31,365 nucleotides of DNA from a virus. The notes below the pieces were generated by a model. It was given only the letters and a program-made list of their open reading frames with translations. It was not told where the DNA came from and searched no databases. The stretch lies in IMG/VR virus record IMGVR_UViG_3300009285_016359, positions 1 to 31,365 of that record, one strand, 5' to 3'. Of this stretch, positions 1 through 31,365 are shown piece after piece (the first letter of the stretch is position 1; every line of letters starts with the position of its first letter). The translations under genes and the position numbers were made by a program.

Positions 1-183
1 TTACCGAGATACCCTCTCTCCCACCTGTACGGGCTTGCCCAGGGGGATTCCCCGCTCGTTCATGGCGTTCTGTACATACTGCCAGTCCACCACCCCCACC
101 GGGAGCTTAACATCCGCGGACTTCGCCAGCAACACCGCTTTCCCGCCGTGCATGGTTTTCATCGGAATCGTTACGTTTTTCAT
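1..183 (-). CDS. small hypothetical phage protein (60 aa)
   Basis: I do not recognise this protein. The ORF is complete: the TAA stop lies at the window edge and the ATG is preceded by an AAGAGAGAAT ribosome-binding site at normal spacing. The product is basic, with no membrane segment and no cysteine motif. It is the last visible gene of a minus-strand series of very short genes (211..381, 436..660, 650..913, 934..1104) that share similar purine-rich start regions. Its position in an early-gene cluster suggests a small accessory protein, but nothing in the sequence shows its function. Confidence 0.65.
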   Translation of the reverse strand: MKNVTIPMKTMHGGKAVLLAKSADVKLPVGVVDWQYVQNAMNERGIPLGKPVQVGERVSR

Positions 184-210
184 GGTTCAATTCTCTCTTT
201 TGTTTTGTTG

Positions 211-381
211 CTACTTGGCGTTTACATTCAAGCACGCCACCACACCCGGCACGATGACACAGAAACCCTCTGTGGACGCAACTACCTCAGTCTTCCCCGA
301 TTTACTTGGGCCAAAGCGTTTGTTCAAGTCAATCTTGATTGTCAGCACGTTCTTGTTCACGTCCATCTCTACGTTTCGCAT
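211..381 (-). CDS. small conserved-looking protein with GPSxSGKT segment (56 aa)
   Basis: The ATG sits 7 nt after a strong AAAGGAGAG Shine-Dalgarno and the TAG stop is at 211-213. The protein alternates short beta-like stretches (VLTIKIDL) with the segment FGPSKSGKTEVVASTEG. From memory, this pattern (ID(L)..xGPSxSGKTxxxAST.G) recurs in many very short viral and archaeal hypothetical proteins. It is not a P-loop, because the GPSxSGKT stretch lacks the GxxxxGK spacing and the protein is far too short to be an ATPase. A copy of the 17-bp palindrome (402-418) lies 20 bp upstream of the start codon. Function unknown. Confidence 0.7.
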   Translation of the reverse strand: MRNVEMDVNKNVLTIKIDLNKRFGPSKSGKTEVVASTEGFCVIVPGVVACLNVNAK

Positions 382-401
382 GATTCTCTCCTTTGTTTTG
401 T

Positions 402-418
402 GCTAGGAATTCCCTAGC
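402..418. repeat. 17-bp palindrome, copy 1
   Basis: The sequence GCTAGGAATTCCCTAGC has 8-bp arms with one mismatch around a single central base. It lies between genes 436..660 and 211..381, 20 bp upstream of the latter's start codon and just upstream of its Shine-Dalgarno. As RNA it would form a 6-7 bp hairpin. It is one of five copies in the first 3.8 kb. Confidence 0.85.
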
Positions 419-435
419 GGGTTCCTGAGAACTAC

Positions 436-660
436 TTACCCTCTTTCTCGACCACATCTGAATATGATACTGAGTGTCAATAGAGACATCTTTGCATCAT
501 ACGCGAGCTTTTGGATGTACTGATCCGCTTTGCTCAAATCTCCTTGTTTCGGTTTCGGGTTTGTAATGGCTGTTAGCGCATCGAACAGATAATCCCCCGC
601 ATCCGATCTGTTCAATAGATCGTCCAAGTTGCCCAACTCTACCCCAAACTTAGTATCCAT
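436..660 (-). CDS. small hypothetical protein (74 aa)
   Basis: I chose the internal ATG at 660 because it follows a clear AAGGGGAG Shine-Dalgarno; a longer ORF to 702 has no comparable site. The start overlaps the 3' end of the upstream gene (650..913) by 11 bp, indicating translational coupling. The N-terminal half is acidic (GNLDDLLNRSDAGDYLFDAL) and probably helical; the C-terminus is basic. I recognise no family. It belongs to the leftmost minus-strand cluster. Confidence 0.65.
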   Translation of the reverse strand: MDTKFGVELGNLDDLLNRSDAGDYLFDALTAITNPKPKQGDLSKADQYIQKLAYDAKMSLLTLSIIFRCGRERG

Positions 661-913
661 TTTCTCCCCTTTGTAATCTACGCCATTGTGAACGTAGATC
701 ACGTTGATAGCGAGTCAGACTCACTCCGTTACAATGCGGAACGGGTCTATCTTTTTCGGGAACAACCTCACAGTTATATACCTCAGCACACCCCGCACGA
801 AGAGCATCCTCCAAGGTTAAATACACTGGGGTTGTCTCATTCCAATCTACACCGATGGGGGCATAACATCCCCGTCCTTTTGGATAGATCGCAAGAACTT
901 CTTGCGCAGTCAT
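650..913 (-). CDS. small hypothetical protein (87 aa)
   Basis: The ATG at 913 follows AAAGGAGAGAAAAT, a strong ribosome-binding site. A longer in-frame ORF reaching 1003 would run into the upstream gene and has no good site. The sequence begins MTAQEVLAIYPKG and ends in an arginine-rich tail (RDLRSQWRRLQRGENGY) that could bind nucleic acid. No family is recognised. The 3' end overlaps the next gene by 11 bp. Confidence 0.65.
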   Translation of the reverse strand: MTAQEVLAIYPKGRGCYAPIGVDWNETTPVYLTLEDALRAGCAEVYNCEVVPEKDRPVPHCNGVSLTRYQRDLRSQWRRLQRGENGY

Positions 914-933
914 TATTTTCTCTCCTTTCTTTT

Positions 934-1104
934 TCAAGTAGGAAGCTGGATTTCTTCCCGCGTAACCCGGAAGAAGTTCATCATGTAATGAACAGCTTCC
1001 CAAACGCTTGGGAATCCGCTTTCATGGAACACCACATCCATTTCAGCATCATCCGTTACGATTTCAGCCGTAAACTGACTGCCACTTTTCACTATCCTAC
1101 ACAC
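934..1104 (-). CDS. small hypothetical protein, GTG start (56 aa)
   Basis: GTG at 1102-1104 is preceded by GGAGGG with 8 nt spacing; the TGA stop is at 934-936, 20 bp before the next start. The protein reads MCRIVKSGSQFTAEIVTDDA and continues acidic and aromatic, a convincing compact domain with no membrane helix. A later in-frame GTG (codon 5) has only a poor site. Palindrome copy 2 (1126-1142) lies 21 bp upstream of this start, the same geometry as copy 1 relative to gene 211..381. Function unknown. Confidence 0.65.
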   Translation of the reverse strand: MCRIVKSGSQFTAEIVTDDAEMDVVFHESGFPSVWEAVHYMMNFFRVTREEIQLPT

Positions 1105-1125
1105 TTTTCAATCCCTCCATTTTCT

Positions 1126-1142
1126 GCTAGGGAATTCCTAGC
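1126..1142. repeat. 17-bp palindrome, copy 2
   Basis: The sequence GCTAGGGAATTCCTAGC has 8-bp arms with one mismatch and lies 21 bp upstream of the GTG start of gene 934..1104. It matches copies at 402, 2288, 2503 and 3739. Confidence 0.85.
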
Positions 1143-1158
1143 AGTTAACTTACCTAGA

Positions 1159-1304
1159 AGTACGTACCATGAGCACGTACTACTTTTTGCCCAACATACA
1201 ATCCACTTTGTTTCGCAAAGTGCTTTATGATGCAAAGTCCTCTGTGAAACAAAGTGGTGCTGTAAATGCTCTCCCTATCTAACTCTCTCTGGGTAGAGAG
1301 AGTT
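1159..1304 (-). other. hairpin-rich intergenic segment with mutually exclusive stems
   Basis: This spacer between genes 1279..1509 and 934..1104 holds three perfect inverted repeats. AGTACGT/ACGTACT pairs 1159-1165 with 1175-1181. A 12-bp stem pairs 1203-1214 (CCACTTTGTTTC) with 1246-1257. AACTCTCTCT/AGAGAGAGTT (1281-1304, loop of 4) overlaps the stop region of gene 1279..1509. The left arm of the 12-bp stem can instead pair locally (1204-1210 with 1216-1222, loop of 5), so two exclusive folds are possible in the transcript. No protein is encoded here. Confidence 0.6.
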
Positions 1305-1509
1305 CATTCAGCACAATGCGGAGCCGAAGCAGTGCGATCAGTGCTGTACCGCATGTGAGTACAAATTTCAAGTCATCAGGAGAAATGGTTCCTTTTGGTG
1401 ATTGGGATGTTACTGATTGAAGAGTTTCCATCAGTTCACCACCTACGCCATTATTAGCAAGCTGGACTTGCAGCCTTCCGAATTCATAGGCGAATAGTTG
1501 AGGTATCAT
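1279..1509 (-). CDS. small hypothetical protein (76 aa)
   Basis: The ATG at 1509 follows AAAAGGAGTAAAATAAGCC, a good ribosome-binding site. The protein has a moderately hydrophobic stretch in its C-terminal half (LTCGTALIALLRLRIVL, about residues 51-67) that could be a single amphipathic or membrane helix. No family is recognised. It is the first protein-coding gene after 1.1 kb of untranslated, structured DNA that appears to be transcribed from the promoter at 2637-2665. Its stop codon lies beside a perfect 10-bp hairpin. Confidence 0.6.
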   Translation of the reverse strand: MIPQLFAYEFGRLQVQLANNGVGGELMETLQSVTSQSPKGTISPDDLKFVLTCGTALIALLRLRIVLNELSLPRES

Positions 1510-2287
1510 GGCTTATTTTACTCCTTTTATTGGGTTTTATGCTTGTTTTTGGCTTACTGAAGAGAAGAGAAGGCAATGCAAGTAAGATGGAAATAAGGGT
1601 AAAACGGCATGTTATTTACCCGCTAACTGGCAAAGATAGCTTCACCTTCCTTGCATTGCTATTTCGTTTTAAGGCAAGGATATTCCAGTTTTGTTGAATA
1701 GAGCAAGCATAATCCTATTCCAACCCACGGCGTATTAGGCTTTCCGTTTACAACACCGATTTGCTTTATTTGTGCCACGGCAAGCATTCCACCAAGTACA
1801 CACGCAACTTACCCCGTTCCTGAGTTACGGCATGGGACTACCATGTGGTAACTCGTTTATTCATTTCACAGCGTGAATAAGCGTAGTTTTGCTGGTATTT
1901 CAGGGGAAAACTGGACTAGGGATACTACCCTGAAACTACCTGCTTACACTGATTCAGAGGCTTGATTCATGGCTTATTTAAGGCCAAGCGGATTGCTTCC
2001 TAAGCTATCATCCGCCGAATTCATGCGGTATGAGTAGAACATAACTGGGAATTACCGGGAGAGATACTATCCAATTCAATGCACAATGATTGAGTTATGG
2101 ATAATCCGGCCCGGATTTACCCTGCTTCACAAGGGGAACATACTACCTGGACTGTGTAGGGCCGTAGAGAGCCTTGTACGCAGTTTAGGGGTTATTTCCC
2201 AATGTATAGCCGATATTCCACATGAGAGATGCCGCACGTATATGGCTTGCGTGCTTTGCCCACAAATGCTTTCCTACACTGTGTACT

Positions 2288-2304
2288 GCTAGGGAATCAC
2301 TAGC
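2288..2304. repeat. 17-bp palindrome, copy 3
   Basis: The sequence GCTAGGGAATCACTAGC carries one mismatch between its 8-bp arms. It lies inside the 1.1-kb non-coding region, 215 bp from copy 4. Confidence 0.8.
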
Positions 2305-2502
2305 GATTCGCTTCCAGCATTGTTTGTGAAGTACTTGCCAATGACGTGTGGGCTTGGGTGTTTACTGAGATTCAACTATATGAAAGAAGTGGCTTACAAG
2401 TTTTCGGCGTGCTTTCATCATCCGCGTACTTACCTGTATTCAGCAAGCTGCATGCTTCGTGCGGGGAAGTACTTGGTAGCAGCTACCGTGGGGAACTGTG
2501 TT

Positions 2503-2519
2503 GCTAGGGAATCCCTAGC
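2503..2519. repeat. 17-bp palindrome, copy 4
   Basis: The sequence GCTAGGGAATCCCTAGC is a perfect palindrome around one central base. Outer stem bases TT/AA extend it, and a GGGAAC/GTTCCC pair encloses it, consistent with a larger RNA hairpin near the 5' end of the putative minus transcript. Confidence 0.85.
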
Positions 2520-2636
2520 AAATGGCGTGTTCCCGAACGTCGCGCCAAGTACGGATACCCGCGTTCATTTCATGCGTGCCCGCTTGCTCCACGGTGGAAG
2601 GGGAGTGAACTAGGCCAATCCATATCCACTATGTAT

Positions 2637-2665
2637 AGTATAACATAAAACGGCATGAATGTCAA
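2637..2665 (-). promoter_or_regulatory. sigma70-type promoter for the non-coding region
   Basis: On the minus strand TTGACA (2660-2665) is separated by exactly 17 bp from TATACT (2637-2642), with predicted start near 2630. It lies just downstream of the terminator of gene 2798..3541 and points into 1.1 kb without protein genes. Confidence 0.8.
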
Positions 2666-2744
2666 GCTAATAGAACTGTGTTCGTGATACACAGTGTAGT
2701 GGTAGAGTAGAGTGTATGGTGGAAGTGGGACAGAATCGAATGGG

Positions 2745-2782
2745 CAAAAGAAAAGCCCCGGAGTGGGTTAGACTCCGGGGCT
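2745..2782 (-). terminator. rho-independent terminator of gene 2798..3541
   Basis: A perfect 11-bp GC-rich stem (AGCCCCGGAGT/ACTCCGGGGCT, loop of 7) is followed on the minus strand by TTTTCTTTT. It lies 16 bp past the stop codon of gene 2798..3541 and isolates that gene from the promoter at 2637-2665. Confidence 0.85.
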
Positions 2783-2797
2783 GTAGGGCCATGTGGG

Positions 2798-3541
2798 TTA
2801 GATCACATGTTGCAATGGGGCACGCTGCACGAGCGACGACTGCGCTGCAAGCAACGCTTTGTCCAGTGCCTTGACGAGAGCATTGCGCGTTGTGACAGGA
2901 ATGCACTGCGCGTCTTTGCTGCATACCCATGATACGATATTCAGCACTGATTCTGAAACCCATTCCGGAATGGCCTTCAGGTTGACCGTGGTTGTGTCCT
3001 TGTCCTCGACTGTGTCCACCACTTCCTTGCCACTACGCGGGGCACGCGGGGGAAGCGTGCGCTTGTTTGCCGCAACCCGCGAAGTAGGGTCACGGTATTC
3101 ACGTTCAAGGTCAGCAAACAACCCGCGTGGACTTTTCGCAACAGACTGCAAGTACGCACGGACTTTCTCCGCGTCATACTGACACAAACGGTACACGGCG
3201 AGAATGTGTGAGATGACCACGCCAAACGGATGCTTCCCCGAATCGATTGCGGCCGTGCTGTATGCAGGTTCACCAATCGGACCTAACCATGCAGCAAGCA
3301 ACGACTTTTGAAACGCTGTGCTTGTTGTCGCAGTCGCTTTGTCATCGTTTGCAATGATGGACAGCACAGATGCCACGGAGAGCAATTTGATCAACGATGT
3401 GCTTTGCAGTGCCTTGCCTTGCTCATGTTGCGCAAGGCAATCGTTTCGTAACTTGACTTCTTCTTCACGCAGGCAGAGTGTGCGCCCGTTGCACGTGATT
3501 TCCTGCGCGAAGACTTCTTCAACGACTTGTTTCTTTTTCAT
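2798..3541 (-). CDS. hypothetical protein (247 aa)
   Basis: The ATG at 3541 follows AGAGGAAAGAATC; the gene has its own promoter (3668-3696) and terminator (2745-2782), so it is a monocistronic unit. The N-terminus is highly charged (MKKKQVVEEVFAQE). Residues about 50-100 include a hydrophobic helical stretch (LLSVASVLSIIAND). The middle, residues about 150-185, is arginine/lysine/proline-rich. The C-terminal 60 residues look helical (VSESVLNIVSWVCSKDAQ). I recognise no family. Its strong isolated promoter next to a candidate origin suggests an early-expressed regulatory or host-takeover protein, but that is inference. Confidence 0.7.
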   Translation of the reverse strand: MKKKQVVEEVFAQEITCNGRTLCLREEEVKLRNDCLAQHEQGKALQSTSLIKLLSVASVLSIIANDDKATATTSTAFQKSLLAAWLGPIGEPAYSTAAIDSGKHPFGVVISHILAVYRLCQYDAEKVRAYLQSVAKSPRGLFADLEREYRDPTSRVAANKRTLPPRAPRSGKEVVDTVEDKDTTTVNLKAIPEWVSESVLNIVSWVCSKDAQCIPVTTRNALVKALDKALLAAQSSLVQRAPLQHVI

Positions 3542-3667
3542 GATTCTTTCCTCTTTTCGCCGGTCTGCCTACCCCGTGCGTCAATCGCCGGGGAACGTGC
3601 ATTGTGCATGCTCCCCGTGGGTTTCTATGGCCGGTTTCAATTGTCAATGAACACTATCAACATATGC

Positions 3668-3696
3668 AGTATATCATGACCGGCGCTTCCTGTCAA
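3668..3696 (-). promoter_or_regulatory. sigma70-type promoter of gene 2798..3541
   Basis: TTGACA (3691-3696) and TATACT (3668-3673) on the minus strand are 17 bp apart. The predicted start near 3661 gives a leader of about 120 nt. That leader contains a possible 27-codon basic upstream ORF (ATG at 3602, good GGGGAG site) running out of frame into the main gene. Palindrome copy 5 lies 42 bp upstream of the -35. Confidence 0.85.
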
Positions 3697-3738
3697 GTAC
3701 TTTCCAGTATCTTTCAATAGGTTATTTTAATGCCAGTC

Positions 3739-3755
3739 GCTAGGGAATCCCTAGC
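3739..3755. repeat. 17-bp palindrome, copy 5
   Basis: The sequence GCTAGGGAATCCCTAGC is perfect and identical to copy 4. It lies upstream of the promoter at 3668-3696 and outside its transcript, which fits a DNA operator better than an RNA element for this copy. Confidence 0.85.
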
Positions 3756-3869
3756 ATCTGGTACAGCATATACATTGCTATATCCAAGCATAGGGGGGGG
3801 GAGTCTAGTTTACAGTATACAGATAGAGAGAGCAGAGTCGTTCTTACCAGCGATTATATATTCTGGTAC

Positions 3870-4110
3870 AAAATAAGCTATTTATAAAGTTGTATTAAAG
3901 CAACTCTTTATACTATATTCTACTCTACCCACGGTGATAGTTTCTCTGGGGAAAATAAGCTATTTAATAAGTTTATTTAATACAACTCTTCACTTTATAT
4001 AAAGCAACTTTATACTCTATTCACCTTTACCCACGTAGTTATACTCTCTGTGTCAAAATAAGGTTATTGTAAAAAAGTTGTTTTTATTATACCTATACCC
4101 ACCCCTATAG
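3870..4110. repeat. AT-rich degenerate tandem repeats; candidate origin or control region
   Basis: Three units begin with AAAATAAG (3870, 3952, 4055), continue with AAGTT and AACTCTTTATACT-like runs, and end with TACCCAC (3926, 4028, 4096). The units are about 102 and 68 bp apart and much more AT-rich than the surrounding genes. No ORF exists between 3542 and 4297, and divergent promoters flank the block. Iterated AT-rich DNA between divergent early promoters is typical of phage replication origins, but no initiator gene is recognised next to it. A 14-bp inverted repeat AGTTCT-GG-AGAACT follows at 4143-4156. Confidence 0.5.
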
Positions 4111-4214
4111 AAAATTTTTATTGGGTGTTTTTGCTGTGAAGTAGTTCTGGAGAACTTCTGGTGCTTAATATCTTGTGCTTGGGTTCTTATCTGGCTGGTG
4201 CTTTGGTGTAGAAT

Positions 4215-4248
4215 TGGGCTTGCAATGCTAGGGGCCCTATGATAGAAT
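4215..4248 (+). promoter_or_regulatory. promoter upstream of gene 4307..4897
   Basis: Two overlapping fits exist: TTGCAA (4220-4225), 17 bp, TAGAAT (4243-4248); and TTGGGC (4215-4220), 17 bp, TATGAT (4238-4243). The spacer contains GCTAGGGGCCCTA (4227-4239), which resembles half of the 17-bp palindrome, so the same binding protein could control this promoter. Confidence 0.55.
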
Positions 4249-4306
4249 AGGGCTTCGATGCACTATGAACCCGAAACCATGAAAAGCTAAATGGAGGATG
4301 TGTGTC

Positions 4307-4897
4307 ATGCAGGAACTTAACGAAGCGGAATACGTCGAGGTATGGACATCCAGGGACAAAAACACGTACAGGGTTGGGCTTGAAGCACCTGGGAAGGACG
4401 ATACGAAGCCTTCACCTGACGTACAGCGCATCCAGAACGGAGTGCTACGATATGTTACACGCATGTTCCTCAAGACGGACTATCTGCCGCGGATTGTACG
4501 CGCGCTGGAGGCGCGCGGGTACATTAAGCCAAATGAGCTTTTGCCTGGGAAACTGGGATACTGCATGCGGCTGGAGCGACTCCGGGAATCTTTGCTGATG
4601 GGTAGTTCGCACATAAGCATGATTACGCTGGACCAGGCCCATGCTACGGGCGCAGACGCAGAGGCTTTGGGAAAAATAGCGGCATTTAGCATTCCTTGCG
4701 CGGAAGAAGTTACATTCTTGCGTCATAGACCACAGTACGCCTTTATTTGCGGGGTGGAAATGAAATGTATCGATCACACATCTACGCTATGCACGCTGCA
4801 CCCGGTTACGTTTTTGTGGGTCCACCAGGAACTTGGGGTCTATCCCCCGGATGAGGTGGGCTTGGTGCTCCGGGAGGGGGTTGAGAAAGAAGCGTAG
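4307..4897 (+). CDS. hypothetical protein (196 aa)
   Basis: ATG at 4307 is chosen because GGAGG lies 9 nt upstream; an in-frame ATG at 4298 directly abuts that site. The protein is soluble, with a charged N-terminus (MQELNEAEYVEVWTSRDKNT) and a C-terminal half with scattered cysteines. No domain is recognised. It is the only plus-strand gene between two minus-strand blocks. It is transcribed from the promoter at 4215-4248 beside the AT-rich repeats, so a regulator or replication initiator is conceivable but unsupported by motif. Its 3' end overlaps the convergent gene 4806..5081 by 92 bp. Confidence 0.65.
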   Translation: MQELNEAEYVEVWTSRDKNTYRVGLEAPGKDDTKPSPDVQRIQNGVLRYVTRMFLKTDYLPRIVRALEARGYIKPNELLPGKLGYCMRLERLRESLLMGSSHISMITLDQAHATGADAEALGKIAAFSIPCAEEVTFLRHRPQYAFICGVEMKCIDHTSTLCTLHPVTFLWVHQELGVYPPDEVGLVLREGVEKEA

Positions 4898-5081
4898 CGA
4901 GTACTTCAAGCAGCCGGTCATGCGGCCATTGCGAATTGGCTGTAATACAGTGACACAGCGGAATCAAGCTACGGACTTCTGCCTCGCTTAGGCGCGGGAA
5001 GGCACGCTCCCACATTACTATGTAAAGTACGCCAATTTCATCCGGGTTTGCAAGCTCTTCGTTTAGTTTCTCGGAAATCAT
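4806..5081 (-). CDS. hypothetical protein with proline-rich tail (91 aa)
   Basis: The ATG at 5081 overlaps the stop of the upstream regulator-like gene in an ATGA arrangement, so the two are probably translationally coupled; a longer ORF to 5183 would lie inside that gene. Residues 1-65 look like a compact helical domain. The last 25 residues (PPPGAPSPPHPGDRP...) are proline/glycine-rich and coincide with the tail-to-tail overlap with gene 4307..4897. No family is recognised. It is the last gene of the operon running from 10.7 kb. Confidence 0.55.
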   Translation of the reverse strand: MISEKLNEELANPDEIGVLYIVMWERAFPRLSEAEVRSLIPLCHCITANSQWPHDRLLEVLATLLSQPPPGAPSPPHPGDRPQVPGGPTKT

Positions 5082-5470
5082 TTTGAGTTGGGTATGCACT
5101 CGATGGCCCGCCACAATCCATCCGGCCCTTTTGCAAACAAAGTTCCGGTATACTTGTGTAAAATCTGCCGTATACTGGACCAAGCCAGTCCGGTAGTGCG
5201 CCGGATGTCCATTGCACTCATTCCTTCTCCATCGGGAAGCGCGGCGAGTATTTCATAAATCTTGTGCTTATTGAGGCCGCGGACGGCCCGGCGCTTGGGT
5301 ATGGTCGTGGCAATTGTTTGCTCGGCGCGCAGCTTATCAATAAGCTCTTCGTTATGCCGAATCTTTCGATTTAGTTCCTCCTGGTCCCTAAGATAGTACA
5401 CATGCAACCGATCCAGTGTGTCCAGTAATATCTCTTTGCGGTTCGCTTCCATATTTTGTTCCTCGTTCAT
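5078..5470 (-). CDS. coiled-coil plus winged-helix-like DNA-binding protein (130 aa)
   Basis: The ATG at 5470 follows AAAAAGGAGAATAAACC, an excellent site. Residues about 5-50 form a charged coiled coil (RKEILLDTLDRLHVYYLRDQ...), followed by a basic linker (PKRRAVRG). Residues about 65-125 resemble a winged helix-turn-helix: HKIYEILAALPDGEGMSAMD, then a recognition-helix-like RRTTGLAWSSIRQILHKY, then a beta wing ending GLWRAIE. The arrangement suggests a dimeric or tetrameric transcriptional regulator. The family is inferred from pattern only. Confidence 0.65.
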   Translation of the reverse strand: MNEEQNMEANRKEILLDTLDRLHVYYLRDQEELNRKIRHNEELIDKLRAEQTIATTIPKRRAVRGLNKHKIYEILAALPDGEGMSAMDIRRTTGLAWSSIRQILHKYTGTLFAKGPDGLWRAIECIPNSK

Positions 5471-5565
5471 GGTTTATTCTCCTTTTTCAATTCAGCTAGT
5501 ATCCCTAACATACACATTAGAAACAGGTACGGAATACATATCGTCCGCGTCTTAAATCTCCTCAT
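5467..5565 (-). CDS. possible 32-aa membrane micropeptide
   Basis: ATG at 5565 to TGA at 5467 encodes a 32-residue peptide with a basic start (MRRFKTRT), a hydrophobic core (ICIPYLFLMCMLGILAEL) and a charged end. Its TGA overlaps the start codon of gene 5078..5470 as ATGA, like other junctions in this operon, and its last codons contain the Shine-Dalgarno of that gene. It lacks a strong site of its own, so it would depend on coupling to gene 5575..6090. It may be only a spacer. Confidence 0.35.
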   Translation of the reverse strand: MRRFKTRTICIPYLFLMCMLGILAELKKENKP

Positions 5566-5574
5566 TGGTTTGTT

Positions 5575-6090
5575 TTACCATTGCCCTTTATGAATTAGTC
5601 CAAGATGTAGCGGGGGTGGGAAACCGAGCCAGTCAACCAATGAAGACTCTGCATGCGCGGTTGCATGACCGATAACTTGAAGACTGTTCGGATGGGGCAG
5701 CACATGTAAATCGTGCAGCATTACACGTCCGATATTAAGTCCATAGGTCGAAAGCTTGTAAGACTTCCATAACTCCTCTTGTGCTGATTTCATAAAGTGT
5801 ATTGCAGGGATGTATATGCGTATTATACTACGATCAAATGGTATGTCGTTCAGTAGCAAATTATATTGATGCGGATTTTGTACTGTAGTTATGTGTGTAT
5901 CTACGAGGTATCCCCTTTCGTGTAACGCTTCTATAATAGCATTAATATACAAATCAAACATGACAGGAACGTAGCCCTTTAGCCATTCCCGTGTATAATA
6001 CTGCGTGTCGTCAACGGGTGACGTGTCGGGAGAAAAGTAAATATCGCCGATGCAGTACGGGCGCTTGCTGTAATTATATGGGAATTGCAT
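5575..6090 (-). CDS. hypothetical protein (171 aa)
   Basis: The ATG at 6090 is 2 nt after the stop of gene 6093..6557, whose end contains the AGAAGGAACC site. The protein starts MQFPYNYSKRPYCIGDIYFS and is rich in tyrosine, histidine and proline. A central stretch (LLNDIPFDRSIIRIYIPAIHF) looks like beta strands. There is no cysteine pair, P-loop or membrane helix and I recognise no family. The coding sequence is somewhat more AT-rich than the modules to the right. Confidence 0.65.
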   Translation of the reverse strand: MQFPYNYSKRPYCIGDIYFSPDTSPVDDTQYYTREWLKGYVPVMFDLYINAIIEALHERGYLVDTHITTVQNPHQYNLLLNDIPFDRSIIRIYIPAIHFMKSAQEELWKSYKLSTYGLNIGRVMLHDLHVLPHPNSLQVIGHATAHAESSLVDWLGFPPPLHLGLIHKGQW

Positions 6091-6092
6091 GA

Positions 6093-6557
6093 TTAAGGTT
6101 CCTTCTCCACCTTGGGATGGTCGTCTACGATTTCGACGGAGTAAGCGAGTACAGGCTTCCCAGTCCCAAGAAAAACCCGCACCGGAAACACGCGCGTTCC
6201 GGCATCGAGCATCTTTTCAATTTCACTTAGTTGGATTTGCATCTTTTCTACCTCGGGCATTTTGTAATCCTTCGGTAGAAACGCGTCGCCAATTGTGAGT
6301 TGCAGTCCAATGAACTCACGAACCTGAACCTGCTGTACTTCCTCTATAGTAACAAGCGGCGCGTCTAACAAATCGGTGAATTTGTAGATAGGCACGGTGG
6401 AGTTTAACACCGTAGCGGTAATATCGTGGGCTTGCTTAGACTCTAGCTGCTTCACTCTACAGTCAAAAACTGCTACGATCATAATTGCGGCGAGTAGAAT
6501 AAACGCAGCAATCGCCCAGCCTGTCCACCATTCTTCATAGTTGTTTTCCTTGTTCAT
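6093..6557 (-). CDS. single-pass membrane protein (154 aa)
   Basis: The ATG at 6557 follows TTAAGGAGAATAGACC. Residues about 13-31 (GWAIAAFILLAAIMIVAVF) form one clear membrane segment after a short acidic N-terminus. The following 120 residues are soluble, starting with a short charged helix (RVKQLESKQAHD). With no signal-peptidase motif, an N-in/C-out inner-membrane anchor is likely. No family is recognised; superinfection-exclusion or host-envelope functions are common for such phage proteins, but that is only inference. Confidence 0.65.
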   Translation of the reverse strand: MNKENNYEEWWTGWAIAAFILLAAIMIVAVFDCRVKQLESKQAHDITATVLNSTVPIYKFTDLLDAPLVTIEEVQQVQVREFIGLQLTIGDAFLPKDYKMPEVEKMQIQLSEIEKMLDAGTRVFPVRVFLGTGKPVLAYSVEIVDDHPKVEKEP

Positions 6558-6579
6558 GGTCTATTCTCCTTAAAAGTGT

Positions 6580-7359
6580 TTACTCTTCACCAATCTCCGC
6601 TACAGGTGACTTGCGTTTTCCTTGTTGATAATCACGAAGGCGTTGTGCTTGGGCCCTACTAAGCCCTTTACACTTGATGAAGGTTTCTACAAGAACCGCA
6701 TCGTCTGTACAGTACTTTAGAACTTTTGGAATATGTTCGTCTCCCCATCTAAGATGCTTTACAAACGCTTGCAGGATTACCTTAATCGTGTCATTAGCCA
6801 CATCTGCCTTTGGAAGTTTTACCTCCACTACATAGTCTAAAACATTATGATACTGCTTGTCTTGATGATGTTCTATCTCATCGTGCAACTGCGGTGCAAG
6901 CAGTATACCTGCTGTAATTACGTTGTAGGGGAAAAGATGATCGGCTTCGTACATAATAGTTGCAAGTAACTCGGGGGAGTGCCATGCAAAATTGCTGAGG
7001 TTATCGAGACTGTGCGGATCGAAAATGGCTCCTTTCGTGTTACTATGGTAGAAGTTTACTCCGTATAGATTAGCCCCACGGAAGTCGCAGCGTTCTATGT
7101 TTGATAATTCTAGATTTGCATTTGCTAAGTCAGCACCACGAAAACTAGCCCCCTGTGCAGACGCGTACGCTAAGTTTGCGCCGCACAGTTTCATTCCATC
7201 GAAACACAAACCCTGTACGGACATGGCATTGAGATACACACGAGAAAGGTCGGCCTTATCCATTATTGCGTGCTGAACGCATGTATAATAATGGCCGTCG
7301 GGTACGTCCTTAGCTTCATAAATTACAGTTGGGTCAAGGCTGCAGCTAGTCAGTTTCAT
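6580..7359 (-). CDS. pentapeptide-repeat protein (259 aa)
   Basis: The ATG at 7359 overlaps the upstream stop (ATGA) and follows AAAGGAGAATAAGCC. Residues about 31-115 contain consecutive A(D/N)LxX-type pentapeptides (KADLS, CGANLAYAS, GASFRGADLANANLE, CDFRGANLYGVNF, GAIFD), which fold as a right-handed quadrilateral beta helix. A non-repeat helical domain of about 140 residues follows. Some pentapeptide proteins mimic DNA and protect gyrase, but many have other roles and this one has only about nine repeats. The function of the C-terminal domain is unknown. Confidence 0.85.
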   Translation of the reverse strand: MKLTSCSLDPTVIYEAKDVPDGHYYTCVQHAIMDKADLSRVYLNAMSVQGLCFDGMKLCGANLAYASAQGASFRGADLANANLELSNIERCDFRGANLYGVNFYHSNTKGAIFDPHSLDNLSNFAWHSPELLATIMYEADHLFPYNVITAGILLAPQLHDEIEHHQDKQYHNVLDYVVEVKLPKADVANDTIKVILQAFVKHLRWGDEHIPKVLKYCTDDAVLVETFIKCKGLSRAQAQRLRDYQQGKRKSPVAEIGEE

Positions 7360-7589
7360 GGCTTATTCTCCTTTGCCTTTGCGGAATGAAAGTTCGGGCA
7401 GCTTGGTGCATTTTCGTATACGAACGACAGTTCAAATTCGGTTGCCGCATAACAAGAACTCCCTGCAAGGCGTCCATCACCCCACATAGACGCGCGGCGG
7501 CAAAACCCATACTCTCTTCCAGTACGGTATGTCTTTTTAGAATTCATGTACCACGCACAATCCTTACAGCATGTATTCTTGGTACTCAT
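7356..7589 (-). CDS. cysteine-rich small protein, probable metal binding (77 aa)
   Basis: The ATG at 7589 follows GAGGAGAATAAACGAG. Six cysteines (7, 8, 11, 30, 46, 64), with CCKDC near the N-terminus and paired aromatic/basic residues, suggest a zinc- or iron-sulfur-stabilised fold. The order CxxC(A/W)...GFCRR...SSCY...PSCPNF resembles short phage metal-binding proteins, but no family can be named. The stop codon overlaps the start of the pentapeptide-repeat gene (ATGA). Confidence 0.6.
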   Translation of the reverse strand: MSTKNTCCKDCAWYMNSKKTYRTGREYGFCRRASMWGDGRLAGSSCYAATEFELSFVYENAPSCPNFHSAKAKENKP

Positions 7590-7604
7590 CTCGTTTATTC
7601 TCCT

Positions 7605-7991
7605 CTACGGTGTAAAGTCAAGTACAATGTCGTCTGCATAAAGCGGTTGTGTCCAACGCCGACCATTTACATTTGTGATAACTCTGCTCCACCCATTGAT
7701 CTTCATGTTAGAGTATAGAATATGTCGGTCACGTTCACCTACTTCTTCAAGTGTCTCTACCAGTCCACCCAGGTAGAAAACTCCACTTCTCTCTGCTTCA
7801 TGGCTGTCTAGTTCGTCATCGCTTCGTTCCCGTGTAATAAATTGAAAGGCGTACGCACAGCGGCCAAACTGCTCGAAAAGGGCGCGTGCCATTGCTACCG
7901 CTTTATCTACATCCCAACTGTCGATGGGGCGTTCTGTTTGGTCGGCTACTATCACCCCAGGGTACAAGAACACCACAAAATGCTTCTTCAT
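7605..7991 (-). CDS. hypothetical protein (128 aa)
   Basis: The ATG at 7991 overlaps the upstream gene's TGA as ATGA and follows AAAGGACGGTGGGCAA. It starts with a beta-rich segment (MKKHFVVFLYPGVIVADQ), continues with a helix (DVDKAVAMARALFEQFG), another strand (CAYAFQFITRER) and acidic loops. This alternating order suggests a small alpha/beta domain. No catalytic motif or family is recognised. Confidence 0.65.
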   Translation of the reverse strand: MKKHFVVFLYPGVIVADQTERPIDSWDVDKAVAMARALFEQFGRCAYAFQFITRERSDDELDSHEAERSGVFYLGGLVETLEEVGERDRHILYSNMKINGWSRVITNVNGRRWTQPLYADDIVLDFTP

Positions 7992-8512
7992 TTGCCCACC
8001 GTCCTTTCTTCCAGCGCCTTGCCTAGTGCAATAATATCATCAACCGCGAAGACATATTCGCCGATGTCTATTGCGTTACTGTGACCAAGAGACGGTCGCG
8101 GAAAAAAGACAGGAGGTGAACCTTTAACCTGCTTCAGCATGTGTATTGCGGGCAACGGTTTGTCTTCGCAGATTTTGGGCTTGCCCGCGTCCGCATAGCC
8201 CCGCCGTACAATACCGATAACCTGATGGCATGTATCGCAGATCAAGCCATCGCCCGCAGAATCGTGCGCGACCTTTCGGTGCGGGTCTAATTTGTCCACC
8301 CACAGAGACCCATCTAATGAAGACCGAATTATGTACCACAGCGCGGCTAGTTGGGGTTTCGTTAGGCACAGTTCAACCCTGTCGTCGGCTTCAGCTTCAT
8401 CGAATAGACGGCGGAGTTCACCCAAACTTCTGTATCTGTCTGTTGTATCGTCCTGCCAACACAATAATTCACGCACATTCTCAATCGGCACCTTCACATG
8501 ATCTCTTCCCAT
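7988..8512 (-). CDS. hypothetical protein with CxxC knuckle (174 aa)
   Basis: The ATG at 8512 follows ACGGAGAATGAATC. The N-terminal half (residues 1-75) is helical and acidic (LGELRRLFDEAEADDRVEL). Residues about 92-96 read CDTCH, a single zinc knuckle or redox CxxC, and a later cysteine (KICEDK) could complete a site. The C-terminal region contains a short strand-helix unit (EYVFAVDDIIALGKALEER). No family is recognised. It is coupled to gene 7605..7991 by ATGA. Confidence 0.65.
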   Translation of the reverse strand: MGRDHVKVPIENVRELLCWQDDTTDRYRSLGELRRLFDEAEADDRVELCLTKPQLAALWYIIRSSLDGSLWVDKLDPHRKVAHDSAGDGLICDTCHQVIGIVRRGYADAGKPKICEDKPLPAIHMLKQVKGSPPVFFPRPSLGHSNAIDIGEYVFAVDDIIALGKALEERTVGK

Positions 8513-8515
8513 GAT

Positions 8516-8794
8516 TCATTCTCCGTTCTGTTTATGACCTTTTAGACCGCGTACCATTTGGTAAAATTGTGTCCGCGTAAGTGGCGTAGCTCCATGTACA
8601 ATCGCTTCCCTGCGCTTGGTAGTATTCAAATCGAAATGTGGAATAGAGGTACTTTGTATCCAATCCCCGCGCAATCCGATACTCGCTGCAAACGTGAGGA
8701 GCTCCTCCTCAGTGTCGGCAATGAGGTGGCAAGAACGATTGTATCTCCACCTTGCGTTCGGTACGCACGGCACTAAGTCGTCAACGTACACCAT
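8516..8794 (-). CDS. DUF4031-like protein (92 aa)
   Basis: The sequence shows the features I associate with DUF4031: an initial MVYVDDL strand, CHLIADTEEELLTFAASIGL, then W-Q and a PHFDL segment followed by a basic helix (TTKRREAIVHGA). Members are short proteins of about 80-110 residues, common in phages and actinobacteria, with no established activity. The conserved D, H and Y/F positions could form a catalytic or metal site, but this is unproven. The start at 8794 lies 13 nt after the upstream stop with only a weak site, so translation may depend on coupling. Confidence 0.75.
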   Translation of the reverse strand: MVYVDDLVPCVPNARWRYNRSCHLIADTEEELLTFAASIGLRGDWIQSTSIPHFDLNTTKRREAIVHGATPLTRTQFYQMVRGLKGHKQNGE

Positions 8795-8807
8795 GTATAC
8801 TTACTCA

Positions 8808-9008
8808 TTAAAGGAATTCCCATCCTATCGATTCGCATTGCGGGCACCAGAGTAGTGTGTCTTCATCGGGGTCTACTCCAAGCAACTCGTCGTAGTATCC
8901 CACCCAATCACATCCTTGGCAATGAATACGTGGGCATTTTCTGCCCCCGTCAAATTGGTGCGAGAATTCCGGCGCTCCGATTTGCTCCGCGTGTTCTGGT
9001 GCTCCCAT
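8808..9008 (-). CDS. zinc-ribbon protein (66 aa)
   Basis: ATG at 9008 is chosen because AAAGGAGCC precedes it; the longer ORF to 9071 would overlap the upstream gene. The pattern C25-x4-C30-x2-C33 ... C55-x2-C58 (HCQGC and WCPQC) is a two-knuckle zinc ribbon with an acidic loop between the knuckles. Such small ribbons usually bind nucleic acid or act in protein contacts. No specific family is recognised. Confidence 0.65.
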   Translation of the reverse strand: MGAPEHAEQIGAPEFSHQFDGGRKCPRIHCQGCDWVGYYDELLGVDPDEDTLLWCPQCESIGWEFL

Positions 9009-9030
9009 TGCAAAGGCTCCTTTCTGTATA

Positions 9031-10134
9031 CTAGAAGCTATAGTCACTGTCGTCTTGCAGATGGGACGCAAACTCTACAATACGCGGTGCTATATCGTCG
9101 TCCAGGATATGTGCATCGTAGCCACAATGCTCCGCGAGTGCCTTGCGTGCCAATCGAATCCGTCCACGGGCATGATACAGGTATTCGTTGATTTTTACAT
9201 ATTTTTCTAAGAGTTCTTTGTATTCAATTATCGACTGTACAGGAGACATCCCAATGGCCTTCTCCACATCCTTGGACCATCCAGTGATCTCCACCAACTG
9301 TGCGTGCGTTTCAATGTACCGTTCATTGAGTTCCTTGTACGCATGCTTCTCGACCTCCAATGCGGTTTCAGCGTACTGAATCGCCTCTTTTTGCTCAATT
9401 AGGATACGTTGAATTATGACGGGAAGCGACTCGTCATCGCTGCTGTCAGATTCACCTATCGCTCCATGACATTCGCGGAGAATTGCCAAAGCCCTGGCAC
9501 CTTGTTCGGCATCAGACAGCGGAGCGCGCCAGTTATACGGTGAAAGCCAATCTGCGCCTGGGCGCATCAGTTCGATTTTTGTGTGTAGTGCACTGAACAT
9601 ATCGCGGCACTTGTCCACGGAGCGTGTCGCGTAGTCATAGTCCCCAAAGATACCAAACAGCTCGGCATTCTCCCACTTGAGCTCCGATATGATCTGCTGT
9701 GCCTGGGGCAGGGTAAGGTTGGGTATGCAGCCGGATGCGTCAAGGCGCTCTTGCGCGGAAGCTAGATGCTCTGTGGCCTCTTGTGGGCTGACTTCCGGCG
9801 TGGATACCTCTGGTATAGTTGCTGTCCGTACGGTTGCACCGTTCTCGGTGGACTCCTCCTGTGCAACTTCGGACTTATATACATCTTTACAACGCTGATT
9901 TGTGCTGTAATGCACCTCGTCAACTGTTATGGATATATCGCCATAGAGTGTAATTTTCACGCCGTTACTGAATTGCAACATGTATTCCGTGGCGTTAGCG
10001 CGAGGTTCGTATGCGCGCGAAAATGAAGTCATACCTACACCGGGCTCCAAGCAGCGTCGTATACCAGCATCCATCGCTTCTTGTATACCGCTATCCCAAC
10101 AAACAAGTTCTTCTGCCGATACTGGTTTTGACAT
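9031..10134 (-). CDS. large coiled-coil protein of unknown function (367 aa)
   Basis: The ATG at 10134 directly follows the TGA of gene 10135..10362, whose last codons contain the AAGGAGGGTGG site. Residues 1-90 look like a small beta domain (MLQFSNGVKITLYGDISITV). Residues about 90-125 are a low-complexity, threonine/glutamate-rich linker (STPEVSPQEATEH). The rest is mainly helical with long charged coiled-coil stretches (QKEAIQYAETALEVEKHAYK, LNERYIETHAQL). It is the largest gene in this operon. Ead/Ea22-type phage proteins have similar charged composition, but I cannot support that assignment. Confidence 0.65.
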   Translation of the reverse strand: MSKPVSAEELVCWDSGIQEAMDAGIRRCLEPGVGMTSFSRAYEPRANATEYMLQFSNGVKITLYGDISITVDEVHYSTNQRCKDVYKSEVAQEESTENGATVRTATIPEVSTPEVSPQEATEHLASAQERLDASGCIPNLTLPQAQQIISELKWENAELFGIFGDYDYATRSVDKCRDMFSALHTKIELMRPGADWLSPYNWRAPLSDAEQGARALAILRECHGAIGESDSSDDESLPVIIQRILIEQKEAIQYAETALEVEKHAYKELNERYIETHAQLVEITGWSKDVEKAIGMSPVQSIIEYKELLEKYVKINEYLYHARGRIRLARKALAEHCGYDAHILDDDIAPRIVEFASHLQDDSDYSF

Positions 10135-10362
10135 TCACCCACCCTCCTTGGGCTTGTTATCTAAATTCACTTCTATAAAGCATTGTTCGCAATGATGATG
10201 CCACTTCCCTCTTTCATGAGATGGGTCCGGGATAATCCACCACCCCATGTCCTTGATCTTCTGGATAGCTTCCATGAACTCCATGACCAGCACGATTTCC
10301 TGCCGTCCGCACAGATTGCAGCGGATGGTAAATCCCGGATACGGCTTGCGATGCTTAATCAT
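10135..10362 (-). CDS. small zinc-finger protein (75 aa)
   Basis: The ATG at 10362 overlaps the stop of gene 10359..10664 as ATGA. Cysteines occur as CNLC (residues 15-18) and, after 40 residues, HHHCEQC (55-61), a four-cysteine zinc site around a helix (MEFMEAIQKIKDMG). The basic N-terminus (MIKHRKPYPGF) supports nucleic-acid binding. It has no obvious independent Shine-Dalgarno, so expression probably depends on coupling. Confidence 0.6.
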   Translation of the reverse strand: MIKHRKPYPGFTIRCNLCGRQEIVLVMEFMEAIQKIKDMGWWIIPDPSHERGKWHHHCEQCFIEVNLDNKPKEGG

Positions 10363-10664
10363 AGTGTACCGTTGATGTAAATAGCGGCTGTAGTAGCACC
10401 CAAAATGGCTCCAATCCAGAATATATATATCATATACACTGCTATTGTACGACCATACTGTGGCGTCACTATCATAAACGAGGCCGAATCCAGTGTCCGC
10501 ATCGCGCTATGCTTGACTGAGCACAAGGGGCATTCTCGAACAAACCACGGCGAGCCCTCCACGGCGTCGTCAGGTCGGTACGCGAGCAACGAGCCTCCGC
10601 AATGCGCGCAGTTAGCGTGCGTTGTTACGACCGGGCCGTCCTTAACCACTGTGTCTCTTTTCAT
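10359..10664 (-). CDS. zinc-ribbon membrane protein (101 aa)
   Basis: ATG at 10664 follows AGAGGAGCGAGCGAC; a longer ORF to 10721 would start upstream of the predicted transcription start. C19-x2-C22 (CAHC) and C45-x2-C48 (CPLC) form a zinc ribbon, followed by a membrane segment at residues about 72-97 (IAVYMIYIFWIGAILGATTA). The order suggests a cytoplasmic ribbon anchored by its C-terminus in the inner membrane. It is the first gene of the minus operon running to 4.8 kb. Function unknown. Confidence 0.65.
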   Translation of the reverse strand: MKRDTVVKDGPVVTTHANCAHCGGSLLAYRPDDAVEGSPWFVRECPLCSVKHSAMRTLDSASFMIVTPQYGRTIAVYMIYIFWIGAILGATTAAIYINGTL

Positions 10665-10686
10665 GTCGCTCGCTCCTCTTTTTCGC

Positions 10687-10716
10687 TTGACATTCTCTCT
10701 GCCTATCCGGTATAGT
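10687..10716 (+). promoter_or_regulatory. plus-strand promoter for genes 10743-12835
   Basis: TTGACA (10687-10692), 18 bp spacer and TATAGT (10711-10716) give a start near 10723, just ahead of the GGAGG of gene 10743..11090. Its -10 box overlaps that of the opposing promoter. Confidence 0.85.
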
Positions 10717-10740
10717 ACCAAACAATCTGGAGGTTGTCAA
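10712..10740 (-). promoter_or_regulatory. minus-strand promoter for genes 10664-4806
   Basis: On the minus strand TTGACA (10735-10740), 17 bp and TACTAT (10712-10717) give a start near 10705. It is face to face with the plus promoter; five of six -10 positions are shared inside GGTATAGTACC. The two cannot be occupied together. Confidence 0.7.
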
Positions 10741-10742
10741 GC

Positions 10743-11090
10743 ATGAAATTGAACGTAAACCCGATACACCCCGAGTGGTGCGTCCATCTCAACAGCTTAA
10801 CCTACGAATCGGCACAGGTATGGCTGTCAACATTAACCGGACGCTCCGAATTTTTGACCGAAGAGGAGATACTATGCCACGACAAATGGCCCTTTGGATG
10901 GGCCATCCATAAGCGCAGCGGTGCCCGAGGAAAACGACCTTCGTACTTCGTGGTGTATTCGCACCGTTGCCCGCAACAAATCGTCGTGGAGGGTGCATCC
11001 TTACGCAGGGTGGTAATGTCCGCATTGATTATCGCGTTGACGAACCAAGAGGTGCTGGGCGGTGCGTACAAAAAGAAAGGAAAACTGTAG
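10743..11090 (+). CDS. hypothetical protein (115 aa)
   Basis: ATG at 10743 lies 9 nt after GGAGG; an in-frame TTG at 10734 overlaps that site and is rejected. It is the first gene of the plus operon to 12835. The protein reads MKLNVNPIHPEWCVHLNSLT, with a basic central stretch (HKRSGARGKRPSYFVVYSHR) and a C-terminal hydrophobic helix (VVMSALIIALTNQEVL) that is probably buried rather than membrane spanning. No family is recognised. Confidence 0.65.
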   Translation: MKLNVNPIHPEWCVHLNSLTYESAQVWLSTLTGRSEFLTEEEILCHDKWPFGWAIHKRSGARGKRPSYFVVYSHRCPQQIVVEGASLRRVVMSALIIALTNQEVLGGAYKKKGKL

Positions 11091-11092
11091 CA

Positions 11093-11629
11093 ATGGAAGA
11101 CCTAAGACTCCGTGTAGTAAACGTCAGGCATGGTATTCATGTGGGCCATCGTGACGCATGCGATGCTGGAGCAGGGGAGCATATGCACACTCTGCACATC
11201 TGGCGCAAAGACATGCACCCATTAAGCTCCTGTCGGATTTGCCAAAACGTAATGGCGAGCGAGCACCCGTTACGCGAAGGGGATTGTATACTGGAGTATC
11301 AAGATGGGGATAGCTTTGCGGAGGCTCGGATATTAGGTGCCGTACATACACAGTTTGATCAGCAAGCAACATTCGACTACCTATACGACTGGTTTACGCT
11401 GGGGCACTGCAATGATGCTGTGTTTGTTCATTGCACCGTAGGGCAGACCCGCGGACCCACGTTGGCGTTCTTCGGTAAACTTGCACGCGGTGCTACGTTA
11501 GCGGAGGCTATGGGCGACGTGTTCAGCGCCACGTACCAGTCCAGAGGAATAGCGGTAAACTGGTGTTTGGACCCTGTATCGGAGATTGTGGTGTATTTTT
11601 CAAGGCGCGGACTTCTAAATGCCGTATAA
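11093..11629 (+). CDS. dual-specificity/tyrosine phosphatase-like protein (178 aa)
   Basis: ATG at 11093 follows AAAGGAAAACTGTAGCA; a longer ORF from 10967 would overlap the upstream gene. The segment FVHCTVGQTRGPTLAF contains the cysteine-phosphatase signature HC(x)5R (H113, C114, R120) after a hydrophobic strand and before a helix, as in dual-specificity phosphatases. An upstream CRIC pair (residues 47-50) is unusual for the family. Usual DSP cores are about 140-180 residues, so the size fits. The usual S/T after the arginine is G121, so activity is uncertain. Substrate unknown; RNA or protein phosphate are both possible. Confidence 0.65.
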   Translation: MEDLRLRVVNVRHGIHVGHRDACDAGAGEHMHTLHIWRKDMHPLSSCRICQNVMASEHPLREGDCILEYQDGDSFAEARILGAVHTQFDQQATFDYLYDWFTLGHCNDAVFVHCTVGQTRGPTLAFFGKLARGATLAEAMGDVFSATYQSRGIAVNWCLDPVSEIVVYFSRRGLLNAV

Positions 11630-11978
11630 GAACGTCGCAGATAGATTAGAGCGTCAGTGCATGCGTGCATGGGCACAGCGTACAATGGCTATCGAACTAC
11701 TGGGCGGCGCGTGTGTGGATTGCGGCACGGACGATCCGCTTGTGCTGCACTTCGACCATATCGAGCGGAATGAAAAATTGTTCAACCTCGGCAAGATGTT
11801 CGGGCGCATATCCACCAAGAAGCTGTTGCCTGAGATACGGAAATGTGAGTTGTACTGCCGGGAGTGTCACTGGAAAAAGACGCGAAGCAACGGCGAGTTC
11901 TACACCAAATCGCGCGGCGTCTCTTGTGCGGAAGTTGACGACGACGAGTGGGACGCGCTTACAAAACCGAAACGATGA
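11619..11978 (+). CDS. small HNH-type endonuclease (119 aa)
   Basis: The start overlaps the phosphatase-like gene by 11 bp. The motif order is C32-x2-C35 (CVDCG), LHFDH (H44, D46, H47), then CELYC...RECHWKKT (C76, C80, C83, H84), which matches zinc-stabilised HNH nucleases in which the HFDH histidine and the final H/K residues form the beta-beta-alpha-metal site. The sequence between H47 and C76 (EKLFNLGKMFGRISTKKLLP) is typical of short phage HNH proteins whose targets are unknown. It may be a homing nuclease or a DNA-processing enzyme. Confidence 0.8.
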   Translation: MPYKNVADRLERQCMRAWAQRTMAIELLGGACVDCGTDDPLVLHFDHIERNEKLFNLGKMFGRISTKKLLPEIRKCELYCRECHWKKTRSNGEFYTKSRGVSCAEVDDDEWDALTKPKR

Positions 11979-11990
11979 AGGAGCGGGCAG

Positions 11991-12281
11991 ATGAAGAAGC
12001 CACAGGCTAAGAAAAAGCCTAAAACGAACTACTACTTGCAATTACACGCGCAGTTGCTACGCGACGCACGGAAGCTGTGTGAAGAGTTGCGCACACGGCA
12101 TCGCGTAGCCATGTGGGTATATCCAGCGGACACGATCAAAAAGAATACATGGTGGCTGATCGATTTGCGGGAGCGCGTGCAGGCTGCGGATCAGTTAGGC
12201 TATGAAGTTCACCTTGAAGTTGACGAGCGCGGCGGGTTGCGTGTTACGTATGTAAAGAAGGTAGACATTCCAGACCTTTAA
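11991..12281 (+). CDS. small basic hypothetical protein (96 aa)
   Basis: The ATG at 11991 follows GAAGGAGCGGGCAG. The N-terminus is very basic (MKKPQAKKKPKTNYY), followed by helices (LLRDARKLCEELRTRH) and beta strands (AMWVYPADTIKKNTWWLI; GLRVTYVKKV). This mix suggests a small nucleic-acid-associated fold, but no family is recognised. It sits between the HNH nuclease and the adenine methyltransferase, with no overlap to either. Confidence 0.6.
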   Translation: MKKPQAKKKPKTNYYLQLHAQLLRDARKLCEELRTRHRVAMWVYPADTIKKNTWWLIDLRERVQAADQLGYEVHLEVDERGGLRVTYVKKVDIPDL

Positions 12282-12301
12282 CCATAAGGGAGCGTGAAAC
12301 A

Positions 12302-12835
12302 ATGGGAAAATCCAATCGGAGCGAATGGCGTACTCCGCCTGTGTTTGTCGATCTGGTTGTAAAGCGCATGCTGCTTACAGTCGATGTATGTGCAACTAAA
12401 AATAACTCGGTATTGCCGGTGTACATTACACCGGAGATGGATGCACTTTCTGCAAATACGCGTTGGTGCGTTGTGGCTAAGGAGCGTCACGTCACGCCAA
12501 GATTCTATTGTAATCCGCCCTATGACGACGTGATGCCGTGGATTAACGCGTGTTTTCGGCATACCAGGTTGTTGGGTGCCGTCGCGTTTCTATTGCTGCA
12601 CGATAACTTCAGCGCACCGTGGTTTGAGGAACTAATGCGATGCGCTAATGAAATCTGGCTGCTGCAACCGCGCATAGCGTTTCTACCGCCACCGGATGTC
12701 AAGGAATCTACTAATTCACGGTCGAGTATGTTGGCGGTGTTCGGCTTGGAGGGAAGCCGCACGGTCCCAAATGCAGGCAGGGAAAAATCGGCGGACATCT
12801 TATGCTACAACTGGAAAGCGGGAAAATTCTTATAG
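12302..12835 (+). CDS. phage-type N6-adenine DNA methyltransferase (177 aa)
   Basis: The ATG follows AAGGGAGCGTGAAACA. The protein matches the phage Dam family layout: W9-R-T-P-P at the N-terminus, VDVCAT at residues 27-32 for SAM binding, and catalytic NPPY at residues 71-74 (FYCNPPYDD). A hydrophobic strand (GAVAFLLLHDNFSAPWF) and the terminal FGLEG region follow. The length of about 180 residues is normal. It transfers a methyl group to adenine N6 in DNA and may protect phage DNA from host restriction. The last gene of the plus operon, it ends 6 bp from the convergent primase gene. Confidence 0.85.
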   Translation: MGKSNRSEWRTPPVFVDLVVKRMLLTVDVCATKNNSVLPVYITPEMDALSANTRWCVVAKERHVTPRFYCNPPYDDVMPWINACFRHTRLLGAVAFLLLHDNFSAPWFEELMRCANEIWLLQPRIAFLPPPDVKESTNSRSSMLAVFGLEGSRTVPNAGREKSADILCYNWKAGKFL

Positions 12836-12841
12836 CTAGTT

Positions 12842-13858
12842 TCACGTTGCTCCGAGCTTTGACCGCAATACGTTTGCTTGGCGCAATGGCTCCGCGCGTT
12901 CATTAACTACCCGCAGCACATCGGACCAGTGCCCATTGTACGCCTTCAAGCATTCCGCTGCGTCCTTGTACGGCGCTATGCCAGACACGTACGCATTGGC
13001 CCCTAGCTTGAGAAGTAACTCCATCGCATCGGTTGCTGCTTTGCCTGCATCGGAGTCGAGCAGTAGAATCAATCGGTTGTAGCGGTTTATGGCGCGCATG
13101 GCCTGCTGTATGCTGAGTATCTTGCCCAACAGCGCCACGCCACGTCCCCGCAGCGCAATGGCGTCTAGCGGCCCTTCGACCAAGATAGCGTACTCCCGAT
13201 CTTTAACCGCAGACTCCCCGAACAGAAATTCGTTGTGCTTGACCCCGGACGGATGATACGACTTCGGCCCGGTTCGGGGCTCGAACGCCGCGCGGCTGGT
13301 CCAGTAGCGCAGCTTCGTAGTGTCTGGATTGAAGTCCTGAAAAATAATGTGATTCTCCAACCGTGCGTCTTCGTCCTCTGGATTCTGACACAACATGGGA
13401 CTAAACGGACGCAGCATACGGATGTCGTTGAACCCACGTTGCATTAGGTACTGAAACCCGCTATGTCCATCACGCCGTTCGATGGAAACCAATCCAGTAG
13501 GAAGCTGGATGTTTGGGGCTTCTTGCTCCACCGATATACTTTCCTCGCCAATCAGCAGCGCCAGCAGCCCGGCACGCGCATCGTCCGACTTTTGAAGCTC
13601 CAGTACCGTCCGAACATTTTGTCCACGCTGTAGGAGCATCAGGCGGATGTACGCGTCTTCGTCCGTGGGAAGTCCATAGAGGTCTTTGACGAGCCGCAGC
13701 GCGCCAGCGCGGTAGTTGCAGCGAAAGCAGATGCCCATACCGCGGCTCCGGTGAACATAAAGTTTTTTCTCGCCACAATTAGGGCAGACTATGGCGACAT
13801 TTTCGTTTGGTGTTTCTGTGTTCCCGCCCGCTGCGTCGAGGAGTCCGTCGAATTTCAT
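12842..13858 (-). CDS. DnaG-like primase with zinc finger and TOPRIM domain (338 aa)
   Basis: The ATG at 13858 follows AGAAGGATCGCT and overlaps the upstream stop (ATGA). C25-P-N-C28 and C44-x2-C47 form the zinc-binding domain that reads the DNA template. Residues about 165-215 resemble the N-terminal core of phage primases. The TOPRIM domain shows VEGPLDA (E228) and DSD (268-270), the metal-binding acidic residues. At 338 residues it is shorter than cellular DnaG and lacks a helicase-binding C-terminal domain, as in many phage primases. It lays RNA primers for lagging-strand synthesis with the helicase encoded at 17749..19176. Confidence 0.9.
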   Translation of the reverse strand: MKFDGLLDAAGGNTETPNENVAIVCPNCGEKKLYVHRSRGMGICFRCNYRAGALRLVKDLYGLPTDEDAYIRLMLLQRGQNVRTVLELQKSDDARAGLLALLIGEESISVEQEAPNIQLPTGLVSIERRDGHSGFQYLMQRGFNDIRMLRPFSPMLCQNPEDEDARLENHIIFQDFNPDTTKLRYWTSRAAFEPRTGPKSYHPSGVKHNEFLFGESAVKDREYAILVEGPLDAIALRGRGVALLGKILSIQQAMRAINRYNRLILLLDSDAGKAATDAMELLLKLGANAYVSGIAPYKDAAECLKAYNGHWSDVLRVVNERAEPLRQANVLRSKLGAT

Positions 13859-14307
13859 AGCGATCCTTCTGGGATTTCGCCCATCGGTTTCGCGTTCAAG
13901 AAATCGTAATCCGTAAGTGTACGTTCTACAACTACCAGTTCTCTTTTATCGTTTTTTCTATATACTACGTGGTATACTTCTCGATATGCAACGCTAACTT
14001 CTTTCCCGACGAGTAGCGCCATTTCTCGATAAACAAGTTCGTCTTCAACAACAAATTGTGCATGCTGGCATTGAAACACTACGCTAAATTTCTCTGGTAC
14101 TACAGAAGGAACTAAAACCAAATCCATTTTACTATAAGTAATATTGTAGACAGGCATTAACGTCAAATTATGCCTGGATGGTGAATATGCCGCAGTTATT
14201 ACTGTGGCGGGTTCGTAAAGTACTTCCGAGTATTCTTCCTTGTATATACTACAGCTACTAAATAGTAGTGTCAAACATATTTTACACCATTTGAGTTTCA
14301 TTTTCAT
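13855..14307 (-). CDS. probable small lipoprotein (150 aa)
   Basis: ATG at 14307 follows CCAGGAAAGACCGCAAA. The N-terminus MKMKLKWCKICLTLLFSSCS is a short basic, hydrophobic signal ending in LFSSC, an acceptable lipobox with the lipidated cysteine near residue 19. The mature part is beta-rich, with tyrosines and valines (VVFQCQHAQFVVEDELVY, VSVAYREVYHVVYRK). It would be exported and anchored in the envelope. It is more AT-rich than the neighbouring primase, suggesting separate origin, and its stop overlaps the primase start. Function unknown. Confidence 0.6.
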   Translation of the reverse strand: MKMKLKWCKICLTLLFSSCSIYKEEYSEVLYEPATVITAAYSPSRHNLTLMPVYNITYSKMDLVLVPSVVPEKFSVVFQCQHAQFVVEDELVYREMALLVGKEVSVAYREVYHVVYRKNDKRELVVVERTLTDYDFLNAKPMGEIPEGSL

Positions 14308-14346
14308 TTTGCGGTCTTTCCTGGTTGTAGTCAAGGTCCACGAGGT

Positions 14347-14505
14347 CTACATAGGTCTAGACTCGCAGGAACGGTCAGCAGCTTGGATGCGCCGTATATC
14401 GACTTCCGCTTCATCCAACGCGGCTTTACCGATCTGTACGCCAAGCGCAAAGCCTATTATAAGGCCGAGTACTACGCCAAGTATGTATGCTCCAAATACG
14501 CTCAT
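14347..14505 (-). CDS. single-pass small membrane protein (52 aa)
   Basis: The ATG at 14505 follows GGAGGAAATAAC, a strong site. Residues about 3-27 (VFGAYILGVVLGLIIGFALG) form a glycine-rich membrane helix, followed by an acidic, helical cytoplasmic tail (ALDEAEVDIRRIQAADR). Short GxxxG-rich proteins of this type may oligomerise; holin- or spanin-like roles are possible but unsupported. The TAG stop at 14347 lies 39 bp before the lipoprotein gene, so the two may be expressed together. Confidence 0.6.
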   Translation of the reverse strand: MSVFGAYILGVVLGLIIGFALGVQIGKAALDEAEVDIRRIQAADRSCESRPM

Positions 14506-14598
14506 GTTATTTCCTCCAGTCGCCGTGCAGATGTTGACGTTTCGGTGTCATGCCGCCCGAATCCTGGTCCTCTCGGACAGCGCCGCCATATTCAACTG

Positions 14599-14829
14599 TT
14601 AGTCAGGAAACTTTTTCTCGCCCGCCCACTCCTCCATCAATCCAGCACAGTTTAGCGCCTCTGATATTCGATCAACCGGTGCTCCGTGCAGAGCGGCTAT
14701 GTCTGCCCATAGGCGAACGACTATAGGAGCCAGCCTGTCCTGTGCCCGCAATACGAAAATCGGTTCGCCCGGTTTAACTTTTTCGAGGCATGAATCCTGA
14801 ATCGTTCCATTATCCATTCGCTTTCCCAT
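14599..14829 (-). CDS. conserved-looking small phage protein (76 aa)
   Basis: The ATG at 14829 follows AAAGGAAAAACGAC. The central segment GEPIFVLRAQDRLAPIVVRL is, from memory, typical of a family of short phage hypothetical proteins ending with an acidic WA(G)EKKFPD-like tail. No enzymatic motif is visible. It lies downstream of the tRNA-Pro-like gene; the spacer 14830-15044 shows only a doubtful 33-codon ORF (14847..14948) and no clear site. Confidence 0.65.
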   Translation of the reverse strand: MGKRMDNGTIQDSCLEKVKPGEPIFVLRAQDRLAPIVVRLWADIAALHGAPVDRISEALNCAGLMEEWAGEKKFPD

Positions 14830-15044
14830 GTCGTTTTTCCTTTGCGTTAAATCCCGCTGGCCGTGGCCGGATTCCCCACCCGGCTTCCCGTCGTGGCGAT
14901 AGGGGTAATGCGCATGTTCCTATCGTCCACACGTCTATGGCTCTCCATCCCCTGCCATATTCGGTGTCAGACAGAAGGACAACGTGTAACAACCTACAGC
15001 GTACCGAACGCTGCACGGCTAGCGGAAAAACTATTCAATTGTTA

Positions 15045-15117
15045 ATCAGGTGGCTGGGATCGAACCAGCGACCTCCTGCTCCCAGGGCAGGCGCGCTACC
15101 GACTGCGCTACACCCTG
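15045..15117 (-). tRNA. tRNA-Pro(UGG)-like gene with C33
   Basis: On the minus strand a cloverleaf is visible: D arm GCGC-AGTCGGTA-GCGC, anticodon arm CCTGC-CCTGGGA-GCAGG, variable AGGTC, T arm GCTGG-TTCGATC-CCAGC. With a 7-base loop the anticodon is TGG (Pro) and position 33 is C instead of the nearly universal U. The acceptor stem CAGGGTG/CACCTGA pairs fully only with a bulged G and one extra 5' base (15118). No CCA is encoded and position 73 is T. It may be a degenerate or specialised tRNA. Confidence 0.75.
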
Positions 15118-15128
15118 AAAGATCGATG

Positions 15129-15323
15129 CTATCTCCCAAGTATGGTATTGAACCGTACCGGAGATGGTGCGGCATGGACAACCTTCTTGATGCCATCGCC
15201 GCCTAACACCTTGTTGATGTTCTGTATGACCGCCCGTACTTCCGATACATTCAAGTTCTTGTGATGCTTACCACTCGCTTTCTGGAGCCGCAGCACTTCG
15301 TACGCCAATTCGTTCTGCGTCAT
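15129..15323 (-). CDS. small helical hypothetical protein (64 aa)
   Basis: The ATG at 15323 follows GAAGGAGGATTTAGTC. The product is helical and basic (MTQNELAYEVLRLQKASGKH, then NLNVSEVRAVIQNINKVLGG), with spacing that could be a helix-turn-helix or a small protein-interaction fold. No family is assigned. It ends 11 bp before the tRNA-Pro-like gene, so a transcript through both would be processed. Confidence 0.65.
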   Translation of the reverse strand: MTQNELAYEVLRLQKASGKHHKNLNVSEVRAVIQNINKVLGGDGIKKVVHAAPSPVRFNTILGR

Positions 15324-15346
15324 GACTAAATCCTCCTTCGGTTAAA

Positions 15347-15592
15347 CTACGCCGCTTCTTCCGGTCCCGTGGAATTCGGTGGTTGCTGCTTACTTTGTGT
15401 ATGAACCGGGCAGTAATCACCATCCTCGGTACACATCCATCCCGCTTTTTTGGCCTCGTCGCGCATATTAGTTAGAACTGTCTGCGCGTTAAGCAGGGGC
15501 GCATCATGTACCAGATATGTAAGCGTATAACCACCGCGGAACTTCGTGGTGCAGTATAGTACATCGCATTGGAGTCGAAGATAAATAGCCAT
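15347..15592 (-). CDS. hypothetical protein with cysteine pair (81 aa)
   Basis: The start overlaps the previous stop by one base (TAATG), indicating coupled translation from gene 15592..15774. The protein is beta-rich at first (MAIYLRLQCDVLYCTTKFRG), then has a helix (TVLTNMRDEAKKAGWMCTED) and CPVH near the C-terminus. Cysteines 9, 14, 54 and 61 with nearby H64 could bind a metal ion. Function unknown. Confidence 0.6.
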   Translation of the reverse strand: MAIYLRLQCDVLYCTTKFRGGYTLTYLVHDAPLLNAQTVLTNMRDEAKKAGWMCTEDGDYCPVHTQSKQQPPNSTGPEEAA

Positions 15593-15774
15593 TACTCGCG
15601 CCTCCGTGCCGATCTGGGAAGTTTACCGAGTTCCCGGTCTAGAAACAACTTGGCGCTTTTCACGGCGGCAGAAGCCTTCTCGTCTTCCTCCAACTCTACC
15701 ATGATTTCCATGCGCTCGCTGTTAAAGTCATCTCTGTTTAGCGTGCGACCATATGAAATCTTCGTTACCTTCAT
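15592..15774 (-). CDS. conserved-looking small protein (KISYGRT type, 60 aa)
   Basis: The ATG at 15774 follows ACAGGAGTCAGAAACC. The start MKVTKISYGRTLNRDDFNSE followed by RMEIMVELEEDE matches, from memory, a recurrent short family in phages and archaea with a KVSYSRTFNLGNYES-like N-terminus and an acidic helical tail. The first strand-loop-strand portion is the conserved part. No function is established for the family. It is coupled to gene 15347..15592 and lies 27 bp downstream of the tRNA-Arg gene. Confidence 0.65.
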   Translation of the reverse strand: MKVTKISYGRTLNRDDFNSERMEIMVELEEDEKASAAVKSAKLFLDRELGKLPRSARRRE

Positions 15775-15801
15775 GGTTTCTGACTCCTGTATGCGTTAGT
15801 C

Positions 15802-15878
15802 TGGTCGGCACGGGTGGAATCGAACCACCGACCTACGGCTTAGAAGGCCGTTGCTCTATCCTACTGAGCTACGCGCCG
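15802..15878 (-). tRNA. tRNA-Arg(UCU), CCA encoded
   Basis: The minus strand folds as a canonical cloverleaf: acceptor CGGCGCG/CGTGCCG (one G-U pair), D arm GCTC/GAGC, anticodon arm ACGGC-CTTCTAA-GCCGT (anticodon TCT, U33 present), variable AGGTC, T arm GGTGG-TTCGATT-CCACC, discriminator A and an encoded CCA (15802-15804). It would read AGA and AGG codons, which are rare in many hosts. The 5' ten bases overlap the end of the RNA ligase gene, whose stop codon falls at tRNA positions 8-10. Confidence 0.93.
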
Positions 15879-16696
15879 CTACGATGCCGCTTACCTTCGA
15901 ACCAATCAAACATGTCGCGGCGGAGCTTCGCCATGCGACCATCCGGGTGATGAAATACAATCCCTTCCGGCTTCGGCGCAACTTCGCTTTTACCGTGTTT
16001 CTGCCCCCAGAACAGTGAGAACAAATCATCCCTAAGCCACACACTGATTGTGTCAAAATCCTTGGGGTACTTCCCCCACGATTTGTACGTGAGGTGCTTG
16101 CTAAAGTAGCTGTTGAACGGGAGCCAGATCGGAGCGTTGAGTCTATAAAGGTTCCCCTGGATACCAGGTCCAACCGCTTCGCCGAAATACTGCCCATCGG
16201 TAAAGCTACAGTAGCCCCGCTCGTACGCGTTGCGCACAGCCTGCATGATGGGTCCGTTCGATAGAAAGTCTTGATCGCTCAGACGGTTGAACACTCGGGT
16301 AATCTTACCGCCTTGAATTACGATGGATACACAGGTTCCATCCAGCTTTTCCTGGCAAGTCACGGTGTTGTCTTCAAATACCCACTCGTACCTCGGCGCT
16401 ATTCTTGGAGTGACAACAAAATCGGAGTTGCGCACGAATGGGCTTTCCAGCTTGGGCATGTCCTCGATTGCAAAGCGCATGGCTTTATACTTAACCCTGG
16501 GTTTGCGTCGAACTTGACTGTCCATTGCCTTGACATAGGCATCCGCTAACTCTTTTTGAGTCGCGCCTGGCACGGTCGCTACATACACACCGTTGAAAGA
16601 CATGAGCGCCGTATCGCGCGTCAGATTCGCCAGATTTTGAAGCATCATAAGCGCGTTGTTAATGGCCGTATCCGACTCAGGTTTGTATGTCACCAT
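15869..16696 (-). CDS. RNA ligase, Rnl2-like nucleotidyltransferase (275 aa)
   Basis: ATG at 16696 is preferred because AAGGAG lies 7 nt upstream; another in-frame ATG at 16702 directly abuts that site. Motif I is EKLDG (K117 is the likely AMP-accepting lysine), motif III FGEAVGPGIQGN (171-182), motif IV PEGIVFHHP (243-251) and motif V MAKLRR (K257). The order and the VGPxIQGN signature match ATP-dependent RNA ligases that seal nicked RNA. The length is normal for a catalytic core without a large C-terminal domain. The stop codon lies inside the adjacent tRNA-Arg gene, a location consistent with RNA or tRNA repair. Confidence 0.85.
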   Translation of the reverse strand: MVTYKPESDTAINNALMMLQNLANLTRDTALMSFNGVYVATVPGATQKELADAYVKAMDSQVRRKPRVKYKAMRFAIEDMPKLESPFVRNSDFVVTPRIAPRYEWVFEDNTVTCQEKLDGTCVSIVIQGGKITRVFNRLSDQDFLSNGPIMQAVRNAYERGYCSFTDGQYFGEAVGPGIQGNLYRLNAPIWLPFNSYFSKHLTYKSWGKYPKDFDTISVWLRDDLFSLFWGQKHGKSEVAPKPEGIVFHHPDGRMAKLRRDMFDWFEGKRHRSGA

Positions 16697-16727
16697 AGTC
16701 ATTCTCCTTATTCATATTCATCGCTAC

Positions 16728-17399
16728 TTATTCTACCTCCAACGATGCAGGGTCCAATACATCGCCGGATTCGTTTGCGTTATCGCCTTCGGTTCCAATC
16801 TGTGTAAATTTGTTGTGCCATAGACGCAGTTGTTCGCCGTACACCCAGTATTGGGACAGAGTATATACAGCACATCCATACTGAAATCCAGAGATGCCTT
16901 CATTCACCCACGCAAGTTTAGCAGCCCTATCCGCACACTCCTCGATGGTCTGTCCGTTTGTAATGTAGTATTCCATTAAGCGCGCCCACAACTCTGCAAA
17001 CCGCATCACCGCCGCGCCGTACCCATCGGTGTTCGTTGCAACAACATATTCCCATCCTGCTATATTGCTAAGCGCCATCCTATCCGGTGCCCGGCGCAAT
17101 ACTGCGTTTAGTCGTTTCTGCGCTTCTAGCCTGTCCCGGACACGTTTGAGTTCCTGGTCTACATACTCTGGCGACATGCGATACTGCTCACGCTTCAAAT
17201 CGTTATCCTTTGACCATTCCGTGTATAGGACATTTGCAGAATCTCCAGGTCGCGCGATAATTGGCACTGAGTTGAATTTCGCCATGACCGTCATGTTATC
17301 GCGGTTGGCGATCTCCAGCATTTTTTCTATGGTGTTTGTGACACACTCTCCGGGGGATGGGGCGTACATCACACATTCACGTGTACCATTCTCGTTCAT
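16728..17399 (-). CDS. conserved phage protein of unknown function (223 aa)
   Basis: The ATG at 17399 follows TAGGGAGAAGAACG. Two conserved-looking parts are visible: an N-terminal segment MTVMAKFNSVPIIARPGDSA with a charged region after it (MSPEYVDQELKRVRDRLEAQ), and a C-terminal helix-rich half (WARLMEYYITNGQTIEECAD) ending in EGISGFQYGCAVYTLSQYWV and GEQLRLWHNKFTQIGTEGD. From memory, this layout occurs widely in phages and prophages as a conserved hypothetical protein, often among replication genes. No catalytic motif can be named. Confidence 0.75.
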   Translation of the reverse strand: MNENGTRECVMYAPSPGECVTNTIEKMLEIANRDNMTVMAKFNSVPIIARPGDSANVLYTEWSKDNDLKREQYRMSPEYVDQELKRVRDRLEAQKRLNAVLRRAPDRMALSNIAGWEYVVATNTDGYGAAVMRFAELWARLMEYYITNGQTIEECADRAAKLAWVNEGISGFQYGCAVYTLSQYWVYGEQLRLWHNKFTQIGTEGDNANESGDVLDPASLEVE

Positions 17400-17427
17400 C
17401 GTTCTTCTCCCTACTCATCCATCGTTT

Positions 17428-17688
17428 TCAAGGTAACTTACTCTCATACTCACGCTGTATATCCAGGCAGCCTTCTACTACAGCACTACCGGGGAATTTC
17501 AGTAGCCCAAATGCTATAGCAGTCTCAACCCACTTGTCGGTGAGAAAAATGAAATCCATAGTCCCCCGTACGTAACCCAAACTCCGCAAAGGTTCAACAG
17601 CATCGGATAGTTGGCTTCGATGGGTTGGGCCCTCCGTCGCTAATATATTTATTACGTGAAGGGCTTCGTTTACTTTGGTTAAATCCAT
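17428..17688 (-). CDS. small helical protein, possibly winged helix (86 aa)
   Basis: The ATG at 17688 follows ACGAGGATAAGATA, downstream of its own promoter (17724-17752). The order is helix (KVNEALHVINILATEG), a turn with QLSDAVEPLRSLGYVRGTMD, then strands (FIFLTDKWVETAIAFGLLKF). That is compatible with a winged-helix domain, but no recognition helix is distinct enough to assert it. It lies between the helicase gene and the conserved 16728..17399 gene. Confidence 0.6.
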   Translation of the reverse strand: MDLTKVNEALHVINILATEGPTHRSQLSDAVEPLRSLGYVRGTMDFIFLTDKWVETAIAFGLLKFPGSAVVEGCLDIQREYESKLP

Positions 17689-17723
17689 TATCTTATCCTC
17701 GTTTTGTTCTATCCAGCTTTGGT

Positions 17724-17752
17724 ACTATACACAAGGTTATTGTAAAAGTCAA
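17724..17752 (-). promoter_or_regulatory. internal promoter within the replication operon
   Basis: On the minus strand TTGACT (17747-17752), 17 bp and TATAGT (17724-17729) give a start near 17717, 29 bp upstream of gene 17428..17688. The -35 overlaps the stop codon of the helicase gene. It would allow separate expression of the RNA ligase, tRNA and primase part. Confidence 0.7.
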
Positions 17753-19176
17753 GGGCGTCGATCCCAGCCTCCGCCATCATCACGCCGTCCCTTACGCTTG
17801 GCATCGTCCGGCTTGTTGCCCTGCTGCAAGTCGCTTGTTTGAATCGGGTTCTGTTGGAGTGTCTGCGTGTCGGTTCGCAGGGTGCAGTCCACCATGCGCC
17901 CCTCCCGTCCCCCCTGCCTATTCTTGATTATAAGCGCGCGCAACCGCCCGCGCCGCCGCTCGTAGTAGGTCTGACACAATCCAAGAATGATGTCCGCTAT
18001 CGCGGCTTTGTCGCTCGCCTCGGCGATGTGGCGCATGCTGAGCACCTCCGCGTCGAACCCATCCTTGTTCACCTGGCTCCCGGTAATGACCGGGCATTCG
18101 TATTCGCACGCAAGCTGCCGCAGCCCGCGGAGCGTTTCGGAGAGCTCCCAGCGCCGCTCCCGCAAAGCCCGATGGGGGCGCAGCAGGTCCGCGTAGTCTA
18201 CAATAATCAGGTCCGGGCGGAACTTCTTGCGCAGCTCCAGCGTTTTCAGATACGCACGCAATTCGTATACGGACGCTTCGATGCTGCCCCATTCCCGAAT
18301 GAATAGTTTCGCGCGCAGTTTCTCCGTTGCCGTACGAATCCGGGTTTCGTACTGCGCCACGTTTTTCAAGATCGTATTGATGGGACACCCGGTAAATCGT
18401 GCGTCGTACCGCAACGCCGTGTCCACCGCGTTAATCTCCAGCGTTACATGTACGACGTTCAACCCGTCCAGGAGCGCCGTCACGCCGTAGTTTACCATCA
18501 CCAGTGTCTTCCCCACCCCAGGGGGGGCCATAATGATAGTGACGGTCCCAGCCTCCGCGCCGCCCCGCATAGCGGAGTCCAGCAATGGAATCCCAGTCGC
18601 TGCCCGTACGCGGGAGTTGTATTTCTTGGAGTATGCGGCAAACTTGGCGTCGGCGTTCGTGAATTCTAGCCCCAGGGAGGGCTGCACCCGGAGCTTCCCG
18701 GACTGTGTGGCGTCCGCGATCCGCTTCTGAATCTCGTCGTATTCCCCGCTTTCCAGCAAATCCACGGAGTCGATCAACGCCAGATGAGTGTTCCGATGGG
18801 TAATAAACGTAACCAAGTTTTCCCGGATGTAGTCTACATCTACTTGCTCAGGGTATTCCGCGCGGCGAAACGCATCCAGCCGTCGCAACGCCTGCTCTAG
18901 TATCCCGGCGCGCGGGGACTTCTTCGCTTCCGCGGCGTCATATCGAGTAAATAGCTCCGTGCGTACAGACTTAATCCCAGGGACAACACCTTGTTTCTTC
19001 TCGCGCAAGTAGCAGTAGGTTGAGATAATCTCCCGGCTCGGGGCGCTGTGAAACAAGTCTTCCGTAATGGCTTCTGAAATAACTTCCGCGAACGTGGGAT
19101 CGCTGACTATCAGGCGGCAGAACGTCTTCTCGAAATCCGCGCCGAACCGCTCTTCCAACGTCGTAACCAAGCGCAT
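17749..19176 (-). CDS. DnaB/RecA-type replicative helicase (475 aa)
   Basis: The ATG at 19176 follows AGGAAGGGGACC at somewhat long spacing. Residues 1-130 resemble the helical N-terminal collar of DnaB proteins. Residues about 195-420 form the RecA-like ATPase: Walker A APPGVGKT (217-224), Walker B LIIVDYADLL (323-332) and the sensor-like VITGSQVNKDGF (363-374). The extra C-terminal 50 residues are glycine/arginine-rich and disordered (KPDDAKRKGRRDDGGGWDRR). It probably unwinds duplex DNA 5' to 3' at the phage fork with the primase at 12842..13858. No separate loader is recognised. Confidence 0.9.
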   Translation of the reverse strand: MRLVTTLEERFGADFEKTFCRLIVSDPTFAEVISEAITEDLFHSAPSREIISTYCYLREKKQGVVPGIKSVRTELFTRYDAAEAKKSPRAGILEQALRRLDAFRRAEYPEQVDVDYIRENLVTFITHRNTHLALIDSVDLLESGEYDEIQKRIADATQSGKLRVQPSLGLEFTNADAKFAAYSKKYNSRVRAATGIPLLDSAMRGGAEAGTVTIIMAPPGVGKTLVMVNYGVTALLDGLNVVHVTLEINAVDTALRYDARFTGCPINTILKNVAQYETRIRTATEKLRAKLFIREWGSIEASVYELRAYLKTLELRKKFRPDLIIVDYADLLRPHRALRERRWELSETLRGLRQLACEYECPVITGSQVNKDGFDAEVLSMRHIAEASDKAAIADIILGLCQTYYERRRGRLRALIIKNRQGGREGRMVDCTLRTDTQTLQQNPIQTSDLQQGNKPDDAKRKGRRDDGGGWDRRP

Positions 19177-19219
19177 GGCAGTTTAGGGTCCCCTTCCTGG
19201 GTTGCGAGTCGGTGGCGTG

Positions 19220-20011
19220 TTATGTGTAGGATTTAGGCGACTTAGCGGTATTCGCTTTCATGCGAGCCCTGGCCACGCAATCAAGCTTATGGTAGGTACA
19301 CGTTGCAATGAAGGACTCCCAAGCCAAACTGTCCAGGGCGTCGGATTTCAGAATGTACTCGGTGTATGCAACTACCAGGTCCGAAACCGTATAGCCATTT
19401 AGGGCTAGTTCCTCCTGGTCAATTCTATCGCGGATTTCCTGAATGGAATACAAGACAACCGGATCGATCCACGTCCTGTTTGCAATAAGATATTCCAACA
19501 TCCCCAAGCTGCGTACTACGTCATGGTTAGCCATGATACGCTGTAGGGACCGAAATATACTGATTCTACTACCATCGGCCCCATGTTTACGCGCGGCTAA
19601 TAGGGAGGGGGCGCTTGACGTGTATTTAGATATATCAGAAACCACACGCTGCTTGGTATCTGGGGTGTCTTTGGTACTTCGTGCCTGAATCTCATCGAAT
19701 ACGGCTTGGGTGGCGAGCTTCTTGATTTGGATGGGCCTTCGGCAGCGCAGGATGGCCCAAGTAACCGCGGCGTGGATATAGTTATTGAGATCAATGCCAC
19801 TTTTTTGTTGAAACAACAACAGGGACCGTGCCGCTTTTCGTACGAAGTAGTTACCACGAAGTAAATCACGTACAGAGTTGCTGCGTCGCTGGCCCCCGGC
19901 ATCGGATTGGGTGGCGTCGTTGATGATTCGGTCTACGGTCTGGCAACAATGCAATAATTCCAGGTCAGTAACATCTTGATAAGGCACTAGGGTCAGCTTT
20001 TTCCGTATCAT
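19220..20011 (-). CDS. hypothetical protein upstream of the helicase (263 aa)
   Basis: ATG at 20011 is preferred; GGAAGGAG lies 12 nt upstream and a longer GTG-started ORF to 20032 would include that site. The protein is mostly helical and basic, with a charged middle (RCRRPIQIKKLATQAVFDEI) and two long helices towards the end (IDPVVLYSIQEIRDRIDQEE). There is no P-loop, cysteine cluster or membrane helix. Its place directly before the helicase suggests a helicase loader or replication accessory protein, but no motif supports that. Confidence 0.65.
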   Translation of the reverse strand: MIRKKLTLVPYQDVTDLELLHCCQTVDRIINDATQSDAGGQRRSNSVRDLLRGNYFVRKAARSLLLFQQKSGIDLNNYIHAAVTWAILRCRRPIQIKKLATQAVFDEIQARSTKDTPDTKQRVVSDISKYTSSAPSLLAARKHGADGSRISIFRSLQRIMANHDVVRSLGMLEYLIANRTWIDPVVLYSIQEIRDRIDQEELALNGYTVSDLVVAYTEYILKSDALDSLAWESFIATCTYHKLDCVARARMKANTAKSPKSYT

Positions 20012-20066
20012 GACACTGGCAGCTCCTTCCACAATATGTTAAGTTGTTACTGAGAAGTAGTTATCA

Positions 20067-20591
20067 TTAAATAGGATGTCTAAGTTTCTGTTCCCACAAA
20101 TCACAATACTTATCTATTTTGTCTTGTACTGTACCTTCTATACCACTTTCCAATAAACCATATTTCTTTGCTATATGCCAAAGAAGTTTTTTGTACCGCT
20201 TAGCCTGTCGGTTTGCTTCAACAAACTTACGTGATAGTTGTTTTAGACTCTTACCGCGCTTTTGTCTTAGTTTCTTTTCTTGTGCCTTAGTTAATACAGG
20301 CATCGGTGGCTTTAGTTTTTGATGATGGACCGCAGTTGTATAGCGGTGAAACATTTCATGACAGTCGCAGCAGAGTGTTATTAAATCACTGTCATCATCG
20401 TTTCGGTGAATATCATATTTGCGATGGTGTACATCTATCGAGATGCCTTGTTCTGGCCCTCGATTACAGAGTCTACATCGATATAGGTCACGACTCGTAA
20501 TTCGAGCGCGTACTATTTTCCATTCAGGTGACTTTAGATATTCTTTATATGAAAGTTCCACAAGTTCGGCGGTACTATGAGAATTATTCAT
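20067..20591 (-). CDS. HNH endonuclease, probably mobile (174 aa)
   Basis: ATG at 20591 follows GATTGGGGGATAGTTGCC; a longer ORF to 20678 has no site. C39-x2-C42 (CRLC), IDVHHRKYDIH (H55, H56) and CCDCHEMFH (C74, C77, H78, H82) give the zinc-bound HNH active site. The N-terminal YKEYLKSPEWKIVRARITSR is typical of phage HNH nucleases. The C-terminal 90 residues are lysine-rich and helical and could bind DNA. The gene is much more AT-rich than its neighbours, which suggests recent acquisition, as for homing endonucleases. It lies at the upstream end of the replication operon. Confidence 0.88.
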   Translation of the reverse strand: MNNSHSTAELVELSYKEYLKSPEWKIVRARITSRDLYRCRLCNRGPEQGISIDVHHRKYDIHRNDDDSDLITLCCDCHEMFHRYTTAVHHQKLKPPMPVLTKAQEKKLRQKRGKSLKQLSRKFVEANRQAKRYKKLLWHIAKKYGLLESGIEGTVQDKIDKYCDLWEQKLRHPI

Positions 20592-20628
20592 GGCAACTAT
20601 CCCCCAATCGTTTCTAATTAGCTGTTTA

Positions 20629-20634
20629 ATTATA
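20629..20634 (-). promoter_or_regulatory. possible -10 element of the HNH gene
   Basis: The minus strand reads TATAAT here, 38 bp upstream of the HNH start codon, but no recognisable -35 lies 16-18 bp before it. It is weak support for a promoter. Confidence 0.35.
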
Positions 20635-20748
20635 CTCGTCGCATTTGGTGATTGGTAATATAAGAGACCCAACACCAACTCTTCCTGTCTTCGATCTTGA
20701 TTTGGAGTAGAAAGACATCCTGCAAAAACACTCGAAACAACTTATTTT

Positions 20749-20910
20749 CTACCCCAAGAAATAAACAAGATCGCGCAAGGCACACTGTACTGAGCTGTCG
20801 TCCCCTCTTACTTTATTTACTACTTTCATGCCGTAGCTGGCCTCCAGATATTGATCTGGCATCACCAAATGGGGGCTCTCTTGCCGTTGTACAGCTATCG
20901 TTTTAGTCAT
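20749..20910 (-). CDS. doubtful small ORF (53 aa)
   Basis: ATG at 20910 to the stop at 20749 gives MTKTIAVQRQESPHLVMPDQ and an acidic, soluble remainder, a composition compatible with a protein. There is no Shine-Dalgarno upstream and no promoter was found; a GTG-started extension to 21054 is proline- and tryptophan-rich and looks non-coding. The ORF is the only candidate gene in the 1-kb gap between the HNH gene and the RuvC-like gene. It may equally be chance. Confidence 0.25.
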   Translation of the reverse strand: MTKTIAVQRQESPHLVMPDQYLEASYGMKVVNKVRGDDSSVQCALRDLVYFLG

Positions 20911-21103
20911 GTGCAGCGATGTGGCGCTTGGCGGGCGTCGCGTTACCTGGGTGTCCCAGCTTGACCCACAGTGCCCATGACCGACTGGTATTCTGGCCTG
21001 TATGTTTCCCCACAAACCGCCCAGTCCGTTTTTGAAGCGTGAACAGCTAAACACGCGGGAGTTCTTTCATAAAGTTTCCGGCATTCATCCGAATGCTCGA
21101 TTG

Positions 21104-21217
21104 AAAAAAATAGATCGCGCCGCGCGGGGTACTTGGCAACACAGCCGGAGATACTCGGACTTGCGGTGGGACACCACTTGGCGTGTATTCACAGATGGGT
21201 TTCCCCGCGCGGCGCGA
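21104..21217 (-). ncRNA. structured RNA element A with 15-bp closing stem and U-run
   Basis: A perfect 15-bp inverted repeat (21115-21129 with 21203-21217, core CGCGCCGCGCGGGG) encloses 73 nt that contain smaller stems (CCG/CGG near 21144-21157 and GTGG/CCAC at 21167-21178). On the minus strand the closing stem is followed by TCTATTTTTTT, so it resembles a terminator with an elaborate apical domain. It lies 58 nt downstream of the second structured RNA on the same strand, and could be its final terminator. Confidence 0.5.
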
Positions 21218-21274
21218 AGAACGGAAAATAGATGGCATTTAGTTTAACATCCCGGTGTACATGTCCTATCGGCG

Positions 21275-21554
21275 ATGCAAAAACCTCGGAATCTCTGGCT
21301 GTGCGGTATGGTTGAGGTTGTGTGTAGGAGGTACGAACCCAAGCCGCCGCCGTCTAGCAGGTTTACGCGTCGAGTGGCCCGGAAGCGGGGAGAGAGGAAA
21401 GCAAAAACCCGCTTCCGAAATTCGAGCGCGCCTTGGATGTACGGTGTACAGTAAGCTCCCTGTGGGGGACAGGGTAGAAGGAGAAAACGCCACACCGCAC
21501 AGCCAGTGATGCCGAGGATATTCAAATTTTTCTCTGCTTGGCTTGTTGCCAAGC
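21275..21554 (-). ncRNA. candidate structured small RNA B (about 280 nt) with own promoter and U-run
   Basis: A promoter at 21561-21589 fires towards it, and a perfect 7-bp hairpin GCTTGGC/GCCAAGC (21536-21554) lies at the predicted 5' end. A long closing helix pairs 21494-21517 with 21284-21307 (22 bp, two 1x1 mismatches; core ACCGCACAGCCAG). On the minus strand TTTTT follows this helix at 21279-21283, giving terminator-like termination. Internal stems are CCCTGT/ACAGGG, TGTAC/GTACA, CGGAAGCGGG/CCCGCTTCCG (21380-21417) and an enclosing CGCG-TCGA pair. Three pyrimidine-rich unpaired stretches (21478-21487, 21390-21403, 21326-21331) are complementary to Shine-Dalgarno sequences. Confidence 0.6.
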
Positions 21555-21575
21555 GAGGTCAGTTTAACGTAAAAT
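21546..21575 (+). promoter_or_regulatory. late-operon promoter candidate
   Basis: TTGCCA (21546-21551), 18 bp and TAAAAT (21570-21575) would start transcription near 21582, 50 bp before the RuvC-like gene. It overlaps the opposing RNA promoter. Confidence 0.55.
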
Positions 21576-21589
21576 GAATCCGTTGTCAA
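21561..21589 (-). promoter_or_regulatory. promoter of structured RNA B
   Basis: On the minus strand TTGACA (21584-21589), 17 bp and TAAACT (21561-21566) predict a start near 21554, exactly at the base of the first hairpin. The -35 is perfect and the -10 matches 4 of 6. Confidence 0.6.
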
Positions 21590-21632
21590 GCGAAAAATTT
21601 GGCATAAGCAAAAAAACTGATGAGGATAGGCT

Positions 21633-22208
21633 ATGAGAAAGAAGAAACCAGCGCCGCGTCGTCCACGCTATGTGGTTGGGGTGGATGCGGATACGAAGGG
21701 TATTGCCCTATACACCATGCCCATTGGAATAGTTCCGCGGCATGCGTACGATCCACCCTGTTCGGAGGATACCCCCAACGCCCTGTATATCGAGCGGCCT
21801 AAAGATGGGGCGTCCCAGGAGCAGCACGCAGCTTACATCCAGCAGTTGCAGGCGGCTTTTATCCAAATAGCCGTGTTGGACGCGGAGGTCTGGGTCGAGG
21901 ATGTGTTCTGCCGGTCCCGCACGGGCTACCGATCTTTGTGCATGGTGCGCGGGGAGCTGCGGATGACGGCGCTTTCGCTGGGGTGTCGCCCGTTCCAATG
22001 GGTGCTGGCGTCTGCGTGGCAACCTCGGGTGTTTAAGCGGCTGCTTAACCAATCGAAACGCGCCACGGGGGGCCAAACCAAGGTATATGCCAAGAAAGCG
22101 GCGTTGCACATCGATCCTATGGGAATGGACGGCGCGAACGAACACGAGTGCGATGCGTGCTGTATCGCGTACTATGCGTGGATGAGGGTTATGGGATGTT
22201 TCGTATAG
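21633..22208 (+). CDS. RuvC-like Holliday junction resolvase (191 aa)
   Basis: The ATG follows ATGAGGATAGGCT. The RNase H-like fold of RuvC is indicated by VVGVDADTKG (D18), VWVEDVF (E89) and EHECDACCIAYYAW (H171, D174), acidic residues in the order and spacing of RuvC-family active sites. The middle (TGYRSLCMVRGELRMTALSL) resembles the conserved helix. The length is typical of phage RuvC-like proteins encoded beside terminase genes. It probably resolves branched DNA before packaging. It overlaps the small terminase gene by 13 bp. Confidence 0.82.
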   Translation: MRKKKPAPRRPRYVVGVDADTKGIALYTMPIGIVPRHAYDPPCSEDTPNALYIERPKDGASQEQHAAYIQQLQAAFIQIAVLDAEVWVEDVFCRSRTGYRSLCMVRGELRMTALSLGCRPFQWVLASAWQPRVFKRLLNQSKRATGGQTKVYAKKAALHIDPMGMDGANEHECDACCIAYYAWMRVMGCFV

Positions 22209-22924
22209 TCAAGAGGCGTAAATCCACGAAGCGTCCGGGGAGCGGGAACCGTATTACGTTCGAGCAGTACACGGCGATGTACGAGGCGTACGCGAAAGAG
22301 CGAAACGTACAGGACGTGGCGCGTGCGGGAGGGGTGTCGGTCGATACCGCGAAGTTCTATGTGCATGCGGGCACATCCAGGTATCCTGCCATTAAGCACC
22401 GCTACCAAAATGCCATTGATCACGCCATAGAGGACCAGGATCGACAGCTCGTTTTTCACCGTCGTATTCACCGCGCGTCGTTATCTAATTTACAAGAGCT
22501 GGCTGCGGAGGCAATCTCTCGCGTGCGTCTGATTCCCAAAGGTGCGTTCTTGGTGGGCCCGAATGGTCAACGGGTACAGAACGAGCGTGGAGAGGACATT
22601 GTGGCCGTGGACGAGGCCACGTTCTCACAATTGGTGCGGACTTCAAAAGAGTTGAGCGAATGGGACGATACGCTGCATGGTGCCGCGCCGGATGCGCCGC
22701 CGCCTCCTACGGTGGTTACACAGATAGGGATTAATGTGCTAGACCCCTCCGCGGTCGCTGCCGCGGCGAAAGACGTTCAGCGCGTCGTGCAGTTGTCAAA
22801 TCGTATTGCCGGTACACCCGCGGAGCGCAACGTCGAGGCGATTCTTGCCGAAGAAGTGCATACACGCATCGATACCGGAGACGAACAGGACGAAGCCGAT
22901 GGCAACACCAATCCAGCGGCTTAG
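22196..22924 (+). CDS. terminase small subunit candidate (242 aa)
   Basis: ATG at 22196 follows GAGGGTTATGG and overlaps the RuvC-like gene by 13 bp. Residues about 20-70 contain a helix-turn-helix (MYEAYAKERNVQDVARAGGV then SVDTAKFYVHAG), as in small terminases that recognise the packaging site. Residues 85-160 are helical and would mediate oligomerisation. A proline-rich linker (APDAPPPPTVV) and acidic tail follow, and the gene overlaps the large terminase by 26 bp. Position and layout, rather than a specific family signature, support the call. Confidence 0.7.
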   Translation: MFRIVKRRKSTKRPGSGNRITFEQYTAMYEAYAKERNVQDVARAGGVSVDTAKFYVHAGTSRYPAIKHRYQNAIDHAIEDQDRQLVFHRRIHRASLSNLQELAAEAISRVRLIPKGAFLVGPNGQRVQNERGEDIVAVDEATFSQLVRTSKELSEWDDTLHGAAPDAPPPPTVVTQIGINVLDPSAVAAAAKDVQRVVQLSNRIAGTPAERNVEAILAEEVHTRIDTGDEQDEADGNTNPAA

Positions 22925-24764
22925 ACTTCCGCCCGAGGACTTGTTAGAGCGCGTTACCCGCTTGCGTGAATATTACCGTGCGCAGGCGTACCGAACGGAA
23001 CTGCATACCGGGCATGCCCCCGTTTCTATTTCTGATGGCACGGACGAGTTAGCTGGGATTAGTCGCATTGCCGGGGTATCGCGTGCGGAGGCCCAGAGCG
23101 TGCAAGCGGAACTGGACGCCGCGGACGATCCGCTGGTGGCGCTGTCCCAAATCGTGAAAGGGGTAGATGAGGCGACGCTGAATTACCTCTATGCGGACTG
23201 CTCCTACAAATACTTTATTCGTAAGTACCTTAATCAACATTTTTCTCGCGCATTTGCACCGTTGTTTCATGACAGTATGTTTGAGACGGCGCGTATGGTG
23301 GAAACCCATGCAATTAGCACCCCATGTGTTTCAGTTGGCCCGCGCGCTTGGGGTAAGAGTCTAATCCTTGGCATCACTATGCCTATAAAATGTATTATAT
23401 TCCCACACTATATTTATTACCCAGATAGAGAGCTAGATATTTCCAAGCGATCTATTCTCTTTATATCATTGGACTTGCGGAGCTCCGTACGTTCGTTGAC
23501 TTCAGTGTGTAACGAATTCGAAACGAATGAAATCATCCGACGCGACTTCGGGGAGTTTTACCACGACCCGGAGGCGAAGCTGCGTCGTAAGCCGTGGTCT
23601 AAGACGCTGGCGGTGATGCTAAACGGCAAGCGTATGGAGGCGGCAAGCCGTAATACTAAGATTCGCGGCATCGCGGCTGCTGGCACGCGCCCCGATCTAA
23701 TCCTCCCGGATGATGTCGAGCCGGACGAAGAAGGTGAGGCATTGAGGCGCTGTGAGCGGGACTACCGATGGATGACTCGCGTGGTGATCAATGCCGTGCA
23801 CGTGGAGAACGGGAACGTCGTTATCCTTGGGAACGATACGCACGATAATGGTGTAATCTCTCGGATGATTGAGCATGGGAGGAAGCAAGGTTGGCGGGTT
23901 AATGTGTTTAAGGTTTTTGAGATCGATCCGCAATCAGGGGAGAAAATCTATACGTGGCCAGAAGTCTTTGGTCCAGAGTTCGAGCGAGAGAAGCTCGCTG
24001 TTATTGGTGACGCTGCATTTGCGTCAGAGTATCAGATGGAAGGCAGCGGCGTCCAGAAACAACTTTCCAAGGAGGATTTTACCGATTACACAATGGCCGA
24101 CCTTCGCCCCATCCTGCAGCGGCTTACGATTTACGGTGCCATTGACCCCGCACCAACGACAAATCCACGCAGCGACGATACGGCCATCGGGGGTATTGGG
24201 GAAGATACACAAACCGGCTTGATTTATGTACTTCCAGCTACGATTGGTCAATTCCCCATCATTACGCACCAGCAAAAGGTGCTGGACTTTTGTTTTGAGT
24301 GGAACCCGAAGACGTTTGGGGTGGAGACAACGAACTACCAGTTGGCACTCAAATCTGGGCTGGACGAGCGTGCGGAGCAGGAGGGCTTGAAACTCCCACT
24401 GACGGCGCTTAATCAATCTGGTGACAAGAAATCGCGTATAGCTAACCGCTTGTTCGGTCGTATCTTACGTGGTGTCATTCGATTCTGCGTCGGAGACCCT
24501 GGGAATGAGAAGATCAAGGTGCAGCTTATGAAGCTCATTAACACAGATTCCCACGACGACGGCGCGGATATGTTGGAAATGGCGGTGCGGCTACGGGATA
24601 TGGACCGGCTCGGGAAAAAGAAAACCGTGGGGTACGCCAGGGCGCTGGTGGTCAAAACTGATGGGCGGCGTAAAGGCAATGGTAGAAACGTCGAACGCAT
24701 CCAGCACATAGGAGGTGGGCGGGTGCGTATGCTATACCGTTCTGCGCGTGGGGGAACTCGTTGA
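22899..24764 (+). CDS. terL: terminase large subunit (621 aa)
   Basis: The ATG at 22899 follows CAGGACGAAGCCG. After an unusual N-terminal domain of about 90 residues, the packaging ATPase shows Walker A GPRAWGKS (147-154) and Walker B LILPDDVE (267-274), followed by the coupling motif VVILGNDTH (307-315). The nuclease domain begins with AIDPAPTTNPRSDDTAI (D416) and contains FGVETTNY (E476) and a late HDDGADML. The protein translocates DNA into the prohead and cuts it at the start and end of packaging. A conspicuously AT-rich stretch lies at 23375-23470, just after Walker A. Confidence 0.92.
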   Translation: MATPIQRLRLPPEDLLERVTRLREYYRAQAYRTELHTGHAPVSISDGTDELAGISRIAGVSRAEAQSVQAELDAADDPLVALSQIVKGVDEATLNYLYADCSYKYFIRKYLNQHFSRAFAPLFHDSMFETARMVETHAISTPCVSVGPRAWGKSLILGITMPIKCIIFPHYIYYPDRELDISKRSILFISLDLRSSVRSLTSVCNEFETNEIIRRDFGEFYHDPEAKLRRKPWSKTLAVMLNGKRMEAASRNTKIRGIAAAGTRPDLILPDDVEPDEEGEALRRCERDYRWMTRVVINAVHVENGNVVILGNDTHDNGVISRMIEHGRKQGWRVNVFKVFEIDPQSGEKIYTWPEVFGPEFEREKLAVIGDAAFASEYQMEGSGVQKQLSKEDFTDYTMADLRPILQRLTIYGAIDPAPTTNPRSDDTAIGGIGEDTQTGLIYVLPATIGQFPIITHQQKVLDFCFEWNPKTFGVETTNYQLALKSGLDERAEQEGLKLPLTALNQSGDKKSRIANRLFGRILRGVIRFCVGDPGNEKIKVQLMKLINTDSHDDGADMLEMAVRLRDMDRLGKKKTVGYARALVVKTDGRRKGNGRNVERIQHIGGGRVRMLYRSARGGTR

Positions 24765-24774
24765 ATTAAGGTCT

Positions 24775-24963
24775 AAAATGGGGTGGCCGCTGATGGTGTT
24801 ACCGGGGGATTTCCACCAGCGGCCTGTCCTGTGTGGGGACTGTTCGCTTATGTGAAGAGGGCTTGTAGCATCCTCGTTTGTATCCAGGGGAGGAGGGCGA
24901 ACCCGCCTCCCCTGCTGACCCTAACTGCCCAGTACGGACTGCCTATCCGTACCAGACCTCGCA
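24775..24963 (-). ncRNA. candidate small RNA C (about 190 nt) antisense between terminase and portal
   Basis: A perfect-looking promoter on the minus strand (24970-24999) faces a 190-nt region with three strong hairpins: GTACGGA/TCCGTAC (24932-24952); CAGGGGAGG/CCTCCCCTG with inner GGG-TTCG-CCC (24885-24914), almost a 12-bp stem; and an 11-bp stem with bulge (GGCCGCTG...CAGCGGCC, 24785-24824) followed on the minus strand by ACCCCATTTT, a weak terminator. No credible protein gene exists in 24765-25060. The RNA would end about 10 nt after the convergent end of the large terminase gene. Confidence 0.55.
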
Positions 24964-24969
24964 TTTTGT

Positions 24970-24999
24970 ACTATACGGTACAGGGTACGTGCTTGTCAA
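24970..24999 (-). promoter_or_regulatory. promoter of small RNA C
   Basis: TTGACA (24994-24999), 18 bp and TATAGT (24970-24975) on the minus strand predict a start near 24963. It is back to back with the portal promoter at 25025-25054. Confidence 0.75.
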
Positions 25000-25024
25000 T
25001 AGCCGATCCCAATACCTTGGGCAG

Positions 25025-25054
25025 TTGACAGGGAGGCCCTACAAGCGGTAGCAT
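25025..25054 (+). promoter_or_regulatory. portal promoter candidate, nearly leaderless
   Basis: TTGACA (25025-25030), 18 bp and TAGCAT (25049-25054) predict initiation at about 25061, the A of the portal start codon. No Shine-Dalgarno is present between the -10 and this ATG. Confidence 0.55.
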
Positions 25055-25060
25055 GGTTGT

Positions 25061-26842
25061 ATGGCAGGTGTGCGTTTTACGAGCAAGAACAAGAACCGTG
25101 GCTACCAAGCAGTTACGCTGGGTGGCGGGGCCAACCGTATCACCGCGGGGATTATCTCGTCCAAGGGGAAATTCGTTAGTGGGAAGGTGCTTAAAGAGCA
25201 GTTTGACCTGAACGATTTCCTGACAGGGATTATCACTGGGAGCAATGAGATTCAATTGCGTAAGGCGGCGCGCGGGGGTAACGATACGCTACCGCAGGTT
25301 TCACGTGAGCTGAACGACAGCGATGCTACCGGCTCGGGGTGGTCCAAGACTGTCGAACCCCCCTATTCGTTCCCTACCTTGACACGTCTGCTTGAAGTGT
25401 GTGATATGCACGATGCGTGTATTCAAACCAAGGCGCATGACTACGCATACCACGGTTGGTTCCTGGAAGACGCTCCCGAACTCAAGCATTCGAATGTTCC
25501 CGCTAAGGACGTGGAGGCCGCTAGGCTCGAAGTCACTACGTTCCTGGAACATTGCGTTGGCGACGACCGCGGCGATATTGCGAGCCTGGTTCGAGACGTA
25601 GCAATCTATTGGGAAGCTACCGGATCGTCCCCATTCGAAATCATGCGGGACCGTCGCGGGTTCATCAGCTCGTTTAACCACATCCCGATGGACGACGTGG
25701 TTGCGTTGCGCGATTACCAGACCCGCACTCCGAAGACGGCGCACTTCAAACAGACCAAGGGATATTCGACGCGCTACTTCGCGGGATTCAACGATAACGT
25801 AAAGTTCAACGGGTTCGATCCCCTGACGGCTACGCTCGATAAGTTCCCACCGTACGGGCAGCGTGAACAGGCTGTAGGGTTGAACCCACCGTTCTTGCAT
25901 TACGGTAAGGAAGGCGAATACGTGCGGGACTTTGCTTCCGCCGCGACTGAGATGATTTTGCTTACCCGGTCCCCGAAGATGAAGTCTACGGTGTATGGGA
26001 CTCCCGCGGCTTACTCTGCCATGCTGCCAATTCTGGGGAGTATGAAAGCGGATGCGTTCAATCTGGCGTTCTTCGATTCGTACGGCGTGCCGCAGTACGC
26101 GGTTGTGATGCGCGGGCTACAGGGGAGTAGTGGAGCAAGCACGGCGTTGACAGACGACGACGCCCTGGATGCAGTAGCCAATAATGCGTCGATTATCGAG
26201 GAGTATTTTCAGGAGTTCGTGGCGACCGGGGATCGACGCGGTGTTCTGTTCTTGCAGGCGTACGGCGAAGCGGAGATAGAGTTCATTCCATTGTCCGCGA
26301 ACGAGAACCTCGATCAATCGTTCACAACCTACACGACGAGTACTCGGGACCGCATTCGTATTGCGCACCGTGTACCGCCAGCGGCGGTGGGGATTCATGA
26401 AACCGCGAACCTGGGGTCCGGTCGTGACACGGTGCAGTTGATGCGCTACCGGGAGCATACGGTAACGCCGGGACAGCGGTACTACGCGTCCTGGGTGAAT
26501 CGGTTGATTCGTTGCGGGCTGTTGATTTCTTACTTTAACTTTCAATTTCGCCCAATGCCCGTGGATGACGAGATTGCGCTGCGTAAGTTGCGCCTGGACG
26601 AGTACGAACGGGGCGGACTGTCGCCGAACGAATACCGGCGCGAGACGGGGCGCGCGTCGTTCACGGACCCGGAGAAGGGCGAGGATGCTGGAGACTCGTT
26701 GTACATTCGCAATGCACAGATTGCCGTGGTTTCTCCAAAAGGCGGGTTGATGACTACGATGCCCGGCGAAAAGGGCGGCAACCTGGACGCGCTGGCTGCA
26801 CAAGCGACGCAGAAGCCAGACGAAACGCAGCCAAAGGAATAA
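25061..26842 (+). CDS. phage portal protein (593 aa)
   Basis: The ORF lies between the terminase and protease genes, as portals do. An N-terminal variable region of about 100 residues is followed by a helical stem/wing region (YSFPTLTRLLEVCDMHDACI), aromatic and polar strands, and the conserved late segment TSTRDRIRIAHRVPPAAVGI (about 440-459) then DTVQLMRYREHTVTPGQRYY. A C-terminal crown region follows. This layout fits the HK97/PBSX-type portal families. It forms the dodecameric channel at one capsid vertex. The start at 25061 lacks a ribosome-binding site and may be leaderless; an alternative downstream GTG is possible. Confidence 0.85.
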   Translation: MAGVRFTSKNKNRGYQAVTLGGGANRITAGIISSKGKFVSGKVLKEQFDLNDFLTGIITGSNEIQLRKAARGGNDTLPQVSRELNDSDATGSGWSKTVEPPYSFPTLTRLLEVCDMHDACIQTKAHDYAYHGWFLEDAPELKHSNVPAKDVEAARLEVTTFLEHCVGDDRGDIASLVRDVAIYWEATGSSPFEIMRDRRGFISSFNHIPMDDVVALRDYQTRTPKTAHFKQTKGYSTRYFAGFNDNVKFNGFDPLTATLDKFPPYGQREQAVGLNPPFLHYGKEGEYVRDFASAATEMILLTRSPKMKSTVYGTPAAYSAMLPILGSMKADAFNLAFFDSYGVPQYAVVMRGLQGSSGASTALTDDDALDAVANNASIIEEYFQEFVATGDRRGVLFLQAYGEAEIEFIPLSANENLDQSFTTYTTSTRDRIRIAHRVPPAAVGIHETANLGSGRDTVQLMRYREHTVTPGQRYYASWVNRLIRCGLLISYFNFQFRPMPVDDEIALRKLRLDEYERGGLSPNEYRRETGRASFTDPEKGEDAGDSLYIRNAQIAVVSPKGGLMTTMPGEKGGNLDALAAQATQKPDETQPKE

Positions 26843-26844
26843 GC

Positions 26845-27006
26845 ATGCTGAATAAGAGTTCGGAGCCTATCGTCGTCCGCCCGCTTGCGGACAACAAAGT
26901 TTCGCTGCGTCCCGTACGCGCTGTACTATGGGCAATTGCCTATGCGTTCGGCAAGGCGGGAAATCTGATTGGATTTCGCGTCGGTGGAAAGAAGGGTGGT
27001 GCCTGA
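26845..27006 (+). CDS. small hypothetical protein (53 aa)
   Basis: ATG at 26845 follows CAAAGGAATAAGC, immediately after the portal stop. The peptide is short and basic with a modestly hydrophobic central helix (RAVLWAIAYAFGKAGNLIGF). It lies in the head operon and ends TGATG, which overlaps a possible start for a long in-frame ORF to 28391. Neither a membrane protein nor a head decoration protein can be excluded. Confidence 0.6.
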   Translation: MLNKSSEPIVVRPLADNKVSLRPVRAVLWAIAYAFGKAGNLIGFRVGGKKGGA

Positions 27007-27048
27007 TGTCGGGACGCCCTGATGACTTTGGGCCAGGAGGGAAACCCC

Positions 27049-27246
27049 GTGGACGATCAAGCGTACGACCCGTTCGACCCGAACAAGCAGGAACGGGAAG
27101 TGGAGAAGCCGACGAAGAAACCGTTGGTGAACGTGAACGTGTTGCCGCTCGTGCGACGGAAGCGAATGCCGAGCACGAAGGCAAAGAGGTTCGCGCAACA
27201 GCAACGGGAGTCATTGGTGACGGGGAAGGTAACGAAGTTGCCGTAG
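27049..27246 (+). CDS. small basic protein with GTG start (65 aa)
   Basis: GTG at 27049 follows CCAGGAGGGAAACCCC, an ideal site. The frame has strongly G/C-biased third codon positions, like the flanking head genes. The product starts VDDQAYDPFDPNKQEREVEK and has a very basic middle (LPLVRRKRMPSTKAKRFAQQ). The same DNA is open in another frame (from ATG 27006, running into 27348..28391) that is acidic and also protein-like, so this call is a choice between overlapping frames. Function unknown. Confidence 0.5.
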   Translation: MDDQAYDPFDPNKQEREVEKPTKKPLVNVNVLPLVRRKRMPSTKAKRFAQQQRESLVTGKVTKLP

Positions 27247-27347
27247 ATACCGCGCCGCCGAGTAAGTTGGATTGGGTGCGGCTCGATTATCGCTTGCATA
27301 AATTCATTCTTAGCATGGTACGAAAGCATTCAAAGGAGGAAAAAGCA

Positions 27348-28391
27348 ATGGGAACCGTAACTCCAGTGGAACCACCTGCAGTATTCGATTCCGCGAAGAT
27401 GGCGCGTAAGGGGAACCGTGCTGGAATTGCGGGGGGTGTGGCAATGACGGTGTACTTCATCGTTTTGGGCATACTCGATCAAGTATTCAAGGCGTGGCCG
27501 CAGTTGGCAAATGTCATTACACCGGATTGGCAGTTTTACTTGGCCAACCTGGTGTCCGCGGCGGTAGCCGCGCTTGCCGCGAAGCTCATGACCCAGATCA
27601 AGAACAGGCTCGACCACTGGAACCTGCCGAAGGCTCCTACTGCGTTGTTGCTATGTGGGGCGCTCACTCTGTTCGGCGCGTCCGGGTGCGCGACGACTAA
27701 TGTAGGACCAAACACGTCGCAGAACTTGGTGGATGCGCAAATAGAATTCACCGAAGAGGATATTGCGGGCTGTGTTGAGGCCATACAGAAGCAGGAAGCC
27801 GCGCTCGATGTGATTGAAACAGAACTACTCGATCTGGAAGGTGATAGGGCCGAGAACGAAAACGCCTTTGCTGGTGAGGACAAAGCCACGCAGAAAGATT
27901 TTGTAAAGCAGATCAAGAAAAAGGAAAAAGAGCGTGCGGGGGCCCAACAATGGCTCAACTGGCTGAAGGAGCGGGAAGCTACCCTACAAAATAAACTACG
28001 TGACCTACGGGCATTAAGTGCTGTACGCGAACCGAAGGAGACTATGGTTCTCATTCACAAGCGCCCCGTAGATATACAGACGGCTCTGGTGTGGTGCATC
28101 GAGGGGATCGAAGAGTCTTGGCGTGAACTTGAGCGCATTGCGCTCACTGAGGCTGTGGTGCGTACGCAGTACACGGAGCCCGAACAGGCCGACGAACTGG
28201 AAAAAGCCCTTGTGCGAATCGATCTGGAGCGTACCACTGTAACCACACGTAAGGGTCGGCTAGAAGATCAGGAACGTGCGCTCCGTAATACACTACTGGA
28301 TTCAAAAATTACGCCGGGCATGCGAACTGTCTGGGTGGTGAACAAGCCAGGGTTGAGTGTCCAGGTAGGCACTGCTGCAGTGATGCGGTAG
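27348..28391 (+). CDS. multi-hydrophobic protein with internal lipobox and coiled coil (347 aa)
   Basis: ATG at 27348 follows CAAAGGAGGAAAAAGCA. Hydrophobic segments lie at about 29-47 (GGVAMTVYFIVLGILDQVF) and 62-80 (QFYLANLVSAAVAALAAKL), a holin-like pair. A third segment, 99-114 (ALLLCGALTLFGASGC), ends in a perfect lipobox GASGC (C114). Residues about 130-260 form a charged coiled coil (KQIKKKEKERAGAQQWLNWL). The N-terminal pair looks like a holin and the rest like a lipoprotein with its own signal, as if two genes were fused. A TTG at 27645 could start the second. It is unusual between portal and protease. Confidence 0.65.
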   Translation: MGTVTPVEPPAVFDSAKMARKGNRAGIAGGVAMTVYFIVLGILDQVFKAWPQLANVITPDWQFYLANLVSAAVAALAAKLMTQIKNRLDHWNLPKAPTALLLCGALTLFGASGCATTNVGPNTSQNLVDAQIEFTEEDIAGCVEAIQKQEAALDVIETELLDLEGDRAENENAFAGEDKATQKDFVKQIKKKEKERAGAQQWLNWLKEREATLQNKLRDLRALSAVREPKETMVLIHKRPVDIQTALVWCIEGIEESWRELERIALTEAVVRTQYTEPEQADELEKALVRIDLERTTVTTRKGRLEDQERALRNTLLDSKITPGMRTVWVVNKPGLSVQVGTAAVMR

Positions 28392-28438
28392 GCTTGATAT
28401 GCTGGTGTTTAATTCCCAAATTGGTTGCTGGTACGTAC

Positions 28439-28468
28439 TTGACAAAAACTGTTGGACAGCCGTATAGT
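28439..28468 (+). promoter_or_regulatory. promoter of the protease/scaffold gene
   Basis: TTGACA (28439-28444), 18 bp and TATAGT (28463-28468) predict a start near 28475, 23 bp before the ATG at 28498. The -10 box repeats the TATAGT of the 10711 and 24970 promoters. Confidence 0.8.
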
Positions 28469-28497
28469 ACGGGTAGACCCAACAAGGGATTGTGGAT

Positions 28498-30201
28498 ATG
28501 AACGAGAATACCGCAGTATGTACGCATGAGTCGGTTGTCCGATTTGCCCCATTTCGGCTGTCCAAAGCGTCCGATAATGGGAAATCCGCCGATTCACGTA
28601 CGGTAAAGGGGTTTTTGTCTACCCGTGGAATGGACCGGCAGGGTGACGACTTGGAGCCCACCGAGTTCGACATCCAGAAGTTCATGGAAAACCCACAGCT
28701 TTGGTACGACCATAAGAAGTGGTTGCGTCCAGATGGGAACGAGGTTAACGCGGGGCTTGTGCGCAAGATGGCGGTGGTTCGTGCCATTCCAGTAGCGGAC
28801 CAAGAGGGCGCTGTCAATGTTGCCGACCTGTTCAGTGAATCGGTTATCGATACGTTGAAAGGCGACGATGTTGCTATAGCAAAGGTGGGGCAGACGGGTG
28901 TTTGGGTCGAGGCGGAAGTTATGGAGCCGGGGATTGTCGAGCTCCTGGACCAGGGACGTATCAACTCGTTTTCGTTTGTAGGGGTTCGAAAGTCTAATGA
29001 TTCTGGACTCCCGGTAATCGAGGTGGAAGAGGTCAGTCTGGTCTACCTCCCGGCAAATTCGGATGCTCGATTCATTATTGCTAAATCATGGGATTCCGCG
29101 TGCCAGTTGGTGCGCAATGCGCAGGGATTTTTTCGCTCCCTGTTGGACGGTGTGGACAGTCCCGATGTAGATGACGCAACCGATGACGGATTTTCGTTGT
29201 TGGCGAAGCGTGCGGATGGGACGTTGGTGTTCCAAAAGACGGAGTGCCCGGATGCAGATGCCGCCGAGCGCATGGCAAACACGGTGTTCGCATTCGACCC
29301 GACGTATGAAAGGGTGCTCGTGTTGAAATCGGGAGGCATTACGAAATCGCGGGAGATGGTGTACGACGTTGTGCGTGCGTTTACGCGGGTGTTCGGTAAA
29401 GCCAAGTGGAGCGCCGCGTATCAAAATAAACTCCCGGACAGTTGTTTTGCCTACATAGAACCGGGGGGCGAGAAGGACGCAGATGGGCGGACAACGCCCA
29501 GATCGAAACGGCATTTCCCCATTCGGGATATGGATGGGAAGTTGGATCGCGCCCATGTGCAAAATGCGATGGCGCGCATGTCTCAGAGCGAGTTCGGCGA
29601 AAAGGCAAGAAGCAAGATCGAATCTGCCGCGCGCGAGCTCGGTATGTCAATGGGTTCCGATGAAAAGAAAAAGGGAATTGGCGCGGGCGACGCAGCGCCG
29701 AATGATCTGGAAGGAGGTGATATTGTGAGTAAGGAAGAGTTGGATGCCCTTATGAAGTCGGTGGCGACGATGGCGACTCAGCTAACGCAGGTTACTGAGG
29801 TCGTTAAGGGCTTGGAGGCGCGTATAGCAAAGTCGGAATCTACCACGACCGATCCGGTTGTGGACGAAGCGGCTGCTACCGCCGCCGCTGCTGCGGCTGA
29901 AAGTGCGAAAGCGGCTGAAAGTGTGGCGCGTACGGAAGGCGCTGCTGCTGCCGAAGCCTCCGCGGTAGAGGAAGTTGCCAAGAGCGTCAAGGCGCTTACG
30001 GAAAACGTGACCACGCTGGTCAAGTCGGTCGATGGTGTGTCCACGCGCATCGAGAAACTTGAAAAGAGCGCGCAGACTTCTCGGGCCTTGGACGGAGATA
30101 CGCCTAAGACTACAAAGAAGCCACTGACCGCCGAAGACCGGCGCAGTCGTGTCGATGCACTCTTGAATACGGTCTTCACGGAGCCTCTTGCTGCCGGGTA
30201 G
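28498..30201 (+). CDS. HK97-type prohead protease fused to scaffold domain (567 aa)
   Basis: ATG at 28498 follows CAAGGGATTGTGGAT; a GTG two codons earlier is too close to that site. Residues about 35-195 form the protease domain: VKGFLSTRGMDRQGDDLEP, catalytic histidine at LWYDHKK (H72), NSFSFVG (S157/S159) and EVEEVSLVYLPAN (E177/E178 region). Residues about 310-385 match a phage accessory segment (DSCFAYIEPGGEK, SKRHFPIRDMDGK). The C-terminal 158 residues are alanine- and glutamate-rich coiled coil, like scaffolds. Fusion of protease and scaffold is well known in other phages. A second, internal start is possible at 29725. Confidence 0.87.
   Translation: MNENTAVCTHESVVRFAPFRLSKASDNGKSADSRTVKGFLSTRGMDRQGDDLEPTEFDIQKFMENPQLWYDHKKWLRPDGNEVNAGLVRKMAVVRAIPVADQEGAVNVADLFSESVIDTLKGDDVAIAKVGQTGVWVEAEVMEPGIVELLDQGRINSFSFVGVRKSNDSGLPVIEVEEVSLVYLPANSDARFIIAKSWDSACQLVRNAQGFFRSLLDGVDSPDVDDATDDGFSLLAKRADGTLVFQKTECPDADAAERMANTVFAFDPTYERVLVLKSGGITKSREMVYDVVRAFTRVFGKAKWSAAYQNKLPDSCFAYIEPGGEKDADGRTTPRSKRHFPIRDMDGKLDRAHVQNAMARMSQSEFGEKARSKIESAARELGMSMGSDEKKKGIGAGDAAPNDLEGGDIVSKEELDALMKSVATMATQLTQVTEVVKGLEARIAKSESTTTDPVVDEAAATAAAAAAESAKAAESVARTEGAAAAEASAVEEVAKSVKALTENVTTLVKSVDGVSTRIEKLEKSAQTSRALDGDTPKTTKKPLTAEDRRSRVDALLNTVFTEPLAAG
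29725..30201 (+). CDS. internal in-frame scaffold product (158 aa, GTG start)
   Basis: GTG at 29725 lies 4 nt after GGAAGGAGGTGAT, a near-full complement to the 16S rRNA 3' end and far better than the site of the full-length gene. It is in frame with the protease and would yield VSKEELDALMKSVATMATQL followed by the alanine-rich coiled coil. Independent production of a C-terminal scaffold from within the protease gene is known for lambda Nu3 inside C. The product would fill the prohead and be cleaved by the protease. Confidence 0.55.
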   Translation: MSKEELDALMKSVATMATQLTQVTEVVKGLEARIAKSESTTTDPVVDEAAATAAAAAAESAKAAESVARTEGAAAAEASAVEEVAKSVKALTENVTTLVKSVDGVSTRIEKLEKSAQTSRALDGDTPKTTKKPLTAEDRRSRVDALLNTVFTEPLAAG

Positions 30202-30297
30202 TCCGCGTACGTTACTGTAATCTGCTGCCCTTTCTGCCTATCTGCCTCGTCAAAATCCGCGCCAGCGGTACTACATTTTGGAAGGAGGTGGAAACAC
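30202..30297. other. short intergenic region before the capsid gene
   Basis: This 96-bp region holds the strong capsid ribosome-binding site. It shows no hairpin followed by a U-run and no clear promoter pair. Confidence 0.5.
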
Positions 30298-31365
30298 ATG
30301 AATAACATAGGAATCACGCTCTCCCGCGAAGAGCTGGAGTCCATGATCGAGGAAATCGAGGGCAGCGCGAACCTGCCGACCAAGGCTCAACGCCTTCGGA
30401 AGGCCGCGGACCCCCTCTTGACCACGGTTATGAACTCCGCGTCTCTGAGCCGAGAGTTGGCGAACCGATTCATCGACTTGACCGTGGAGGAAACCGTACT
30501 GTTGAAGATGGTGCGGGTACATCGCACGGACAGTTCATCTGGTGACATCACCAAGTTGAATGTATCGGGGCCGATTACTCGTGGGGCTGGAGAAAACTCC
30601 ACGTTCAGCGAAACCCGGCGTCCCTCGGATTCCGTCGTGACGTATACGACTGCAAAGTCGGTGTCCGGCATGGACATTACGGGCGAATGGTCTGAGGACA
30701 ATATCGAAGGGCAGGGCGGTATTAATACCGTCGTGAAGTCCTTCACTTCGGCCATCGGCAACGATATGGAAACCCTTTCGATTGAGGGTGACGACTCGGT
30801 GGTGGGTGCGGATGACACGTCGCAGTTGCTTGTGATCAACGATGGGTTCCATGTACTGACGGCAAGTGGCACGGGAACGCATATCGTTGGCGCAGCCGCC
30901 AAGCAGTTCAGCTACAAGCTAGCTTCGGACATGTTGCGTGCAATGCCGACGAAGTGGAAACAGAACATTACCAACCTGCGTTGGATGATGAGCTGGGACA
31001 CAGCGCAGTCGTACGTTGACGAAGCGGCGGCGCGCGGTACGGCGTACGGCGACCAAATCCGGCAAACTGGTAAACTTCCTCCGATCTGCGGCATCCAGCC
31101 TGAGATCGTTCCGAAGATTCCCCAGGACTTGACGCTGAGCGGCACGGCTGACTTGAACGGTACGTTCATTTGGCTGTGCGATCCACGCAACTTAATCTAC
31201 GTCGTCCAGCGTATGTTCAAGCTCGAACGTGAGCGGGTGCCGCGGAAGGACCGTGAAGAGTTTACGGCCCATATGCGGACGGACTTCGTGATCGAGAACA
31301 CGGACGCCGTGGTCAAGGCTACGAACGTTACGGTTACATCTTCGGCTGCGTACTACGGCGCGTAG
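30298..31365 (+). CDS. major capsid protein, HK97-fold type (355 aa)
   Basis: ATG follows GGAAGGAGGTGGAAACAC, an excellent site; the stop is the last codon of the window, so the gene is complete. Position directly after protease/scaffold and length fit a major capsid protein. The N-terminal 100 residues include a basic, helical delta-like segment (KAQRLRKAADPLLTTVMN) that may be removed by the protease. The rest shows alternating strands and helices (SVVTYTTAKSVSGMDITGEW; TAQSYVDEAAARGTAYGDQ) ending in IWLCDPRNLIYVVQRMFKLE and a C-terminal domain. A high level of translation is expected. Confidence 0.85.
   Translation: MNNIGITLSREELESMIEEIEGSANLPTKAQRLRKAADPLLTTVMNSASLSRELANRFIDLTVEETVLLKMVRVHRTDSSSGDITKLNVSGPITRGAGENSTFSETRRPSDSVVTYTTAKSVSGMDITGEWSEDNIEGQGGINTVVKSFTSAIGNDMETLSIEGDDSVVGADDTSQLLVINDGFHVLTASGTGTHIVGAAAKQFSYKLASDMLRAMPTKWKQNITNLRWMMSWDTAQSYVDEAAARGTAYGDQIRQTGKLPPICGIQPEIVPKIPQDLTLSGTADLNGTFIWLCDPRNLIYVVQRMFKLERERVPRKDREEFTAHMRTDFVIENTDAVVKATNVTVTSSAAYYGA

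Follow-up and report, generated by a model that had tools for sequence, protein, structure and literature searches.

A putative structured RNA with Shine-Dalgarno-complementary loops, predicted on the minus strand between the early and late gene blocks of a phage record

The virus record IMGVR_UViG_3300009285_016359 contains a divergent intergenic gap (20592-21632), which raises the question of whether an RNA gene resides between the two gene blocks and, if so, how such an RNA might act. The whole record of 31,365 bases, referred to here as the window, was analyzed. Most of its left two thirds is taken up by minus-strand, early genes (helicase, primase, RNA ligase, HNH, and two tRNAs), the plus-strand late block (terminase, portal, maturation protease, and capsid) occupies the right third, and the cumulative GC skew changes direction at the gap. 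Much larger phages, e.g., Streptomyces Stanwilliamsviridae, have structural proteins similar (24-29% identity) to those encoded here, and for this reason the record probably represents part of a larger genome. The product of the first late gene has no family match. An initial annotation had placed in this gap an RNA that would block many ribosome-binding sites at once and work as a new kind of early-late switch.

The promoter, the 5' hairpin at the start, the closing helix followed by U5, and the internal stems listed in that annotation, with the strand unnamed, are all present on the minus strand and delimit the inferred transcript RNA1 (Table 1). The closing helix, described as 22 bp long, does exist but its size was underestimated: 21517-21490 and 21311-21284 form 26 pairs (6+3+17) with two 1x1 mismatches. 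Its score of 19 exceeds that of every other long-range inverted repeat in the window (the top scores in 20 block-shuffled windows were 11-15), and the complete inverted-repeat arms span 33 nt, are 85% complementary, and are separated by 178 nt. The fold of 21554-21273 reached an MFE of -117.7 versus -82.0 +/- 5.2 for shuffled sequences (z -6.8), and none of the 200 shuffles equaled it. The inner 178 nt alone gave a z of only -2.5, hence the closing arms carry much of the fold signal. The 5' hairpin starts at 21554, exactly 7 nt past the -10 box, and its 21536-21554 dyad has no second copy in the window.

Among the loops, UUUUCUCCUU (21487-21478) had been reported correctly and was unpaired in the fold with a probability of ~0.99. 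The sequence CCUCCU was also correct, but only its CUCC part (21330-21327) stays unpaired in the model. The CCCCC loop at 21468-21464 and the pyrimidine loop C had been overlooked. The tested open frames of the gap gave codon scores of about zero or below, with no coding signal; RNA1 is non-coding, as a stand-alone sRNA gene would be. No copies of RNA1 were found elsewhere in the window.

Table 1. Coordinates and supporting observations for the features of the RNA1 locus.
Feature	Position	Strand	Observation
RNA1, inferred ~276-nt transcript	21279..21554	-	promoter in front; fold z -6.8; end resembling a terminator; coding signal absent
RNA1 promoter, sigma70-type, TTGACA-17-TAAACT	21561..21589	-	10/12 consensus match; rank 4/62,658
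Late promoter TTGCCA-18-TAAAAT, head-on overlap with the RNA1 promoter	21546..21575	+	rank 8/62,658
5' hairpin GCUUGGC-AACAA-GCCAAGC, starts at the predicted +1; could instead be an operator dyad (7-5-7)	21536..21554	-	fold
Closing helix, 5' arm	21490..21517	-	inverted repeat; top long-range one of the window
Loop A CGUUUUCUCCUU, unpaired, with complementarity to Shine-Dalgarno sequences of the AAGGAGAA type	21478..21489	-	unpaired probability ~0.99
Hairpin CCCUGU-CCCCC-ACAGGG, C5 loop	21458..21474	-	fold
Hairpin of 12 bp enclosing the pyrimidine loop C (18 nt), UUUUUGCUUUCCUCUCUC (21407-21390)	21378..21419	-	fold
CCUCCU, in the model unpaired only at CUCC	21326..21331	-	fold
Closing helix, 3' arm	21284..21311	-	inverted repeat and fold
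U5 tract abutting the closing helix; candidate intrinsic terminator	21279..21283	-	second best of 69 U5 runs
RNA2 candidate	21104..21238	-	z -4.8, 0/200 shuffles equal
Promoter of the HNH endonuclease gene	20658-20629	-	rank 12 in the PWM scan
HNH endonuclease gene, next downstream of RNA1	20067..20591	-	PHROG HNH families E 1e-12
Gene opening the late operon (terminase, portal, capsid), product of 191 aa	21633..22208	+	

Promoters were ranked via a PWM scan of 62,658 positions on both strands, using approximate, self-made sigma70 frequencies. RNA1 has a predicted promoter of its own, as expected for a stand-alone sRNA gene, recognized through its consensus match; many other top-ranked sites also fall in intergenic gaps. 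The late promoter overlaps that of RNA1 head-on, and the -35 box of the late promoter is overlapped by the perfect 7-5-7 dyad. A second head-on overlapping pair of strong promoters, arranged like the pair at 21546-21589, was noted at 10687-10740 (plus strand with the -10 at 10711, minus strand with the -10 at 10717). At the other end of RNA1, the 26-pair helix stands directly before U5 and was not reported by a standard terminator scan; with arms ~180 nt apart, it would be a terminator of unusual design.

The two best helix-before-U-run arrangements among the 69 U5 runs of the window belong to RNA2 and RNA1, in tandem and both on the minus strand. RNA2 lies just downstream of RNA1 and shares its design, being closed by a perfect 15-bp helix (21217-21203 / 21129-21115), the second strongest long-range inverted repeat of the window, which is followed by AUCU-A-U7. 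Its promoter is weak (rank 148), with a possible extended -10 TGTTAAACT at 21249-21241. The tandem arrangement suggests a small RNA locus and not an accident. Altogether, we consider it likely, from the modeled fold and the predicted signals, that RNA1 represents a new, independently transcribed, structured phage RNA gene.

The complementarity of the loops to ribosome-binding sites was analyzed for 44 start regions, each with one coding control window, out of 47 genes predicted by open frame and Shine-Dalgarno match. The sequence AAGGAGAA, to which UUUUCUCCUU is complementary as originally proposed, occurs exactly upstream of four minus-strand genes, and near variants precede several more. Pairing was scored with a simple accessibility-corrected duplex calculation in 12-nt windows, not with IntaRNA itself. 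RNA1 scored -6.22 on the start regions and -2.20 on the coding windows, a difference of -4.02, and the absolute numbers are inflated because the start sites were partly picked by their anti-Shine-Dalgarno match, which favors anti-Shine-Dalgarno-like loops over shuffles. The initial annotation had staked its proposal in part on hybridization exceeding that of shuffled loops, and the test went in its favor: neither the 150 dinucleotide shuffles (difference -1.65 +/- 0.52) nor the 150 random segments of the window (-0.85 +/- 0.92) included one matching RNA1. Changing loop A in silico reduced the difference to -2.88 and changing both loops A and C to -1.51, the level of shuffles. An earlier version of the calculation, in which the target windows were longer, agreed with this result, loop A being the most used site and loop C the second. 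RNA2 showed no ribosome-site preference (start minus coding score -1.42, like an average sequence).

The two loops differ when compared with their own shuffles. Loop A was equaled by 30 of 1000 and thus beat 97% of them, whereas loop C was no better than its shuffles, 767 of 1000 being as good; part of the pairing signal is therefore simple pyrimidine content, and the claim of complementarity rests on one motif plus pyrimidine content. In their fit to loop A relative to the 16S tail, this phage's own sites ranked 10th of 87 (86 other phage loci) and first of 27 at similar GC (26 GC-matched loci), which we take as a hint of tuning, no more; loop A also fits the sites of other phages, as any anti-Shine-Dalgarno sequence would. 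The predicted targets comprise early and late genes, including the first late gene. For loop A, the mean energy was -10.3 for minus genes versus -9.1 for plus genes, and the best single target was the late major capsid gene (-15.7 kcal/mol). With no selectivity for early genes, the idea of an early-gene-selective switch was rejected.

RNA1 resembles several described regulators in how it might work. In Staphylococcus aureus, RNAIII and other sRNAs with UCCC loops mask the Shine-Dalgarno sites of several mRNAs with C-rich loops (PMC2837412). RNAIII is, like RNA1, large and structured, with several unpaired C-rich loops, but it is a bacterial quorum-sensing effector with the UCCC signature and proven targets, whereas RNA1 belongs to a phage and has U/C-rich loops and predicted targets. 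The Xanthomonas sX13 RNA pairs with G-rich motifs near start codons through stems with apical CCCC/CCCCC loops (PMC3771888). RNA1 has one CCCCC hairpin loop; the bacterial sX13, unlike RNA1, lacks a long closing helix and is built of three simple stem-loops plus a 5' region without structure. RNA1 shares with both regulators unpaired pyrimidine-rich loops complementary to Shine-Dalgarno sequences above chance, and its base pairing with ribosome-binding sites is at present a computational prediction.

Phages and their satellites also provide leader-complementary RNAs. The inter-inverted-repeat (IIR) transcript of the Vibrio cholerae satellites PLE is non-coding, complementary to the leaders of PLE's own genes, and the most abundant PLE transcript in RNA-seq (PMC7567579). 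Both it and RNA1 lie between inverted repeats, RNA1 being a predicted transcript. The c4/CI antisense RNAs of P1, P7, N15, and P4 are complementary to ribosome-binding sites or leaders (PMC12197685, PMC7567579), in c4 probably through sequences in loops (PMC12197685); as an immunity RNA, c4 acts on a specific target, whereas RNA1, which has no Rfam match, would hit many sites. GOLLD and ROOL, structured phage non-coding RNAs whose role is unknown (PMC12286853), are far larger. Hence, the label of a new kind of regulator holds in part: the RNA is probably new, but its presumed way of action has precedents among these systems. If the model is right, RNA1 would work like the C-rich-loop regulators or the phage leader-antisense RNAs, which does not imply membership in those families.

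Searches for relatives did not extend any family to this locus. Rfam 15 at the gathering threshold (families including 6S, tmRNA, RNase P, C4, HEARO, GOLLD, and ROOL) returned only two tRNAs for the window, and a permissive search of 20680-21640 gave two matches, both attributable to chance. A HEARO/omega-RNA with IscB was rejected for lack of an Rfam match, and no reverse transcriptase indicative of a retron was present among the proteins scanned. No relatives of the locus were found by a DNA search of phages and plasmids, nor via the terminase, gene 21633, helicase, and capsid (viral contigs) or the portal (genome contigs); these single-protein searches required exact 8-residue matches and may miss moderately diverged relatives. 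Among capsid relatives, L095 is the nearest (42% identity); this 5.2-kb fragment ends short of the RNA1 locus. Another (L097, 36%) has only plus-strand genes upstream of the capsid gene and no divergent gap in the 10 kb covered. The closing-arm pattern had no viral match, and its only genome matches, L175 and L176, aligned poorly and were rejected as chance.

Other structured or repeated stretches were noted in the left part of the window. The gene-poor region 1512-2630 (~1.1 kb) folds better than chance (z -3.5 minus, -5.6 plus), and a minus-strand promoter among the top two in the window (TTGACA-17-TATACT at ~2642) leads into it from the right. The region may hold a further large non-coding RNA or a long leader, for which the ~800-nt ncRNA within an ORF-less 1-kb gap of phage ICP1 offers a parallel (PMC7567579). 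GGTAGT occurs four times on the minus strand over ~310 bases of this stretch (1837-1842, 1924-1929, 1935-1940, and 2142-2147). The palindrome GCTAGGGAATCCCTAGC, which looks like an operator repeat, has five near-identical copies (402-418, 1126-1142, 2288-2304, 2503-2519, and 3739-3755) versus 0.04 matches expected by chance, all of them in the left 4 kb. A 24-nt inverted repeat (83% complementary, 7-nt loop) at 1203-1257 belongs to a stretch where local folding is the strongest of the window.

As the best explanation of the locus as a whole, with a probability of roughly 0.38, we propose that RNA1 is an independent non-coding RNA, read leftward from a sigma70 promoter of its own inside the early/late divergent gap. 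The 26-pair helix would both close the RNA and end transcription at U5. Exposed pyrimidine loops, mainly UUUUCUCCUU and UUUUUGCUUUCCUCUCUC, would base-pair with Shine-Dalgarno regions in many mRNAs, lowering their translation, and the head-on overlap of the promoters would tend to let firing of one exclude the other.

The functional strand is very probably the minus one, favored because the promoter and the U-run lie there. Its unpaired bases (C 34%, U 31%, A 28%, and G 8%) count against it since structured RNAs usually have A/G-rich unpaired bases, as seen on the plus strand (A 38%, G 27%). A purine-loop RNA or a structured late-operon leader on the plus strand, i.e., a CsrB/RsmZ-type sponge or a 5' UTR element, would also account for several GGA motifs (AGGAGG, GAGGAAA, AAGGAGA, and GGGGGA) exposed largely at unpaired positions and for a fold far better than chance (z -5.4). 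We find this improbable, given the stronger z of the minus strand, the absence of a plus-strand U-run directly past the helix, and the lack of a strong plus promoter upstream in the gap (best rank 110 versus rank 4 on the minus strand). About equally improbable is a DNA element, such as an origin, a cos/pac-like packaging site, or an operator cluster in which the 21536-21554 dyad serves both overlapping promoters. Its location immediately upstream of the terminase genes, the skew turn, and the perfect dyad overlapping the late -35 box speak for such an element, but a change in gene direction accounts for the skew turn as well, the dyad stands alone, and the strand-specific features (a helix and then a U-run, twice in tandem, with a promoter before the first) suit RNA genes.

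The strongest competitor, which we still regard as rather unlikely, is a stand-alone RNA functioning by its shape as a protein scaffold, packaging, or decoy RNA, in a setting comparable to those of phi29 pRNA, the T4 stable RNAs, or GOLLD/ROOL. In its favor are a very strong fold and closing helix, the tandem RNA2 of like design without ribosome-site preference, the adjoining packaging genes, and the abundance of phage ncRNAs of unknown role (PMC7567579). The pyrimidine loops would then not be antisense sites, and their complementarity to ribosome sites, unmatched in both null sets, would be a coincidence; nor does Rfam offer a match. Least probable of all is a functionless, MITE-like relic of an inverted-repeat mobile element. 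The long, widely spaced arms are compatible with such an origin, which was suggested for phage inter-inverted-repeat RNAs (PMC7567579), yet the element occurs once in the window, has internal stems besides the arms, and is fittingly flanked by a strong promoter and a U-run.

Returning to the Shine-Dalgarno-pairing RNA, we consider its antisense mechanism plausible and partly tested, at odds somewhat short of even, and RNA1 may dampen the translation of many messages. A bolder version, in which several loops imitate the anti-Shine-Dalgarno tail of the ribosome to form a broad, low-specificity brake on many phage and perhaps host messages while the promoter excludes the late promoter, seems doubtful to us. 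If the proposed pairing is true, loop changes should alter the translation of the AAGGAGAA-led genes. Documentation of phage regulatory RNAs with many target messages is poor, and RNA1, if real, would add a new structured RNA gene from a phage lineage that lacks close sequenced kin, at the point where early and late transcription diverge.
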